A stretch of 64,000 nucleotides of DNA, taken from the NCBI GenBank assembly GCA_947450365.1, contig CANFVE010000001.1, forward strand, positions 90,538 to 154,537, read 5' to 3'. Made by a program: the position numbers and the translations under genes. The notes beneath the pieces were generated by a model. The model saw only the letters and a list, made by a program, of their open reading frames with translations. It was not told the origin of the DNA and searched no databases. Numbering within the stretch: position 1 is the stretch's first letter; the number at the start of each line of letters is the position of its first letter. This DNA comes from Cytophagaceae bacterium (GTDB lineage Bacteria > Bacteroidota > Bacteroidia > Cytophagales > Spirosomataceae). This document shows, piece after piece, positions 1 to 64,000 of this stretch.

Positions 1-221
1 CCATTCCCACACATCGTCCCTAAACTCCCATCCGCATTGTAATAGACCATGCGGAAATCATAGTCATTCGCATTTTGTAAAAGCATCAAGCCATCTGCCC
101 CGATCCCGAAACGGCGGTGACATAGCTGGGCGATTTGTTTTTGGCCCAACTTAAAAAATTGATTTCGATCGTCAAAAACGATAAAATCATTGCCTGTTCC
201 TTGGTATTTGAAAAACCGCAT
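1..221 (-). CDS. dapF: Diaminopimelate epimerase, N-terminal part
   Basis: The enzyme interconverts LL- and meso-diaminopimelate in the lysine and peptidoglycan pathway in the cytoplasm. Only the first 73 codons are in the window; the gene runs off the left edge. The start is the ATG at 221, giving a protein that begins MRFFKYQGTGNDFIVFDDRN. Seen directly are the family's N-terminal GTGNDF motif, the RFGIGADGL motif, and the NADGS...MCGNG segment that carries the first of the two catalytic cysteines. The second cysteine lies outside the window. It follows the DinB-family gene by 27 nt on the same strand, so the two probably share a transcript. Confidence 0.93.
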   Translation of the reverse strand, partial: MRFFKYQGTGNDFIVFDDRNQFFKLGQKQIAQLCHRRFGIGADGLMLLQNANDYDFRMVYYNADGSLGTMCGN

Positions 222-248
222 GCGATGTTAAAACTAATTTCCTGCAAA

Positions 249-776
249 TTACAAAAAATGAGGCAAGTAACGCTCATTAATTATGCTAAGGTGATGTTTT
301 TCATGGCCAGCAATCATCCAACAAATCGCCCGGACACTTACTTGGTGGCCATTGGCATTTCCAATTTGATTGGCTTGATTGGGACTGAAAGATTGAATCA
401 GGCTGATGCTTGCTTGGCGCACATGATGATATTGGGTCAGTACATCCTCAAAATCTTGCGACTCATATTGGGAATGACTTTGATAGGCATCTTCATCATA
501 GCCAGGCAATGCCTGTCGTTCACCCCTCGAAATAGCAAGTGCGCGATAGGTAAAAATGCGTTCGGTGTCGATTAGGTGGCCAATCAGTTGCTTTAAACTC
601 CATTTACCAGGGGCATAGAAAACGTTTTCCTGACCTTTTGTAAGTTTTTGGCAAACATCACGCACTTGGTTTTCTTGGTTTTTCAAGAGCTCAATCAAAA
701 CTTCTTCCGCCTCAAAGTTCAGGTATTCAGCGAAATAGCGGGAGTTTGGGTATTCGTAAGGTTCTGGTTGTCTCAT
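249..776 (-). CDS. DinB-family (DinB_2 / YfiT-like) protein
   Basis: A 175-residue cytoplasmic four-helix-bundle protein of the DinB superfamily, whose members are putative metal-dependent enzymes such as thiol-dependent transferases. Two conserved segments are visible: IGHLIDTER near residue 65 with the first histidine, and GHEKHHLSII near residue 158 with the paired histidines, together giving the usual metal-binding triad. The substrate cannot be read from sequence. The start at ATG 776 is supported by a TAnnTTTG-type box about 20 nt upstream. It is likely the first gene of a transcript with dapF. Confidence 0.85.
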   Translation of the reverse strand: MRQPEPYEYPNSRYFAEYLNFEAEEVLIELLKNQENQVRDVCQKLTKGQENVFYAPGKWSLKQLIGHLIDTERIFTYRALAISRGERQALPGYDEDAYQSHSQYESQDFEDVLTQYHHVRQASISLIQSFSPNQANQIGNANGHQVSVRAICWMIAGHEKHHLSIINERYLPHFL

Positions 777-796
777 ATATTTGAATAAATTTTAAG

Positions 797-804
797 CAAA
801 GGTA
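797..804 (-). promoter_or_regulatory. Bacteroidota-type -7 box upstream of the DinB-family gene
   Basis: Read on the minus strand the sequence is TACCTTTG, a full match to the Bacteroidota -7 consensus TAnnTTTG. It ends about 20 nt before the ATG at 776. I see no convincing TTTG -33 box. Confidence 0.5.
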
Positions 805-851
805 TTGTTTGAAAGCAGAATTTAGCTAATTTTGTGCCACCAATTACAGCA

Positions 852-928
852 GGTCCGGTAGTTCAGTTGGTTAGAATACATGCCTGTCACGCATGGGGTC
901 GCGGGTTCGAGTCCCGTCCGGACCGCCA
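852..928 (+). tRNA. tRNA-Asp (anticodon GTC), CCA encoded
   Basis: A cloverleaf can be folded by eye. The acceptor stem is GGTCCGG at 852-858 paired with CCGGACC at 918-924, followed by discriminator G925 and an encoded CCA at 926-928. The anticodon stem is CATGC/GCATG around the loop CTGTCAC, placing GTC at 886-888. The T arm contains the usual GGGTTCGAGTCCC. A Rho-independent terminator follows. Confidence 0.97.
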
Positions 929-940
929 ATTGACAAAAGA

Positions 941-968
941 GCTTCAGAGAAATCTGAGGCTTTTTTTT
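941..968 (+). terminator. Rho-independent terminator after tRNA-Asp
   Basis: Stem GCTTCAGA/TCTGAGGC with one G-T pair, a GAAA loop, and then eight T residues. It begins 12 nt after the tRNA CCA. Confidence 0.9.
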
Positions 969-1031
969 ATTTAAGGAATATCAATAAAGGGAATTATCGG
1001 TCTATATTTTGTTTTGAATAAATCCCTCATC

Positions 1032-3218
1032 CTAAACCACGATTAATCCTAACTCACGTAATTCTTGCCCGATTTCTCCCTGCCAAAAAATACTAAAATC
1101 ACCCAAATTCGAATGTGAAAATGCCTGTTGGAATTCATTAAATGTCCAGGTTTTATTAGGTCCTATGGTCATGGAGGCCAATTGGCCAACAAGCCAATTG
1201 CCCAGTTTCTCAGGTACCTGTAATTCCTCCTCATCGCGACCCATGCTCATGTGCAAAGTAATCGTACCTCGGGAAACTTTGCCTAAAGTAGGCATGGGAC
1301 CTAGCCAGCAAATTTTGTCATTCGGTTTTGGTAATTTTTCTTGTTCTGTACTCAAAATCCGTATTATATAGTTTTTCGGAATTTGTGTGCGGGGAATTTT
1401 GAATTCAAACCATTCCTGAAGGGGCATGTCTAAACCGATGCCATGCATGTAATTAAATAAGGATTTTTTGAGTCCCTCGCTGAATTTTGCGTGATCCGTA
1501 CCTGTAGGATCCGCGTGTTCCAAATCATTGTTGGCAAAGCTACCGGGTTCAGGATTCAATATTTGAATCTGATATGCATCCGGATTTAGGCCTACGGGAC
1601 TATGCACCGTCAACGCAAATTGATGCCAAAAACCGGAGTGGATTACGCCATTTTCAACGAGTTGTCGGACAACTTCCAACGAATCCACCGTTTCTTGGGC
1701 TGTCTGCGTAGGAAATCCATACATCAAATATGCATGGACCAAAATGCCCGCTTGCGTGAAATGATCAGCTACTTGGGCCACTTGGGCCACTGTGACGCCT
1801 TTGTCGATTAATTCCAACAAACGGTCCGAGGCAACTTCCAAACCACCCGAAACGGCGATACAGCCTGAACGAACCAGGAGTTGGCATAAATCCCTCGTAA
1901 AACTCTTCTCAAATCGAATATTCGTCCACCATACCACCGTCAAATCTCTTCGGATGATTTCCAACGCCACATCCCGCATCAGGGCCGGCGGTGCGGCTTC
2001 ATCCACAAAATGGAACCCATTATTTCCTGTTTGTTCAATCATCGCCTCCATGCGATCGACGAGCATGGGCGCCGTCGTGGATTCATAGTTTTTGATATAG
2101 TCTAATGAGATGTCACAAAAGGTACATTTGCCCCAATAACATCCATGGGCCAGCGTTAATTTGTTCCAACGCCCATCGCTCCACAAACGATGCATCGGAT
2201 TTGCGATCTCGATGACCGACAAATACTTGTCTAAAGGCAAATCCGTGTAATCCGGAATACCCACGTCCTTTTGTTTCACATCGGCATCTTTGGACCCATT
2301 TAGGTAGGTAACGATTCCATCGATCGAACAAAAAGTCCGCTTTAAGTCTTTTAATTCTCTTTCTCCACGTAGATGTTCCAACAGGTTCATCAAGGGCATT
2401 TCCCCATCATCCAGCGTAATAAAGTCGACAAATTCAAACACGCGGGGCTCTTGCAAGGAGCGTAATTCCGTATTTGCATAGCCCCCTCCAAAGGCTACTT
2501 TGATATGGGGATGGTGTTTTTTAATCCATTGTCCACAGCGTAAAGCACTATATAAATTTCCTGGGAAAGGAGCGGTAATGGCCACTAAATCGGGTTTTTC
2601 TTGTTGGATTTTATCCGCCAAAATTTTGACCAATACGTCATCGATAAAGGTAGGAGGTGCTTCGAGGGCATGATTTAATTCATGAAAACTGGAGGCAGAT
2701 CTACCGAGTCGTTCCGCATAGCGACTAAAGCCAAAATGGGGGTCAACGGCATCAATGATTAAATCAGAAATATCTTCTAAATAAAGGGTGGCCAAATGCC
2801 TTGCTTTATCACGAACGCCCATACTGCCAAATGCCCATTCTAAATCGGTGACTTGTTGAAAACGAGATGCTTCTGGCAGGTAATTTTGTTCGGCAATGAG
2901 GTGTGCGAGTGTGGGGTTCTTATCGTGTAAAAAGGAAATGACGGGGTCTATGGTGCGCATGTAGGACTGTTTTAGACGCATCATGCGTGACCCGTTCGCA
3001 TTCAATTTTTTGCCTGAATTTTCAATATGGGCAAATAATTGATCGAGTCCGACTTTCGAAAAAAGTTGCAGGATGACTTCTAGGCCTAAGTCGGCCTGAT
3101 ACGAAGCTACATTTTTTGTATTCAAAAATCCTTTTAAATAGGCCGTCGCTGGGTAGGGCGTATTTAATTGCGTGAAAGGTGGGGTGATGAAAAATACCTT
3201 AGGATTCTGTAAGCTCAT
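1032..3218 (-). CDS. B12-binding-domain radical SAM protein
   Basis: A 728-residue cytoplasmic enzyme with a cobalamin-binding-like N-terminal region (about residues 190-300, with GGGYANTE near 245) followed by a radical SAM barrel (about 350-550). The cluster motif is HGCYWGKCTFCD with cysteines near 360, 365 and 368. The spacing is CX4CX2C, not the canonical CX3CX2C. The classical DxHxxG cobalamin motif is not obvious, as is common in this family. Substrate and reaction are unknown. It stands alone: a terminator-bearing tRNA lies downstream and a copy of the intergenic hairpin repeat lies 56 nt upstream. The family assignment is firm, the function is not. Confidence 0.85.
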   Translation of the reverse strand: MSLQNPKVFFITPPFTQLNTPYPATAYLKGFLNTKNVASYQADLGLEVILQLFSKVGLDQLFAHIENSGKKLNANGSRMMRLKQSYMRTIDPVISFLHDKNPTLAHLIAEQNYLPEASRFQQVTDLEWAFGSMGVRDKARHLATLYLEDISDLIIDAVDPHFGFSRYAERLGRSASSFHELNHALEAPPTFIDDVLVKILADKIQQEKPDLVAITAPFPGNLYSALRCGQWIKKHHPHIKVAFGGGYANTELRSLQEPRVFEFVDFITLDDGEMPLMNLLEHLRGERELKDLKRTFCSIDGIVTYLNGSKDADVKQKDVGIPDYTDLPLDKYLSVIEIANPMHRLWSDGRWNKLTLAHGCYWGKCTFCDISLDYIKNYESTTAPMLVDRMEAMIEQTGNNGFHFVDEAAPPALMRDVALEIIRRDLTVVWWTNIRFEKSFTRDLCQLLVRSGCIAVSGGLEVASDRLLELIDKGVTVAQVAQVADHFTQAGILVHAYLMYGFPTQTAQETVDSLEVVRQLVENGVIHSGFWHQFALTVHSPVGLNPDAYQIQILNPEPGSFANNDLEHADPTGTDHAKFSEGLKKSLFNYMHGIGLDMPLQEWFEFKIPRTQIPKNYIIRILSTEQEKLPKPNDKICWLGPMPTLGKVSRGTITLHMSMGRDEEELQVPEKLGNWLVGQLASMTIGPNKTWTFNEFQQAFSHSNLGDFSIFWQGEIGQELRELGLIVV

Positions 3219-3273
3219 GTATCAATAACTTGATATTTTTTTTGTTCATCCCAACTGAATGGGAGCTTCTCCT

Positions 3274-3308
3274 TACCTTTGCCAAACCGGCAAGGATTGG
3301 CAAAGGTA
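3274..3308 (+). repeat. Intergenic hairpin repeat, copy 1 (subtype B)
   Basis: Inverted repeat with 12-nt arms TACCTTTGCCAA and TTGGCAAAGGTA around the 11-nt loop ACCGGCAAGGA. Inside the loop CC and GG can pair further. It lies 19 nt past the stop of the small lysine-rich gene and 56 nt before the radical SAM start. Four more copies are in the window, all with the loop in the same orientation. Confidence 0.9.
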
Positions 3309-3327
3309 GGGGACAAAAGGGGATAGG

Positions 3328-3435
3328 TTATTGGTATCCTGCCTTCTTTTTTTCTCTCTTTTCTTCTTTTTTCTCTTTGGGAGTTTTCGCGGGTTCTTTC
3401 TTTTCCGCCTTTTTGGAATTCATGCCTTTGGCCAT
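3328..3435 (-). CDS. Small lysine-rich peptide (35 aa)
   Basis: A short open frame read on the minus strand, starting MAKGMNSKKAEKKEPAKTPK and ending in a lysine/glutamate-rich tail before AAGYQ-like residues (KKAGYQ). It is strongly basic, has no signal or membrane segment, and is probably disordered. Small Lys/Glu-rich proteins with an MAKG...SKK start and a TPKEKK core recur in Bacteroidota genomes; I recall this from general knowledge and cannot search it here. A second in-frame ATG at codon 5 (3423) is possible. It lies downstream of the S74 fibre-like gene on the same strand, followed by a hairpin repeat. Function unknown. Confidence 0.55.
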   Translation of the reverse strand: MAKGMNSKKAEKKEPAKTPKEKKEEKREKKKAGYQ

Positions 3436-3486
3436 GGTTTTGGGGATTTAGGCGAGCAAGAACGGGAATTAAACGGACAAAATGCC

Positions 3487-3504
3487 ATTAAACACCTGTT
3501 TAAT
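3487..3504 (-). terminator. AT-rich hairpin at the 3' end of the S74 fibre-like gene
   Basis: The 18-nt sequence ATTAAACACCTGTTTAAT is a nearly perfect inverted repeat immediately after the stop codon at 3506. The flank toward the gene is a T-rich run on the plus strand and the outer flank has only TTTT on the minus strand, so termination strength is uncertain. Confidence 0.35.
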
Positions 3505-3505
3505 T

Positions 3506-6379
3506 TTATTTTTTATCTGCCATGAATTTTAAAAGTAGGTCTATTTTTTCCCACTGCTTCTCTAAATTTTTCCCTTGCTCCACTAATTTATTCTCTTGTT
3601 CGCCTATTTTGCTGGTCAGTTGCTGTATCTGTATCTGCTGCTCCTGTATGGCCTTGGTTAATACCGCCACCAAATTCGCATAAGTAATTCCTAAAATTTC
3701 ACCCTTTCCCAGATCACCCTCTATCCCCGTTATTACTTCAGGAATAAGTTTTTGTACCTCCTGGGCGATAAAACCAATTTGTCGGAGTTCATTGTTTATT
3801 AACGTATACTCAACGGGTCTTAGTTGCATGATCGTTGACAAACCATAGTGAATATTCCTACTATTTTTCTTTATTCGCGCATCTGAGGCAGATGTCCATC
3901 CTACCTGCCCCCCAATTTTGGTAACTGCACTATTCCCCAAGACAATCGAATTACTCGCGGCAACCTTGGCATTATACCCGACCGCCGTTGCATTTGTTAG
4001 ATCCCCCAAAGTAACGTCAGCCCCATATCCAATGGCCGTATTGTTATGCCCTGTCGAATTTTTAAGTAAGGTATTATTTCCCACAGCGGTATTATAATTT
4101 CCTGATTTATTTGCTTGAAGCGAAAACCAGCCAATGGCCGTATTTTCCATTCCCGCCTCCAGAAAAAACAGCGCATACGAGCCCATTGCCGTATTTCGAA
4201 TACCCGTGGTTACTGTTTTTAAAGCAGAATATCCAAATGCTGAATTATCAATTCCTGTCAAATTATTTTGTAGGGAAAATGCCCCATGGGCCGAATTTCG
4301 TACTCCAGTCGTATTTGATTGCAAGGCAAATGAGCCTAAGGCCGAATTGTATGAACCAATTAATGTCGGATTTACCCTGGATGTATTACTTTTTAACGCA
4401 TGATATCCCAAGGCCGTATTATCCGTACCCGCCAAATTGGATCTCAGCGAGGCATATCCGATGGCCGTATTTCGAACGCCCACATTGCCGCGCATGGATA
4501 AATTTCCAATGGAAGTATTGGTGGTATCTCCTCCTCCTATTCCAACCACAATACCATTGGACGTGATTTCATATGGCCCCAAATTGACAGCCCCGGTCGC
4601 ACCCGTATAGGGTACACCGGCATTTCCGCTTACCTCATGTATCGCTGTAGCCACAAAAGCAGTAGTCGCAATTTTTGTCGATTGATCCGAAGGTAGTTGA
4701 GTCACAGCGCTTGTTCCCGTCGGCAAGCTTGGAGTCCCAATGAACCCAGGGGAATCAAGCGGCGCTTTCCCATCTAAGGCACTTTGCATGGCAATCGAGA
4801 GGGGTTTGGCGGCATCCGATGTATTGTCTACATTGGCGAGCCCAACCATCGATTTACTAATTCCGCTAACCGTACCCGTAAAACTTGGTGAATTTTTATC
4901 TGCTTTCGCATCCACCGCCGTTTGTACCGCGAATCCTTGCGTCGCTTGGTCTACATATACTTTTACCGCACGCTGACTCGGATATAGATCATCACTGGTT
5001 CCCAAGCCTGTGGACGTCGATTTGTTGGCCAGATTTTCTTTCAACAAAAGGGCCGGTACCGAAGGCGAAGTAGCAGTGCCTGCCAAATCGCCGGATAATT
5101 GAATTTTACCAGGAGCCAAGGTAGTGGCATCGGCGACACCTGTACCCACGGCATTGTAAATCGCATGGTCAACATAAGCCTTAGCCGCCTTTTGACTGGG
5201 ATACAATTGGTCCGATGGACTAGCACCCCCGAGGTTCGTGGCAATGGATTTATTTGAAATTAATTCCACATCACTGGTAAGCGTACCTATGGTTGAATTT
5301 GCCGAATTCAATTGCCCTTGCATTCCACTGATTTGCCCGCCTAATGTTGAGGTACTGGCATTCAATTGGTTCCGAGTATTCGTTAATAGGCTCTGTTGCT
5401 CATTGATTTTTCCTTCCATGGCCACGATAGCGTTTGTGTTGGATACCACTTGATCCCCTACGTCCTTGATGGATTGATTGACGATCAAAAATGCCTCATC
5501 ACTTGCTTTTTTATTTTCCAAAATACGTTGATTCGCCAAACCAATCAGCACCGAATTTGACTCAATTTCCGCACGATTGGATTTAATTTCAGCGGTTTGA
5601 TTTAAGATGTTGGCTGTATTCGTTTTGATGTCAGCTGAATTCCGTGCAATGTCAGTTGCATTCCGTTCAATGTCAGTTGTATTCGTTTTGATGTCAGCTG
5701 AATTCCGTGCAATGTCAACTGTATTCGTTTTGATGTCAGCTGAATTTCGTGCAATGTCAGTTGTATTCGTTTTGATGTCAAACGTATTCCTTTCAATGTC
5801 GACCCCATTCGTTTTGATGTCAATCTTAAGCGGATCCAGATCTTTGGGGATTAAATAACCAGCATCATTGGTAAATTGGGATAATTTGGTGGGTGCATTT
5901 CGAACATTCAAATAATCCACAGCCTCTGCATAGAGTGCATAAGGTGTATAATGTAAGGTTTGGGAACTTACTTGCCTAAAATTTTTGCATCCATCGTAGC
6001 TAAGGCTGACGAGTAGTTTTTTGACATTCGCATTCCAAACAATACTTTCAAAATTCGAATACGTACGCGTGCTATTAGAGGCTTGTGGCTGCGTCGGACT
6101 TCCCGCGCCGATATCGACACTGACTAATCCAAATTCATCGGTAGTAACTTGTTGGGTTTCTTCATAATCTAGTGCCCCGGAGGTATTTAGGAGACTAAAT
6201 CGTAAACAAACATTTCCCTTATTGAGCGGTTGGCCTACTATACTCGCCCCAGGAATATCAATCGACTTCGGGTCTACAATCACTGCTTGGTAATTCAAGG
6301 TTTTTTTACTCGTTTGAGCCAGGGCGCTTGGGCCAACAAGAACGAAAAGTATGTATATGAATTGCTCATGGATTTTCAT
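3506..6379 (-). CDS. Secreted fibre-like protein with peptidase S74 chaperone domain
   Basis: A 957-residue exported protein. Domains in order: signal peptide (1-21, ending ALAQ); an N-terminal globular domain (about 22-185, starting KKTLNYQAVI) shared with the giant protein at 8579-14995; a heptad-like coiled coil (about 185-350) built of DIKTNTT/DIARNSA units; two YPSQKA...YVD modules (about 375-590); YadA-head-like repeats of the NTAIGYxSL type (about 620-825); and a C-terminal intramolecular chaperone (about 828-957). The last carries SDARIKKN, which supplies the Ser and Lys used for self-cleavage in S74 proteins, and then a terminal coiled coil. Trimer assembly and surface display are inferred. 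Phage tail spikes use the same module, but no phage genes are nearby. Confidence 0.85.
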   Translation of the reverse strand: MKIHEQFIYILFVLVGPSALAQTSKKTLNYQAVIVDPKSIDIPGASIVGQPLNKGNVCLRFSLLNTSGALDYEETQQVTTDEFGLVSVDIGAGSPTQPQASNSTRTYSNFESIVWNANVKKLLVSLSYDGCKNFRQVSSQTLHYTPYALYAEAVDYLNVRNAPTKLSQFTNDAGYLIPKDLDPLKIDIKTNGVDIERNTFDIKTNTTDIARNSADIKTNTVDIARNSADIKTNTTDIERNATDIARNSADIKTNTANILNQTAEIKSNRAEIESNSVLIGLANQRILENKKASDEAFLIVNQSIKDVGDQVVSNTNAIVAMEGKINEQQSLLTNTRNQLNASTSTLGGQISGMQGQLNSANSTIGTLTSDVELISNKSIATNLGGASPSDQLYPSQKAAKAYVDHAIYNAVGTGVADATTLAPGKIQLSGDLAGTATSPSVPALLLKENLANKSTSTGLGTSDDLYPSQRAVKVYVDQATQGFAVQTAVDAKADKNSPSFTGTVSGISKSMVGLANVDNTSDAAKPLSIAMQSALDGKAPLDSPGFIGTPSLPTGTSAVTQLPSDQSTKIATTAFVATAIHEVSGNAGVPYTGATGAVNLGPYEITSNGIVVGIGGGDTTNTSIGNLSMRGNVGVRNTAIGYASLRSNLAGTDNTALGYHALKSNTSRVNPTLIGSYNSALGSFALQSNTTGVRNSAHGAFSLQNNLTGIDNSAFGYSALKTVTTGIRNTAMGSYALFFLEAGMENTAIGWFSLQANKSGNYNTAVGNNTLLKNSTGHNNTAIGYGADVTLGDLTNATAVGYNAKVAASNSIVLGNSAVTKIGGQVGWTSASDARIKKNSRNIHYGLSTIMQLRPVEYTLINNELRQIGFIAQEVQKLIPEVITGIEGDLGKGEILGITYANLVAVLTKAIQEQQIQIQQLTSKIGEQENKLVEQGKNLEKQWEKIDLLLKFMADKK
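5602..5823 (-). repeat. Tandem 42-nt (2 x 21-nt) coding repeats
   Basis: Inside the S74 fibre-like gene, 21-nt half-units encoding DIKTNT(T/V) and DI(A/E)RNSA alternate. They give 42-nt units with high nucleotide identity, for example the recurring gatgtcagctgaatt. All units keep the frame, so slippage or recombination would change the coiled-coil length in steps of 7 or 14 residues. Confidence 0.85.
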
Positions 6380-6481
6380 GGGGCGTATTGTTTAAAAAAA
6401 TTAAATGGAATACATAAACCGAATCATCTGCACCTAGAGGAGGTCTGCAGAACCAAAAAGCAGCAAGAAAATGGCAAAAAC

Positions 6482-6775
6482 CTACTTTTTCACAATCGTG
6501 GTTGTAGGCGTATATAAACCACTGGTCAACACGTTAATCAGTCCATCCAAAAACGTATGCGTGACCGTAACTTGGTAATTTTTAGCCTCGCCGGCCATTC
6601 TAACAGGATCAGATACTTTAATGGGTGCTAAACCCGCCACGGCATAATGATTTTTTTCAACGACCGTCACTCCCGTTTGAGGACCGTTTCCTACCGTGTA
6701 GGACAAGGTATAGCAAGAAGCCATACTCAAGCATAACAAAGAAAACACTGCACAGGTAATGAATTTGTTTTTCAT
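6482..6775 (-). CDS. Bor-like small lipoprotein
   Basis: A 97-residue lipoprotein. The signal peptide ends in a lipobox (MASC, Cys near residue 21). The mature part carries YTVGNGPQTG near the start, HYAVAGLAP in the middle, and a TFLDGLINVLTSGLYTP segment near the end. These match, in order, the pattern of the phage-lambda Bor/Iss family (TVGNKP..., HHFFVSG, TFVNGLLGFITLGIYTP), recalled from memory. Bor proteins are surface-exposed lipoproteins linked to serum resistance in enterobacteria; a role here is not known. It lies 102 nt before the S74 gene. An inverted repeat GTAGGCTGCCTAC at 6787-6799 sits 11 nt upstream of the start and could be regulatory. Confidence 0.6.
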   Translation of the reverse strand: MKNKFITCAVFSLLCLSMASCYTLSYTVGNGPQTGVTVVEKNHYAVAGLAPIKVSDPVRMAGEAKNYQVTVTHTFLDGLINVLTSGLYTPTTTIVKK

Positions 6776-6882
6776 AAGATGAAAGGGTAGGCTGCCTACT
6801 CTAGGATCCAGTTTTCGGCTTTTCCTGGGTTTTAAAAATTTGTTTTATTTAGGTTATTGAAAAGCTTATTTTTCTACTGATT

Positions 6883-7920
6883 TTATTTCGCAATGCAACG
6901 TAATGAATATCGCATTCTATAATGGTTAGCATTTTGGTACGCTCCTTGACCAGGCCAAAACCTTATTTCTTTGGCGCTAAAAGAATCTAGTCGGTCTGTT
7001 GTCCAAAAAACAGTTTTTGAAGAATTTAATGTGGTACTACCATTTTCATAAACACCCGCTAGTGGGATTTTAAGGAATGAACTAAATGCACCTGAAGCAA
7101 TATTGGTGGCAGTATTCGTATTTGTTATTAATCCAGCATTTATCATTCCATTTAACTCAGCTGTCCATTCATTCGTGTTTGGAACCCTAGTGCCATAAGG
7201 ACAGGGATTATTGACCCCTCCGTTTGTATCATTCCAAGGTTGTACATTCCAAGTACTACCTGTTTTCGAATTCCAATTTGCGTCACTTGTCCAAGACTTG
7301 TCATTGAAATAGTTAAATGAATTTGTAATATAATATGTACTTGGGGTGGTATAGGTCGGCAATGGCGTTGAGGTTGATGGAGCTGACCTTAAAGCTCCAC
7401 CGTCATTAGATCTGCCCCATTGATATAAATCACCAAATGAGGCTGCATCGGTTGAACTTGTAGCAACTTGTGAAGCCCCTAAATTTCGATCCATCCATAT
7501 TCTATTGGTGTAGGGGGAGGTCACGGTACCATAAGTTGAAAAGCTAGTTGAATTTCCATAGGCCGTACCTTGGCTATTGGTGGCATAGGCGCGCGCATAA
7601 TACGTGGTACCTTGCGTGAGGTTGATCAAAGAACTTGTAAATGTCCCAATGCTCGTACCCCCATCGGTTGTCACATTATCGCTTTTCGTAGGGTTTTGAT
7701 TACTGGTACTGTAGCAGATACCAGAGGTAATTATCGACGAACCTCCCATTGTACTGATCGTACCATTCATCGAAGCACTAAATGGACCAATATTTGAAAC
7801 AGTAGATGTACTAACAGACGGAATGGCAAGAACCGTCTGTTGCATAAACCCAACGGGGATCACTTGGGCATTTGCGCCTATAGCAAAAAAGATCAATAAA
7901 AGTATGATGCCTTTTTTCAT
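6883..7920 (-). CDS. Secreted FISUMP-domain protein with fibronectin-like domain
   Basis: A 345-residue exported protein with signal peptide MKKGIILLLIFFAIGANAQ. The N-terminal half (about 40-130) is a fibronectin-III-like domain with the GICYSTSNQNPT and YYARAYATNSQGTAYG signatures common in Bacteroidota surface proteins. The C-terminal half (about 135-345) is a FISUMP (Fibrobacter succinogenes major paralogous) domain: NRIWMDRNLGASQVATSS, LYQWGRSNDG and NPCPYGTRVPNTNEW are visible, ending in RYSLRCIAK. The family's biochemical role is not established; cell-surface binding is assumed. It follows a second FISUMP gene by 9 nt, so the two are co-transcribed and co-exported. Confidence 0.82.
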   Translation of the reverse strand: MKKGIILLLIFFAIGANAQVIPVGFMQQTVLAIPSVSTSTVSNIGPFSASMNGTISTMGGSSIITSGICYSTSNQNPTKSDNVTTDGGTSIGTFTSSLINLTQGTTYYARAYATNSQGTAYGNSTSFSTYGTVTSPYTNRIWMDRNLGASQVATSSTDAASFGDLYQWGRSNDGGALRSAPSTSTPLPTYTTPSTYYITNSFNYFNDKSWTSDANWNSKTGSTWNVQPWNDTNGGVNNPCPYGTRVPNTNEWTAELNGMINAGLITNTNTATNIASGAFSSFLKIPLAGVYENGSTTLNSSKTVFWTTDRLDSFSAKEIRFWPGQGAYQNANHYRMRYSLRCIAK

Positions 7921-7929
7921 GAAATTACT

Positions 7930-8577
7930 TTAATCTTTTACCAAACGAACGGACATTCCATTGGTTTTTGAATAACTTCCCACGTCAAGGAAACCTGCAG
8001 TAACATGCAAAATTCTCCAATAAGCATTTAATGAGTTTATTGGATCGGCATCAGAAGTCCAAAACCACCCACTTGTCCCTTTGGCTTCAAATGAGACACT
8101 AGCATTTAAAGCACCGCCTGGTAGTCCTGTAAATCCAGTCGAGTTCGTCCCATAATTTGCCCCCCATTCAGCACTTGTAGACTTTAGTGAACTTGCCGAA
8201 TTACTTGCAAGTGTGTTATATTCTGCCTTAGTAGGGATATGCCAACCTAGTGGTGCCAAACCTCTGGAATCGTTAACAGCATACCAATTATAAAGCTTAC
8301 CATAGGTAGCTCCATTGGCAGCATCCCAATTATAGTAGGTCCATGCTCCAGTACCCGCGTTTTTTGCAGCAATCCATTGGGTCGCATTGGAAGCAAAAGT
8401 AATTGGGTCTCCATTCCGGTAGGTGGTTACTTCTAAATTTCTATTAGACCAAATTTGAGTTCCAATCGTAACACCTGTAATAGGCAGTATCCCTTTCTGC
8501 ATGAACCCTACCGGAATCACTTGTGCCAACAAGCAGTTTCCGTTAAAAAATAAACAGAGAATGAACCAATATTTCAT
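7930..8577 (-). CDS. Secreted FISUMP-domain protein
   Basis: A 215-residue exported protein. I start it at the ATG at 8577, which gives a clean signal peptide (MKYWFILCLFFNGNCLLAQ) just after the stop of the giant upstream gene at 8579; a longer frame would overlap that gene. It shares the VIPVGFMQ segment after cleavage with the next FISUMP protein. FISUMP features: IGTQIWSNRNLEVTTYRNGD, YNWYAVNDSRGLAPLGWHIP, GFTGLPGG, and a C-terminal SVRLVKD. It has no fibronectin-like domain. It is translationally adjacent to the giant fibre-like gene, so it may be a partner of that protein. Confidence 0.82.
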   Translation of the reverse strand: MKYWFILCLFFNGNCLLAQVIPVGFMQKGILPITGVTIGTQIWSNRNLEVTTYRNGDPITFASNATQWIAAKNAGTGAWTYYNWDAANGATYGKLYNWYAVNDSRGLAPLGWHIPTKAEYNTLASNSASSLKSTSAEWGANYGTNSTGFTGLPGGALNASVSFEAKGTSGWFWTSDADPINSLNAYWRILHVTAGFLDVGSYSKTNGMSVRLVKD

Positions 8578-8578
8578 A

Positions 8579-11500
8579 TTAGAAATTTTGAACAGCTGAA
8601 GCAAAATAGGTAGTTCCATCAAATACCAATGTGATGATATCTGTCTTTTGGCTCGTTGCGGTGATCGTTGGCGCTGCCCCCCCTGACCATTTCCATGCGG
8701 CTGGGAAAGTAACCGTATAGGTTCCCCCCTGAATGATTTCTATGAGATAGGTTCCGGCCACTGCATTGCTTATGGATAGGGTTGTAATATTCGTACCTAA
8801 GCTAATTTTAAAAATATTACCCGATGAAAAATCGATGGAAGTAGAAGCAGAAGCCGTAATGGTAGCAGGTACTGTGGTAACATAATTTTTTGCGGTGATG
8901 GCACCGGAAACACTGGCAGTTGGGATGGTGACGGTTCCGGTAAACGTAGGAGAAGCGGATGGGGCGGCTCCTGAAACATCTGCCACAGGAATACTACTCA
9001 CCGTGCTTAAGGCAGATGTGCCATTTCCTTTGACATAACCACTCGTCAATGTGCTCGCTCCCGTTCCTCCGGCTGTCACAGGAAGGGTTCCGGTTGTTAA
9101 GGCACTGCTGCTCGATGCATATACAGCTCCCCCGCTGGTAAAAGAACTTAATCCTGTACCTCCCGCTGAACTTGGAAGGGTTCCGGATGTAAGAGCATTT
9201 GTGCTCGATGCATATACAGCTCCCCCGCTGGTAAGTGAGCTTAATCCCGTACCTCCCGCTGTCACAGGAAGGGTACCGGAAGTTAGTGCACTTGTGCTTG
9301 ATGCATATATAGCTCCCCCGCTGGTATAGGTGCTTAATCCTGTACCTCCATTGGCTACAGGTAATGTTCCCGTTACTCCTGTGGATAAAGGTAATCCAGA
9401 TGCATTGGTCAATATACCTGATGCAGGTGTTCCTAAGTTTGGATTAGTAAAGGTTGGACTAGTCAATGTCTTATTGGTCAAGGTTTCTGTTCCTGCTAAG
9501 GTTGCCAACGTGCCAGTCGTGGGTAGTGTAACATTTGTCGCAGCGGTCGAGGTTAGGGTGGTCGCAAAGGCACCTGAGGTGGTAAAACTACTTGCGGTTG
9601 ACATATTGCCTCCTAAGGTGATTGTCTTTCCTGTATTGGCTACTCCAGTTCCCCCATATTGACCTGTGATGATGGTAGCATTCCAGGTACCGGTGCCAAG
9701 GGTGCCCACGGTTGTTAATGAACTTGAACCTGCGGCAGGCGAAGCGCCAACTGAACTGTAATCAATCGTTTTTGCTGCTGAACCATTAAAGGTGGTTCCT
9801 GAGCCGGCCCCACCACTGGTAGCAAAGGTAATAGCATTCACAACTGAACCAGCACTTCCACTCGTATTTTGGTTTAAGGTAGGAATATCTGCCGCTACCA
9901 ATGCCCTGAAACTTGGTGTTCCTGCTGAGCTATTTGGGGAGGCTAATATATAATTGGCAGTTTGAGAGGAATATGGGGCTATGTAATCCGTCCCGGCTTG
10001 TGCGATAGTTGGCACACCTGTACTCGTTGTATTTTTCAATAATCCTGTCGATAATCCTGCCAACGATGTTCCATTAATTTTACCTACCGTAGTCGTATTT
10101 CCTGAACTTGTTACATCGCCCGTTAAATTTGCATTGGTTGTTACTGTTGCCGCATTACCCGTAATTGAACCGGCAATGGTAGAACTAAAGGTCTGAATTC
10201 CATTAAATGTCTGTGCGGCAACGGTTCGGGCAATGGTTGCATCTGTGGACGGGAAGGTCATTGTCTTTCCATCGGTCCCAGCTAGGATTAAACTGTTGTT
10301 TGCGGTAAGGGTTTTTCCATTGGCGATGGTTAAAGTTGATCCTGAGGCGGGTGCGGTAATGGCCACTTTATTGACTGAAGTAGCCGTCGCAACCCCGAGG
10401 CTTGGCGTGACTAAGCTAGGACTTGTGTCCATAACAAACGTAGCACCAGTACCCGTTTGAGAAGCAATCGATGTTGTATTGCCACTGCTCGTAATCGGCC
10501 CGGTTAAATTCGCATTTGTAGTTACCGTAGCTGCATTGCCTGTAATACTTCCCACAATTGGATTGCTAACCGTTAAATTTGTTAATGTCCCCACGGATGT
10601 TAAGGAGGAGTTCAACACAGTACTGCTCAACGTAGTTCCCGTCAACGTACCCGCAGCAGTAGTAATCGTGATATCGGCAGATCCGTCAAAGGCAGTGCCA
10701 TTAATGGTTTTGGAGGTGGCTAATTTAGTGGCGGTGGACGCATTTCCAGTGACATTTCCTGTTACATTCCCAGAAACATTTCCTGTGACGTCTCCAGTCA
10801 GATTTCCCGTGAGGTCTCCAGTCACATTTCCAGTTACATTTCCCGTGAGGTCTCCAGTCACATTTCCAGTTACATTTCCCGTCAAAGGTCCAGAAATTCC
10901 AGTCGCGCTAATCGCTCCCGCACTAAAGTTACCGCTGGCATCCCGCATAACAATGCTACTAGCGGTATTGGCGTTCGTAGCCGTGGTGGCTGAATTACTT
11001 ACCTTTCCTGCCGTAGAAATGGTTGCCAATTTAGTATCTGATAGGGCCGCCGTCGCTGAAATGTCGGCATTGACTATTTCCCCATTCACGATTTTAGCAC
11101 TTGTAATCGAATTGTCAGCCAAATCCGCAGTGGCAATGGTTCCATCTGAAACCTTAGTGCTGGTAATGGAATTGTCAGCCAAATCCCCAGTGGCAATGGC
11201 TCCATCTGAAATCTTAGTGCTGGTAATGGAATTGTCAGCCAAATCCGCAGTGGCTATGGTTCCATCTAATATCTTAGTACTCGTAACAGCGTCATTGGCT
11301 AATTTCGCAGAGCTAATGGCTAAATCACTGATTACAGGAGCAGTTGCTCTCGAATTTGTTCCCCCTAAATCGCCTGCCAATTTGATCTTGCCTAGTGTCA
11401 AATCATCTGCATTGGGTGTTCCGCCTGAGGTAACTTGGGCATCTACATAGGTTTTGATTGCCTTGACAGATGGGTATTTATTGTCTGATGCAGCATCGTC

Positions 11501-14500
11501 TTGTACATTAATCGATTTATTAGAAATATTCTCTTTTAAGGCTAAAGAACTTGTTACTTCCGATGCATTGGCTTTAAGTGCCAAAGATGCAGCAACATCG
11601 GCGGCGTTCGCCTTTAATGCCAAAGAACTAGTTACATCTGCCGCATTTGCTTTCAATGCCAAAGAACTTGAGACATCCGTGGCATCAGCTTTCAATGCCA
11701 AGGAATTTGCGACATCCGTGGCATCTGCTTTTAAGGTCAAAGCACTCGTGACATCTGTACTATTTGCTTTTAAAGCTAAACCAGGTACCGTAGGGGAGGC
11801 AGCTGTCCCTCCCAAATCTCCCGTTAATTTGATCTTACCTGCGGTGCTGCTTGTCGCATCTACAACTTCTGTGGCGATTTTTGAATCTACATAGGCTTTG
11901 TTAGCGGCATCCGTAGAACTGGATGGGGCATCTGCAATCAATATTTTTTTGCCCGCGGGGATTGTTAGGTTTCCAGCCATCGTACTGCCAGCTAACTGTA
12001 CATAGCGGGCATCGGTGGTCGATAGGTTGGCCGTCACCTCATTCCAAGTAGACCCATCTGAAATGTACGTGAGTCCATTATTTGCCACCGTAGCATCGCC
12101 TGATACTACATAAATGTCACCATTGTCTCCGGCATTCACTGGCCGACTGGCCAATGTTCCCGTAGAAACCTCCCCAAAGCTAATTGTCACTTCACCAGAA
12201 GCATTCGGCAGTGTCCCATTTACTTTCCTGATCGCTCCTGTGATATCCGCTACCGGAATAGTACTCAGGGTGGATAAGGCAGATGTGCCATTTCCGATGA
12301 CATATCCGCTTAGGATCGTTGCGCCGGTTCCTCCGTTTGCCACCGCCACTGTTCCTGTTACATTCGCCGCATTACCTAAAATATCACCGCTTACTTTTCC
12401 TCCAGCTATCGTAACGATTTTTCCGTTGGTCACTGAATTGTCGGCCAAATCTGCACTTACAATCGTTCCATCTAAAATTTTTGTACTGGTTATAGCCCCA
12501 GTTGCGATGCTTGGAGCGGATGATGTTCCGCTTAGGTCACCGGCTAATTTAATTTTCCCCGCTACGGAGTTGGTCGCATCGGCAATGCTGGCTGCACTTA
12601 CTTGATTGTCCACATAGGTTTTTACGGCTTTTTGACTAGGATACGAAATATCGGAACTACTTAATGCTCCCAAATCCGTGGCTGTCGATTTATTCGAAAG
12701 ATTTTCCTTGGTCGACAAATACGTTGTCACATCGGCTGAATTCGCTTTTAGCGCTAAACCAGGGACCGTAGGGGCCGAGGCTGTTCCGGCTAAATCGCCA
12801 GCAAGTTTTAATTTTCCCGCGGATGAGGAAGTCGCATCGGCAATCGTGGCAGATGCAACTTGATTATCCACATAGGTTTTTACAGCTTTTTGGGTGGGAT
12901 AGGCGATGTCAGTACTATTGGCATCTCCTAAGGTGCGTGAAGTAGCTTTATTGGAGGCATCTTCTTTTAAACTGAGGGACGTATTAACATCTAATGCATT
13001 GGCTTTTAAATCCAAGGCCGTTTGAGTGGCCATTGAAACAGGTTTATTGGCATCGGAGGTGTTGTCTACACTTGCTAAATCCACCATGCTTTTTGTGATT
13101 CCAGATACGATTCCGGTGAAGGTGGGGTTATGCAAGGGAGCTTTGCCAGCCAAAGCACTGGTGATATCTGCTGAATTCGCTTTTAGTGCCAGGGCCGTAG
13201 TGACGTCCGTTGCATTTGCCTTTAATGCCAAAGCTGTTGTCACATCGGCTGAATTTGCTTTTGATGCTAAACCGGGAACGGTGGGAGCGGCAGCCGTTCC
13301 TCCTAAATCACCGGCCAATTGAATCTTGCCTTTCGTCGATCCATCAGCATCTGCAATGGTGGCTGAGGCAACTTGGTTATCCACATAGGTTTTTACAGCT
13401 TTTTGACTCGGATATAAGACATCACTTGTTCCTAAGGCGGAGGAAGTCGACTTATTGGAGGCATCTTCTTTGAGGAGTAAATCTGTCGTATTGGCTTTTA
13501 GGGCTAGGCCAGGAACGGTCGGCGCATCTGCTGTACCGCCTAAATCTCCGCTTAATTTGAGTTTTCCTTTGGTAGCCGTGGAGGCATCTGCCGTACCCGC
13601 GGCTGTGGCGGCTTGCACAAAGGCCGTGGTGGCAAGTTTGGTGGAATTATCGCTCGTTGATTGTGTCACCCCAATGGTTCCGGATGGCAAACTAGGGGCT
13701 CCCGTAAATACCGGTGAATTTTTATCTGCCTTTGCCTCTACAGCCGCTTGGAGCGCAATGCCCTGCGTGGCTTGGTCTACATAAACCTTGACCGCATTTT
13801 GGGTGGGATACAGTTCATTGCTCGTGCCAAGTGCCGTAGAGGAGGATTTGTTAGATACACTTTCCTTGGCAGCAAGTCCCGGTACGGTCGGAGCGGAGGC
13901 CGTTCCGGCTAGATCGCCGGCCAACTGGATTTTGCCAGGTGCCAATGTCGTCGCATCAGCCACGCCAGATCCTACCGCAATGTAAATAGCATTATCCACA
14001 TAGGCTTTGGCAGCTTTTTGGCTTGGATACAATTGGTCCGATGGACTTGCACCACCCAGGTTGGTAGCAGTTGATTTATTGGCCAAAATTTCCGCATCAC
14101 TTGTTAAGTTGGAGACAGTCGAAATGGTGGAATTTACTTGATTTTGTAAACCACTAATTTGATTCGTAAAATTCGAGTTTGTTGTGTTTATTTGGTTTCT
14201 GTTGTCATTGATCTGATTTTGTTGGTCCGATAATTTTCCCTCCATGGAAAGTATCGAATTCGTATTCGAACCGACTTTTGTTCCTATAGTCGAGATGTTT
14301 TGGTTAAGGATCAAAATTGCCTCCTCATTCGCTTTTTTATTCTCGGAAATGCTTTGATTGGCCGCAGCGATTTGATTGGCATTGGTTTTGATGTCGGCAG
14401 TATTACTTTTAATATCAGCGCTGTTTGTTTTGATATCTGCTGTATTCGTTTTTATGTCTGCCTTAATGGGATCTAAATCTTTTGGGATTAAATACCCGGC

Positions 14501-14995
14501 GTCGTTGCTGAATTGTGAAAGTTTAGTCGGCGCATCCTTCACATTTTTGTAATCCACCGCTTCGGCATAGAGTGCATAAGGGGTATAATTTAAGGCCTGC
14601 GTGCTGACTTGTTTGAAGGTAGTACATGCGTCATAGCTCACCGACACCTTCATGCTTTTTACATTTGCATCCCAGACGATGCTCTCAAAATTCTTGTAGG
14701 TTCCCGCGTTGTAGGTACCTGTTCCCACGGCAAGGCTTACAAGGCCATATTCATCCGTAGTCGTTTGTTGGGTTTCTTCATAATCGATCGTCCCTTGGGC
14801 ATTTACAAAACTGAATTTTAGGCAAACTTTACCTTTCGACAAGGGTTGTCCACTGATGCTAGCTCCCGGAATATCGATGGCCTTAGGGTCTAAAATGACG
14901 GCTTGGTAATTCAATGATTTCTTAGGGCTTTGACCTAATAGACCTACTAAGGCGGTAAGGTTCAAGACGAAGAGTAGGAATACTTGTTTTTTCAT
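8579..14995 (-). CDS. Giant secreted fibre-like repeat protein
   Basis: A 2138-residue exported protein, the largest in the window. I chose the ATG at 14995 because it gives a signal peptide ([22 protein letters not shown]). Residues about 22-190 form the same N-terminal domain as the S74 protein ([20 protein letters not shown]). Then come a short coiled coil of DIKTN units and many modules of the form [26 protein letters not shown] plus [14 protein letters not shown]. After these are [11 protein letters not shown] tandem repeats, a region of [16 protein letters not shown] type, three 31-residue GGAVYASS units, and a tail-fibre-like C-terminal domain (about 2050-2138). It lacks the S74 chaperone of its paralogue. 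Surface fibre or adhesin is inferred; export by T9SS is not shown because no sorting tail is evident. Confidence 0.8.
9048..9345 (-). repeat. Tandem 93-nt coding repeats in the giant fibre-like gene
   Basis: Three consecutive copies of a 31-codon unit ([18 protein letters not shown] then [13 protein letters not shown]). The shared acagctcccccgctggta block recurs with a period of exactly 93 nt (about 9123, 9216 and 9309). The third differs by one base. Confidence 0.85.
10740..10890 (-). repeat. Short tandem repeats encoding [11 protein letters not shown]
   Basis: A run of 12-nt units encoding GNVT/GDLT, with larger 48-nt blocks recurring (for example tccagtcacatttccagtta). The repeat keeps frame, so length variation is tolerated. 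It is the kind of low-complexity tract where assembly collapse or real length polymorphism may occur. Confidence 0.8.
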
Positions 14996-15113
14996 GACAC
15001 GATTATTAAGAACTAGAATGATCAATGTGTTTTTGCACTTAAAGGAGGCTAATTAATGCACTTAGGCCTAAAATTAGGGATGTGAAATGTTGTGTTTTCA
15101 TGCGAGATATTAC

Positions 15114-15638
15114 CTAGGGGTTTGTGTTTTTGATGAGTGATTGACTGTTGGCTTTTCCTTTTTGGAATATATGTAAGATGTATTTTCCGGCTTTGATGTC
15201 TTGGAATTTTTCCAATTGAATTTCCTTCATCTGTTCAGGATATTGGCCTTGCCAGATGATTTGCCCTTGAATATCATAGAGGTGTAGGGTCACAGGATTG
15301 GCCGTGGGGCGGTCAAAGCGGATTGTCACACGATCCACAAATGGATTCGGGAATGTCTCATAGGACCAAGGTAATTCTTCCTTAAAAACCTGTAGAGAAC
15401 TCGTTCTGGAAATGGTTTGATGGAACCCAAATGGCTGTTTAAACCCTTGTCGAAACTGGACCCCTTGGTTTGTGGCTGTTCCGGAAATGACGCTGGATTG
15501 TCCAATAATTTGAGCCATATAATTGCCGCCCGTTGAGACAGTTCCCCCCGATGTGGCCAAGGTGGCCATTTTCAGGTATTGACCTTCTCCCACAAACGAA
15601 ATCAATAAAAATATAGCTAAGGTAAAAATTCGATGCAT
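15114..15638 (-). CDS. Secreted protein with T9SS type A-like sorting domain
   Basis: A 174-residue exported protein: signal peptide 1-19 (ending GEGQ), a short region with GGNYMAQIIGQ and FRQGFKQPF, and a C-terminal domain (about 90-174) typical of T9SS cargo. The latter has YETFPNPFVDRVTIRF, then LHLYDIQGQIIWQG and AGKYILHIF. In T9SS cargo this Ig-like tail is recognised by the translocon and removed on attachment to the surface. Almost nothing precedes the tail here, so the protein may be an anchor or adaptor and not an enzyme. It lies 10 nt downstream of the barrel gene and 118 nt upstream of the giant fibre-like gene. Confidence 0.75.
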   Translation of the reverse strand: MHRIFTLAIFLLISFVGEGQYLKMATLATSGGTVSTGGNYMAQIIGQSSVISGTATNQGVQFRQGFKQPFGFHQTISRTSSLQVFKEELPWSYETFPNPFVDRVTIRFDRPTANPVTLHLYDIQGQIIWQGQYPEQMKEIQLEKFQDIKAGKYILHIFQKGKANSQSLIKNTNP

Positions 15639-15648
15639 AGCGAAGGGG

Positions 15649-16365
15649 TTAATTCAGAAAGCGAATGCCGATGGAAAAAACGCTAGGTTGAAGGGTAAGG
15701 ATTGATAGACCCACGGGATTTGAATTGAGCGTTTGGCTTTGTTGGTACCCGACAAAACCCACCAATTTTCCTGAGAAACGCTTCTCGAATTCCGCCCCAT
15801 ATCCACCCATGAGTTTAATTTGGGAGAATTGAGGGTCTTCGGTCAGGTCGACATAATGGTTCATGAGCAACTGATTCCCGTGTACAATTTTATTTACACT
15901 GACAATTCCCTGAAGGTTGATCGAGCTGGCAAATGGAAGCGGAATGCGTAAACCGAGTTTTCCTTGGAGACCTAAGTAATCCGTTTGGTAGTTGAAGGCA
16001 ATGTTTTGAATGTCACCTACGGCGTTTAGCTGGGTGAATTGAACACCTACATCGTAATTAAGTAAATTGAGCAGCTTAGCAATTTTAGGGTTTTGTCCCA
16101 GGTAAATGGACAAAGGACTTTGTTCGAGTTTATATTGAGCGGAGTCGACTAGGCTGGCTTTGTGATAGGATAGTTGGAAGGCAAGACCAGACCCTCGTTT
16201 GAGGCCTTGAATAGATTGTCCTTGATCGTTTTGATACGAAAATTGGGTAAGAGCGATGCCTTGATTCAGTTTGAATTGTTGGGCTTGGGCGGTAAAAGTT
16301 AAAAAGAAAAAGAAAAATAGCTGGGCTAGGCCTTGAGCAGTTGATGGGTTGGGTGGTAAATACAC
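15649..16365 (-). CDS. Small outer-membrane beta-barrel protein
   Basis: A 238-residue exported protein, probably an outer-membrane barrel. After a signal peptide ending AQAQQ the sequence alternates polar and hydrophobic residues with many aromatic girdle positions (for example SQYNxx, GLQGKLGLRIPL, KLVGFVGYQQSQ) and ends with FSIGIRFLN, an aromatic-type barrel C terminus. Only a GTG start (16365) is available; an in-frame stop lies just upstream and no ATG precedes the signal peptide, so the start is uncertain. It might be a PorP/SprF-like partner of the following T9SS-tail protein, but I see no decisive motif. It is the first gene of the surface-protein block. Confidence 0.6.
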   Translation of the reverse strand: MYLPPNPSTAQGLAQLFFFFFLTFTAQAQQFKLNQGIALTQFSYQNDQGQSIQGLKRGSGLAFQLSYHKASLVDSAQYKLEQSPLSIYLGQNPKIAKLLNLLNYDVGVQFTQLNAVGDIQNIAFNYQTDYLGLQGKLGLRIPLPFASSINLQGIVSVNKIVHGNQLLMNHYVDLTEDPQFSQIKLMGGYGAEFEKRFSGKLVGFVGYQQSQTLNSNPVGLSILTLQPSVFSIGIRFLN

Positions 16366-16524
16366 GGTAGAACTAGTTTAATTGCCTTTAAGAAATTTTT
16401 GCACGGGGCAAAACAGCCTAAATTTTTAGTATTGACCGGTATTTGACGCTTGAAAAGAAGTTCAAAAATCATTAAAATTAAACACGTGCATTTTTAAACC
16501 GTAGTTTAATTTGAATCAAACTTA

Positions 16525-16532
16525 TACTTTTG
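16525..16532 (+). promoter_or_regulatory. -7 box for the AraC-family gene
   Basis: TACTTTTG matches the Bacteroidota -7 consensus TAnnTTTG and lies 27 nt upstream of the ATG at 16559. A well-spaced TTTG -33 box is not clear. The 193-nt gap 16366-16558 otherwise holds only AT-rich sequence and must carry the divergent promoter of the barrel gene. Confidence 0.5.
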
Positions 16533-16558
16533 GTATGCGTTCTAAAAATTTATAAACC

Positions 16559-17737
16559 ATGTTATTGACTTCAATTTTACTCAACCTATCCCTGTGCCTT
16601 TTAGTTTTTAATTATCAATGGAAGCATCAAAAAGCAATTGTCTATTCGATTACTTGTGTGATTTTATTTAATATCCGGCAGGTAATTATTTTATTACTTA
16701 ATAGCGATTCCAATTCTGAAATATTGGCTGCCCTGATGTTTCATTCAGATCCCTTAACCTATTTAATAGGCCCTTTAATTTTTTATTATTATAGGAGCTT
16801 ACTTGAGGGAAAAATGGTCTTTGATAAAACCTTGCTATTTTTATGTCTTCCAAGTATTCTTTTGTTTATTAATTTCATTCCTTATCTACAAATTCCGTTT
16901 CAAGAAAAAGTGGAATTTGCTTCTCGCCTACAGCATCATGTTCAAACGGAAAATTTATTTTTCATAAACACCTGGTTATTTCCTCGTAATTTTCTAAAAG
17001 CAATCATTCCCGGTTCAATCATTTTTTTTATTTCATATAGTTTTTGGTATGTTCATCGGTTTAATAAAGCTAAATTGGTAAAAGTAAAAAGTTTGAAAAT
17101 CATCCAATCCACGCTGATAATTATTTTAATAGCAGCTTTGCCGATGCTTTTTTTTGTTGTAGTAAATCAATTTCAAACGGCGGGAAATACTGATTTTGTT
17201 TTTAGGGCACCCAATAAAAAAATTTCGATATTTTTTTATTATTACACCTTAGTTGTGCCCCTTGCGTACTTATGCTTTCCTAAATTAGTCTATGGCCTAA
17301 ATCCCAATGCCTCTGTTTTGAATCATTTGAATTCTTTACTAAAAAATCGTTTTGAAAAGTCAAATGAAAAAGAATTTTCAAAGGCAAAAAACACTTCGGA
17401 TTTAGAACTCATCATGGACTATTTGGATAAGCAAAAGCCGTATTTAAAAAAAGACTTGTCCTTACATGATATTTCGAGGGAATTGAATATTCCTCATTTA
17501 CGGGTTTCGAGTTGTTTCAATAAGCAATTAAACACTTCATTTCCTGAATTTAGGAATCGTTTACGCATTAAACATGCCATTTCATTATTCCAAAGCAAAG
17601 CCCATTTTCAAATGTCCATCGAGGGGATCGCCGCGCAATGTGGATTCAAAAATAAATCAAGTTTCTATTCGGCTTTTAAAGATGAATATGGTACCACACC
17701 GATTGAATGGATAAAAAAAGAGGGATTATTTATGTAA
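16559..17737 (+). CDS. Membrane-bound AraC-family regulator
   Basis: A 392-residue protein whose first 240 residues form about seven hydrophobic helices and whose C-terminal 100 residues form an AraC/XylS double helix-turn-helix domain. The C-terminal domain shows DISRELNIPHLRVSSCFNKQ, RIKHAISLF, and the second-helix signature GFKNKSSFYSAFKDEYGTTP. Regulators with this membrane-plus-HTH layout are frequent in Bacteroidota; the ligand is unknown. It is transcribed away from the surface-protein block and toward the NRPS operon, with which it converges, so either could be a target. The gene looks more AT-rich than genes to its right. Confidence 0.85.
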   Translation: MLLTSILLNLSLCLLVFNYQWKHQKAIVYSITCVILFNIRQVIILLLNSDSNSEILAALMFHSDPLTYLIGPLIFYYYRSLLEGKMVFDKTLLFLCLPSILLFINFIPYLQIPFQEKVEFASRLQHHVQTENLFFINTWLFPRNFLKAIIPGSIIFFISYSFWYVHRFNKAKLVKVKSLKIIQSTLIIILIAALPMLFFVVVNQFQTAGNTDFVFRAPNKKISIFFYYYTLVVPLAYLCFPKLVYGLNPNASVLNHLNSLLKNRFEKSNEKEFSKAKNTSDLELIMDYLDKQKPYLKKDLSLHDISRELNIPHLRVSSCFNKQLNTSFPEFRNRLRIKHAISLFQSKAHFQMSIEGIAAQCGFKNKSSFYSAFKDEYGTTPIEWIKKEGLFM

Positions 17738-17790
17738 GATCAATGTATTGATAATCTTTTCTAATTTGAAAAAATGTCAATTCTAGGCCT

Positions 17791-17825
17791 TAGCTTTGGC
17801 AAACCGGCAAGGATTGCCAAAGCTA
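17791..17825 (+). repeat. Intergenic hairpin repeat, copy 2 (subtype A)
   Basis: Arms TAGCTTTGGCAA and TTGCCAAAGCTA around the loop ACCGGCAAGGA. It sits between convergent genes, 15 nt past the stop of the lipoprotein gene at 17841. A left flank with AAATGTCAATT is shared with copies 3 and 4. Confidence 0.9.
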
Positions 17826-17840
17826 GGGGAGTGCTAGGAT

Positions 17841-18806
17841 TTACTTTCCCTGGAATCGAAGTAAAACTACATTATCAAGGACTAAATTAGAACTCCAAAT
17901 GAATTGGGCGTTTCCAAATTGATTCGTAAAATTCGTGTAGGCGGTTTTGGGTCCTACTTGAGACGAGGTATAGAGGGTGGCGGCGGGCCAAGAGGAATAA
18001 TCGAAGCCTTTGGCATACCAATTCGAAGGAATTTCCCAATGTAGGGCGTAAGCTGTTGCCGCCGAGGTAGGCGGCACGGTACAATTTGCTGAATTTCGAT
18101 TCGTGCCCGATTCCGTCACACAAGTGACGTTTGATAAGGGAGCAATGTAAAATGTTTGTGCCTTCCAAAGGTTATTCGTAACCGTACCATCACTAAATTT
18201 AGCCGAAAAGCCACCATCGCCCGGATAAAAGGTATTCGTCCCGTTCACTTCACTTCCGATTCCCAAGTTTTCCTCCCAATCGATCAACTTGATGGCATAT
18301 TGGACCGGTCTCTTGGCTCTAAACTTAACAAAACTAGAATTAAAAGGGGTATAAGGAACTGGATCTACACCCACTAATTTTCCATTTACATACAATTCAA
18401 AATAGTTATCACCGTACAAAAAACCGGATATAATCTCCCCATCGGCATCTATTTCAATGACAGGCGCCTTACTTGTATCAATTTGGTTTAGAGAGCCAGG
18501 AGTAATTTTGGCACATTCATTGAATAAGTCAAATAGGCGCGTACCTGTTGAAAACTCATTTTCCCCTGGAAGTATCCAGGTTTTATTATCTGTGGACATA
18601 ATTTTGCCCATATTTGTCACTCGACCTCCTTGGCAGGTAAACAGATTGGATTGAGTCGTTTGACCGATGCCTTGTGTGAGAGAACCCGAACCTGAATAGG
18701 CGGAACTTGAGGAAGCAAGGCTGCTGGAGGAAGTAGGAACCTCCATAGATTTACAGCCTAAAAGGCAAAGTCCGAAAATGATTAAAGTTCTAGATCTTTT
18801 TTTCAT
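17841..18806 (-). CDS. Lipoprotein of unknown function, NRPS operon
   Basis: A 321-residue lipoprotein with a lipobox near residue 18 (LLGC), followed by a serine-rich linker (STSSSSLASSSSAYSGSGS type) and a globular part with no family I recognise. Visible elements are GEIISGFLYGDNYFELYVNGK, resembling a carbohydrate-binding-like beta-sandwich segment, and several conserved-looking tryptophans. Its ATG overlaps the stop of the upstream barrel gene by one base (TAATG), so the two are translationally coupled. As third gene of the NRPS operon it may help anchor, export or modify the NRPS product; this is inference from position only. Confidence 0.6.
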   Translation of the reverse strand: MKKRSRTLIIFGLCLLGCKSMEVPTSSSSLASSSSAYSGSGSLTQGIGQTTQSNLFTCQGGRVTNMGKIMSTDNKTWILPGENEFSTGTRLFDLFNECAKITPGSLNQIDTSKAPVIEIDADGEIISGFLYGDNYFELYVNGKLVGVDPVPYTPFNSSFVKFRAKRPVQYAIKLIDWEENLGIGSEVNGTNTFYPGDGGFSAKFSDGTVTNNLWKAQTFYIAPLSNVTCVTESGTNRNSANCTVPPTSAATAYALHWEIPSNWYAKGFDYSSWPAATLYTSSQVGPKTAYTNFTNQFGNAQFIWSSNLVLDNVVLLRFQGK

Positions 18807-19696
18807 TAAAATTTTAAATACAAATTAATTTGGCCAAAAAAAACAGGATTTAAAAATCGTTCCGTATAGGGGACATCCACAATGGTTGATAAGGTTGTCA
18901 CCCTTCCTGCCACCGTACTCGTGGTAATTTCGTTTGTGCTAATCGGGTTTTTCGGAATCGCATAGGTGGGGATTATACTTAGACCAAATTTATCCGTCTC
19001 ATAGGTGATAGGCAAGGAAATTTCATAGGCCATAAAGGTCAAGCCAGGGTTTGTGACTAATGTATTCGTTGTGATTGTTGAAGGCCGAGCCAACGCACCA
19101 TTTTTGGGTCGATTTAATTTTCGTGTATTTGAATAACTTTCAAAATAATTTAATGTACTAAAAACGGCATAAAAACTCGGATTTAGTTCAAAGTACCTAT
19201 TTCCTTTCTCCCATGAAATTGTCTTTTCTATCCCTGGGCTTATTCGAGAGTCCAAACTAGCTGAACCTTTTAAAAAGTCAAAATAGGTGTTGAAATCAAA
19301 CCCATTGAAATCATAATTTAAATTCCCTCCCAGGGTATAGGAAAGATTGCCAATAAAGGAATCTGATTTCCCATTACTGAAAAATTTAGTGCCGTTAACG
19401 CCCCCAGATGCATTTTTAAATATATTGAATTCATATTCCGCATTGACTTCTAAAAAATCAAAGCCATTGTTTTTGCCATCAAAAAAATAATATAAATCAG
19501 AATTAAGTGTTAACCCATTTTCATTTTCAAAGGTGATACTTGGGATGAGATAAGGGGCATTCAAGGAGTCTGATCGACCGTTATACACATAATTATTCAA
19601 GTAGTTCATACCTAAATAGGTCGTCCATTTTTTCTCTTGCGAAAAGCTTGGAAAACAAAATAGGCCTAGGGCGATCAGATATAGATATTTTTTCAT
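18806..19696 (-). CDS. Outer-membrane beta-barrel protein, NRPS operon
   Basis: A 296-residue exported protein. The start at ATG 19696 gives a signal peptide (MKKYLYLIALGLFCFPSFSQ) and falls 8 nt after the NRPS stop; a longer frame would overlap the NRPS. The mature protein has amphipathic beta-strand character with many Tyr, Phe and Asn residues (TTYLGMNYLNNYVYNG, DFNTYFDFLKG, FGLSIIPTYAIPK) and ends in FGQINLYLKF, a typical outer-membrane barrel terminus. No named family is recognised. Its place between the NRPS and a lipoprotein suggests that it handles passage of the product across the outer membrane. Confidence 0.65.
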   Translation of the reverse strand: MKKYLYLIALGLFCFPSFSQEKKWTTYLGMNYLNNYVYNGRSDSLNAPYLIPSITFENENGLTLNSDLYYFFDGKNNGFDFLEVNAEYEFNIFKNASGGVNGTKFFSNGKSDSFIGNLSYTLGGNLNYDFNGFDFNTYFDFLKGSASLDSRISPGIEKTISWEKGNRYFELNPSFYAVFSTLNYFESYSNTRKLNRPKNGALARPSTITTNTLVTNPGLTFMAYEISLPITYETDKFGLSIIPTYAIPKNPISTNEITTSTVAGRVTTLSTIVDVPYTERFLNPVFFGQINLYLKF

Positions 19697-19704
19697 TGTG
19701 TCAA

Positions 19705-22700
19705 TTATTTGATGGGAATGCCGGACCAAGATGTATGTGGAGGTATTTTTTCACCTTTCATGACGAGTGACAACGCGTCGATTCGACAAGAACCGCCAAT
19801 GTCAGTATCAAACAAAATAATGGTGCGTGAACCAATGCTCGTATGTGCGCCTATTTTAACGGAACCTATTTTCATAATTCGATCCTCAAATAAATGCGTT
19901 TGCGGTCCAGCATCCAAATTGATGGCTGAATAATCACCTAATTCGACTAAATCAAATTCGGTGATGTCCGTGGAATCGATATAGGTCATATGGCCTATTT
20001 TTGCGCCCATCCATCGGAGAAAGATAGGCAAAAATGGCGTTCCTCGTAAAAATTCAAGGAAAAATGGGACTGCCAATGCTTCATATAATGATGTGACCGC
20101 CTCGGTTTTCCAAACATGCCATGTCCACATCGGATATTGGGCGACGCGATATCGACCGATAAAAATCCATTTGATCAGCCAGGTAAATAAAAAACAAGGA
20201 ATGGCTACAATTCCGACATAATACAATGGAAAATAAAGTAAAATTTGCCCCCATTTATGTTTAAAAAGAAGATCATCCGCATAGGCAATAAAGAAAATAC
20301 TCACAGTAAGAATCACCGATTGGGGAATGAGGATTCGAATAAATTCGACGATTCCCCGGGCAATTTTACGTGCATTCGAGGGGGAATAGGTTAGGCTTGG
20401 TGGATAATTCGAAATGATTTCTCGATTTGGCAAGGGGCGAGCCGGTGATCCAAACCAATCCTTAGCTTGTTCGAGCCTCAATTGTTCCGGCTGTGGCGGT
20501 ACAGAAACCACACCGATTAACATTCCATCCCCCAGCTGGTATCCTTGCGGAATTAAGGCACTATTTCCCACAAAACTGCGATTTCCTATGCGGGTGGTCG
20601 CAATACTTAATTCTTGATTACGTATTTCTGTTTCTCCAATCGAAACATCGTCGGCAATAAAACTCTCTTGGCCGATTTCGAGTAGGGAATGACTCACATT
20701 CGTGGCGGTTGAGATTTCCGTATTGTCCCCCACCTTCGCACCTAAGGCTCGATATACCCATGAAATATATACAGTGGCGAAAATCGGTTTGATGACAAGC
20801 AAGGATAAGGAGAACAATTGATCCGTAAACCATTTTTTTACATATACCGGGTTATAGATGGAATATTGGCCTGGGGTTAGGTCTTTTTGAAAAATCCGAG
20901 TCAGTAAAATGACCTCGCCCAAGAATAAAATAATGTACATGAGGGCGAATATTGGCGTTTTGAATAAATAATAAAACGAATACCAATCGGCCTGCTCATC
21001 CAAATAATACAAGCTCATGATCGATGGAACCAATGGAATTAACACCAACATCGGAAATAAAAACACCAACACCAGGTAGCTAAGGTAATAGCTCAAACGA
21101 GTCCTCTGTGCCGGTTCTTTCGGATATAGGTAATCCTCTTTTTTTCCTGTGTATGCAGCAGGACTTCCTTCAAAAATTTCATGGTGACCCATTCGTTTTC
21201 CTGCCTCCAGATGAGATAAATCTTTGAGTTCACATCCTTTTTCTAAGTGACAATCGCCGGAAACGATGCTGCTAGTGCCGACGTAGGCGTCATCGTCTAT
21301 ATAAATTTTTCGAAGTTTTAATTTGCCCTGTTCGACCCAAGCATTTTGAAGGACGGACTTTGAACTAATGGTCACGTTTTCACCGATCTCGATGAGTTCC
21401 TCGACGCCCATCTCAAAATTACTTAATTGGTTTTTCGTTTTAATTTTTACTCCAAATGCACGAATTAAATCAGCATATAGGGGCGTATTCCCAAGCACTT
21501 CCTTGGGAATTAATGAATAAAGTCTTTTTTGAAGCCACCATTTGAAATAAACCTTGCCCCAGAGTGGATAATCACCTTCTTTTAATGGACCGATGATCAG
21601 TTTTTTTATCAGCCAAATTAAAATTACGGACATCGGAATGACCGTACAATACAAGATTACTGCAAAAATCAATGGAATTAAATGACTTTCTAATTCATTC
21701 ACTGCGATATAATAGCCTAAAAAAGGGATAAATAATTGTGCTGCCACAATCCCGAAAATAAAAAATAAGGCAATCAATTGACTTAGGCCACAGATATAAT
21801 AATTACGCGTGGAAGGATTAAAATCGGTTTGTTGTGGGACTTCCGTTAGCTTTTCTTTTTCCCAGAAATCAAGGAGTTTCCCGATAGGTCTATGCTCATA
21901 GACATCCATAATAGACACTTTTTCGAAACCCTTTATTCCTCTTATTTGGGATACAAACTGGGCTGCGATGAGTGAATAACCTCCCAGATTTTCAAAAAAA
22001 TCAGCTTGAATTTTGATTTCTTGACTAGGGAAAATGTTTTGAATAATTTGTAAAATCGGGTTTTCGAATTTTTTCGAAGTAGGAATTTGGTCGAAGGCCT
22101 TTGGGAGAGGTAGTTTCTTTTTATCCACTTTGCCGCTGGTCAAAAAATCAAATGCTTCTACGACCTCAAAATAATTGGGAACCATGTAGGAGGGTAACTG
22201 CTTTCCCAGTTCTTGGCGAAGGGCTGATTCGTCTACATTTGTATCATTATTTGGAATAATATATGCGACTAATTGGTCTAAATTATTCCATTTTTTGACA
22301 CAAACAACGGCTTGTTTGATGATGGGCAGTGTATTTAATTGGGCTTCTATTTCACCTAGTTCGATGCGATATCCTCTAATTTTTATTTGATCATCTTTTC
22401 TGCCTACGATGTAAAATTCTCCCGCTTCATTCATTCGGGCAAAATCACCTGTGAGATAGATTCGTTCACCCTGCATTTCTTTTAGGGAATCGGATTTTAT
22501 TAAAAATGCTTTCGCAGTTAAATCCGGGCGGTTTAAATAGCCTTCACTAAGGCAAGGTCCACTGATAACGAGTTCTCCTTCTTCGCCGATTGGGACGATT
22601 TCCAAGTGTTCATTGACCACCGCCATATCGTAAAAGGGTAGGGGTTTTCCTACGGAAATAGCATCGCCGGGATGCAAGGGTATCATGCAGGAACTGACCG

Positions 22701-23589
22701 TTGTTTCTGTTGGCCCGTAACTGTTAAAAAAAAGTCTGTCCCTATGATACCATTTTTGGACAATATTTTGGTTGCATGCTTCTCCTCCAGAATTTACAAG
22801 TCGGAGGCTAGGAATTTCAGGGTTTAGGAGGCTAAGTAGGCTGGGTACGGCATGTAAAATACTTACTTGGTTTTTTGCCAAAAAGTGATGTAGTTCATCA
22901 ATCGACTTGGCCGTTTTTGCATCTGCGATGATGAGTGTGGCACCAACTAAATAACTGAGCCAAGTTTCTTCAAACCACATATCAAATGAAACTGAAAAAC
23001 CTTGATATATGCGGTCAGTATGTTGGACTTGAAGTACGGAATTTTCTGATTGGATTAATAGGGAGATTTGATTTTGTCGGATGGGGATTCCTTTTGGTTT
23101 TCCAGTGCTACCGGACGTAAATATGACATAGGCGAGGTCATCGGGTTTGGCTAGATTCATTTCATTTTTTTCACTGGATTGGGTTGGTGAAATGACTTGA
23201 ATGGGATTTTGAAAGGACTCAAAGCTAAGGCAAGTAGAAATGCCATAATCTTGACATACAGATTCTATTCGGTCTTTTGGGGTTTCGATATCAAACGGGA
23301 TGTAGGCCGCACCGGATTTTAAAATACCTAAAATACTGACATGAAGATCGATGCCTCGGGGTAAATAAACGCCCACGATGACTCCAGATGTAATTCCACT
23401 CTGTTGAAGTTGGGCGGTTATCGCATTACTTCGTTCATCTAATTCGCTGTAGGTGACTTTTTGATTCTCAAAAATGCAAGCTTCTTTGCAGGGGTATGTT
23501 TGAACTGTTTCTCGAAAAAGGTCGATTAGCGTTTTTTTTTCAGCCAATTCGGGTTGTGCAGAACCTTTTGAGATCGATAGGCTAGACAT
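19705..23589 (-). CDS. Pls/PosA-like nonribosomal peptide synthetase
   Basis: A 1294-residue membrane enzyme. Residues 20-495 are an adenylation domain: IFTSGSTGKPKG (A3, about 155-166), FDMWFEE (A4, about 202), NSYGPTETTV (A5, about 289), the TGD and GRKDDQIKIRGYRIE core motifs, and SGKVDKKKL (A10). Residues 510-575 are a peptidyl-carrier domain with LGGYSL (Ser near 540, the phosphopantetheine site). The rest has three repeats of membrane helices followed by left-handed hexapeptide-helix segments (about 600-820, 830-1060 and 1075-1294). This is the layout of the NRPS terminal-domain family that includes epsilon-poly-L-lysine synthetase (Pls). No condensation or thioesterase domain is present. 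Product inferred: a homo-oligomer or amide of one amino acid. Confidence 0.82.
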   Translation of the reverse strand: MSSLSISKGSAQPELAEKKTLIDLFRETVQTYPCKEACIFENQKVTYSELDERSNAITAQLQQSGITSGVIVGVYLPRGIDLHVSILGILKSGAAYIPFDIETPKDRIESVCQDYGISTCLSFESFQNPIQVISPTQSSEKNEMNLAKPDDLAYVIFTSGSTGKPKGIPIRQNQISLLIQSENSVLQVQHTDRIYQGFSVSFDMWFEETWLSYLVGATLIIADAKTAKSIDELHHFLAKNQVSILHAVPSLLSLLNPEIPSLRLVNSGGEACNQNIVQKWYHRDRLFFNSYGPTETTVSSCMIPLHPGDAISVGKPLPFYDMAVVNEHLEIVPIGEEGELVISGPCLSEGYLNRPDLTAKAFLIKSDSLKEMQGERIYLTGDFARMNEAGEFYIVGRKDDQIKIRGYRIELGEIEAQLNTLPIIKQAVVCVKKWNNLDQLVAYIIPNNDTNVDESALRQELGKQLPSYMVPNYFEVVEAFDFLTSGKVDKKKLPLPKAFDQIPTSKKFENPILQIIQNIFPSQEIKIQADFFENLGGYSLIAAQFVSQIRGIKGFEKVSIMDVYEHRPIGKLLDFWEKEKLTEVPQQTDFNPSTRNYYICGLSQLIALFFIFGIVAAQLFIPFLGYYIAVNELESHLIPLIFAVILYCTVIPMSVILIWLIKKLIIGPLKEGDYPLWGKVYFKWWLQKRLYSLIPKEVLGNTPLYADLIRAFGVKIKTKNQLSNFEMGVEELIEIGENVTISSKSVLQNAWVEQGKLKLRKIYIDDDAYVGTSSIVSGDCHLEKGCELKDLSHLEAGKRMGHHEIFEGSPAAYTGKKEDYLYPKEPAQRTRLSYYLSYLVLVFLFPMLVLIPLVPSIMSLYYLDEQADWYSFYYLFKTPIFALMYIILFLGEVILLTRIFQKDLTPGQYSIYNPVYVKKWFTDQLFSLSLLVIKPIFATVYISWVYRALGAKVGDNTEISTATNVSHSLLEIGQESFIADDVSIGETEIRNQELSIATTRIGNRSFVGNSALIPQGYQLGDGMLIGVVSVPPQPEQLRLEQAKDWFGSPARPLPNREIISNYPPSLTYSPSNARKIARGIVEFIRILIPQSVILTVSIFFIAYADDLLFKHKWGQILLYFPLYYVGIVAIPCFLFTWLIKWIFIGRYRVAQYPMWTWHVWKTEAVTSLYEALAVPFFLEFLRGTPFLPIFLRWMGAKIGHMTYIDSTDITEFDLVELGDYSAINLDAGPQTHLFEDRIMKIGSVKIGAHTSIGSRTIILFDTDIGGSCRIDALSLVMKGEKIPPHTSWSGIPIK

Positions 23590-23698
23590 GTTGATCGTAA
23601 ATTGGTTTAGAAAAAGGGTTGTTCAATTTAGGGAAAATTGTGTAAAATCAGGTATTTGGTTTTTTTTAAAATGTGTTAAAAATGTCAATTTTCTACTT

Positions 23699-23733
23699 TA
23701 GCTTTGGCAAACCGGCAAGGATTGCCAAAGCTA
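23699..23733 (+). repeat. Intergenic hairpin repeat, copy 3 (subtype A)
   Basis: Identical in arms and loop to copy 2 (TAGCTTTGGCAA, ACCGGCAAGGA, TTGCCAAAGCTA), with the same AAATGTCAATT flank on its left. It lies in the 231-nt gap between the divergent NRPS and DUF1080 genes. Copies 2 and 3 therefore form direct repeats bracketing the NRPS operon. Confidence 0.9.
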
Positions 23734-23820
23734 GGTGGTGGGAGCTAGAGGAGGAAAAAGCATATAGGGCCACTTTTTTAGTAGAAAAAAATCCGTAATT
23801 TTAATTTAAACCTATTTCTG

Positions 23821-24492
23821 ATGACCATGATAAAGTTTTTGAGACAATTCGTGCTCAGTCTAATTGTGACATTCCTTTTTTCATATAGGCTCAATGCGCA
23901 AGAATGGAAGCCCTTATTTAACGGTAAAAATTTAGATGGTTGGAAACATGTCGGCGGAGGGAGTCGCTTTGTTGAAAATGGTTTATTATCTAGCAAAGGA
24001 GGGATGGGTTTGTTGTATTGGACGGGCGGGAAAGTGGGGAATTGCCAAATTAAGGTGGTGTATAAAATGCAAAAATTCAATAGTAACGCGGGGGTCTTTA
24101 TTCGCGTGCCTACGGAACCGAAAGAGGAATGGATGCCGGTTTTTTATGGGTATGAGGTGCAAATAGATAACCATCCAGAGACATCGAACGAGGACGAATA
24201 TCACATTAGTGGAACTTTGTATGCCCTAACAAAACCCAAAAGTAAACCAGGAAAACCAGGTCCAGAATGGAATACATTGGTGATCACGTTGGATGGTTCT
24301 CGAACAATTGTGTATTTAAATGATTCTTTGGTGACGGATTATCGAGAAGGGGAAATGACTCCCCCGCGCAAATTTGATTTTGAACCATATCCTGGAATTC
24401 GGCCAAATGAAGGATATATCGGGTTGCAGAATCATGGTGATGAAGATGTGGTTGATTTCAAAGAGGTTTCGATTCGACCTTTGAAAAAATAA
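23821..24492 (+). CDS. Secreted DUF1080 (3-keto-disaccharide hydrolase-like) protein
   Basis: A 223-residue exported protein with a concanavalin-like DUF1080 fold, a family that includes 3-keto-glycoside hydrolases and lyases. Signal peptide about 1-26 (ending RLNAQ); an ATG at 23827 (codon 3) is an equally good start. Hallmarks: EWKPLFNGKNLDGWKHVGGG, SNAGVFIRVP, YGYEVQIDNHPE, EWNTLVITLDGSRTIVYLND and GYIGLQNHGDEDVVDFKEV. The Gfo/Idh/MocA gene that follows overlaps its stop by one base (TAATG), so the pair is coupled. A periplasmic or surface role in oxidised-sugar breakdown is inferred. Confidence 0.85.
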   Translation: MTMIKFLRQFVLSLIVTFLFSYRLNAQEWKPLFNGKNLDGWKHVGGGSRFVENGLLSSKGGMGLLYWTGGKVGNCQIKVVYKMQKFNSNAGVFIRVPTEPKEEWMPVFYGYEVQIDNHPETSNEDEYHISGTLYALTKPKSKPGKPGPEWNTLVITLDGSRTIVYLNDSLVTDYREGEMTPPRKFDFEPYPGIRPNEGYIGLQNHGDEDVVDFKEVSIRPLKK

Positions 24493-25991
24493 TGAAAAAG
24501 ATGAATAGAAAATCATTTCTTAAAAAGGGAAGTTTGGCCACGGCTGGTTTTTTTATTTTACCAAGACATGTACTTGGTGGTAAGGGTTTTGTCGCACCAA
24601 GTGATAAATTGATCATAGCGGCGATTGGTTGTGGAGGCGAAGGGGATAATGACATTCAGCATTTGGCCAAAACACCAAATAAAAATTCCGAAATTGGTTT
24701 TCTCTGTGATGTGGATGAACGACCGGCGGCTTCAAAACGTAAGCAATTTCCAAAAGCAAAATTTTATACAGATTGGCGGGAAATGTTTGACAAGGAAAAT
24801 AAGCATTTTGATGCGGTGACTGTCGCGATTCCGGATCATAACCATGCGATGGTGGCATTGCGTGCGATGCAAATGAAAAAGCATTTGTATTTACAAAAGC
24901 CGTTGACACATGATATTTATGAGGCACGGATCATTACACTGGCGGCTAAAAAATATCAGGTTGTTACGCAAATGGGGGATCAAGGTGCATCATGTGAGGG
25001 GATGCAAACGATGCGGGAGTGGATGGAAGCTGGTTTGATTGGGGAGGTTTCAAAGGTGTATTGTTGGACCGACCGCCCTGTTTGGCCTCAGGGAATTTCG
25101 TGGCCCAAAATGTCAGCTCGTATTCCCAAAGAATTGAATTGGGATTTATGGCTCGGGACTGCACCAAAAACGAATTATATTGAGAATTTGGTCCCTTTCA
25201 ATTGGCGGGGTTGGTGGGACTTTGGGACGGGTGCTTTAGGAGATATGGGATGTCATATTATGGGTCCTCCATTTAAGTTATTGAATTTGGGTTATCCGCA
25301 TGAGGTGTCAGGAAGTGCTTCTACGACCTACAGTGGGGTATTTAAGGAGTCAGCCTTTTCGGAAAGTGGTCCGGTTGCCAGTTCTCTGAAATTTCGATTT
25401 GTTTTAGCTAATGGCAATGATTTGGATTTGTATTGGATGGATGGGGGCATTACTCCTGAGCGTTTACAAGAATTGGCCCCTGATTTAAATATGAATGAAG
25501 CGCTGGGCGATTTTCCTGGAGAGAATGATTTTGAAGGGGCTACGCTTTTGGTGGGGACTAAAGGAGTAATTTCATGTGGTTGGGGCGGTAGTCATCCTCG
25601 AGTATTTTCAAAAGAGTTGCAGGAAGCGGTGAAACATATTCCTCAAAAATATGCCCGGATTTCTGGGGGGATGGATGGTCATTGGTGGCAATGGATTGAC
25701 GCGAGCATAGCCGGATATGGGAATCATGAGCTTAGCTCTCCGTTTGAGGGATATGCGGGACCGTTAACGGAAACGGTTTTATTAGGGAATTTATTAGTAA
25801 GGAGTTTTAATTTACGAGAAAAAGTGAAACGGATTGATCCTGTTTATGGCGCGATGGAGGGATTTTCGTACTCAGGTCGGTACAAGGCCTTAAAATGGGA
25901 TGGGCCAAACATGCGAGTAACTAATTTTGATGCGGCAAATCAATTTGTCAAACGGGAATATCGAAAGGGTTGGGGGGAATTGGCTTTGTGA
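24492..25991 (+). CDS. Exported Gfo/Idh/MocA-family oxidoreductase
   Basis: A 499-residue NAD(P)-dependent sugar or inositol-type oxidoreductase of the subfamily exported by Tat. The leader is NRKSFLKKGSLATAGFFILP, which has RK in place of the usual RR. The nucleotide-binding motif is IAAIGCGGEGDND. The family EKP motif appears as QKP (LYLQKPLTHD), a variant common in this exported subfamily. GDMGCHIMGPP and the middle GGNDLDLYW-type region belong to the catalytic C-terminal domain. It overlaps the DUF1080 gene by one base. Together they suggest oxidation of a glycoside at C3 followed by cleavage, as in 3-keto-glycoside pathways; the substrate is not known. Confidence 0.85.
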   Translation: MKKMNRKSFLKKGSLATAGFFILPRHVLGGKGFVAPSDKLIIAAIGCGGEGDNDIQHLAKTPNKNSEIGFLCDVDERPAASKRKQFPKAKFYTDWREMFDKENKHFDAVTVAIPDHNHAMVALRAMQMKKHLYLQKPLTHDIYEARIITLAAKKYQVVTQMGDQGASCEGMQTMREWMEAGLIGEVSKVYCWTDRPVWPQGISWPKMSARIPKELNWDLWLGTAPKTNYIENLVPFNWRGWWDFGTGALGDMGCHIMGPPFKLLNLGYPHEVSGSASTTYSGVFKESAFSESGPVASSLKFRFVLANGNDLDLYWMDGGITPERLQELAPDLNMNEALGDFPGENDFEGATLLVGTKGVISCGWGGSHPRVFSKELQEAVKHIPQKYARISGGMDGHWWQWIDASIAGYGNHELSSPFEGYAGPLTETVLLGNLLVRSFNLREKVKRIDPVYGAMEGFSYSGRYKALKWDGPNMRVTNFDAANQFVKREYRKGWGELAL

Positions 25992-26057
25992 TGGTTCACT
26001 ATTGAGCAGGTTCTTGATTTTTTGTTTTTAACTGAACTAAATGTCAATTTTCTCCTT

Positions 26058-26092
26058 TAGCTTTGGCAAACCTGCAAGGATTGGCAAAGGTA
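26058..26092 (+). repeat. Intergenic hairpin repeat, copy 4 (A/B hybrid)
   Basis: The left arm is subtype A (TAGCTTTGGCAA) but the right arm is subtype B (TTGGCAAAGGTA), so two of the twelve pairs become G-G mismatches. The loop also has one change (ACCTGCAAGGA). It lies between convergent genes, 5 nt past the stop of the DUF1593 gene. Confidence 0.88.
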
Positions 26093-26097
26093 GGGGA

Positions 26098-27399
26098 TTA
26101 AGGAGATAGCCATTTCCAGCGTTTAGCCCAATCGTTTAATACCTCATTTCGCCATCCGGAAATGGTTTTGCCCCCCTGAACTTTACCGTCATAAAAGGAA
26201 GGATCACCACGATCAGTGAACCAATTAGGACCTAATGAGAAATCTGTGCTCCTATGTTTTCCAGGCCAAACATTTGTCACAACTAATTGAGCCTTCGGAA
26301 AATTCAATTCCGGAATCAATGAGGTAAAGGAATAATCAACAATTTCCGCTTGTTTTGGAACATATTTCAATGCATATTTCCCATGGCCTAGGTAATAGCC
26401 AGGCCATTTTTGCGTCGATTCTTTATACGTGGTTTCCATCCAAAAACACACCGAATCTTTAGCGACATGAATTTCAGGACCATTCAGATGAAATTCAACC
26501 AAAGTACAAAAAGCAACCGAATCTCGAAGGGTCGTCGGTCCCGAAAAAATAACCCTGGGGCTATACGAAATGGGGCTGAAACTACCACCCCAACTCGCCC
26601 GCTCTGGCCGGCTAGGATCTCCATCCATCATGTATAACAGCGATGGCGTATCCCCCATTTTGATTTCGCCCCGATAATAATTTTTGAAATCCGCGCCTAA
26701 AAAACCGGCACCTTGGATGTTATGCATATAATAATCGGTCGGATTAATTTCGTCCAACTGCTTATTGTTCGAAAAAAAACCATAATATGACGAGTTTACC
26801 TCAATAAAATGAAGGTTAGGAAAATTTTGGGCTACATAGGCATAACTCGTAGCGCCCCATTTTTTGTTTGGCCCCCCAATCCAATAGACACGAATCTTCT
26901 GCTCAATCTCCGGTGCATCATGAAGTGCCTGCGCCACATCATCCAAACCTCCCCAAACCAGAATCCAAAGGGGCGATTTACTTTTCTTCTTGGCACACGT
27001 GACAATCCATTTCGATCCCTCCGTTGCCTTCGAATAACCCACATAGGGTGCTTTCCCAGGCCGCCCCTGTTTACTAATCGACCGAAGATATTGGGGTTTA
27101 GCGAAGCCTTTTTGATGGACAAGTAGTCTAGGTAAATCCTTTTCGTATAGATCTATCATGCGCAAAATCTCATGGACACTTCCTTTTCCATAGGAAGGGG
27201 ATGAGACGAGTCCCTCGATGTGAAATCGGTCGCTATACATCAGTAAATGGGCCAAGGATTGATTATCATCCGGATCAGTTCCTCCTATATCCGTACTAAT
27301 TAATATCCTTGGCTTTGTAGGGACTGCTTGTTGGCCACTCACGCTGATTGCCCAATGTATCGCTAGAAAAAGAAATATAATTATTTTGGAAAAATACAT
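26098..27399 (-). CDS. Secreted DUF1593 nucleoside-hydrolase-like protein
   Basis: A 433-residue exported protein of the DUF1593 family (cellulose-binding protein Sde182-like). Signal peptide about 1-22 (ending VSGQ). The N-terminal domain (about 28-300) is nucleoside-hydrolase-like: RILISTDIGGTDPDDNQSLA with the Asp-rich metal site, VEGLVSS-type and WILVWGGLDDVAQAL segments, and YWIGGPNKKWG. The C-terminal domain (about 310-433) is a beta-sandwich rich in Trp and Tyr. It probably acts on plant or algal polysaccharide-derived ribosides or glycans, but activity in this family is poorly known. It is a single-gene unit bracketed by hairpin repeats 4 and 5. Confidence 0.82.
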   Translation of the reverse strand: MYFSKIIIFLFLAIHWAISVSGQQAVPTKPRILISTDIGGTDPDDNQSLAHLLMYSDRFHIEGLVSSPSYGKGSVHEILRMIDLYEKDLPRLLVHQKGFAKPQYLRSISKQGRPGKAPYVGYSKATEGSKWIVTCAKKKSKSPLWILVWGGLDDVAQALHDAPEIEQKIRVYWIGGPNKKWGATSYAYVAQNFPNLHFIEVNSSYYGFFSNNKQLDEINPTDYYMHNIQGAGFLGADFKNYYRGEIKMGDTPSLLYMMDGDPSRPERASWGGSFSPISYSPRVIFSGPTTLRDSVAFCTLVEFHLNGPEIHVAKDSVCFWMETTYKESTQKWPGYYLGHGKYALKYVPKQAEIVDYSFTSLIPELNFPKAQLVVTNVWPGKHRSTDFSLGPNWFTDRGDPSFYDGKVQGGKTISGWRNEVLNDWAKRWKWLSP

Positions 27400-27501
27400 G
27401 TAAGTGGTTTATGAGGGACTATACGAAATTAAAGGATGAAAGTTTGGGGCCCAACAAACTTGTTTTTTTTATTATTCCTCCATAATCTCATTCCCCAGCG
27501 T

Positions 27502-27536
27502 TACCTTTGCCAAACCGGCAAGGATTGGCAAAGGTA
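27502..27536 (+). repeat. Intergenic hairpin repeat, copy 5 (subtype B)
   Basis: Arms TACCTTTGCCAA and TTGGCAAAGGTA around loop ACCGGCAAGGA, identical to copy 1. It begins 4 nt past the stop of the AraC-family gene at 27541 and lies in the 141-nt gap before the DUF1593 start. Confidence 0.9.
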
Positions 27537-27540
27537 AGGA

Positions 27541-28797
27541 CTAGGTTCCTTGCATTTTTTTGATGTAAGCAGATGGCGTCAAACCCATTCGCGCCTTAAA
27601 GGCGTCAATAAATTTAGATCGCGACACAAAACCGGCCTCAGTGGAAATTGCCTCTAAGGTCAGCTTCTTGGCAGAACCTTCCTCGATCATTTGGCATGCA
27701 TACCTAATCCGCAAATCGTTTTTCCATTCCCCAAAGGTTTTGTTCAATTCCTGATTAAAGTAATTCGATAAAAATCGCTCCGGAACCTTTAGGTCAAATG
27801 ACATTTGCGACAAGGTAAAATTCGACTTGATAAACGGATTCTCTGCTAAATAAGGATGAATCAAGGCTTCCAAATCCTCCTCGAATCCATTCGCTTTCAC
27901 TTGTTTCGTCAAACTCGATTTTAATTTTTTCAAGGTAGTCATTTGGGCCAAATCCTCCGTGTAGGAAATATTGCCATACAAAATGTTCGGATAGAGAAAC
28001 AAAAAGAAATTTTGGATAAAAAAACCTCCCCCACAGATCCTGAAAAAATGCTCCTCACTAAAAATTTCGACAAAAGATAGACCAAAAATCGAAAAAGGAC
28101 GCGTATACAGCGTAATCATATGCCCCAAACTCGTACAAGCAATAATCACTTGGAAGGCGACCAAGGTGAAAAACCAACGTTGGATAACCCGATGATTCGT
28201 CGGCGTCGTCCCATATTTTTCGACCAATTGGCGCTTATTCCAAAAGAAATACCCCAACGAAAGCCCCGCATACATCAATACATGAATTGACCGACCATAT
28301 AATAATTGCTCAAAACTTACCCAGCGAAACGGTAAATTATAGTCCTCCGTGATATTGACAATTTCATGCGCCATCCTAGTTTTTACATCCAAGGATAAGG
28401 TCGTAAATGGCAAACAGGCAATGCCAACAAATACCGCCGGAAGCAAATGCAAGCCATCCAATATCCTAAAGGATTTATCCTCCGAAACCGTATGTTTGAC
28501 GTAATAAAATAAACTGGGGCCCAGAAGAAAGGACAGCGGCAAAAAATGAACAAAACAAATCCCTTCCCAAAATTCACTCTTGCTATAATGTAAGCCAAAA
28601 TAAACCAGGACAATCAAATTGCAGCAAAGAAAAAATAAAGCTAAAAAGATATTGGACCTATTTAATGAACTTAAATAGTACAAAAGTATAAAGGATGTAA
28701 ACAGTCCAAAGACCGGAGCTAGGATTTCCAAAAATTGTAATTTCAACCCGCAAGGTACTAATATTCCCCAATTGCCAAAAATTTCCATAAAAACCAT
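27541..28797 (-). CDS. Membrane-bound AraC-family regulator
   Basis: A protein of about 418 residues with roughly seven N-terminal membrane helices (to about residue 270) and a C-terminal AraC double HTH: FTLSQMSFDLKVPERFLSNYF, RIRYACQMIEEG, and AGFVSRSKFIDAFKARMGLTPSAYI. The open frame begins at GTG 28821, but ATGs at 28797 and 28788 are more likely; I give the first. It has the same architecture as the regulator at 16559 but is clearly diverged. It lies upstream of DUF1593 on the same strand and is divergent from the metallo-beta-lactamase-fold gene, both of which are candidate targets. Confidence 0.8.
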   Translation of the reverse strand: MVFMEIFGNWGILVPCGLKLQFLEILAPVFGLFTSFILLYYLSSLNRSNIFLALFFLCCNLIVLVYFGLHYSKSEFWEGICFVHFLPLSFLLGPSLFYYVKHTVSEDKSFRILDGLHLLPAVFVGIACLPFTTLSLDVKTRMAHEIVNITEDYNLPFRWVSFEQLLYGRSIHVLMYAGLSLGYFFWNKRQLVEKYGTTPTNHRVIQRWFFTLVAFQVIIACTSLGHMITLYTRPFSIFGLSFVEIFSEEHFFRICGGGFFIQNFFLFLYPNILYGNISYTEDLAQMTTLKKLKSSLTKQVKANGFEEDLEALIHPYLAENPFIKSNFTLSQMSFDLKVPERFLSNYFNQELNKTFGEWKNDLRIRYACQMIEEGSAKKLTLEAISTEAGFVSRSKFIDAFKARMGLTPSAYIKKMQGT

Positions 28798-28938
28798 ACA
28801 CACAATTTTATATACTTTCACATTATACCTTAAGATTCATATTTTCAAATCTGAAAAATGCCAGTCATAATACCCCATATTTTATTTAATGGTTTCGGCC
28901 TTTTTGCCTATTCTCTTAAATAGTCTGCCAAGGTTCCC

Positions 28939-28968
28939 TTTGATATTCCCTCATTTCCTTTAATTTCG
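28939..28968 (+). promoter_or_regulatory. Promoter of the metallo-beta-lactamase-fold gene
   Basis: TTTG at 28939-28942, an 18-nt spacer, then TAATTTCG at 28961-28968. This fits the Bacteroidota -33/-7 pattern (TTTG, TAnnTTTG) with one mismatch. The start codon follows 8 to 23 nt later. Confidence 0.55.
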
Positions 28969-28991
28969 TCCTATCCATGATGCTCCCACGA

Positions 28992-29879
28992 ATGAAATTC
29001 CTCCTGTTACTTGCCCTTTTCGCCCTACCTATTTCCATCCATGCCCAAACGAAATTAGTTTTATTAGGCACAGGAACCCCCTTTGCAGATCCTGAAAGGT
29101 CCGGACCTTCTTTGGCGATCGTGGTGGGAGGGCGTAGTTACCTCGTGGACGCCGGCCCCGGTCTCGTTCGACGCGCCACCGCCGCCTATAAAAAAGGATT
29201 ACAAGGCCTCCAAGCAGATCAATTACGCACCCTTTTTCTCACTCATTTGCATTCCGACCACACCACAGGCCTCAGTGATCTTATTTTTACCCCCGCCGTT
29301 CTCGACCGAAATGCACCTCTCCGCATTTTTGGCCCCAAAGGAACTAAAAAAATGGTTCGGCATACCCAACAAGCATTCCAAGAAGACATGAAAATTCGAA
29401 TCCATGGCTTGGAATTTGGAAACGCAATGGGCTACCAAGTACCGGTACAAGAAATTTCACCAGGACTAATTTATCAAGATTCCCTCATTCGGGTAAAAGC
29501 CTTCCGCGTCAACCATGGATCCTGGAAAGAAGCCTTCGGTTTCCGGTTCGAAACCGCTGACAAAATTATTGTTGTATCTGGCGATTGTACCTACAGCGAG
29601 GAATTAATCGAACATGCCAAAGGGGCAGATATCTTAGTACATGAAGTCTATTCCAGCATTGGCTTGAATAAACGGGAACAACGTTGGAAAAATTACCACA
29701 GTACCTTTCATACCTCACCCGAACAACTCGGTCAAATCGCCCAATTGGCCAAACCCAAATTAGTCGTACTGACACATCAATTGTTTTTTGGGACCCCACC
29801 AGACAAACTCCTTCAAGAAGTCAAAAATGCCTATGCTGGAATGGTCGTTCAAGGAAATGACTTGGACGTATTTGATTAA
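28992..29879 (+). CDS. Exported MBL-fold hydrolase (RNase Z / arylsulfatase-like)
   Basis: A 295-residue exported metallo-beta-lactamase-fold hydrolase. The ATG at 28992 gives a clean signal peptide (MKFLLLLALFALPISIHAQ); an ATG at 28977 adds five residues. Metal-site motifs: FLTHLHSDHTTGLSDL (HxHxDH), GDCTYSE with the bridging Asp, and VVLTHQLFF. The RNase-Z-like subtype also includes periplasmic arylsulfatases and phosphodiesterases, and export makes a tRNA role implausible. Its stop codon overlaps the stop of the convergent CarboxypepD_reg gene by 4 nt. Confidence 0.82.
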   Translation: MKFLLLLALFALPISIHAQTKLVLLGTGTPFADPERSGPSLAIVVGGRSYLVDAGPGLVRRATAAYKKGLQGLQADQLRTLFLTHLHSDHTTGLSDLIFTPAVLDRNAPLRIFGPKGTKKMVRHTQQAFQEDMKIRIHGLEFGNAMGYQVPVQEISPGLIYQDSLIRVKAFRVNHGSWKEAFGFRFETADKIIVVSGDCTYSEELIEHAKGADILVHEVYSSIGLNKREQRWKNYHSTFHTSPEQLGQIAQLAKPKLVVLTHQLFFGTPPDKLLQEVKNAYAGMVVQGNDLDVFD

Positions 29880-30991
29880 TCCACTGGCAATTCATAATCC
29901 ATGGGCAACAATTCTGCCATTCGCGCGAGGCCCATTTCACCCCTTAATTCCAAGGTGAATGGGTCTTGTAAATTGCCCATCGCATTGAATACCACCAGGC
30001 CTTTGGGGATTAAAATGGAATACGGATATGGCGCATCCATAAACACGGGACGGCTGACTCTTTTTTTGGAATACACGAGTTCGATGGCGTTACTAATGTC
30101 CAACAAATACAATTCCGTATCCTTAATACGTTTGATGTATTGAAAGGGGGTAAAGGAAAAATGCCGATTCGTCGACACATCATAAAAATACCCCCTCCTG
30201 CCCGCCGATAGGTCTTGCATGCCCGGTTTCAATAAATAGGCCTGAAAGCCTGCATCCTCCAAACGGCCTTCGATCATCGATTTTAAAAAATGACTCAGGG
30301 ATCCCAAATATGCATCTTTTCGGTTTTCCTCCCATTTCTCCGCCTGCCGTTTATCCACCGGCTGAATCAGCTCATATCGCGCCAAACCCCGAAAGGATGT
30401 CAAACGTTTACTCACCTCCAAGCGATCCAATTCATACGTAATTATATAGCCCAAGGTTTGGTTTTCAATCACCAAAGGGCTACTCGCCGTGGCCACCAAC
30501 AACTCATCCGTTTGACTAAAATCCACCGCCTCCCGATTCCGAATTTTCACCTGTTTCTTATTGTAACTTTCACCCAGAAATATCCGCTCAAAGGTTTTCA
30601 TTTGCTTCTCCCATACCTTATCCCGAGTCGCTACCACCCGAATTTCATCCAAGGTTTTCGTATCCTCAGCCAAGCGTACGGCTAAATTTTTAGCCTGCTT
30701 GTCCACATCTAAAAAATCAATAAAAGGCGTATATCCGACCATCGAGGCTACGATCTTGTAGCGGCCAAAGGGAATATTCCTCAACTGAAATCGGCCTAAT
30801 GAATCCGTTTGCGTCCCCAAAGTCGTTCCTTCCAAATAAATATTTACCCCCGGTATCCCGCCTCCCTTTCCCGCCAATTCGACAACGCTCCCTTTAACAG
30901 AACCCCTTTCCTGTGCCGAAATTTGAAGCGAAAAGAGGAGTATTGCCAGCATCCACGAAAGCCTACCAATGGAAAATAGTTTATATTTCAT
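29876..30991 (-). CDS. Exported CarboxypepD_reg-domain protein without a TonB barrel
   Basis: A 371-residue exported protein. The ATG at 30991 yields a signal peptide (ending LQISAQ) and lies 2 nt after the stop of the MFS gene at 30994, so the two are co-transcribed. Residues about 28-105 are a carboxypeptidase-D regulatory-like beta-sandwich (GVNIYLEGTTLGTQTDSLGR, IPFGRYKIVASMVGY). The remainder is a soluble domain containing TDELLVATASSPLVIENQTL and GYIITYELDRLEV, seen in other Bacteroidota proteins of this type. It lacks the TonB plug and barrel found in SusC-like proteins. Function unknown. Confidence 0.75.
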   Translation of the reverse strand: MKYKLFSIGRLSWMLAILLFSLQISAQERGSVKGSVVELAGKGGGIPGVNIYLEGTTLGTQTDSLGRFQLRNIPFGRYKIVASMVGYTPFIDFLDVDKQAKNLAVRLAEDTKTLDEIRVVATRDKVWEKQMKTFERIFLGESYNKKQVKIRNREAVDFSQTDELLVATASSPLVIENQTLGYIITYELDRLEVSKRLTSFRGLARYELIQPVDKRQAEKWEENRKDAYLGSLSHFLKSMIEGRLEDAGFQAYLLKPGMQDLSAGRRGYFYDVSTNRHFSFTPFQYIKRIKDTELYLLDISNAIELVYSKKRVSRPVFMDAPYPYSILIPKGLVVFNAMGNLQDPFTLELRGEMGLARMAELLPMDYELPVD

Positions 30992-30993
30992 AT

Positions 30994-32235
30994 CTAGTCG
31001 AATAATTGGATTCGTTTGTTTTGAATTATCGGTTTTGCCCAAAAACCAATGCTAAAAATATAGCCCAAACTAAGAAATAAGATCCCCATGCCCGTTTGTA
31101 AACCCCAATGATCCCCGATCCAACCCACCAAAAACGGCACAATCGCCCCACCAATTATTCCCGTCACAATGATCCCCGAAAAGGACCCATGGTGCTTATC
31201 GACCGAGTTTAAGGCTAAAGAAAAAATCACCGGATAAATGACGGAAGCAAAAAAACCGACCAAGGGAAATGCCACCAAAGCATAACCCAAAGGCCCCCAG
31301 AGCGCAAATCCCAACGAAATCATCGCCATGAACGTAAACAATGAAAGCACCACCCGACTATCCATGATTTTCAACAACACCAAACCCAAAATCCCTCCAG
31401 CCGTCATGAATCCCCAAAAATAGGCCACCGTATCTGCCCCAACCGTCTGCGGATCCACCTGGTGATAGGTCACTAAAAATTGCGATATCCAATTTGCCAC
31501 CCCCTGTTCCGTACCCACATAGCAAAGCATAGCGAAAAAGTACAGAAGCACATATTTGTTTTTGAATAATTCGATATGCGTGGCGAGAGGTCCCGCTTTT
31601 TCCTCTTCCCTGAGGTCCACGCTTGGGAATTTGGATAGATAAATAACAAACATCATCCCGAGACAAATCACCACAAAAAGAAAATAAAGAGAAAGCCAAG
31701 ATAAATTTTCAGGTAAATATGCAAATATGCCCGACATCCAATTGGCCTCCGTTTGCGCTAATTTTTTTTGACTTAAAAAATATTGATATACCATCGGACT
31801 CAAGAAGGAAGCAAATCCAAAGGTCAACTGCCCCATTACCGAATAAAATGCATAATGTTCCTCGCCTCCCGCCGTACGGAGAAGGGGATTTATGACCACT
31901 TGGAGCATCGCCATGCCGCAACCGATCAGAAAAAGAGATAAAATCGCCGACAAATAATTTGGAAAAATCACCATCAACATGGATCCCACGCAGGCCAACG
32001 CAAATGCAAAAATCATCACCTTCTTCTCATGATACACCTCCAAAAACATCCCAGCCGGAATGGACATAATGCCATAAGCAATGAAAAAAGCAAAGGGCAA
32101 AAGAGCAACAAGCGTTAGGTTTAGGTGGAAGCCTTGAATAATATCTGGAATCAGTGGACCAATGATGTTCGATAAAAAGGAAATCACAAAAAAGGTCAAC
32201 ATGATGATGAAAACGAGGTAAGGGCTTTTTTGCAT
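30994..32235 (-). CDS. FucP-like sugar MFS transporter
   Basis: A 413-residue inner-membrane protein with twelve predicted helices, of the FucP/GlcP branch of the major facilitator superfamily (sugar:proton symporters). Visible: the N-terminal FFVISFLSNIIGPLIPDI helix, FAFFIAYGIMSIPAGMFLE, the GCGMAMLQVVINPLLRTAGG segment that marks FucP-type carriers (in place of the usual N-P-L signature), and KHHGSFSGIIVTGIIGGAIVP in the C-terminal half. Neighbouring genes (PIG-L, MBL, DUF1593) fit uptake of a sugar or amino sugar. It is divergent from the PIG-L gene, with a shared 111-nt promoter region. Confidence 0.85.
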   Translation of the reverse strand: MQKSPYLVFIIMLTFFVISFLSNIIGPLIPDIIQGFHLNLTLVALLPFAFFIAYGIMSIPAGMFLEVYHEKKVMIFAFALACVGSMLMVIFPNYLSAILSLFLIGCGMAMLQVVINPLLRTAGGEEHYAFYSVMGQLTFGFASFLSPMVYQYFLSQKKLAQTEANWMSGIFAYLPENLSWLSLYFLFVVICLGMMFVIYLSKFPSVDLREEEKAGPLATHIELFKNKYVLLYFFAMLCYVGTEQGVANWISQFLVTYHQVDPQTVGADTVAYFWGFMTAGGILGLVLLKIMDSRVVLSLFTFMAMISLGFALWGPLGYALVAFPLVGFFASVIYPVIFSLALNSVDKHHGSFSGIIVTGIIGGAIVPFLVGWIGDHWGLQTGMGILFLSLGYIFSIGFWAKPIIQNKRIQLFD

Positions 32236-32346
32236 GTATTAAATAGGTTTTTATGAATGTAAAAATAGAAGAAAGCACGAGAAATGTTCAGGTAATTGGA
32301 AAATTACTGCGAATTGGTTAACATTGATTTTTAAACCTATTATCCT

Positions 32347-33219
32347 ATGAAATCTATTTACACCTGTGTGTTTTTATTATTTGCCTATAGCCTTTTAGCG
32401 CAAACCAAACCTCTTCGGATTATGTTTATCGGAGCGCATCCGGATGATTGCGACATCAAAGGCGGCGGAACAGCGGCCTTATTTGTGGAAATGGGGCACC
32501 AAGTTAAATTTTTATCAGTCACGAATGGGGATGCGGGACATCAATCGCAAGGCGGAGGAATGTTAGCCAAACGCCGAATCGCTGAAACCAAGGAAGTCGC
32601 CAAACGACTGGGTGTTTCCTACGATGTATTGGATAATCACGACGGGGAATTATTGCCGACCCTGGAAATTCGCCTACAAATTATTCGCAAAATCCGGGAA
32701 TGGAAAGCGGATGTCGTGATCGCCCCGCGTTCAAATGATTACCATCCGGATCATCGTTATACCGGCGTTTTAGTGCAGGATGCAGCATTTATGGTAGGCG
32801 TACCGAATGTAGCGCCAGATGTGGAGCCTTTGCGCAAAAATCCAGTTTTCTTATATTTTCAGGATAATTTTAAAAAGCCAAATCCATTCCAACCGGATAT
32901 CGCTGTGGACATCACGCCCGTGATTGAGAAAAAATTGGCGGGCCTTGATGCGCATCAATCCCAGTTTTACGAGTGGTTGCCCTGGATCGGAAATTATGAA
33001 GAAGAGGTACCCAAAGACCCAGCCAAACACAAGGCCTATTTATTGCAAAAACGCGTAAGCAAACCAAACCCCGAGGTGCAGAAAAGTTTAGAGAAATGGT
33101 ATGGTTCTGCCCGCGCGGCGAAAATAATGTATGCGGAAGCTTTTGAGATTTGTGAATATGGATCTCAGCCGACCGAAGCGGAGATTCGAACCCTTTTTCC
33201 AATGTTAAAAGCGAATTAA
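32347..33219 (+). CDS. Exported PIG-L/LmbE-family deacetylase
   Basis: A 290-residue exported zinc-dependent deacetylase. Signal peptide about 1-19 (ending LLAQ). Motifs: MFIGAHPDDCDIKGGGTAAL (AHPDD, metal and catalytic Asp), VTNGDAGHQ, and PRSNDYHPDHRYTG (HPDH, third metal ligand). Family members remove acetyl groups from GlcNAc-type substrates; an exported member next to a FucP-like transporter suggests amino-sugar scavenging. Its stop codon overlaps that of the convergent WYL regulator by 4 nt (TTAA shared). Confidence 0.87.
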   Translation: MKSIYTCVFLLFAYSLLAQTKPLRIMFIGAHPDDCDIKGGGTAALFVEMGHQVKFLSVTNGDAGHQSQGGGMLAKRRIAETKEVAKRLGVSYDVLDNHDGELLPTLEIRLQIIRKIREWKADVVIAPRSNDYHPDHRYTGVLVQDAAFMVGVPNVAPDVEPLRKNPVFLYFQDNFKKPNPFQPDIAVDITPVIEKKLAGLDAHQSQFYEWLPWIGNYEEEVPKDPAKHKAYLLQKRVSKPNPEVQKSLEKWYGSARAAKIMYAEAFEICEYGSQPTEAEIRTLFPMLKAN

Positions 33220-34280
33220 AGGTAATTTTCTGCTGCTTTTTGTAATCTGTTTCGCATTTTTTGACGGAGAGCAAGGGGCTCCACCACCTGAATTTCATTC
33301 GCAAAACGCATGAGAAATCCTTCCAGTTCTTGGTTGATTTCCATGTACAAGCCCACGGACAATCCCTCCATTTTTTGGGATTCATGAATGGGGTATTTTT
33401 GAATGTATTGCCCGAGCCAAGGGGCCTCTGGACTAATCTCTAATCTCAGATGAACTTTTTGAACAGGCGCAGCCCCATGGGTATTTCGGAAAATTCCGAG
33501 GACATCCTTGAAGAAGTCGGCGGGATTAAATCCTGCCGGAATGCGGAGCTTGGCGGAACCTAATTCCTGGATAGATTCGATTCGATCTAGGGCGTAAATC
33601 CAACAATCCTCCAAACGAGGCCGTATCACCCCCGCCATTTCCTCCACTCGATAGAATAATAAATACCAGCCGGTATACCAACCGTTATTGTACTCTTTAA
33701 TCATCAATGGCAAACCCCTTTTGACACTCGCTGGACCCTCTACCTCCAAGCCCTTATGTGTAATCGCGATTAGTTTTTTGGCATAAATGCAAGCGAGGAG
33801 GGTTTTCAATTGCTCCGAGCCGCTGCGTTCCCCCTCTTTGATTAATTGGATCGCTGACCAGGGTAATACTTCATGAAATTGTGCCAAATTATTCTCCAAA
33901 CTTATCGCTCGTAATTTATTCACGATTCCATTACCAGTTCCTTCGGTGAATAAATGTTTGTTGAACTCAATAATCGATGCGATTTGATTTAATTCTTTTT
34001 CTGAAAAAGAGGGAAAAGCACTGATGTCGTCACGGATATAGCGATATTGTTGGCTCGCCCGGGAATATTTGATTAGTTCCCCATGCGCATTCTCCAAACT
34101 CGGATAACGCTCCTTTAGTTTCTCCTTTAATTCTCGTATATCCCGATTAAACGTCCTTTCCCCATATCCCACCTCATCCCACACATCCTTAAAATAGGAC
34201 GACACATGCGCAAAAGTCACCGTAAATGTTTTGCGGAGAAACAAGTCATTTAATTCTTTTACGCGCTCCTTGGCCTGCAT
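33216..34280 (-). CDS. WYL-domain transcriptional regulator
   Basis: A 354-residue cytoplasmic regulator. The N-terminal region (about 1-90) is a winged HTH with RTFNRDIRELKEKLKERY, the DeoR-like recognition helix. The C-terminal region (about 160-350) is a WYL-type ligand-sensing domain with YNNGWYTGWYLLFYRV, ending in a helical WCX-like segment (PLALRQKMRNRLQKA). WYL domains bind nucleic acids or small effectors. Divergent from a small membrane-protein gene, with an inverted repeat AAACCG/CGGTTT (34317-34339) between them that could be its operator. Confidence 0.82.
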   Translation of the reverse strand: MQAKERVKELNDLFLRKTFTVTFAHVSSYFKDVWDEVGYGERTFNRDIRELKEKLKERYPSLENAHGELIKYSRASQQYRYIRDDISAFPSFSEKELNQIASIIEFNKHLFTEGTGNGIVNKLRAISLENNLAQFHEVLPWSAIQLIKEGERSGSEQLKTLLACIYAKKLIAITHKGLEVEGPASVKRGLPLMIKEYNNGWYTGWYLLFYRVEEMAGVIRPRLEDCWIYALDRIESIQELGSAKLRIPAGFNPADFFKDVLGIFRNTHGAAPVQKVHLRLEISPEAPWLGQYIQKYPIHESQKMEGLSVGLYMEINQELEGFLMRFANEIQVVEPLALRQKMRNRLQKAAENYL

Positions 34281-34316
34281 GGATGTATTTTTTGTGTAAT
34301 GTATGAAATTTTTAGT

Positions 34317-34339
34317 AAACCGACAATTTGTGGCGGTTT
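34317..34339. promoter_or_regulatory. Inverted repeat between WYL regulator and membrane protein
   Basis: AAACCG at 34317-34322 and CGGTTT at 34334-34339, separated by 11 nt, in the 99-nt divergent promoter region. The spacing suits a dimeric regulator. Weak evidence alone. Confidence 0.3.
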
Positions 34340-34379
34340 GAAATAAGAATTTTGGGTATTCAAAAAAAACAAAAGCGAT

Positions 34380-34685
34380 ATGAAAAATGTAAAATCTGGG
34401 GTTTTGAGTTATTTGTGGTTGGCCGTTTACGTATATGCTACGCAGGGTTATTTGATTGCGATGGGAAAAAAATTACCGGTTCGGTCGATGTGGTTACAGG
34501 TGTTGGTGCTTGTGAACTTTATTATTTCCATTTATTTGATGGTAGCGCCTTATGAATTATTCGGACAAAGGACTTCGGATGGCATGCATACGTTGTTGCT
34601 TACCGCTTTCTCAATCTATATGATTGTAGGCTCAGGCTTACACCTTTTTTCGGCCTTGGAAACGGATTCACATGTTAGCCATTAA
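34380..34685 (+). CDS. Small integral membrane protein (101 aa)
   Basis: A 101-residue protein with about three membrane helices (around residues 7-25, 38-58 and 70-92) and a histidine-containing tail (SHVSH). No family recognised. The polar MGKKLPVRSM loop between helices 1 and 2 suggests a positive-inside cytoplasmic turn. It is divergent from the WYL regulator and upstream of the subtilisin-like gene, from which it is separated by two palindromes. Confidence 0.6.
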   Translation: MKNVKSGVLSYLWLAVYVYATQGYLIAMGKKLPVRSMWLQVLVLVNFIISIYLMVAPYELFGQRTSDGMHTLLLTAFSIYMIVGSGLHLFSALETDSHVSH

Positions 34686-34693
34686 TTTTTTGT

Positions 34694-34741
34694 GATTTTG
34701 GTACAAAATCGGCTTTTAATTCATGATTTTGGTACAAAATC
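34694..34741. promoter_or_regulatory. Two identical palindromes upstream of the S8 peptidase gene
   Basis: GATTTTGGTACAAAATC occurs twice, at 34694-34710 and 34725-34741. Each is a perfect inverted repeat of GATTTTG and CAAAATC around GTA. The centres are 31 nt apart, about three helical turns, and the second ends 66 nt before the ATG at 34808. The arrangement suits tandem operators; attenuator or terminator hairpins are also possible. Confidence 0.55.
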
Positions 34742-34807
34742 AGGTTGTAGAAATTTAGTACATGGAGTAATTTAATGGAATCTTTTACAACTTATAAAAC
34801 TTATATT

Positions 34808-36085
34808 ATGAACCGGAAATTACTAGTCCCAGGCATGTTTATTGCCTTGGCCAGCCTCGTCGTAGCATGTAACGAAGAGCTGACTCAAATTAATCCGAGT
34901 GCCACTAAAAATTCTTTAATTAGTGATTTATCCCAACCCACTAATTCCATGAACAAATCCGATGAGGATGACCTTAAGGATTCTTACATTGTGGTTTATA
35001 AGGATAATATGTCAATTAATGCACTGGGTTTTGACATGAATGCCTTAGCCCAAAGTGATGGCGTAAAAGCGGATCAAGTTTATACCGAGGCCATCAAGGG
35101 GTATTCTGCTAAAATCTCAGCCTCTACGCTTGCAAAATTAAAGAAAAACCCGAATATCGATTTTATCGAAAAAGACCAAGTTTACACCATTAACACGACG
35201 CAAAGTTCGGTACCTGTTTGGGGCATTGATCGAATCGATGATACAGGAACTGGCCTAGATGGTAAGTTTACTTATACCAGTACAGGAACCGGCGTAGACG
35301 CCTATATTATTGATACGGGAATTTATACGAATCATACGGAATTTGAGGGGCGTGCTGTGAGCGGATTTAATTCGGTTGGGACTTCTTCAACAGATCAAAA
35401 TGGGCATGGTACGCACGTGGCAGGAACTGTAGGAGGCAAATCTTGGGGCGTTGCGAAAAAGGTGAATTTAATTGCTGTTCGGGTGTTGGATGCCTCGGGT
35501 TCGGGTACGACTTCGGGCGTGATAGCGGGGATTAACTGGGCCATTACGCATCATACGACTAGACCTGCGGTTGCCAATATGTCCTTAGGTGGGGGTGCTT
35601 CTGCCGCCTTAGATGCTGCCGTACAAAGTGCTGTGGCAGATGGGATTGTCATGTGTGTGGCCGCTGGTAATAATACCCGGGATGCAAGTCTATATTCGCC
35701 ATCGCGTGTCAGTGCAGCCATCACCGTGGGTTCATCGGGTGCTTATCCTTACCCAGGGGCTTTATACCCATATAACTCGTCCATCGGTTCTACCTTTAAA
35801 TACGATGCTTATTCTTCATTTTCCAATTATGGAACCATCGTAGATTTATTCGCACCGGGTTCGGGCATACGGTCTGCTTGGTACACAAGTACTTCTGCGA
35901 CGAATACACTCAGTGGAACATCCATGGCGACCCCTCATGTGACTGGGGTTGCTGCTTTGTATTTGGCATTAAACCCAAGCAAAACGCCTGCGCAAGTTGA
36001 AACAGAATTAAAAAACAACGCCAAAGCCAAGGTAACAGGTATGCCATCTGGAACTACAAATAAATTATTGTATTCTAGCTACTAA
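34808..36085 (+). CDS. Subtilisin-like (S8) peptidase, lipoprotein
   Basis: A 425-residue serine protease. The ATG at 34808 gives a lipoprotein signal (lipobox VVAC near residue 19). Next is an inhibitor-I9 propeptide (about 55-130: DSYIVVYKDNMS, GYSAKISASTLAKLKKNP, IDFIEKDQVY). The catalytic domain is proteinase-K-like, with Asp in YIIDTGIYTNH, His in NGHGTHVAGTVGG and Ser in LSGTSMATPHVTGVAALYL; the oxyanion Asn is in CVAAGNNT. It ends right after the catalytic domain with no T9SS tail. It is probably anchored to the periplasmic or surface leaflet until self-processing. A terminator follows. Confidence 0.92.
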   Translation: MNRKLLVPGMFIALASLVVACNEELTQINPSATKNSLISDLSQPTNSMNKSDEDDLKDSYIVVYKDNMSINALGFDMNALAQSDGVKADQVYTEAIKGYSAKISASTLAKLKKNPNIDFIEKDQVYTINTTQSSVPVWGIDRIDDTGTGLDGKFTYTSTGTGVDAYIIDTGIYTNHTEFEGRAVSGFNSVGTSSTDQNGHGTHVAGTVGGKSWGVAKKVNLIAVRVLDASGSGTTSGVIAGINWAITHHTTRPAVANMSLGGGASAALDAAVQSAVADGIVMCVAAGNNTRDASLYSPSRVSAAITVGSSGAYPYPGALYPYNSSIGSTFKYDAYSSFSNYGTIVDLFAPGSGIRSAWYTSTSATNTLSGTSMATPHVTGVAALYLALNPSKTPAQVETELKNNAKAKVTGMPSGTTNKLLYSSY

Positions 36086-36103
36086 TTTTCTAATCACCTT
36101 CAT

Positions 36104-36145
36104 AGCGATGAATCCCCTGTCTTCAGGTCGGTTCATCGCTTTTTC
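36104..36145 (+). terminator. Rho-independent terminator after the S8 peptidase gene
   Basis: Outer stem AGCGATGAA/TTCATCGCT (9 bp) enclosing an inner CCTG-TCTT-CAGG hairpin, followed by five T residues. It starts 19 nt past the stop codon. Confidence 0.8.
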
Positions 36146-36213
36146 TTTGTCCCCTTGCCAAATAATCTCTAAAAATCACTAATTTGTAGAAAATTAACCT
36201 AGACCATTTTCCT

Positions 36214-37191
36214 ATGAAAAAGTTACTTGCCCTTTTTATTCTCTTGGGTGTTTTTTTTATCAGTAGCCCGATCCAATCCATCGCCGCGAAGCCCAAAATC
36301 ATCAAAATCCTGATCGTTGACGGACAAAATAACCATGACCAATGGCCCAAAGTAACCGCCATGATGAAGCAATTTTTAGAACAAACTGGTCTTTTTAGTG
36401 TCGATGTCCAACGAACGCAATATACCTGGAATGGTGGCGCTTTGGTCAATCAATATAAAATTCCTGGCGTTCCTGCCACCACCGATCTGCCTAAATCCAA
36501 AATGGATTCTAGCTTTCACCCGAATTTTGCCGCTTATGACGTGGTGATTTGTAATTTCGGTTGGAATGCCGCCCCTTGGCCTGCCGAAACACAAGCGGAT
36601 TTTGATAAATTTATCAAAAATGGTGGCGGCCTCGTGGTCATCCATGCGGCTGATAATTCCTTCCCTGAATGGCCTGCTTACAATCAGATGATTGGCCTAG
36701 GAGGTTGGGGAAATCGCACCGAAAAAGATGGTCCATATGTCTATTATGATGAAAACAATACCTTGGTGCGCGACACGCAAGCTGGTCGGGCAGGCTCCCA
36801 CGGTCCACAGTCTGAATATGCCATCACCATTCGCAATCCGAACCACCCCATCACCAAAGGCATGCCTTTGACTTGGATGCATACCAAAGACGAAATGTAT
36901 GACCGCTTGCGTGGGCCGGCGACCAATATGGAAGTTCTTGGTACCGCTTTCTCCTCCAAAGAAAACAAAGGAACCGGACGTCACGAACCGATGCTCCTCA
37001 CAATCAATTATGGGAAAGGTCGCATTTTCCATACCCCGATGGGTCATGTGGATTATTCAGTCGCATGTGTAGGCTTTATCACGTGCCTGCAACGAGGTAC
37101 TGAGTGGGCCGCCACCGGAAAGGTTAGTCTGAAGATTCCGACCGATTTCCCTACTGCCACCCAATCCAAATCCCGAATCTTTACTGAATAA
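36214..37191 (+). CDS. Secreted ThuA-domain protein
   Basis: A 325-residue exported protein with a ThuA-type domain (glutamine-amidotransferase-like fold; the name comes from trehalose utilisation). Signal peptide about 1-26. Motifs: IIKILIVDGQNNHDQWP, YDVVICNFGWNAAPWP, KNGGGLVVIHAADNSFPEWP, GAxGSHGPQSEYAITIRNPNHPI-like segment, and GKGRIFHTPMGHVDYS. Family members act with Gfo/Idh/MocA oxidoreductases on 3-keto-sugars. Here such a gene follows 24 nt downstream, supporting that view. Confidence 0.85.
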   Translation: MKKLLALFILLGVFFISSPIQSIAAKPKIIKILIVDGQNNHDQWPKVTAMMKQFLEQTGLFSVDVQRTQYTWNGGALVNQYKIPGVPATTDLPKSKMDSSFHPNFAAYDVVICNFGWNAAPWPAETQADFDKFIKNGGGLVVIHAADNSFPEWPAYNQMIGLGGWGNRTEKDGPYVYYDENNTLVRDTQAGRAGSHGPQSEYAITIRNPNHPITKGMPLTWMHTKDEMYDRLRGPATNMEVLGTAFSSKENKGTGRHEPMLLTINYGKGRIFHTPMGHVDYSVACVGFITCLQRGTEWAATGKVSLKIPTDFPTATQSKSRIFTE

Positions 37192-37215
37192 GATTTTTGC
37201 CCAAAAAATATAGCT

Positions 37216-38316
37216 ATGAAATCCCGTCGTAAATTCATTCAGCAGTTATCTCTTCCCGTAATCTTACTGCCTTTTGCTTCCGCTGCCGCTTCAGAAAAAT
37301 CGCTTCCTTATGACGGACCCGTATTGCGTGTCGCGCTGTTAGGTTTAGGCGGTTATGCCCGCATGGTGGCGGATGCGATGCAAAATTGCCAAAAGGCCAA
37401 ACTAGTCGCGCTCATCAGTGGGACTCCTGCCAAATTAGAAGCATGGGGTAAAAAATATAATGTGGCTCCCGAAAACCGTTATTCCTATGAAACGGTGGAT
37501 CAAATCGCCTCGAATCCGAACATTGACGCGGTTTATATCATTACTCCGAATTCATTGCATAAGCCCTTTGCTTTGCAAATTGCCAAAACTGGCAAGCACG
37601 TCATCGTGGAAAAACCAATGGCGCTGAATGCCAATGAAGGGCAGGAGATGATCGATGCATGTAAGAAGGCGGGGGTTCAATTGTTGGTCGGTTACCGCAT
37701 GCATTTCGAACCCAAAACCCTTGAGGTAGTCCGCATGCGTCAAGCGGGAGAATTTGGAAAAATCTTATTTTTTCAAGGACTTTCAGGTTTCATCATAGGC
37801 GACCCGACGCAGTGGCGCCTGAAAAAAGACATGGCTGGAGGAGGCTCTATGATGGATATCGGGATTTATTCGATCAATGGGGCACGCTATATGATCGGCG
37901 AGGAACCTATCTGGGTGACGGCTCAAGAAACGAAAACGAACCCTGAAAAATTCAAAGAGGGCGTGGATGAAACGATTCAGTTCCAGCTTGGATTTCCGAG
38001 TGGCGCGGTGGCTTCCTGTTTGTCGACCTACAGCCTAAATAACCTAGATAAATTCTTTTTGAATGGCACCAAAGGTTTTGCGGAAATGCAACCGTCGACA
38101 GGCTATGGCCCTATCAAAGGTCGGACGAATAAAGGAGAGTTAAATTATCCGCATGTGACGCATCAAACGGTTCAAATGGATGAATTTGCTTCCATTCTTT
38201 TGGAAGGAAAACAGCCACTAATTCCCGTGGATGGTGCGGAAGGATTACGCGATCTGAAAATTGTGGATGCGATTTATCAGGCAGTGAAGACGGGCAAAAA
38301 GGTTTCGTTGGGCTAA
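37216..38316 (+). CDS. Exported Gfo/Idh/MocA-family oxidoreductase
   Basis: A 366-residue NAD(P)-dependent oxidoreductase. The leader KSRRKFIQQLSLPVILLP is a clear Tat signal. The dinucleotide motif is VALLGLGGYARMVADA, the family motif is HVIVEKPMALNANEG, and GGGSMMDIGIYSING carries the catalytic-domain Asp/His-region residues of the glucose-fructose-oxidoreductase branch. Its length is typical of the family. It shares a transcript with the ThuA gene. The stop overlaps the stop of the convergent MFS gene by 4 nt (CTAA). Confidence 0.87.
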   Translation: MKSRRKFIQQLSLPVILLPFASAAASEKSLPYDGPVLRVALLGLGGYARMVADAMQNCQKAKLVALISGTPAKLEAWGKKYNVAPENRYSYETVDQIASNPNIDAVYIITPNSLHKPFALQIAKTGKHVIVEKPMALNANEGQEMIDACKKAGVQLLVGYRMHFEPKTLEVVRMRQAGEFGKILFFQGLSGFIIGDPTQWRLKKDMAGGGSMMDIGIYSINGARYMIGEEPIWVTAQETKTNPEKFKEGVDETIQFQLGFPSGAVASCLSTYSLNNLDKFFLNGTKGFAEMQPSTGYGPIKGRTNKGELNYPHVTHQTVQMDEFASILLEGKQPLIPVDGAEGLRDLKIVDAIYQAVKTGKKVSLG

Positions 38317-39608
38317 GATATTTCCTTCGAACAAATTTGCATGGTCATAATGCCGGCCAATAACGTGGGAATGGCGAAAAACCAAAAACTTTGCGTCATT
38401 CCCAAACCCATAGCGACCAATAATCCCCCCACAATCGGTCCAATAATCCCGCCCACACGTCCGGCGCCCACGGCCCATCCCAAACCAGTGCTTCGAATTT
38501 GAGTCGGATACATGCGTGTCGCTACGGCGTATAATCCCACAAATCCTCCTTGGACACCAAAGCCTAATAAAAAGAGAATGGCCAAGATGGCATTGGATCC
38601 AACAAACAGGCCAAACATGACCATAAAAAATGCGGTCGCAAAAAATATGTAGCCGATTGTTCGCTTTAATCCAAATCGACCCGATAAATAGCCTTGCGCT
38701 GGAATGCCCACGATCGCTCCCAAATTAAAAATCGTGCCGGAATAAATCGCTGCTTCCATGGAAAGGCCAGCGTTCGAAGCCAATTTGGGAATCCAATTCA
38801 TTAAAAAATAGAGCGTACAAAAGGCAAGAAAAAGCGACGTCCAGACCTGCAAGGTTGCTTTTCGATAGAACGGATTTAACAAGGTGCTCACATGGATTTT
38901 TTCTTTCACCTCGTTTGTGATTTCCGGCAATATTTCCAGTTTGTCTATATCGAGTTTTGCATGGATTTTGTTAATCTCTTGCAAGGCATTTTTATGGCCC
39001 GATTTGATATAAAAATCTAAGGATTCCGATAAGAATAAATACAAAATAGGCAAGGCCAAAAACGTAAAATAACCGGCAAGTTCAAACATGTGAGGCCAAC
39101 CAGCCGTCGCAATGATCTCCGCCGAGATCATTCCTGTGAAAACAGCCCCAACGGGATAGCCTGCGATTACCACACTCACCCAGAAGTCGCGAGATTTATT
39201 TGGCGTATATTCCGCCGTCAGGGCAGCTGAACTGGTTAGCATCGCCCCGATACCCAGTCCACTTAAAAAGCGAAGCAACAACAGACTTTGAATGCCCGTG
39301 GCCAATGACGTCAAATAAATACATATTCCCATCACAATGGCCGCAATCAGCATCATGCTTTTACGCCCAATTTTATCTGCAAATGGGGCTAGAAAGATAG
39401 CTCCCACGGTCATGCCCACGAGTCCGGAACTAAAAACCACCCCTAAATTTGCCGGTGAAATCTGCCAATCCTTGGCGATGGCTGGCGCCGTAAAGGAAAT
39501 GATGAGAACGTCCATGCCGTCCAACATATTCATTAAAAAGCAAATGAATACCGTCAGATATTGCATCCCTTTCATAGTTCCCGTGTCGATTCCTAGTTCT
39601 TTTTGCAT
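38313..39608 (-). CDS. MFS transporter, aromatic-acid:H+ symporter type
   Basis: A 431-residue inner-membrane carrier with twelve predicted helices. It fits the AAHS branch (4-hydroxybenzoate/PcaK-like) or a related acid-transporting branch: the N-terminal FICFLMNMLDGMDVLIISFTAP has the charged D in helix 1 typical of that group. The MFS loop motif is FADKIGRKSMMLIAAIVMG, and RFLSGLGIGAMLTSSAAL follows. The C-terminal half has GRFGLKRTIG and TRMYPTQIRSTGLGWAVGAGRVGGI. It is last in the serC-led operon and starts 3 nt after a DUF3237 gene. The substrate is unknown. Confidence 0.82.
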   Translation of the reverse strand: MQKELGIDTGTMKGMQYLTVFICFLMNMLDGMDVLIISFTAPAIAKDWQISPANLGVVFSSGLVGMTVGAIFLAPFADKIGRKSMMLIAAIVMGICIYLTSLATGIQSLLLLRFLSGLGIGAMLTSSAALTAEYTPNKSRDFWVSVVIAGYPVGAVFTGMISAEIIATAGWPHMFELAGYFTFLALPILYLFLSESLDFYIKSGHKNALQEINKIHAKLDIDKLEILPEITNEVKEKIHVSTLLNPFYRKATLQVWTSLFLAFCTLYFLMNWIPKLASNAGLSMEAAIYSGTIFNLGAIVGIPAQGYLSGRFGLKRTIGYIFFATAFFMVMFGLFVGSNAILAILFLLGFGVQGGFVGLYAVATRMYPTQIRSTGLGWAVGAGRVGGIIGPIVGGLLVAMGLGMTQSFWFFAIPTLLAGIMTMQICSKEIS

Positions 39609-39611
39609 GGT

Positions 39612-40139
39612 TTATAATACTTGGTATACATTGATTTTAACTGCATTCGGCAGACGCTCCCCGGTACAAATGAACAACGTATTGTTCATCCATTCGTATT
39701 TCCCGACTGGCGCTTCAAATTTCGGAACCGCCCGAAAATAATATTCACTCACATCTACCTTTTCACCCCGCGCGATTTTCGCCGCTACCTCCGGGCTAGC
39801 CACGCGCATGCCTATGTTTTTAATGTAAATCAAAGTGCCATCGTCAGTTTTAAACTGATAATGCGCTTCTAATTCGGTGACGCCATCTTTGCGAACGACT
39901 TGCCAATCAGCACCACCCGTCAAAATTTCACCTTTCACCTTTGGACCCACCACGCTGCCACCTACAATCGGGATGATTCGCCGTGTGCCATGCGCCGTTT
40001 CACCTACCACGAGGGCGGGGTCTAATTTGACTTGTAATTCGCAGACAAAAACGAGACCTGGGGCTGTTTGCTGGGCGAAAATAGGTGCCGAACAGATTAG
40101 GATCAGCCAAATAAAAAAGGGAAATGGATGTTTTTTCAT
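39612..40139 (-). CDS. Exported DUF3237-family protein
   Basis: A 175-residue exported member of DUF3237 (UPF0311). Signal peptide 1-22 (ending PIFAQ). Family segments: FVCELQVKLDPALVVGET, HGTRRIIPIVGGSVVGP, EILTGGADWQVVRKDGV, EAHYQFKTDDGTLIYIKN and FICTGERLPNAVKINVYQV. The fold is a beta-barrel; activity has not been established to my knowledge. A second, non-exported DUF3237 gene lies 1 nt upstream, so the operon encodes a periplasmic and a cytoplasmic version of the same protein. Confidence 0.85.
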   Translation of the reverse strand: MKKHPFPFFIWLILICSAPIFAQQTAPGLVFVCELQVKLDPALVVGETAHGTRRIIPIVGGSVVGPKVKGEILTGGADWQVVRKDGVTELEAHYQFKTDDGTLIYIKNIGMRVASPEVAAKIARGEKVDVSEYYFRAVPKFEAPVGKYEWMNNTLFICTGERLPNAVKINVYQVL

Positions 40140-40140
40140 G

Positions 40141-40557
40141 TTAACAAATTTGGTAAAATTGATGCCTGATTCCCTCAGGACCTTTGGATCCCGTGGAAAT
40201 AAATAGGCGATGGTTTAACCACGCATACGGACCTTCAGTTGTCTCAAACCGCGAAAAGGTGCGCATGTAGGGACCATCATGTTGGTGACGAATGCCGGTA
40301 TTTTGTAAATAAATCAAATGTCCGTCGTGTGTTTCCAAGGTATAACGCGTATCGATTTCCACCACCCCATCGGGCCGAATGATCTGCCAATCTCCACCTC
40401 CCGTCAAAACCCTTGCCTCAAAACCCTCGCTCCAAAATCGACCGCCGGTCACCGGCACGAATCGCCGTATCCCACTCGGGCATGGGCCTAGTTCCTGTGC
40501 CTCACCGATTTCCACCTGTGCCTCACAGAAAAATAAGAGGTTTGGATCATCTAACAT
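40141..40557 (-). CDS. Cytoplasmic DUF3237-family protein
   Basis: A 138-residue DUF3237 protein lacking a signal peptide. I use the ATG at 40557, which overlaps the end of the flavin-hydroxylase gene by 11 nt; the longer frame has only a TTG start. Family segments: FFCEAQVEIGEAQELG, SGIRRFVPVTGGRFWSEG, RVLTGGGDWQIIRPDGV, YTLETHDGHLIYLQN and HRLFISTGSKGPEGI. It parallels the exported neighbour over its whole length, so the two arose by duplication or serve one substrate on both sides of the inner membrane. Confidence 0.8.
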   Translation of the reverse strand: MLDDPNLLFFCEAQVEIGEAQELGPCPSGIRRFVPVTGGRFWSEGFEARVLTGGGDWQIIRPDGVVEIDTRYTLETHDGHLIYLQNTGIRHQHDGPYMRTFSRFETTEGPYAWLNHRLFISTGSKGPEGIRHQFYQIC

Positions 40558-41797
40558 CGGCTTTTTGGTTAAGTGTTTGCATATCAAATCCTGCGATTTG
40601 CTTGTATTTTTCCATTATGTCCGCTAATTCTGAATGCGGAATTTCTTCTGGCTGAAAGCCCTTTGGAAAGCGTTCTTCCATGAGATCCATGATGAAATCA
40701 GGACCTTTTTGCCGATTTTGAAGGACCACTTGAGCCGTGGCGGGTACTCGTTCCGCATCGTAGCGCGCCAAAGCCGCCTCGATGTTCGGTTCTTCTTGTA
40801 AAGCCAAGCACAGGGCATCGGCATCTAAGATGGCTTGGGAGGCACCATTGGACCCAATTGGATACATGGGATGTGCGGCATCCCCGAGCAGTGTGACCCG
40901 CCCAAAGGACCATTGGGGCAATGGATTCCGGTCGGACATGGGGAATTCGAAAATTCCACCGTCGGTTTTTTCAATCATCCCGGGGACATCTAGCCAGTCG
41001 AAATTCCAGTCGGCATATAATTCCATTAACTTTTCTTTTCCTACTTGTCGATTCCAATCCCGCGCGGTGAGTTTGGAACCTTCCGTTTCTTTGACATTAG
41101 CAACCCAATTAATTACTTGCAACCCATCTTCATCCAAATGGTTTCCGATTGGATATACGACCATTTTTTGTTTCAAAGAACCAATCATGGCCATCGTCGA
41201 GCCACTTAAAAAAGGCCTTAATTTCGCGGTGCCACGGTATAAAATATTGCCTGAATAGACCACGGGTCCTTCTTCGGGATATAATTTTTTGCGCACTTCT
41301 GAGTTGATTCCATCGGCGCCGATCAACAAATCCGCGCGTTCATCCCGTACCCATGCGCCCATTTCTTTGTGAATAAAACGCGCTTGGACACCGTTTTCGT
41401 CTTGGCTAAAGCTGTCCAAATGACAATTTGTATGTAGGGCATCTTTTCCCAAAAGCGCCTCAGCTGCCTCCCAAAGAAGCATTTGAAATTTACCGCGGTG
41501 GATGGAAAATTGTGGCCATTTGTAGCCGGCATAGCGGCCACGCGCTTCGTTCCAAAATAATTGACCTAGCCGATTGGCATAGGTGAGTTCTTGAGTTTCA
41601 ACGGCGATTTCTGTGATTTTGTCCTGTAATCCTAGATTTGTGAGTACACGTACACAGTGGGGCAGGAGGTTGATGCCCACGCCCAATGGACTGACTTGTT
41701 TCACAGATTCAAAGACTTGAACCTCAAACCCTGCTTGATGTAAGCGCATGGCGGTGACTAGTCCTCCGATGCCACCTCCGGCGATGATTATTTTCAT
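40547..41797 (-). CDS. PhzS-like FAD-dependent hydroxylase
   Basis: A 416-residue class-A flavoprotein monooxygenase. Rossmann FAD motif at the N terminus (MKIIIAGGGIGGLVTAMRLH), the central DG motif (RADLLIGADGINSEVRKKLYP), and the GD motif (GRVTLLGDAAHPMYPIGSNG). VSPLGVGINLLPHCVRVL and the WPQFSIHRGKFQMLL segment match the subgroup usually named flavin-dependent oxidoreductase, whose characterised relative is PhzS of phenazine biosynthesis (from memory). It hydroxylates an aromatic or heteroaromatic substrate with NAD(P)H and O2. It overlaps serC by ATGA and is the second gene of the operon. Confidence 0.85.
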   Translation of the reverse strand: MKIIIAGGGIGGLVTAMRLHQAGFEVQVFESVKQVSPLGVGINLLPHCVRVLTNLGLQDKITEIAVETQELTYANRLGQLFWNEARGRYAGYKWPQFSIHRGKFQMLLWEAAEALLGKDALHTNCHLDSFSQDENGVQARFIHKEMGAWVRDERADLLIGADGINSEVRKKLYPEEGPVVYSGNILYRGTAKLRPFLSGSTMAMIGSLKQKMVVYPIGNHLDEDGLQVINWVANVKETEGSKLTARDWNRQVGKEKLMELYADWNFDWLDVPGMIEKTDGGIFEFPMSDRNPLPQWSFGRVTLLGDAAHPMYPIGSNGASQAILDADALCLALQEEPNIEAALARYDAERVPATAQVVLQNRQKGPDFIMDLMEERFPKGFQPEEIPHSELADIMEKYKQIAGFDMQTLNQKADVR

Positions 41798-42840
41798 AGG
41801 GCTTGCGCGGTAAATTGTTGCATCGTTTCGACTAAATATTGGACACTTTCGATCGGCATGCCGGTGTACATGGAGGCCCTAAAACCACCGATGGTTGGGA
41901 ATCCTTTGATCCCATAAATGCCTCGTTTTTCGGCGAAGGTCAAAAATTGTGTTTCAATTTCAGGACTATTTCCATAGAAACATGCATTCGCTATTGAGCG
42001 TTTTTCGATTGGAGCAAGACCAGTAAAATTTGGATTGGCATCGATTTCCTGATATATCATGGCGGCTTTTTGTTTGGCCAATGCGTACATATTTTCCACG
42101 CCGCCATGTGCTTTTATCCAGCGAAGCATAAGCAATGATGAATATACGGGGACGGTTGGAAGTGTATGGTACAAAGATTGCTCTGCCATATGGGTTTTGT
42201 ATTGAAAGATCTTGGGTGCCGGAATTTTATTGGGCGAATCTGGAATATAGGTCGGATTAACCAGCACGCAAGTAATACCAGAGATTCCGAAATTCTTTTG
42301 AGCGGACGCAAAAATGAGTGCAAATTTCTCAAAGGGGATCGGTCGACTCAAAAAATCCGATGTCATATCCGCCACGAGGGGGATTTTTACATCTGGAAAT
42401 GTGTGCCATTGTATGCCGTCGATGGTTTCATTGGATACTACATGTAGGTACTTAGCTTCCTCGGGAATATCTAAGCGTTTTGGATCTGTTCGATGTACAT
42501 GACAATAGGCGGAGGCTGCATCATAGGCTTTTTCAGACCAATAGCCCGTGTTCACAATCGCAATTGTATCATCCGGATTTACGAGGTTCATGGGAGCGGT
42601 GGATAACTGGCTCGATGCTCCACCGGGTAACCAAAGGATTTCCCAATGGCTAGGTACCTGGTACAATTCTCTGACTAATCGAGTCGCCTCTTCGATAACC
42701 TCTAAAAATGCGGGGGAACGGTGACTAATTTCAGCAATGGAGAGACCAGAATCATGATAATTGACGATGCCAGCGGCTAATGCTTGGAATACGGATGGAG
42801 GTAAAATCGCGGGTCCAGGGCTGAAATTGTGTTGTTGCAT
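41794..42840 (-). CDS. serC: Phosphoserine aminotransferase
   Basis: A 348-residue PLP enzyme of aminotransferase class V that makes 3-phosphoserine for serine (and 4-phosphohydroxythreonine for pyridoxine) synthesis. Hallmarks: HNFSPGPAILPPSV at the N terminus, LPGGASSQLSTAPMNL, NTGYWSEKAYDAA, and the PLP lysine in IFASAQKNFGISG. KRSIANACFYGNSPEIE and IKGFPTIGGFRASMYTGMP close the active site. It is slightly shorter than E. coli SerC. serC usually neighbours serA, but here it leads a tight operon with a flavin hydroxylase, two DUF3237 genes and an MFS carrier, which is unusual. A side role in that pathway is possible. Confidence 0.92.
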   Translation of the reverse strand: MQQHNFSPGPAILPPSVFQALAAGIVNYHDSGLSIAEISHRSPAFLEVIEEATRLVRELYQVPSHWEILWLPGGASSQLSTAPMNLVNPDDTIAIVNTGYWSEKAYDAASAYCHVHRTDPKRLDIPEEAKYLHVVSNETIDGIQWHTFPDVKIPLVADMTSDFLSRPIPFEKFALIFASAQKNFGISGITCVLVNPTYIPDSPNKIPAPKIFQYKTHMAEQSLYHTLPTVPVYSSLLMLRWIKAHGGVENMYALAKQKAAMIYQEIDANPNFTGLAPIEKRSIANACFYGNSPEIETQFLTFAEKRGIYGIKGFPTIGGFRASMYTGMPIESVQYLVETMQQFTAQAL

Positions 42841-42901
42841 GTTTAAAAATACCGAAGTATATCAAATTAAGCAAATACAATTTCAGCCCAAAGAAAAGGA
42901 A

Positions 42902-45900
42902 TTATTTGTTCCAAGCAATCAGGCTCTTTTTATTCAAGCGTTTTTGTAAGGCCGCATGGTAAATAAGCGGGAAAACTAATAGAATAAATAAGGTAGCTGT
43001 AACTAAGCCCCCAATAATGACCACGGCCAAGGGCTTTTGGCTTTCAGAACCAATTCCCGTACTCAATGCGGCGGGCAATAAACCGATGGCGGCCATCAGC
43101 GCGGTCATGACCACGGGTCTAGTTCGGGCACGAACGGATTGTTGGATCGCGATATGTAAATCAGGTTCCACCTTAGACTGATGATGTATTTCTGAAATTA
43201 AAATCACCCCATTTTGAACACAAATACCAAAGAGCGCGATGAATCCTACCCCCGCTGAAATACCAAAATTAATTCCTGTCAGGTGTAAGGCAAAAATGCC
43301 ACCAATCAATGCAAATGGGACGTTGATTAACACATACCCGGCATCTTTGGCGTTGCCAAACATGATGAATAGTAGGACAAAAATGAGCACGAGACTGATG
43401 GGAACCACTTGACCTAGGCGGGCGGTTGCGCGGACTTGATTTTCGAATTCGCCGGCCCAACCGATGGAATAGCCGTCCGGTAAATGCACATTATTTTTTA
43501 CATTTTCCTGAGCTTCGGCAATCGTACTTCCTAAATCCCGGTCACGAACCGAGAATTTAACTCCGATAAAACGCTTCGTATTATCCCGGTAAATGAATGC
43601 CGGGCCCGTGGATTTTTCTAATTCAGCGATTTCTTTCAATGGAATTTTAGTTCCGTGGATCGTCGGAATCATTAGGCGCATGATGTCCTCTTCATTTTTC
43701 CGGTATTCCTGTGCATAGCGAATTCGGATATCGAATTTCTTTTCCCCTTCGTATTTTGCCGTGGCTGTTTTTCCCCCGATGGACATTTCGATGACCGCTT
43801 GCGCATCTGCTTTGGTCACGCCATACATCGCCATTTTTTCTTCGTTCAGGTGAATGCTTATTTCAGGCTGGCCTACATTTCGCAAAATCCCCACATCTTT
43901 AACTCCTTCGACATGTTTGATTTGGTTTAACACCTGATTTGAAATTTCATCCAACGTTTGAAGGTCGTCGCCATAAATTTTAACGGCATTTGAGGCGTTC
44001 ATCCCGGCGACGGCTTCGGCGACGTTGTCGATGATCGGTTGGGAATAATTGTAATTAATCCCCTGAAAATGCTTCAGCCTAGTATCCATTTCATTCACCA
44101 ATCCATCAATGCTGAGTTTTCGTTTCCATTCCTCTTTAGGTTTTAAGTTTACCTGCATTTGGACATAATAAAAACCACTCGGGTCAGTTCCATCGTTACT
44201 TCGTCCCACTTGGGATAATACGCCATTCACTTCTGGGAATTGCCGCAATTCATTGCGTAGCGTTTTGACCATTTTCACGGTTTCGGGCAAGGAGGTGCTC
44301 ATAGGTAATTTTGCTTCGACCCAAAGGGCGCCCTCGTTCAAGGGGGGTAGGAATTCTGATCCTAACCAGCGGGTAGAGAAAATCGAAAATACAAACAATA
44401 AACCCGCCGTAATCAAGGTAATATTTTGATGTGAAAAAGTCCAAAGAAAGGCTCTTCCCACTTGTTTATTAATAAAATCGATGAAGAAATTATGCTTTTC
44501 TTTGACATTTTTATTCAACAAAACCGAACTTAACACGGGCACTAAAGTCAATGTAAACAATAAGGCACCCAATAGCGCAAAACCCAAGGTATAGGCCAAT
44601 GGCGAGAACATTTTACCCTCTACTTTTTGAAAGGCGAAAATGGGTAATAGGGCAGAAATGATAATCAATTTGGAGAAGAAAATGGCTTTTCCAAGCTCAG
44701 TTCCTGTTTTTTTGATTAAACTCATTTTAGCCAGTCGGTTGAATGCAGGCATTCCCACTTGCTGTGCCCGATGATCGAGGGCCACGAAAAGGCCTTCCAC
44801 CATCACCACGGCCCCATCGATGATAATTCCAAAATCCACGGCCCCTAAGGAAAGTAAATTCGCGCTCATGCCTTTGAGTTTCAAACATAAAAAGGCAAAT
44901 AATAAGGCAAGCGGAATGATGATGGAAACGATCACGGTGGTTCGCCAATCGGCCATGAACACAAATACAATGACAGTGACCAAAATGATGCCTTCCAATA
45001 AATTATGCATGACCGTTTTGGTGCAATAGGCCATCAAATTATCCCGGTCATAAAAGGTGACCATTTTGACGTCTTCTGGAAGTACTTTGGTATTTAATTC
45101 CTCAATTTTCGTTTTTAAACGGGCTAACACATCACTGGGATTTTCCCCTTTTCGCATCACGACAATTCCTTCGACAACGTCTGAATCGTCGTTAAGGCCA
45201 ACTTGGCCCACGCGGGGCATATTACTCTCTAGGACTGAGGCTACGTTTTTTACCAAGAGTGGATTGCCATTGTTATTATCTACAATCGTATTTTCAATGT
45301 CGGCAACGGTCTTCACCAACCCGATTCCACGAACCACAAAGGCTTGTCCATTTTTTTCAATGACATCCCCACCCACATTCAAATTGGATTTCGAAATGGC
45401 TGTATACAGCTCCAAAGGTGTTAAATCATATTTCTGCAGTTTGGCTGGATCAATCGCGATTTCATAGGTTTTTTCCCGACCACCGAAGGCAACAATATCC
45501 GCCACACCAGGCACGGCGCGTAGTTGTCGGTCGATCGTCCAGTTTTGAATCGTCAATAATTCCCGCGAATCGCGATCTTTGCTTTGAAGGGTATATCGGA
45601 AAATCTCCCCAGTAGGACCGTAAGGCGGTTGTACATCGGGTTCAACATCGTCGGGTAATTTGACGGTGCGTAATAGGTTGTTCACTTGTTGGCGCGCAAA
45701 AAAATCATCCACATCGTCTTCAAAAATGATTTTGATAACGGATAATCCGAACATGGTAATACTCCGAACATTCGTTTTTCGTTGGACCGAATTCATCGAA
45801 ATCTCAATAGGTGTCGTGACAAATCGTTCGACTTCTTCGGCACTTCGACCATTCCATTCACTGACCACGATGATTTGGGTATTCGTCACATCCGGAAATG

Positions 45901-46021
45901 CCTCGATAGGGATATTTAAATAGGAAATTACCCCTGCGATTGTTAACAATCCCACCCAGAAAAAGGTAAAAAACCGATTGGCAAGCGAGAAGGCTAAAAT
46001 ATTTTTAATGAACTTATTCAT
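42902..46021 (-). CDS. czcA: CzcA-type heavy-metal RND efflux permease
   Basis: A 1039-residue inner-membrane pump of the HME-RND family. I use ATG 46021 (MNKFIKNILAFSLANRFF), 10 nt after the upstream stop; a longer frame would overlap that gene. The membrane-helix-4 motif DFGIIIDGAVVMVEG contains the two Asp and one Glu that define CzcA-type (Co/Zn/Cd) pumps and differs from the CusA version. Twelve helices and two large periplasmic loops are in the expected places; the C-terminal half shows RPVVMTALMAAIGLLPAALSTG. Last gene of the efflux operon. Confidence 0.9.
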   Translation of the reverse strand: MNKFIKNILAFSLANRFFTFFWVGLLTIAGVISYLNIPIEAFPDVTNTQIIVVSEWNGRSAEEVERFVTTPIEISMNSVQRKTNVRSITMFGLSVIKIIFEDDVDDFFARQQVNNLLRTVKLPDDVEPDVQPPYGPTGEIFRYTLQSKDRDSRELLTIQNWTIDRQLRAVPGVADIVAFGGREKTYEIAIDPAKLQKYDLTPLELYTAISKSNLNVGGDVIEKNGQAFVVRGIGLVKTVADIENTIVDNNNGNPLLVKNVASVLESNMPRVGQVGLNDDSDVVEGIVVMRKGENPSDVLARLKTKIEELNTKVLPEDVKMVTFYDRDNLMAYCTKTVMHNLLEGIILVTVIVFVFMADWRTTVIVSIIIPLALLFAFLCLKLKGMSANLLSLGAVDFGIIIDGAVVMVEGLFVALDHRAQQVGMPAFNRLAKMSLIKKTGTELGKAIFFSKLIIISALLPIFAFQKVEGKMFSPLAYTLGFALLGALLFTLTLVPVLSSVLLNKNVKEKHNFFIDFINKQVGRAFLWTFSHQNITLITAGLLFVFSIFSTRWLGSEFLPPLNEGALWVEAKLPMSTSLPETVKMVKTLRNELRQFPEVNGVLSQVGRSNDGTDPSGFYYVQMQVNLKPKEEWKRKLSIDGLVNEMDTRLKHFQGINYNYSQPIIDNVAEAVAGMNASNAVKIYGDDLQTLDEISNQVLNQIKHVEGVKDVGILRNVGQPEISIHLNEEKMAMYGVTKADAQAVIEMSIGGKTATAKYEGEKKFDIRIRYAQEYRKNEEDIMRLMIPTIHGTKIPLKEIAELEKSTGPAFIYRDNTKRFIGVKFSVRDRDLGSTIAEAQENVKNNVHLPDGYSIGWAGEFENQVRATARLGQVVPISLVLIFVLLFIMFGNAKDAGYVLINVPFALIGGIFALHLTGINFGISAGVGFIALFGICVQNGVILISEIHHQSKVEPDLHIAIQQSVRARTRPVVMTALMAAIGLLPAALSTGIGSESQKPLAVVIIGGLVTATLFILLVFPLIYHAALQKRLNKKSLIAWNK

Positions 46022-46031
46022 AGTGTACGTA

Positions 46032-47285
46032 TTAAAATTCAGAATGTACGCGTAATCCCCATACCGAAAGTGGACCGCGGTCCTCATTATATCCTGGGTT
46101 TATAATCCACTGATAATCAGGTGTTAAAAAAATATGTGTATTCGGGATGGCCAAATTATAAAATGCTTCAATGATGCTTTCACGGCCATAGCGAAGATTT
46201 CCATCTCCAATCATGAATCCATTTCCGCCTAATTGCTGGTAACGCTGATGGCTAGATGAAAGGCCATTGGACACCCAGGCAATTCCCGCAAAGTCCTCCG
46301 GCCGTTTCCATAGGCTTCCCCATAGGTGAACTCCCAATGAAACAGCATCATCGATTTCCGTAAAGGCCCACGTTTCATTTTGTCCATCATTCCAGCCATA
46401 GCGCCCGAAAATTCCCAATTTATCCAAATAACTGAATTCGAAATTTAGGCCAATTCCGTATTTCGTTCGAAAATCTTTGCGGGTCGCGGTGATATCAGGC
46501 TGCTTGACAGGTTGGCCATTGGCGAGGTCGTAATTCCCCATGGCGGCTTGGTTTCGAAAAGCTAAAAGTCGAAAAATCGCCGACCATTCGTTGTTGATGG
46601 AAATAGGCTTCGTGATTTCGACATTGATTCCATTCGCCTTATCATATGCATAATCGAGATCGGGACCATTGGCGGAGGTTGGAACTGCTGAAAATGCAGC
46701 GCGTAATTCATAGCCTTTGCTCACATATTGGGCATAAATCCCGGAGGTGTACCCCCGGGTATTGGCTGCGTAATCCCAGCTTCCTTGGTTCATGAGAGAC
46801 CAATTCATAAAATGCACGCGTGGATCGTGGGAATAGGTATTTAAATCGAAATAATCGCCTAAGCCAAATTTCCCCACTACGACCTTTAATTGAATGTCGT
46901 TTTTGAATTCAAAATTTTGTTCAACTAATAATCGTGCCACGTAGACCACCGGCTCCGGGTTTCCAATCCGAAAGGTTTCTCCATTCGTAAATCCCCCAAG
47001 GCCTTTGGCTTGAGAAAGGCCTTTTCCGCCGGAAAGTTCTGGGTTAAAGGTAAATTTGGAACCCTTCCAAAGTGGAACATCCAAAAACAAGGTAGAAGTT
47101 AATGACATCGCATTTTCTTCCTCATTGATTAAACTATTTGGGCCGGAATAGGCGGCCTTAAATGCTCCGTGATATTGATAAACAGCTGTTTGCTGGAAAT
47201 GTAAATTAAATTTCGCGCGCGTAGAATCCTGACCAAGCAGTGTATAACTCGTTCCTAAAAAATACCAAAAAACGTATTTTTTCAT
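46032..47285 (-). CDS. OprB-like carbohydrate porin
   Basis: A 417-residue exported barrel. I start at ATG 47285, just past the adaptor stop at 47287, giving signal peptide MKKYVFWYFLGTSYTLLGQ. Segments of the OprB/carbohydrate-porin family: VYQYHGAFKAAYSGPNSL, FTFNPELSGGKGLSQAKGLGGF, VVVGKFGLGDYFDLN, GIFGRYGWNDGQNE, and a C terminus ending GLRVHSEF. It sits between the membrane-fusion and pump genes of a metal efflux operon. That is not the classical place for a sugar porin, so its cargo may be different here. Confidence 0.8.
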   Translation of the reverse strand: MKKYVFWYFLGTSYTLLGQDSTRAKFNLHFQQTAVYQYHGAFKAAYSGPNSLINEEENAMSLTSTLFLDVPLWKGSKFTFNPELSGGKGLSQAKGLGGFTNGETFRIGNPEPVVYVARLLVEQNFEFKNDIQLKVVVGKFGLGDYFDLNTYSHDPRVHFMNWSLMNQGSWDYAANTRGYTSGIYAQYVSKGYELRAAFSAVPTSANGPDLDYAYDKANGINVEITKPISINNEWSAIFRLLAFRNQAAMGNYDLANGQPVKQPDITATRKDFRTKYGIGLNFEFSYLDKLGIFGRYGWNDGQNETWAFTEIDDAVSLGVHLWGSLWKRPEDFAGIAWVSNGLSSSHQRYQQLGGNGFMIGDGNLRYGRESIIEAFYNLAIPNTHIFLTPDYQWIINPGYNEDRGPLSVWGLRVHSEF

Positions 47286-47286
47286 G

Positions 47287-48369
47287 TTAGTCATTGAGGG
47301 CATCATAAATCAACATCCCATTTTTAGAGATTACCTTTTCACCTGCTTTTAAGCCTGATTGAATATATGTCACGTCGCCTAATTGCTTAAACACTTCTAC
47401 TTGACGAGTTTCGATATTCGCCCGGTCCTTGAAAATCATGACCCAGTTTTTACTCTTATCAAAAAGGATCGAGGAGGAAGGAACAGCGATCATTTGTCCT
47501 TGGTCTTTAAACCTAACTTGAACGGTCGCATTCATTTCGGGTTTCAATTTATAATTTGAATTAGGAATCCGAATGCGTACTTTCATCGCCTTTGTTTCCG
47601 GATCGATCGCCGAAAATATTTTATCGATTTTTCCTTTGTATACATCATCTGGATAACTTAAAGTTGCCACATCCGCGTCATAGCCGATTTGAATTTTCGG
47701 GATATCACTTTCGTTGACATTCGCCATCGCCCATACTTCATTAATCTCCGCGATGGAAAATAATACATCGGATTTATCGGCCCGTAATTGCTCGTTTTGG
47801 TTGATGTCTTTTTGAATGATGAATCCATCCATTGAGGCTGTTAGGTTGTAAATGGATCCTTTTTTTAAATCATAAATGCTGAAAACCTCATTCACTCGGG
47901 CGAGTTCGGCTTTTTGTCGGTCTAATTCCCGTTCGGCAGAAATGACATCTTTCTCGGAATTCAATTTACTCTTAAACAATTCACGAGCCACTTGGAGGTT
48001 TTTTTCGGCAACTGCCACATCGCCTATCGCGTCTAAACGGTCTCGATCAAATCCCGCCACTTCTCCACTTCGAATCACCGCAAGTATCTGACCTTTGTGG
48101 ACATAATCTCCAATCTCCACATTGATTTTGAGCACATTTCCTCCTACCATCGAATAGATTTGTGCCTCCTTGTTGTTATCTGCTTGAATTTTCCCGAACA
48201 AGCGAATTTCGTTTTTGACATCTTGGAGTCCAGACGTATAAAATTCACAGCGGGCCAGCATGGTATCACTGAGGCGAAAGGCTACGGCTTGTTCCGTTTC
48301 TTTTTTTTCTTGGCTACACGCCAAGGCTAAACTACCACCCATCAGGGCGATCATGATTATTTTTTTCAT
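47287..48369 (-). CDS. RND efflux periplasmic adaptor (CzcB-like), lipoprotein
   Basis: A 360-residue membrane-fusion protein. It is lipid-anchored (lipobox LALAC near residue 18). Order: barrel-sandwich lipoyl half-motif (GGNVLKINVEIGDYVHKGQ, about 80-105), a coiled-coil hairpin (about 110-165, VAVAEKNLQVARELFKSKLN), the second lipoyl half (SIYNLTASMDGFIIQKDI), then a beta-barrel (VWAMANVNESDIPKIQIG) and a C-terminal membrane-proximal domain. It links the inner-membrane pump to the TolC channel. It lies directly downstream of the TolC gene with a 1-nt gap. Confidence 0.9.
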   Translation of the reverse strand: MKKIIMIALMGGSLALACSQEKKETEQAVAFRLSDTMLARCEFYTSGLQDVKNEIRLFGKIQADNNKEAQIYSMVGGNVLKINVEIGDYVHKGQILAVIRSGEVAGFDRDRLDAIGDVAVAEKNLQVARELFKSKLNSEKDVISAERELDRQKAELARVNEVFSIYDLKKGSIYNLTASMDGFIIQKDINQNEQLRADKSDVLFSIAEINEVWAMANVNESDIPKIQIGYDADVATLSYPDDVYKGKIDKIFSAIDPETKAMKVRIRIPNSNYKLKPEMNATVQVRFKDQGQMIAVPSSSILFDKSKNWVMIFKDRANIETRQVEVFKQLGDVTYIQSGLKAGEKVISKNGMLIYDALND

Positions 48370-48370
48370 C

Positions 48371-49627
48371 TTAAAAAAGTTCTTTTCCTGTGCTTAATTT
48401 GATTTGTTCGGCTGAAGTAGCCAAGGCGATTTTAATTCTAGATATTTCCGATACAGCATTGTTGTAGGATTCAAAAAAGTCCACAAACTCGATTAAACTC
48501 ACATTACCTTTTTGGAAATTTTCGGTCATTCCTTTCAGTGTAAAGTCAAAATCGTCGTTGAATAATTTGGTATTTTTTTGATATTCCCGAACGGTTTGTT
48601 GGAATTGATAAAACGTACTTTGCACCTCGGCTTGCACTTGGCTTTTTACACTTTCATAGGCATATGTTTTTGCCTTGATTTGCAGTTCGGCAGATTTGAT
48701 ATTTCCTTGGTTTTTGTTCCAAAACATGAGGGGGATGGCCATGCCAACGTTTACTTGGCGTTGAAATGCACCTCCTCGTTGATCATAGGAACTAAATAGG
48801 GTAATGTCGGGCTTGGCTAATTTTTGTTGGAGACTAAAATATTGCTGGGCAAATTGGGTATCTTTTTGGCTCAATAATAAGTCTGGGCGATTTTCAAATG
48901 CCGTTTGAATCAATAAATCCAACGAAAAAGGTTGAATAAAGGCCTTGATGTCTTCCTCCTTGATTTGGGGAATCACCATTTGTTTGGTTTGTAAAATGGT
49001 TTGCACTTTGGTTAATTGAGCAAAGAAATCAGAAAATATAGCCGCGCGTTCATTACTCAAATTCAAGTAAACTCCCTTTAAACGCACAAGGTCTTTTAAG
49101 GGAATATTTCCCTTGGTGGTTTGGACTTCATATGTATTAATGATGCCATCGAGCATTTTCATTTGGGTGTTGTATTTGCTGATCAACAATTGTTGCTGAT
49201 TCAATAAATACAATCCTGTATGTAATTCGAATTTTAATTGACGTATCAAATCCTGAAAGGCATATTCAGCCAAGGCCACATTGGTTTTGGCCAATTCGAT
49301 TTGTGCTTTTCGTTTGCCGCCTAAGAGGATTAATTGTTCGATTTGAACGCTTTGCTGGCCCCCATTTCCTACATGTAGTATTTGGTTGTTTTCTGGATCG
49401 ATGGCATTAAAATCAAGTGTCAAAACAGGGTTTGGATATAGACCTGCCTGAATGACTTGGGCTTTTTGAACGCTGATATTGAGTTCATTGGCCAAGACTA
49501 AATAATTCGTTTTGAGGAATAATTGGTCGGCTTCTATGAGAGAGAGCGATAAGGAGTCTTTGTCGGCCAGCGCTGAAAAAGTAGAAAGGAATAGTAAAAA
49601 AAAAGTAATTAATTTGAATTTTCGCAT
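48371..49627 (-). CDS. TolC-family outer-membrane efflux channel (CzcC-like)
   Basis: A 418-residue outer-membrane factor. Signal peptide about 1-21 (ending SALA). Two OEP repeats follow: LKTNYLVLANELNISVQKAQVIQAGLYPNPVLTL in the first, and AFENRPDLLLSQKDTQFAQQYFSL with AKPDITLFSSYDQRGG in the second, both with the long amphipathic helices of the periplasmic tunnel. It is the outer-membrane exit for the CzcA/adaptor pump and the first structural gene of the efflux group, 57 nt after the histidine kinase stop. Confidence 0.9.
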   Translation of the reverse strand: MRKFKLITFFLLFLSTFSALADKDSLSLSLIEADQLFLKTNYLVLANELNISVQKAQVIQAGLYPNPVLTLDFNAIDPENNQILHVGNGGQQSVQIEQLILLGGKRKAQIELAKTNVALAEYAFQDLIRQLKFELHTGLYLLNQQQLLISKYNTQMKMLDGIINTYEVQTTKGNIPLKDLVRLKGVYLNLSNERAAIFSDFFAQLTKVQTILQTKQMVIPQIKEEDIKAFIQPFSLDLLIQTAFENRPDLLLSQKDTQFAQQYFSLQQKLAKPDITLFSSYDQRGGAFQRQVNVGMAIPLMFWNKNQGNIKSAELQIKAKTYAYESVKSQVQAEVQSTFYQFQQTVREYQKNTKLFNDDFDFTLKGMTENFQKGNVSLIEFVDFFESYNNAVSEISRIKIALATSAEQIKLSTGKELF

Positions 49628-49684
49628 GGTTCATTTTTCAATGTTGCGCAAATTCAAAACATTCGCCTTAAAATAAACTTAAAA

Positions 49685-51058
49685 TCATTTATTTATCTCA
49701 GGCAGATAAATTGTAAAGGTATTTAGCCCGTCTTTTTCATTATGCTCATATTTGATTTTACCTCCATTGAGCGTAATTACTTTATTCACGAGCACTAATC
49801 CTAGGCCAAATCCCCTTTTTCCTTGGCTATTTTGGCCTCTGAAAAAATGCTGGAACAAATAAGGGATTTCCTTCTCGGCAATGCCTGTTCCAGGATTAGA
49901 AAACTTAATTTGTAATTCGCCACGTATCGCTCGAAAGTAGATTTGTGCTTGGGGTTTGGCGGAATAATGAATGCAATTGAGCATTAAATTTTGGATGGCC
50001 ATTTGCATCAAATGAAGATTTCCCATGACAGAAAGCTTTTCTTCATTCTCAATGCCGGGATCTAATACGATATCAAAATTGAATCCTGGGTGTAGTTTTT
50101 GGGTGTCCGTGAGGCAATCAAAAACTATTTCATCCAGGCGGATTTTTTGGAAGGATAATTTGGCATGCGTTTCGACTTTGGCGATCTCCAAAAGGGAATT
50201 GATCATATCTCCCAACAGTTTCGTGTCCTCCTTTTGGTTTTTAATACCTAACCTAAATTTTTCAGGATCTGTTTCCTTTTCTAATTGCTCCAAATTAGAT
50301 ACTAAAATCGTAATCGGCGTCTTTAATTCGTGCGAAATATGATGAATAGCATGCTTTTGAAAATTAAAACTTTCCTTCAATCGAACCATTAAATCATTAA
50401 ATCGTGTGGCAAGTACGTGTATTTCATCTTTCCGGTCAGGAATTTCCAAATATTGGTTCGGTGTCTCAATGTTAATAATTCTAAGTGTAGACGCCATATC
50501 CATGATGGGCTGACTGATTTGTTTGGCCAACACATAGGAGGCCAATAAAATCAAGCCCAAAAACAAAAAGAAGAGGACGATGAGCAAGTCTTTCAAATAG
50601 GCTAATTTCGAATAGCCAAAGGCATCATATGCCTTGGCAATACCATAATATTGCTTGCCATTAAAGGCGAAGGCCACCCCCACTAATTCGAATTCATCTT
50701 CTTGGCTATCAATAGTTGGATATTTAGGGCCTAAACGATCCAAAATCCCATTTGGGAATTTAATCACCGTATCATCAATGCTTGAATAAATTAATTTTTT
50801 TTGGCCATCAAAAATTAAGGTTTTTTCCTTGATCAGTTTATTGATCGTCGCATCGCCAAAATTCTGTAGCAAATTGTGATTTAATTCTTTGGTTTCTGCC
50901 AAAAGACTAATGGTGGAAATGATATGGTCCTTAATGCGTTGTTGGTATTCTTCTCTACGGTAATTTGAGAAAACCGTAAATATCATCAAAAACGTAATGC
51001 CCGTCACCGCCGTGGATAGCAGGGAAAAGTAAAATAATATGCGTTGCCTAATGCTCAT
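49685..51058 (-). CDS. Sensor histidine kinase (HAMP/HisKA/HATPase)
   Basis: A 457-residue inner-membrane kinase. Membrane helices at about 9-30 and 155-177 enclose a periplasmic sensor of about 125 residues of no recognised family. HAMP follows at about 178-232 (KQISQPIMDMA), then HisKA with the phospho-accepting His in HHISHELKTPITIL (about 240) and the HATPase domain: N box NLMLNCIHYS, G1-type SNPGTGIAEKE, and GKRGFGLGLVLVNKVI. It overlaps the response regulator by 11 nt. Adjacent TolC and Czc genes make a metal signal the most likely input, by analogy with CzcRS/CusRS. Confidence 0.9.
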   Translation of the reverse strand: MSIRQRILFYFSLLSTAVTGITFLMIFTVFSNYRREEYQQRIKDHIISTISLLAETKELNHNLLQNFGDATINKLIKEKTLIFDGQKKLIYSSIDDTVIKFPNGILDRLGPKYPTIDSQEDEFELVGVAFAFNGKQYYGIAKAYDAFGYSKLAYLKDLLIVLFFLFLGLILLASYVLAKQISQPIMDMASTLRIINIETPNQYLEIPDRKDEIHVLATRFNDLMVRLKESFNFQKHAIHHISHELKTPITILVSNLEQLEKETDPEKFRLGIKNQKEDTKLLGDMINSLLEIAKVETHAKLSFQKIRLDEIVFDCLTDTQKLHPGFNFDIVLDPGIENEEKLSVMGNLHLMQMAIQNLMLNCIHYSAKPQAQIYFRAIRGELQIKFSNPGTGIAEKEIPYLFQHFFRGQNSQGKRGFGLGLVLVNKVITLNGGKIKYEHNEKDGLNTFTIYLPEINK

Positions 51059-51746
51059 TTTTTCCTAAATAATAGCCAAATCCAATTTTTGTTTTGATTA
51101 ATGGTGTCTCAAAAGGCTTATCGATTTTCTTCCGCAGAAAATTGATATATACTTCGATGGTATTGTTATTTTCATCCAATGAACCTCCCCAAATATCACG
51201 GTTTAACTCTCGCTTAGTTACAATTTTACCATTGGATTTAGCCAATTTGATCAAGAGGTTGAATTCACGGGCGGTTAATTGAATTTCTTTGCGGTTCCGA
51301 CTTACTTGCATTTGCGTACAATTGATTTTCAAATCCTCGATTTGCAGAATTTCATCTTCTTGCTGACTTCGCGCAGGGCGTCGCTTCATGAGGGATTTGA
51401 TGCGGGCAAGCACCTCCTCCATGTAAAAGGGTTTGGTCAAATAATCATCCACGCCACTCTCAAATCCTTTGATTTTATCCTCCAATTCAGAAAATGCGGT
51501 CAACATCAAGATCGGAGTTTCGGAATTATATTCGCGGAATTTTGTACTCAACTGAAATCCATCCAAATAGGGTAGGCTGATGTCAAGAACGATGCAGTCA
51601 AACGAATTTGCCTGCATCGTCCGCTGGGCCTGCATGCCGTCAAAACATGCGGACACATCAAAGCCTTCTTTTTTTAAATATTCACTTAGGTTTTGACTGA
51701 GAATTTTATCGTCCTCTACAATCAATACATGATTTTTTTTACTCAT
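51048..51746 (-). CDS. OmpR-family response regulator
   Basis: A 232-residue cytoplasmic regulator. Receiver domain 1-120: acidic pair in HVLIVEDDKIL, phospho-acceptor Asp in DCIVLDISLPYLDGF, Thr in ILMLTAFSE, Lys in DYLTKPF. C-terminal winged helix (about 130-230): QLTAREFNLLIKLA, KRELNRDIWGGSL, NTIEVYINFLRKKID and IGFGYYL. It probably controls the Czc-type efflux genes downstream. Its ATG directly follows the TAA of the upstream Gfo/Idh/MocA gene with no gap, which puts a metal-response regulator on the same message as a sugar oxidoreductase. Confidence 0.92.
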   Translation of the reverse strand: MSKKNHVLIVEDDKILSQNLSEYLKKEGFDVSACFDGMQAQRTMQANSFDCIVLDISLPYLDGFQLSTKFREYNSETPILMLTAFSELEDKIKGFESGVDDYLTKPFYMEEVLARIKSLMKRRPARSQQEDEILQIEDLKINCTQMQVSRNRKEIQLTAREFNLLIKLAKSNGKIVTKRELNRDIWGGSLDENNNTIEVYINFLRKKIDKPFETPLIKTKIGFGYYLGKNEH

Positions 51747-53144
51747 TTATACCTTGTAATACTGTTCCCAACCCTTCCGAGGCGCTGGCCCTACGAGCAT
51801 TTGGTTCGCCATTTTATTATTGGTAATCTGCTTCGTTTGACGGTCGAATAACAATTTCGTATTCAATCGCTGGGCCATCACACCAAGCGTAAACACCTGA
51901 CTCAAGGGTCCCGCGATCGCGAAAGGCGACCGAGTCGTCTCTTGACCTAAACATGATTTTAAATAATTCGCATAGTGATTCGATGGGCTTTTCGGTACCT
52001 CGGGCAATCGAGAAGCGATCTCTTTTCCTTTTTCACCTAAAATCGAAAGGGTAGAACCGTGAGACCCGCCTTTGAAAGTCAAATCTTTGCTATAAATGAT
52101 TTTGCCCGGATTTAATTTCGCCGGTTGGATCTTTCCATTACTCGCCGGTGGAATATTCGGATCTAATTCATTCACGCCATAATCGGCCGGAACCGGCGGG
52201 ATGTTATTAATTCCATCGTACCACGTAATGTCCATCGCTGGCATGTCTTTCCGAGCTGGAAATTTAAACAATAGGGTCGTCGAAAGCGGATAAAAGAATG
52301 GATTATGTCCCTCAGCTTTTAGCATATTCACCTCCGTCGGTAATCCCAAATCCAAAAATTCATGCGCTGTGTCCATGATGTGTGCACCCCAGTCGCCCAA
52401 AGCTCCGAGACCATAGTCAAACCAGCAGCGCCATTGACCATTAATGAAATCCTTGTTGTAATCGTGTTTTTGTACCACCCCATTCCAAATGTCCCAATCC
52501 AACGTACTTGGAATCTCCTCCGCATTCGGAAATTTCGTCATCTTCGTATCCCAGCCATGCCATCTTCTCGCCGAATTCATATGGGCCGTCATGGCCGTTA
52601 CGTCCTTGATAATGCCAGCTTCTTTAAACGCTTTGAATTGGAAATAATTGGCTTCCGAGTGGCCTTGGTTTCCCATTTGGGTGACCAATTTCGGGTATTT
52701 CTTCGCCGCCGCCATCATGAGTTCTACCTCTTGGAAAGTCCGCGCCATGGGTTTTTCCACGTACACGTGTTTGCCTAAGGCGAGGGCCATCATCGTAATC
52801 GGGAAGTGTGAATGATCTGGCACCCCGATGGACACCGCATCGATTTGATTACCCATCGCATCAAACATCTTCCGGAAATCCTGAAAACGAGGAACATCTG
52901 GGAATTTTTTTAATACTTCCAGGGTTTGCGGAGCACCCATATCCACATCGCAAAAGGCGACAAAATTAACCAAACCGGTTTTTGCATGAGCCAATACATC
53001 GACGCCGCCTTGATTACCAATGCCAATACAGGCTAAATTTACTTTTTCCCCTGCCGTGCCAAGGCCGTGCGTCAAGATATTCGGGAAGGCCATTGCTGCA
53101 GAAAACAATGACGTGTTTTTCAAAAAGGTTCTACGTGAATTCAT
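51747..53144 (-). CDS. Exported Gfo/Idh/MocA-family oxidoreductase
   Basis: A 465-residue NAD(P)-dependent oxidoreductase with a Tat leader (NSRRTFLKNTSLFSAAMAFP). Motifs: LACIGIGNQGGVDVLAH (nucleotide binding), HVYVEKPMARTFQEVE (EKP motif), GNQGHSEANYFQF, and a C-terminal catalytic domain with YGLGALGDWGAHIMDTAHE. It belongs to the longer exported subfamily, like the protein at 24492 and unlike the shorter one at 37216. A cupin gene precedes it by 42 nt, and the response regulator begins at the base after its stop. The substrate is not known. Confidence 0.87.
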   Translation of the reverse strand: MNSRRTFLKNTSLFSAAMAFPNILTHGLGTAGEKVNLACIGIGNQGGVDVLAHAKTGLVNFVAFCDVDMGAPQTLEVLKKFPDVPRFQDFRKMFDAMGNQIDAVSIGVPDHSHFPITMMALALGKHVYVEKPMARTFQEVELMMAAAKKYPKLVTQMGNQGHSEANYFQFKAFKEAGIIKDVTAMTAHMNSARRWHGWDTKMTKFPNAEEIPSTLDWDIWNGVVQKHDYNKDFINGQWRCWFDYGLGALGDWGAHIMDTAHEFLDLGLPTEVNMLKAEGHNPFFYPLSTTLLFKFPARKDMPAMDITWYDGINNIPPVPADYGVNELDPNIPPASNGKIQPAKLNPGKIIYSKDLTFKGGSHGSTLSILGEKGKEIASRLPEVPKSPSNHYANYLKSCLGQETTRSPFAIAGPLSQVFTLGVMAQRLNTKLLFDRQTKQITNNKMANQMLVGPAPRKGWEQYYKV

Positions 53145-53185
53145 TCGAGTTGATAGGTTTTAAAGAAACAAGTTAAGCAATTATT

Positions 53186-53527
53186 TTATAAAAAATCTGC
53201 CCGCATAGGACTAAATACGTCGATTAATTCGCCGGCTTCTAAGCAAAGCGCCCCGTGGATTTCCCCACTCGGTACAAAATACACATCGCCCGCCGATAAA
53301 ACTTTCGAAATTCCCGAAATCGTGATTTCAAATTTGCCTTTCGACACATATGACGCCTGAGTATGTGGATGATGATGCAAGGTTCCGATGGATCCCACTT
53401 GAAAATCTACTTTGGTGAGCATCATGTCGGCATTATGCGCCATCACTTTCCGACGAACCCCATCCCCTACATCCGTCCAATCAATTTCTGAATCTACAAT
53501 CAAAGTATTCGTTTTTGTCATATTCAT
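53186..53527 (-). CDS. Small cupin protein (KdgF-like)
   Basis: A 113-residue single-domain cupin. I use ATG 53527; the longer frame has a TTG start. Metal-binding motif 1 is GTLHHHPHTQASYVSKGKFE (HxHx4-type with HHPH) and motif 2 is PSGEIHGALCLEAGELIDVF. The pattern matches KdgF and similar pectin- or uronate-related cupins that linearise 4,5-unsaturated uronates, but cupins are diverse and I treat this as a hint. It probably forms an operon with the Gfo/Idh/MocA gene and is divergent from the amine permease. Confidence 0.8.
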   Translation of the reverse strand: MNMTKTNTLIVDSEIDWTDVGDGVRRKVMAHNADMMLTKVDFQVGSIGTLHHHPHTQASYVSKGKFEITISGISKVLSAGDVYFVPSGEIHGALCLEAGELIDVFSPMRADFL

Positions 53528-53559
53528 TTTCAATTAATCAAATTTCAGGAATTAAATTT

Positions 53560-53567
53560 TATCTTCG
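53560..53567 (+). promoter_or_regulatory. -7 box upstream of the amine-utilisation operon
   Basis: TATCTTCG, one mismatch from TAnnTTTG, 20 nt before the ATG at 53588. The 60-nt gap between the divergent cupin and permease genes must hold both promoters. No operator-like repeat is evident. Confidence 0.4.
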
Positions 53568-53587
53568 TTACCATAAGCCAATTGTAC

Positions 53588-54910
53588 ATGTCTTCTACTC
53601 ATCAAGCCCACCTAAAAAAGGTCCTCAGTCCACTCATGTTATGGGGATTAGGCGTGGGCTATGTGATTTCGGGCATGTATTTCGGATGGAACCTCGGCCT
53701 TCCCGAAGGTGGGACCTACGGCTTGGCCATCGCCACGGGCATCATCATTCTCCTGTATACCTGCTTTAGTTTTTCCTATGCCGAATTAGCCTGTTCCATT
53801 CCAAAAGCCGGCGGCGTGTTTGATTATGCCTCTCGAGCCTTCGGACCTCGCATGGGATTCATGGCTGGGATGGCCCAACTAATCGAATTTGTTTTCGCCC
53901 CACCCGCCATCGCCTTTGGAATTGGTGCCTATTTTAACCTGTTTTTTCCGGATGTGCCCGTGATGACCATTTCGATTGTCGCGTATGTGCTTTTTACTGG
54001 CCTGAATATGTATGGGGTGAAAGCCGCTGCGACCTTCGAATTAATCATTACCATCATCGCGGTGATTGAAATCATCATTTTCGCCGCGGTCACCTTGCCG
54101 CATTTTGAGGTGGCAAATCTGCAAAAAAATGCTTGGCCGAATGGCTGGACCGGCGTCATGGCCGCCCTACCTTTTGCGATATGGTTTTTCCTGGGGATTG
54201 AAGGGCTGGCGAATGTGGCTGAGGAAGCCGAAAATCCACAAAAAGATATTCAAAAGGGATTTGGCTATGCGCTGTTGACCCTCGTGATTTTATGTATCCT
54301 CGTTTTTCTTGGGGCCATCGGCGTGGGAGGCTGGGAGGCTATCGTGTATAAAAATGGTCATTCTGGGGATACCTCAGATTCACCATTGCCATTGGCGATG
54401 GGCCAAATTGTAGGTTCTTCGGGCTGGTTGTTTCATGTACTCCTGACAGTCGGTTTATTCGGTTTAGTGGCGTCTTTTCACGGTTTAATTTTAGCGGCGG
54501 GTCGTTCGAGTTATGAGTTAGGCGCCAAAGGCTTCGCCCCTCGATTTTTGGGCCAAATTAATGAGCGTTTTCAAACACCAGCCAAGGCCTTATTGGCCAA
54601 TATGGGCATCGGTATCATCGCCCTTTTTACCAATCAAACCGCTGAAATCATCACGATCTCGGTGATGGGGGCTTTGACATTGTATAGTATTGCGATGTTG
54701 TCCTTGCTCCGACTTCGAAAAAAAGAACCCAACATGCTCCGGCCTTTTCGGGTGCCCTTATATCCATGGATGCCCTTGTTGGCTTTGGTTTTGTCCACAC
54801 TTTGCCTTATTTTTATTGCCTTTTATCAGCCCACCTTGTTTTGTATTTACTTGGGAATCCTGACGATTTGTTATGTACTTTTTGTGTTGATCGTTCAACC
54901 CAAAACCTAA
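53588..54910 (+). CDS. Ethanolamine-type APC permease
   Basis: A 440-residue inner-membrane transporter with twelve predicted helices, APC superfamily. The N-terminal pattern VLSPLMLWGLGVGYVISGMY, FGWNLGLPEGGTYGLAIATG and ELACSIPKAGGVFDYASRAF is that of the ethanolamine permease (Eat) group; the helix-8 region shows FHGLILAAGRSSYELGAKGF. The ATG at 53588 (MSSTHQ) is preferred over the upstream TTG. It is the first gene of a five-gene operon whose remaining members form a gamma-glutamylation pathway, which supports uptake of an amino alcohol. The next gene begins 4 nt after its stop. Confidence 0.83.
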   Translation: MSSTHQAHLKKVLSPLMLWGLGVGYVISGMYFGWNLGLPEGGTYGLAIATGIIILLYTCFSFSYAELACSIPKAGGVFDYASRAFGPRMGFMAGMAQLIEFVFAPPAIAFGIGAYFNLFFPDVPVMTISIVAYVLFTGLNMYGVKAAATFELIITIIAVIEIIIFAAVTLPHFEVANLQKNAWPNGWTGVMAALPFAIWFFLGIEGLANVAEEAENPQKDIQKGFGYALLTLVILCILVFLGAIGVGGWEAIVYKNGHSGDTSDSPLPLAMGQIVGSSGWLFHVLLTVGLFGLVASFHGLILAAGRSSYELGAKGFAPRFLGQINERFQTPAKALLANMGIGIIALFTNQTAEIITISVMGALTLYSIAMLSLLRLRKKEPNMLRPFRVPLYPWMPLLALVLSTLCLIFIAFYQPTLFCIYLGILTICYVLFVLIVQPKT

Positions 54911-54914
54911 AACT

Positions 54915-56264
54915 ATGACTGAAAATCAAATCCTCGATTATGTTCGCGAACATGCGGATCAGCGAGTTAAACTAGCGATCACCGACATCGATGGGGTGTT
55001 GCGCGGAAAATACATCAGTACCGAGAAATTCTTAAGCGCCGTGCAGGGTAATGTAGGTTTTTGCAATGTGGTTTTTGGTTGGGACATGGCCGATGTAGCC
55101 TATGAGAATTCCGCCTATACCGGTTGGCATTCCGGCTACCCAGACGCGCCCGTACGAATCGATGTCTCCTCCTTTCGTAGCATTCCTTGGGAAAATAACA
55201 TTCCTTTTTTTCTCTGTGAGTTAATCGATGCGCCTACGCATTCGGCGGCTGTATGCCCCCGGGGCTTGTTGAAAGGCCTCATTTCCCAGGCCGAACAAGC
55301 CGGATTTACAGCGTTTTTCAGCCAAGAATTCGAATGGTTTAATTTCGAAGAAACCCCCAATTCCGTCCATGAAAAGAACTTTCAAAACCTGAAACCGCTT
55401 TCGCCTGGGATGTTTGGCTATTCGATTTTACGTAGCACCTTACGCAATGATTTTTTTGATGCGCTATTTGGCCAATTAAGCGCCTTCGGTATTCCTCTCG
55501 AGGGTTTGCATACGGAAACGGGCCCCGGTGTTTATGAAGCGGCGATTGCCTATTCGGGCATTTTAGAAGCAGCCGATCGGGCCGTATTGTTTAAATCTTC
55601 GGTCAAAGAATTAGCGTATAAAAAGGGCATTATGGCTACGTTTATGGCGAAATGGGATGAAAATCTACCAGGTTGCAGTGGCCATGTGCATCAAAGTCTC
55701 TGGGACACCCAACAAGAGAAAAACCTATTTTATGATGGGGAAACGGGGATGAGTGAATTATTCCAACATTATATCGCGGGCCAATTGCACTGTTTACCTC
55801 ATATCCTGCCGATGCTCGCGCCAACCGTCAATTCCTTCAAGCGATTGGTGGAAGGTGCTTGGGCACCCACGACCTTGACTTGGGCCGTGGATAATCGGAC
55901 TGTCGCGCTGCGTGCGTTGCCAGGAAGTAAAAAAGCTAGTCGTTTGGAAACGCGGGTGGTGGGTTCGGATGTGAATCCGTATTTGGCGATGTCGGCCTGT
56001 TTAGCCGCCGGATTGTATGGCATAAAACATAAATTGGCCTTGCAAGCTGCTACCGTGGGCAACGGATATGCGGATGAAAGCTTTGGTCGATTGCCCGGAA
56101 ATTTACAAAAAGCAACCCAAGCCATGAAGGAATCCCCGGTCGCAAAGGAATTATTTGGGGAGGAATTTGTGAATCATTTTGTGGCGACACGTGAGTGGGA
56201 ATGGGCCCAATACAGCCGAGTGGTCAGTGATTGGGAAAAGAAACGATATTTTGAAATTATTTAA
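54915..56264 (+). CDS. Glutamine-synthetase-like gamma-glutamylamide ligase
   Basis: A 449-residue enzyme of the GS superfamily, in the branch of GlnA-like gamma-glutamyl-amine ligases (PuuA, IpuC, GlnA4). Seen: N-terminal beta-grasp part with VKLAITDIDGVLRGKYIS; metal and nucleotide-binding segments HTETGPGVYEAAIAYSG and LPGCSGHVHQSLWD; the glutamate/phosphate site SFKRLVEGAWAPTTLTWAVDNRTVALRAL; and SRLETRVVGSDVNPYLAMSACLAAG. Ordinary glutamine synthetases have different flap and adenylylation segments, so this is more likely an ATP-dependent ligase joining glutamate to an amine. Product inferred: gamma-glutamyl-ethanolamide or similar. Confidence 0.85.
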   Translation: MTENQILDYVREHADQRVKLAITDIDGVLRGKYISTEKFLSAVQGNVGFCNVVFGWDMADVAYENSAYTGWHSGYPDAPVRIDVSSFRSIPWENNIPFFLCELIDAPTHSAAVCPRGLLKGLISQAEQAGFTAFFSQEFEWFNFEETPNSVHEKNFQNLKPLSPGMFGYSILRSTLRNDFFDALFGQLSAFGIPLEGLHTETGPGVYEAAIAYSGILEAADRAVLFKSSVKELAYKKGIMATFMAKWDENLPGCSGHVHQSLWDTQQEKNLFYDGETGMSELFQHYIAGQLHCLPHILPMLAPTVNSFKRLVEGAWAPTTLTWAVDNRTVALRALPGSKKASRLETRVVGSDVNPYLAMSACLAAGLYGIKHKLALQAATVGNGYADESFGRLPGNLQKATQAMKESPVAKELFGEEFVNHFVATREWEWAQYSRVVSDWEKKRYFEII

Positions 56265-56265
56265 G

Positions 56266-57414
56266 ATGGATTTTACACAAATACGACAATTTAATTTTCC
56301 TACCGTGATTCGTTTCGGGGTGGGGGCAGTGAAGGAATTAGCACCCTATGTCACGAGCCAGGGATTTTCAAAACCTCTCATCGTGACGGATCCGGTCATC
56401 GCGGAATTGGGATTTTTCAAGCAAATTTTGGCGGATCTTACGAAGGCCGGTTTTTCGGTCGAGGTGTTTTCAAGCATCCATAAAAACCCGGTGAAATCTG
56501 ATGTCTATGCAGGAACTGCCGTGTGGGATGCGACGGGTCGGGATTGTTTGATTGGGATTGGAGGAGGGGCGGCCTTGGATGTGGCGCGGGCGATTGTGTT
56601 GCAGGTGAATCACCGGGAGGATTTGTTCCATTACGATGATTTAATCGGCGGAGATGTCTATGTGACGAATGATGTGCCGCATTTTATTACCATTCCCACG
56701 ACCTCGGGAACGGGTTCGGAAGTTGGTCGTTCGGCGATCATTGCCGACGATGAAACGCATCAAAAAAAGATTTTATTTTCACCCAAATTATTAGCCAAAA
56801 TCGTCTTCGCCGATCCAATGCTGACCATGGAATTGCCGGCTTTTGTGACGGCGGCCACGGGCATGGATGCTCTGACGCATAATATGGAAGCCTATTTGGC
56901 CAAAAATTATCATCCAATGTGCGATGGAATCGCGCTGGAAGGGATGCGATTGGTATCGGAATCCTTGATCCAAGCGGTAAAAAAACCAAGCATTGAATCA
57001 CGGTCCAAGATGTTATTGGCTTCGATGATGGGCGCGATTGCGTTCCAAAAAGGCTTGGGTGTTGTGCATTCTTTGGCGCATCCTTTGTCTTCCTTGTTGG
57101 ACACACACCATGGCTTGGCGAATGCGGTAAATATTCCCTACGGCATGCGCTTTAACATCGCGGGTTTTGAGAATCGATTTGCGCGAATGGCGCAGACCTT
57201 GGGCCTTTCGGAGCATTCGGGGGACGCGGTGGTGTCTTATTTGTTTGACCTAAATACACAGGTGGGGATTCCGCATCGTTTGCGGGATATTCATGTCAAA
57301 GAGGAACATTTGGATACCTTGGCGGCCTTGGCATTTGCGGATTTTGCACATCCTAATAACCCTAAACCCGTTTCTCAGGCTGATTTTCGGGCGCTTTACG
57401 GCGAAGCTTTATAA
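56266..57414 (+). CDS. Iron-containing (group III) alcohol dehydrogenase
   Basis: A 382-residue NAD(P)-dependent dehydrogenase. I use ATG 56266, 1 nt after the ligase stop; a longer frame would overlap that gene. N-terminal NAD part: FGVGAVKELAPYV, CLIGIGGGAALDVARAI and TIPTTSGTGSEVGRSAI. Metal site: the Asp in PAFVTAATGMDALTHNMEAYL, the His in that same segment, and the histidines in GVVHSLAHPLSSLLDTHHGLANA. Its likely substrate is the hydroxyl of the gamma-glutamylated amino alcohol, giving an aldehyde for the aldehyde dehydrogenase encoded in the same operon. Confidence 0.88.
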   Translation: MDFTQIRQFNFPTVIRFGVGAVKELAPYVTSQGFSKPLIVTDPVIAELGFFKQILADLTKAGFSVEVFSSIHKNPVKSDVYAGTAVWDATGRDCLIGIGGGAALDVARAIVLQVNHREDLFHYDDLIGGDVYVTNDVPHFITIPTTSGTGSEVGRSAIIADDETHQKKILFSPKLLAKIVFADPMLTMELPAFVTAATGMDALTHNMEAYLAKNYHPMCDGIALEGMRLVSESLIQAVKKPSIESRSKMLLASMMGAIAFQKGLGVVHSLAHPLSSLLDTHHGLANAVNIPYGMRFNIAGFENRFARMAQTLGLSEHSGDAVVSYLFDLNTQVGIPHRLRDIHVKEEHLDTLAALAFADFAHPNNPKPVSQADFRALYGEAL

Positions 57415-57417
57415 GAT

Positions 57418-58113
57418 ATGGTGCGCATCGGCATTACGGAATCGGATACGAATTTCCTTAACTACCCCGCTTGGATTCAAGGGGATGGGGTGGAGGTTAT
57501 TGTTCTTTCCTATAAGAATGAAAATAAGGAAGATTTTTCGCGTTGCGATGGATTTCTGTTGTCGGGTGGCGTGGATATGCATCCATCGGCCTATGGGAAT
57601 TCGCGGGTGGATTATCCTTGGGCCACGAATTTTAATGGAGCACGTGATGCTTTTGAGCGCGAGGTTTTTCAATATGCCTGTTTACATGAAAAGCCGGTCT
57701 TGGCGATTTGTCGGGGCCTGCAAGTAGTCAATGTCGCACTTGGTGGTAATCTAATCCAAGATTTACAAGAGCAAGGATTTTCGAATCACCGAAAGGGTGC
57801 GGAGGCAGATCGCGAACATCTTATTTCTGTGGAGCCTTCAAGTTTATTATTTTCGATTGCCGGTCAGTCTCAAGGCCTCGTGAATTCGGCTCATCATCAA
57901 GGCTTGGACCGAATAGCCGAATCCCTTCGGGTCAGTGCTTGGTCAGATGACCGGGTCGTGGAGGCGATTGAATATAAAGATTTTGACCAAAAACCATTCT
58001 TTTTAGGTGTCCAATGGCATCCGGAGCGTTTACGCATCCAAGATTCCTATACACCTTTTTCCATGCATATCCGTCAGGCATTTTTGGATGCCGCAAAACC
58101 CTCCAACATATGA
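57418..58113 (+). CDS. Gamma-glutamyl hydrolase, class-I amidotransferase (C26, PuuD-like)
   Basis: A 231-residue cytoplasmic hydrolase with the glutamine-amidotransferase fold. Catalytic Cys in LAICRGLQVVNVALGG (about residue 99), and His/Glu in GVQWHPERL (about residue 200). FSRCDGFLLSGGVDMHPSAYG is the oxyanion/substrate segment typical of gamma-glutamyl-gamma-aminobutyrate hydrolase (PuuD). It would release glutamate and the free amino acid (glycine if the input is ethanolamine). It starts 3 nt after the dehydrogenase stop and overlaps the aldehyde dehydrogenase by 4 nt (ATGA). Confidence 0.87.
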   Translation: MVRIGITESDTNFLNYPAWIQGDGVEVIVLSYKNENKEDFSRCDGFLLSGGVDMHPSAYGNSRVDYPWATNFNGARDAFEREVFQYACLHEKPVLAICRGLQVVNVALGGNLIQDLQEQGFSNHRKGAEADREHLISVEPSSLLFSIAGQSQGLVNSAHHQGLDRIAESLRVSAWSDDRVVEAIEYKDFDQKPFFLGVQWHPERLRIQDSYTPFSMHIRQAFLDAAKPSNI

Positions 58114-59474
58114 ATATCATCAATCCCGCCACGGAAGAACTCATTACGCACGTGGATGCTGACACGTCCGAAACGCTGACGCTTAAATTTCAACGCCTTC
58201 ATGCTGCGCAATCAGCCTGGGCGGCACGAACAGTGGAAGAACGTTCCGCGATTTTGCTTCGCTTTGTGGATTTATTGAAACAAAATATGGAAGCCTTGGC
58301 GGGGATTTTGACGGCGGAAATGGGGAAGCCTTTGCAACAAAGTCGGAACGAAATCAACGGCGCCTCCGGCAAAGCCACCTGGCTCGCGGAACATGCGCCG
58401 ACTTACCTGGCCGACGAACTCATGTCCGTTTCTGAACAAATGACTGAAAAAATTGTCTATGAAGCTTTAGGGGTGATTTGTAATATCTCTGCATGGAATT
58501 ATCCATACAATGTGGGCGTGAACGTGTTTGTTCCGGCGCTTTTGGCGGGAAATGCGGTGATGTATAAACCTTCGGAATTTGCGACGTTGACCGGTATGGA
58601 AATCGCTCGTTATCTACATGAAGCTGGTGTTCCCGAGGATGTGTTTATCCTCGCGATCGGAGAGGGTGAAGTGGGGAAATCCCTATTAGACCTGCCGTTT
58701 CAAGGATATTATTTCACGGGTTCTTATCCCACAGGCAAATATATTTACGAACGCGTCTCCGAAAAAATGGTGCCTTGCGTCCTTGAATTAGGGGGTAAGG
58801 ATCCGGTCTATGTGGCGGATGACGTGGTGGACGTGGCAGGTGCTGCGGCGGGTATTGCAGATGGGGCCTTTTATAACAATGGGCAAAGCTGCTGCTCGGT
58901 CGAGCGCATTTATGTCCATGAAAAAATCTATGATGCCTTCGTGGATGCCTTTGTTCAGGAGGTGAATTCATGGAAAATCGGCGCGCCGACTGAAGAAGGT
59001 GTCTACCTATCTGTCCTCACTCGAAAAAATCAAATCGCCGTCTTAGAAGCTCAAGTGGCAGATGCGCTGAGCAAAGGAGCACGTGTACTCACGGGAGGTG
59101 CAGCGATGGAGGGGAAGGGCTATGGATTTGCGCCAACGGTTTTAGTCGATGTGCAACAACATATGCTTGTCATGCAAGATGAGAGTTTCGGTCCGATCAT
59201 TGGCATCATGAAAGTTCATTCAGATGCGGAAGCGGTAGAAAAGATGAACGACACGGCATTTGGCTTAACGGCTGGTGTGTATTCAGCTTCTCAAACTCGG
59301 GCGGAAACCATCTTGGCTCAGGTGAATTCAGGCTCAGGCTATTGGAATTGTTGCGACCGCGTCAGTGCCGCACTTCCATGGAGTGGTCGGGGACATTCGG
59401 GATTCGGATCTACCTTATCTCATGTGGGCTTGCGGGCATTCACCAAGACGAAATCCTATCATTTACGGAAATAA
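58110..59474 (+). CDS. NAD(P)-dependent aldehyde dehydrogenase
   Basis: A 454-residue aldehyde dehydrogenase. The ATG at 58110 forms the ATGA overlap with the hydrolase. Catalytic Cys in FYNNGQSCCSVERIYV (first Cys), the general-base Glu in VLELGGKDPVYV, and the conserved Asn in CNISAWNYPYNVG. The length and NNGQSC context fit the succinate-semialdehyde/GabD-like or PuuC-like groups. Its role would be oxidation of the gamma-glutamyl aminoaldehyde before hydrolysis. It is the last gene of the operon and is followed by a strong palindromic terminator. Confidence 0.9.
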   Translation: MNIINPATEELITHVDADTSETLTLKFQRLHAAQSAWAARTVEERSAILLRFVDLLKQNMEALAGILTAEMGKPLQQSRNEINGASGKATWLAEHAPTYLADELMSVSEQMTEKIVYEALGVICNISAWNYPYNVGVNVFVPALLAGNAVMYKPSEFATLTGMEIARYLHEAGVPEDVFILAIGEGEVGKSLLDLPFQGYYFTGSYPTGKYIYERVSEKMVPCVLELGGKDPVYVADDVVDVAGAAAGIADGAFYNNGQSCCSVERIYVHEKIYDAFVDAFVQEVNSWKIGAPTEEGVYLSVLTRKNQIAVLEAQVADALSKGARVLTGGAAMEGKGYGFAPTVLVDVQQHMLVMQDESFGPIIGIMKVHSDAEAVEKMNDTAFGLTAGVYSASQTRAETILAQVNSGSGYWNCCDRVSAALPWSGRGHSGFGSTLSHVGLRAFTKTKSYHLRK

Positions 59475-59500
59475 AAAAGAGACGCCTAGGCGTCTCTTTT
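59475..59500. terminator. Bidirectional Rho-independent terminator
   Basis: A perfect 26-nt palindrome with GAGACGCC on one side and GGCGTCTC on the other, A-run before and T-run after on either strand. It closes the amine operon and can also serve the convergent cytochrome c gene. Confidence 0.88.
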
Positions 59501-59642
59501 AAAAAAATAGCTTCGATTTTTTGCTGGAGTATCTCGAAAACATTTAATCTCCATGCCACCGGGCAAGTGCTCATTCGAAAATCGTCCACTCGTTCTATTT
59601 TGGGTTTGTTCTCATTCGAAAAAGTCCAATCCCCTTTTATTT

Positions 59643-61562
59643 CTATTTCTGCGAATTAATCCAGGCGGCTAATTTCTTTATGTCGCCTTTGGGCAAATTG
59701 CCCATGGGAGGCATCGGCGTTGAAAATTCTGGCCAATTGGACGGTTTTGGCATCGCAATCAGCGCCTCGATTTGCGCATTCGTATATTTCCGTTTCGCCA
59801 CTTCCGTGTAGGCTGGACCCACCGCTTTTTCGTTTACCTTATGACAGGCCAGGCAGGTATGTTTCGTCAAAAGGGCTTTGGCCTCCTTATCTGAAATGAT
59901 ACTTGCCGCGATTTTCGGACCAGCTTCTTTTGTTTGATTATCCGGCGTATTGGCTTCCTTGCTAGGATCTGTCAGGTCTTTTTTCGCCTTTGGTTTTGGC
60001 GTTTGCAATGGGATATTGGCTTTGGCTCCCGCTGGAATGGCATTAAGGGTATAATAGGCCGTTCCGTGCAACAAAGGATTTCCTTCTGTCTCGGACCTAA
60101 GCCCCTCCGGAATAATCGTGTGGATATATCCTTCCCGTAAATTGTCTACGACCAATCGAACCTTCAATCCATCCGCTGACACTTGTGCGCCTCGAACTGG
60201 ATTTTCTTTGCGATTCACCATCGGACTTCCATAGACCGGGTGGTATTTGTAGATGTAAGAGCTGACATCATAATTATTGATATCTGCGGCTAATTTCCGA
60301 TTCACCGGCAAGGTAAATTCAATCTCAAACCCATCCGGCATCGCCCGAACGGCCTTCATCTCAAAAGGCATTTTACCACTAAAAATTAAGCGTTCCAAAC
60401 CAAAATCTTCTTTCCCAATAGAACCCCAGCCGCGATTCGTACCGCCCACAAACATGCTATTGTCACTTCCCCAGGTCATTCGCAATACCCCTGAGCGGAA
60501 GCCTGACATAAAATCAAAGGACGCTCCTTGGTATTTTCCATTCACTTTTTCTAAAAATACGCGGGCGATTTTGGACATGCCTTGGTCGCCTACGAACAAT
60601 TGACCCGCAAATGGGCCAAATTTTCCTTTCGTCTCATCTGCCAAAATTTCAGAGGTGGACACACCTAACACGCCATAAGGTAACCACACGGCAGGGGATT
60701 TAATCCCCATATTCGGTAAGGTTTTGGCCATTTCATAAATGGTCGTCATTGGCTTCGCTTCCGTTTCGACATACTCGGGTTTTACCAAGGGATTATCCCG
60801 TGGGTCTACCAAATTAAAGACCATTTCCTTCCGCATCTTCACAGGAGATTCCGGACGATCCGCCCAAGCCAATGAGGCTGGATGGCCTAAAAAATCCCCT
60901 TTTTGAACGTGTGAAATGAAACCTGATCCTTGCCAATCCCCCTGGTTATCCCCGTAAAAGAATTCCCCATCGATCATTCCAATCCCGCAAGGGGAACGCA
61001 TACCCGCCGCAAAGGGCTCCATCTTGCCATCGGGACTGATTTTCATGGTCCAACCCCGCCAAGGCACGGTGGATTTTCCTGCCCACCAATCCGAATTTCC
61101 GAAGGCTACATTGCCTGTGATGTAAAAGGATCCATCTGGTCCAATTTTGGGACCATAGGAATATTCATGGTAATGACCTGAGATGGGCCAAGAATATACG
61201 GTTTCGTAACGTTCCGCTTTTCCATCCCCATTTTTATCGACCAGTCGGGTTAATTCCCCACGTTGCGCGCAATACAAAAAGCCATCTTTATAAGCCAATC
61301 CTAAGATTTCATGCAATCCGCTGGCGAATTTCCGGAAATAGGGCCGGGTTGAATTTGGGTTTTCGATGATGTAGACATCACCCCGACGCGTGGAGGCCGC
61401 CATATCACCATTCGGCAATAAAGCTAATCCACCTACTTCCAGCACCACCCCTTCCGGCGTGGCGATTTTGGCAATTTTATAATAATCCGTTTCTACCGGA
61501 TTTTGGCCGAATACATTCAAGGCCACACATATCAAGCAAATAACTAATGTATATTTTTTCAT
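59643..61562 (-). CDS. Exported beta-propeller protein with C-terminal cytochrome c domain
   Basis: A 639-residue exported protein. ATG 61562 gives signal peptide MKKYTLVICLICVALNVFGQ. The N-terminal region (about 25-400) is a soluble six-blade-propeller-like domain of the PQQ/sorbosone-dehydrogenase type: VGGLALLPNGDMAASTRRGD, MRSPCGIGMIDGEFFYGDNQG. After an alanine/lysine-rich linker, the C-terminal cytochrome c domain (about 555-639) carries the heme site HTCLACHKVN and a distal Met in MPPMGNLP. It could oxidise a sugar and pass electrons to a terminal oxidase; the substrate is unknown. It follows the DUF1080 gene by 18 nt. Confidence 0.85.
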   Translation of the reverse strand: MKKYTLVICLICVALNVFGQNPVETDYYKIAKIATPEGVVLEVGGLALLPNGDMAASTRRGDVYIIENPNSTRPYFRKFASGLHEILGLAYKDGFLYCAQRGELTRLVDKNGDGKAERYETVYSWPISGHYHEYSYGPKIGPDGSFYITGNVAFGNSDWWAGKSTVPWRGWTMKISPDGKMEPFAAGMRSPCGIGMIDGEFFYGDNQGDWQGSGFISHVQKGDFLGHPASLAWADRPESPVKMRKEMVFNLVDPRDNPLVKPEYVETEAKPMTTIYEMAKTLPNMGIKSPAVWLPYGVLGVSTSEILADETKGKFGPFAGQLFVGDQGMSKIARVFLEKVNGKYQGASFDFMSGFRSGVLRMTWGSDNSMFVGGTNRGWGSIGKEDFGLERLIFSGKMPFEMKAVRAMPDGFEIEFTLPVNRKLAADINNYDVSSYIYKYHPVYGSPMVNRKENPVRGAQVSADGLKVRLVVDNLREGYIHTIIPEGLRSETEGNPLLHGTAYYTLNAIPAGAKANIPLQTPKPKAKKDLTDPSKEANTPDNQTKEAGPKIAASIISDKEAKALLTKHTCLACHKVNEKAVGPAYTEVAKRKYTNAQIEALIAMPKPSNWPEFSTPMPPMGNLPKGDIKKLAAWINSQK

Positions 61563-61580
61563 GTCTGTCAAAGGCTAAGG

Positions 61581-63374
61581 TTACCAAAGAATGGAATAAT
61601 GAACTTGCTCTGCGGCGGGCAAGGTGAGGACTTTTGAAAGGCCTTGGGTTTCGATACTGGCCCCAATCGCACGAATGTAATAGGATTTTCCGTCCAACAC
61701 ATAGGTGTTTTCATCCACCTGTTTGATGTCGGCCGAAAGTCCAATGCGTACCTTTTGGCCTGCCTTGGCATGTTTGATTTGCAAGGTCCGATCCAAATAT
61801 TTTTGGTCCACAATGCGGATTTTATCCGTTACGTCAGCTCCGTTTTGTTCATACATAAAGGTCGGATTATCATCTTTATCCACTTCATAGCCTTTGATGG
61901 TGAATGGCTCTGAAACCACGTCGCTTTGAGAAAATACGTTTTCTGGGCTGCTAAGGGTAGGAACATTAGGTAGGGCTAGCACTACTCCACGCGGTCGGGA
62001 GGAGCCATCTCCACGGGAATCCCACATGGGGCTTGTATTTAGGAAATCGCCTTTCCAAATTTGGGCGATGGAACCATTATCCAAATCATAGGTATAATGT
62101 AAATTGGCTGGGTTTCCCACATTGACTGCGTGAACGACCCGTTTGTTTTTTTTGCCATTCTTGTATAAGTCCATGAAGGAACGGAAAATCGTCGGGTTAT
62201 TTGCATCCATTAATATCGGATCATCGCTTGAAGAATTAAGGAAGGAGCCGAAGCTGTGGTAGGCGGTCGATCTGAATTCAGGCCCTTTTAACCAAAAGCC
62301 TAATTTATTTGCAGAGCTTTTGTTCTTTTTGAAAACGGTGATTTCGAGGTCAACTTTCCCGGCGGGCAGATCGACTAATTCCGTATGACGGCGATTATTT
62401 TCATTGTTGAATTCCTTAAAAATTTCGACACCGTTTAATTTGACCATATGTTTTCCACCGATCTCAAATTCCACTTGGTGTTTTCCTGCTTTAGGGATTT
62501 GAAAAGACGTTTTCAGGATTTCAGCAAAGCCGTAGGCTTTGGCGCTGACGTCCCAACTAATTTTTTCACTGACACCACTCACATCCGGTTTCTTGTTTTT
62601 AAATTCATCTGGAGACGTAAAAACACCATAAAAAACTTGGTAGCTGACCGGATCCATGGTGGCTGGTAAATTACTTAGGTCGGTGATTTGCATATTGCGA
62701 AAGGCCACTGCGCCGTGATCCCCTTGAATCATGATGGGGCCTTTGGCAACTTCCATTTCGGAAATCGGACCTCCGGTAGGACCGGTTAATTCCACATTTT
62801 CGTGTAAAACGGCTCCGTTTAATTTGACTAAAATGACTTTTGCATTCGCGATTTTGTTTCCTTGGGCATCAAAGCGTGGGGCTTGGAAGGAAATTTCCAT
62901 GTGTTGCCACAAACCTGGCGCCAAACAAGCGTTTACGCGGGGCGCATGTCCCTCGTATAAATATTCTTGTGGGATGAATTTTCTGCGTTTATAAATACCC
63001 CCGCAATCGCCCGTTCCTGGATTTTTAATTCCCCAAGAATCCATTAATTGGATTTCATATCGGCCTTGAAGATAGAATCCAGAGTTCGATTCGGCGGCCA
63101 TCATGAAGTCGAAGGATGCGTCGAAATCACCATATTCGGTGGTTGAGATGAGGTTCGCTTTGTTGGTTTTGTCAGGCATATTCACCAAAATTCCGGTACC
63201 GGGATTAAGGGTTAATACACCATGTTGGGCTAAATCGGCTTGGGCATCGCCGGCGATTTGCCAGTTGGCTTTGTTGGTATTTTGCCAAAACGACAAGTCC
63301 TTCAGCGGGAGGCTGGTTTGGGCTTGAAGGGCCATAGGAATCATTAGGACGAGCGTCCAAAGGCTTTTTTTCAT
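61581..63374 (-). CDS. Large secreted DUF1080 protein with extra carbohydrate-binding-like domains
   Basis: A 597-residue exported protein. ATG 63374 gives signal peptide MKKSLWTLVLMIPMALQAQ. The first part (about 25-245) is a DUF1080 (3-keto-disaccharide hydrolase-like) domain: FWQNTNKANWQIAGDA, SNSGFYLQGRYEIQLMDSWG, FRNMQITDL. The middle (about 255-370) is a PA14-like beta-sandwich (VFYGVFTSPDEF, MVKLNGVEIFKEF). The rest resembles membrane-bound dehydrogenase-associated domains with VLALPNVPTLSSPENV. A TATCTTTA box at 63405-63412 on the minus strand may give it its own promoter; otherwise it is downstream of the symporter. It forms an operon with the cytochrome c protein. Confidence 0.83.
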   Translation of the reverse strand: MKKSLWTLVLMIPMALQAQTSLPLKDLSFWQNTNKANWQIAGDAQADLAQHGVLTLNPGTGILVNMPDKTNKANLISTTEYGDFDASFDFMMAAESNSGFYLQGRYEIQLMDSWGIKNPGTGDCGGIYKRRKFIPQEYLYEGHAPRVNACLAPGLWQHMEISFQAPRFDAQGNKIANAKVILVKLNGAVLHENVELTGPTGGPISEMEVAKGPIMIQGDHGAVAFRNMQITDLSNLPATMDPVSYQVFYGVFTSPDEFKNKKPDVSGVSEKISWDVSAKAYGFAEILKTSFQIPKAGKHQVEFEIGGKHMVKLNGVEIFKEFNNENNRRHTELVDLPAGKVDLEITVFKKNKSSANKLGFWLKGPEFRSTAYHSFGSFLNSSSDDPILMDANNPTIFRSFMDLYKNGKKNKRVVHAVNVGNPANLHYTYDLDNGSIAQIWKGDFLNTSPMWDSRGDGSSRPRGVVLALPNVPTLSSPENVFSQSDVVSEPFTIKGYEVDKDDNPTFMYEQNGADVTDKIRIVDQKYLDRTLQIKHAKAGQKVRIGLSADIKQVDENTYVLDGKSYYIRAIGASIETQGLSKVLTLPAAEQVHYSILW

Positions 63375-63423
63375 GAGTAAATTGGAATAGATTATAATAA
63401 GCGTTAAAGATACGGGTAATTTT

Positions 63424-64000
63424 TTATTTGTTTTTCCAATAATTCGCCAAACTGGAGCCATTAATATTCATGACCGGACCAAATATCGCGGCGGGCAAAC
63501 CCAAGGTAGCTACTTTATTCATGGCCATGGCCAATCCTGAGGCCAATCCTGCATTTTGGAGACCTACTTCGATGGCGATGGTTCGGCAATCCCGCTCGGG
63601 CAATTGACATATCCGTCCCCCCCAATAGCCCAGCACAAAACCCAGTACATTATGTAAAAAACAGGCTACTACGAGTAATGGCCCTACGGCCAATAGCGCA
63701 TCCCGGCCATTCGCCGTAATGATGACAATGATGGCACCTATACTGAACATGGAAATATTGGGCAGTTGGTCCTGAAACCAAGCCCAGCGATTCCCCACCA
63801 ACTTATTGTACACAACGCCCAATAGAATCGGAATTAAAATCAATTTACTGATTTCCCAAATCATGGCGATTAGGTCGATTTCGATCAATTGGCCCGCCAA
63901 ATTTTTCATTAATATCGGGGTTAATAGGGGTGCAATAAAGGTGGCGATGGAGGTGAGGGTCAGGGAAAGCGCCACATTGGCCTTGGCCAAATACGACATT
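63424..64000 (-). CDS. Bile-acid:sodium-type symporter (BASS), C-terminal part
   Basis: The last 191 or so residues of an inner-membrane transporter of the bile-acid:Na+ symporter family; the N terminus lies beyond the right edge. At least six membrane helices are visible, including LILIPILLGVVYNKL, and the family helix SSL...EVGLQNAGLASGLAMAM with the conserved GLQN stretch near the C terminus. Substrates in bacteria include organic acids and pantoate, so the cargo is open. Its stop lies 49 nt before the DUF1080 gene on the same strand. Confidence 0.82.
   Translation of the reverse strand, partial: MSYLAKANVALSLTLTSIATFIAPLLTPILMKNLAGQLIEIDLIAMIWEISKLILIPILLGVVYNKLVGNRWAWFQDQLPNISMFSIGAIIVIITANGRDALLAVGPLLVVACFLHNVLGFVLGYWGGRICQLPERDCRTIAIEVGLQNAGLASGLAMAMNKVATLGLPAAIFGPVMNINGSSLANYWKNK

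Follow-up and report, generated by a model that had tools for sequence, protein, structure and literature searches.

A conserved five-gene operon of Bacteroidota putatively encoding ethanolamine uptake and B12-independent breakdown by gamma-glutamylation

The window, a stretch of 64,000 nucleotides from the genome of a Cytophagaceae bacterium, carries five consecutive plus-strand genes at 53588-59474, an arrangement described in the first-pass annotation and confirmed from the ORF coordinates, with intergenic spacings of 4, 1, 3 and -4 nt. They encode an Eat-type amino acid/ethanolamine permease of 440 aa (53588..54910), a GS-like gamma-glutamyl amide ligase of 449 aa (54915..56264, Gln-synt_C), an iron-type alcohol dehydrogenase (ADH) of 382 aa (56266..57414, Fe-ADH), a PuuD-like hydrolase of 231 aa with a class-I glutamine amidotransferase fold (57418..58113, Peptidase_C26, 169.3 bits) and an NAD(P)-dependent aldehyde dehydrogenase (ALDH) of 454 aa (58110..59474, Aldedh, 414.9 bits), the frame of which shares its first 4 nt with the end of the hydrolase frame. 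An ATG start is usable for all five frames. In the ORF listing the permease and the ADH appear as longer frames starting at TTG, and the ALDH frame is opened by an earlier ATG. Directly 3' of the last stop codon, between converging genes, lies a hairpin of 11 pairs (59475..59500, assigned to neither strand, predicted -16.5 kcal/mol), a possible terminator at the operon end; the scan reported it solely for the minus strand and gave 6 sites in all, fewer than the 9.7 in shuffled sequences. The promoter scan gave fewer sites than shuffled sequence.

The families originally proposed for the five products are borne out by profile matches. The permease matches AA_permease_2 and scores 437.7 bits against the TIGR00908 ethanolamine permease model, above the curated cut-off of 381.75, as expected of the Eat family to which it had been assigned. 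Of 8 EutB loci from Bacteroidota, 4 have a relative of it next to EutB, and in Thioclava a relative adjoins eutBC. The Asp and His positions of the ADH are retained in an alignment with FucO. The ADH family is broad. Among the best 15 plasmid matches, for 13 of which the context was inspected, a GS-like gene was adjacent in 10, two had neither GS nor Eto context and one stood in a hydrolase-ALDH-ADH group lacking GS. The hydrolase reaches 70.9 bits against the NF008471 PuuD model, well below its cut-off of 266, and across 173 residues is 36% identical to E. coli PuuD, a member of the same superfamily, with the Cys and His-Pro-Glu motifs aligned. The Cys (NNGQSC), Glu and Asn motifs of the ALDH are all present.

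A search for the same gene order in other Bacteroidota, suggested at first pass, recovered the five genes in order and on one strand in 47 loci out of the closest 80, gaps above 1 kb occurring in two of these 47; strict ORF adjacency was seen in 38 of 80. Of the 33 loci without the full set, 18 were represented by less than the full 17.3 kb of sequence. The same five genes occur in Pedobacter steynii (L040), a culturable soil relative. Twenty-four ligase loci had no ADH on the DNA examined, and in all 16 genomes tested among these the ADH was located elsewhere, with a PuuD homologue adjoining the ADH in 8 of 12 short loci. In a class sample of 295 genomes spread evenly over the window's class, the marker ADH was present in 34, and 32 of these also carried the ligase (Fisher p 2.6e-32, kinship ignored). 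This recurrence of the five genes exceeds chance; gene content, order, conservation and family membership are, like the loss of the ammonium-pocket glutamate described below, direct observations.

Taken together, these genes probably form a putative operon for ethanolamine uptake and B12-independent breakdown by gamma-glutamylation. The gene set leads us to infer the substrate, the individual reactions, which of the last two steps comes first and the physiological role, as follows. The Eat permease would import ethanolamine, which the GS-like ligase would join to glutamate with ATP to give gamma-glutamylethanolamide; the iron ADH, whose Fe-ADH match supports the earlier proposal of an alcohol dehydrogenase as the step-two enzyme, would oxidize this amide to gamma-glutamylaminoacetaldehyde. 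The ALDH would then produce gamma-glutamylglycine, from which the PuuD-like hydrolase would release glycine and glutamate, the latter being recycled. The glutamyl tag would prevent formation of the free amino aldehyde.

The place of the ligase within its family bears on the substrate. Among solved structures, a sequence search gave 11zs (289.6 bits) and 5dm3, which is Csal_0679 (284.2 bits), the next match falling to 165 bits; identity to 5dm3 is 36.7% and ranges over 35-37% for GS_SC52, GS_Sm and 5dm3. In the ligase tree that had been recommended as a check, and was run with the GlnA4-type clade represented by context-labelled Embleya/Allomeiothermus rows in place of S. coelicolor GlnA4, window-type ligases and Csal_0679 fall in separate clades (100/99), and the window type stands nearer IpuC (98/92), an AU test leaving unrejected (p 0.088) the alternative in which window-type and Eto/GlnA4-type ligases group together against IpuC.

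Two bridges to ethanolamine-type clusters support, at the level of sequence relationships, ethanolamine as the likely substrate. In the first, Legionella lytica and Photobacterium DA100 pair a sister-clade ligase with an ADH that groups among Eto-type ADHs (96/96); the ADH tree has no supported branch uniting the five-gene ADHs themselves with the Eto type. In the second, two clusters of other Bacteroidota (L132 and L135) combine a ligase of the Eto/GlnA4-type clade, a short-chain dehydrogenase (SDR), an ALDH and an amidotransferase with a permease that is 61-62% identical to the window permease and nests among those of the five-gene loci (96/95). Against ethanolamine breakdown weigh the position of the ligase outside the Csal_0679 clade, the other settings of its lineage described below, the missing supported branch between five-gene and Eto-type ADHs, the plasmid ADH matches without a GS-like neighbour, the non-significant avoidance of EutB and the hydrolase score well below the PuuD cut-off.

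The same chemistry could act on another primary amino alcohol, such as 3-aminopropanol, giving beta-alanine, or L-alaninol, giving alanine, and this is the alternative that survives best, although we consider it unlikely. It draws on the position of the ligase outside the Csal_0679 lineage and nearer IpuC, on the breadth of the ADH family and on IpuC-type clusters, in which alaninol is an intermediate and the ligase stands beside P450 and ferredoxin genes; P450 and ferredoxin are, however, missing among the five genes, and the permease family, with its EutB and EutBC neighbours, as well as both bridges point to ethanolamine instead. Far less probable is a Puu-like operon that glutamylates polyamines or alkylamines, its ADH recruited for another purpose: a GS-like ligase, a PuuD-like hydrolase and an ALDH do also constitute Puu, and on two plasmids a ligase of the same lineage has a polyamine ABC transporter as well as an aminotransferase for neighbours, but this reading was rejected on the absence of an amine oxidase among the five genes and on a ligase score of 188 bits against the gamma-glutamylputrescine synthetase model (cut-off 650; 31% identity to PuuA), and neither the company of ligase and ADH in the class sample nor a permease of the Eat rather than the putrescine type agrees with it.

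An ordinary glutamine synthetase serving nitrogen assimilation among unrelated neighbours is a scarcely credible reading of the ligase, for beyond the Gln-synt_C fold and structural matches to glutamine synthetases in general it faces a TIGR00653 (GlnA model) score of 218.9 bits under a cut-off of 429.15, the replacement of the ammonium-pocket Glu (E. coli GlnA E327) by W316, two further GS-family matches elsewhere in the genome and the conservation of the operon, the score and the Trp being what ruled it out. In the alignment with E. coli GlnA the metal, glutamate and ATP residues are kept, and Y179 corresponds to Phe. A structure predicted for the ligase (mean pLDDT 74.9) has 5dm3 as its first match (Z 45.0) with glutamine synthetases at Z 44.0 and below; since these follow so closely, the fold gives no discrimination. 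As far as the Trp substitution and a score far under the GlnA cut-off can be read, the ligase is not an ammonia-assimilating enzyme, in line with its first annotation as a gamma-glutamyl ligase distinct from GlnA.

The ligase lineage also occurs in other settings, so that the ligase alone proves nothing. It accompanies a class III aminotransferase and the above polyamine ABC transporter on the two plasmids, has ATP-grasp/GntP neighbours in Emticicia and, in 28 of 28 loci, belongs to a cassette with a kinase-like and a HAD gene. A sequence search of the cassette kinase-like protein against solved structures gave no convincing match, and Pfam APH matched weakly in 3 of 26 such proteins. The lineage is a case in which function would be mis-assigned from homology alone. 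A wider reading, tentative and somewhat less than even in probability, is that Bacteroidota assembled a B12-free gamma-glutamyl pathway for amino alcohols separately, from a PuuD-type hydrolase and a ligase lineage other than that of the known gamma-glutamylethanolamide synthetases; this ligase lineage would radiate into further pathways, among them an undescribed ligase/kinase-like/HAD-phosphatase cassette, and the substrate here may be ethanolamine or another primary amino alcohol.

With regard to the B12-dependent route, no match to EutB was found in this genome, which is 93.6% complete, in agreement with the EutB part of the earlier statement that EutBC is lacking. Avoidance of EutB by ADH-bearing class genomes was not significant (0 of 34 versus 10 of 295, p 0.61). 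Avoidance of the ligase by EutB genomes was rejected, the opposite being found: the ligase occurs in 4 of 8 EutB genomes of the phylum sample (p 0.007), all four of the cassette type, and in 4 of 10 in the class sample (p 0.036). As the marker ADH was present in 34 and EutB in 10 of the 295 class genomes, glutamylation may be commoner than the EutB route in the window's class. Ethanolamine is a lipid building block and, released from phosphatidylethanolamine, a common nitrogen and carbon source. In the available text of PMC10132767, about 94% of ocean etoX hits are placed in Alphaproteobacteria; etoX is a TRAP marker absent from the window operon, and a Bacteroidota version with an Eat permease would therefore escape that count.

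The operon was finally compared with known systems. The earlier interpretation proves right in kind and less novel than claimed: its suggestion that a whole clustered pathway was undescribed is not supported in view of PMC10132767, which covers Phaeobacter sp. MED193, Chromohalobacter salexigens and Agrobacterium (EtoVWX, ETAGA, GAADDH, GETADH, GGAH), citing Vetting et al. for the latter two versions, and reports an induced Phaeobacter operon for ethanolamine gamma-glutamylase, gamma-glutamylethanolamide dehydrogenase, aldehyde dehydrogenase and gamma-glutamylglycine amidohydrolase, laid out as RpiR, hydrolase, TRAP, GS, ALDH, ADH. No paper describing the pathway in Bacteroidota turned up in the literature searched. 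Five clusters of the Phaeobacter layout (L089, L090, L091, L140 and L158) have an iron ADH, and among the plasmid matches of the window ADH that of L158 is listed first, at 42.8%. This type shares with the window a GS-like ligase, an ALDH, an amide-alcohol dehydrogenase, a hydrolase and a dedicated transporter in one cluster, whereas the window ligase is of another lineage, not orthologous to Csal_0679, and the hydrolase is of the Peptidase_C26/PuuD type instead of the N-formylglutamate amidohydrolase type (FGase) found in L089, L090, L091 and L140. The window further differs from Phaeobacter in having an Eat permease in place of the TRAP transporter EtoVWX, no adjacent RpiR gene and another gene order; an amino acid permease also occurs in L091 and L140.

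For Streptomyces, the same route is proposed in the available part of PMC6529630, with ethanolamine shown as a GlnA4 substrate and the glnA4-cluster transporter said to have no similarity to Eat. As far as described there, the S. coelicolor cluster shares the GS-like ligase, ALDH and amidotransferase with the window but has a short-chain dehydrogenase where the window has an iron ADH, and the ligases belong to different clades, judged by the Embleya/Allomeiothermus rows in place of S. coelicolor GlnA4. The Legionella lytica plasmid and Photobacterium DA100 (L086, L093) have in common with the window a sister-clade ligase (47% to the window ligase in Legionella), an iron ADH, an ALDH and a class-I amidotransferase-like gene; their order differs, no Eat permease was found adjacent and BLAST gave no alignment of their hydrolase with that of the window. 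E. coli Puu (L094) shares the gamma-glutamyl protection logic, the ALDH and the PuuD-type hydrolase, but uses the amine oxidase PuuB at step two with a ligase distant from that of the window. The IpuC isopropylamine clusters L088 and L138 contain P450, ferredoxin and ferredoxin reductase genes, which are absent among the five, and the route of the B12-dependent lyase EutBC, for which the window genome has no EutB match, has the Eat permease family in common in some bacteria. On these sequence comparisons, the Bacteroidota gene combination looks like a separate version of a route known from other phyla.

The five-gene operon at 53588-59474 of the window was recovered as the first-pass annotation had placed it, its plus-strand genes being 4, 1 and 3 nt apart and the last two sharing a 4-nt ATGA overlap, and Pfam and NCBIfam profiles agreed with the families claimed for the permease, the ligase with its glutamine synthetase (GS)-like catalytic domain, the iron-type alcohol dehydrogenase (ADH), the Peptidase_C26 hydrolase and the aldehyde dehydrogenase (ALDH). 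The permease scored 437.7 bits on the NCBIfam ethanolamine-permease profile (cut-off 381.75). The claimed absence of EutB also held, no match being found in the window genome (2.66 Mb, 61 contigs, 93.6% complete) by a search that matched 1 of 14 control genomes, E. coli. An 11-pair hairpin follows the operon, ahead of a converging gene; a small cupin gene on the minus strand (53186-53533), divergent from the operon, is kept in close relatives (L005-L007).

The most likely route for these enzymes leads from ethanolamine through the gamma-glutamyl amide, the aldehyde and gamma-glutamylglycine to glutamate and glycine. Ethanolamine would be imported and gamma-glutamylated at the expense of ATP, the iron ADH would oxidise the glutamylated alcohol to the aldehyde and the ALDH would convert it into gamma-glutamylglycine, whose hydrolysis would release glutamate and glycine. 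The operon substrate may instead be 3-aminopropanol or L-alaninol. With a secondary alcohol such as 1-amino-2-propanol, oxidation would yield a ketone, and the ALDH would have no role.

The ligase (54915-56264) reached 218.9 bits on the GlnA profile (cut-off 429.15) and 188 bits on the gamma-glutamylputrescine synthetase profile (cut-off 650). In alignment with E. coli GlnA, it keeps twelve of twelve compared Glu, Gly, His and Arg positions (129, 131, 212, 220, 265, 269, 321, 339, 344, 355, 357 and 359) and has Trp for Glu327 and Phe for Tyr179, all of which we take to be catalytic-site positions. The solved structures closest in sequence are 11zs (289.6 bits) and 5dm3 (284.2 bits), the next scoring 165. 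5dm3 is Csal_0679 of Chromohalobacter salexigens; its identity is 36.7% with the window ligase, against 75% with the Ruegeria conchae ligase and 71% with the Rhodobacteraceae SC52 one. In a tree of 66 rows, the window ligase falls in a Bacteroidota clade whose sister is a proteobacterial set (L084-L087, L092, L093, L142; 100/99), and IpuC joins next outside both (98/92). A separate clade (100/99) holds the ligases of the Eto type, from known ethanolamine gamma-glutamylation clusters, and of the GlnA4 type, a label given by gene context, S. coelicolor GlnA4 lying outside the 66 rows. An alternative tree uniting window-type and Eto/GlnA4-type ligases against IpuC and outgroups was not rejected (p 0.088), so that a closer kinship of the window ligase with IpuC is tentative.

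Recurrence of the five-gene order on one strand in other genomes was confirmed in 47 of the best 80 relatives among at least 592 candidates encoding one in the genome collection (2 of the 47 with gaps above 1 kb), or in 38 of 80 under strict ORF adjacency; 18 of the 33 relatives lacking the order are DNA pieces below the full 17.3 kb. No ADH was present on the fetched DNA of 24 of the 80, and it was found elsewhere in the genome in 16 of 16 tested, at 74-81% identity in 14, 53% in one and 74-76% in one split into two pieces; a PuuD homologue adjoins it in 8 of 12 short loci. In an even sample of 295 genomes of the class, ADH occurred in 34, window-type ligase in 41 and both in 32, the two genomes with ADH alone being 83% and 70% complete. 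EutB was found in none of the 34 ADH genomes, which is not significant (p 0.61); together with the ligase at large it occurred above expectation in this sample (4 of 10, p 0.036) and in an even phylum sample of 296 genomes (4 of 8, p 0.007). A SusD-like gene (one representative scanned) and a 1142-aa-class ORF precede the permease in 9 of the 80 loci (L025, L031, L034, L040, L050, L052, L053, L059 and L078; one intervening ORF in two), possibly as its outer-membrane uptake partner.

Gene context was examined for 13 of the 15 plasmid matches listed first for the window ADH, leaving out two Shinella records, and 10 of them adjoin a GS-like gene. By annotation these are Paracoccus alcaliphilus (TRAP-GS-ALDH-iron ADH) and Legionella lytica; by coordinates they are P. 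albus, Paracoccus TOH, Photobacterium GJ3, Ruegeria B32 and four P. denitrificans records of one plasmid type. One match, from Mesorhizobium (L153:2826-6149), has N-formylglutamate amidohydrolase, ALDH and an Eto-type iron ADH beside sarcosine oxidase genes, with no GS within 5 kb, and two have neither context. The ADH tree places the five-gene ADHs in one clade (100/100) and those of the Eto and Legionella/Photobacterium loci in another (96/96), no supported branch uniting the two.

Two bridges connect the operon with ethanolamine. Firstly, in Legionella lytica (L086) and Photobacterium DA100 (L093) the ligase belongs to the window's sister clade and the accompanying ADH to the Eto-type clade. 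Secondly, two other Bacteroidota (L132, L135) combine an Eto/GlnA4-type-clade ligase with a short-chain dehydrogenase (SDR), ALDH, amidotransferase and a permease that shares 61-62% identity with the window's and nests among the five-gene permeases (96/95); no comparable permease was seen in three other SDR-type loci (L131, L134, L152). This GS-SDR-ALDH-amidotransferase set, accompanied by an Eat permease of the window's kind, is a second cluster type in Bacteroidota. Of 8 Bacteroidota EutB loci, 4 also have a same-family permease (42-46%) adjoining EutB, and a Thioclava relative stands after eutB-eutC; a Paraburkholderia relative adjoins a primary-amine oxidase instead.

What counts against the ethanolamine reading is that ligases of the same lineage occur in several other gene contexts. 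On plasmids L084 and L085 the wider-lineage ligase lies with a class III aminotransferase, a polyamine ABC transporter and a dimethylformamidase-like gene, and probably acts on another amine. L092 (annotated) and L142 (29% match) have a GMC oxidoreductase near the ligase and no iron ADH in that place, a possible replacement at the alcohol step. In six Emticicia-type loci (L028, L030, L042, L043, L046, L058), an ATP-grasp-like protein and a GntP permease flank a window-type ligase, and the ADH is located elsewhere in the genome. The ligase at 54% identity or more was present in 34 genomes of the phylum sample, 6 with the five-gene operon (window included) and 28, mostly Flavobacteria-type, with a cassette. 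In 28 of 28 cassette loci (L101-L128), genes for a kinase-like protein of 345-373 aa and a HAD-IIA phosphatase come after the ligase homologue (54-62%) in the same orientation, an arrangement that looks undescribed. No Pfam family reaches its cut-off in the kinase-like protein, weak APH matches being seen in 3 of 26. Among the nine cassette genomes tested, out of 28, none has the ADH and only three have an Eat relative, at 44% and at their EutB loci.

The closest known system is represented by the Rhodobacteraceae SC52 cluster (L090), with RpiR, N-formylglutamate amidohydrolase, TRAP small and large permease, a signal-bearing protein, GS, ALDH and iron ADH, which agrees with the Phaeobacter MED193 gene list in PMC10132767; that paper also refers to C. 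salexigens and A. tumefaciens. An amino acid permease replaces TRAP in the clusters of S. meliloti (L091) and R. leguminosarum (L140). GlnA4 is a gamma-glutamylethanolamide synthetase according to PMC6529630, where the later pathway steps are proposed. Searches of the open-access literature by product name, phylum and enzyme combination, subscription papers being mostly outside their scope, returned no report of ethanolamine glutamylation in Bacteroidota. The clusters described in PMC10132767 and PMC6529630 thus make the pathway itself known, and the new part is the gene combination in Bacteroidota.
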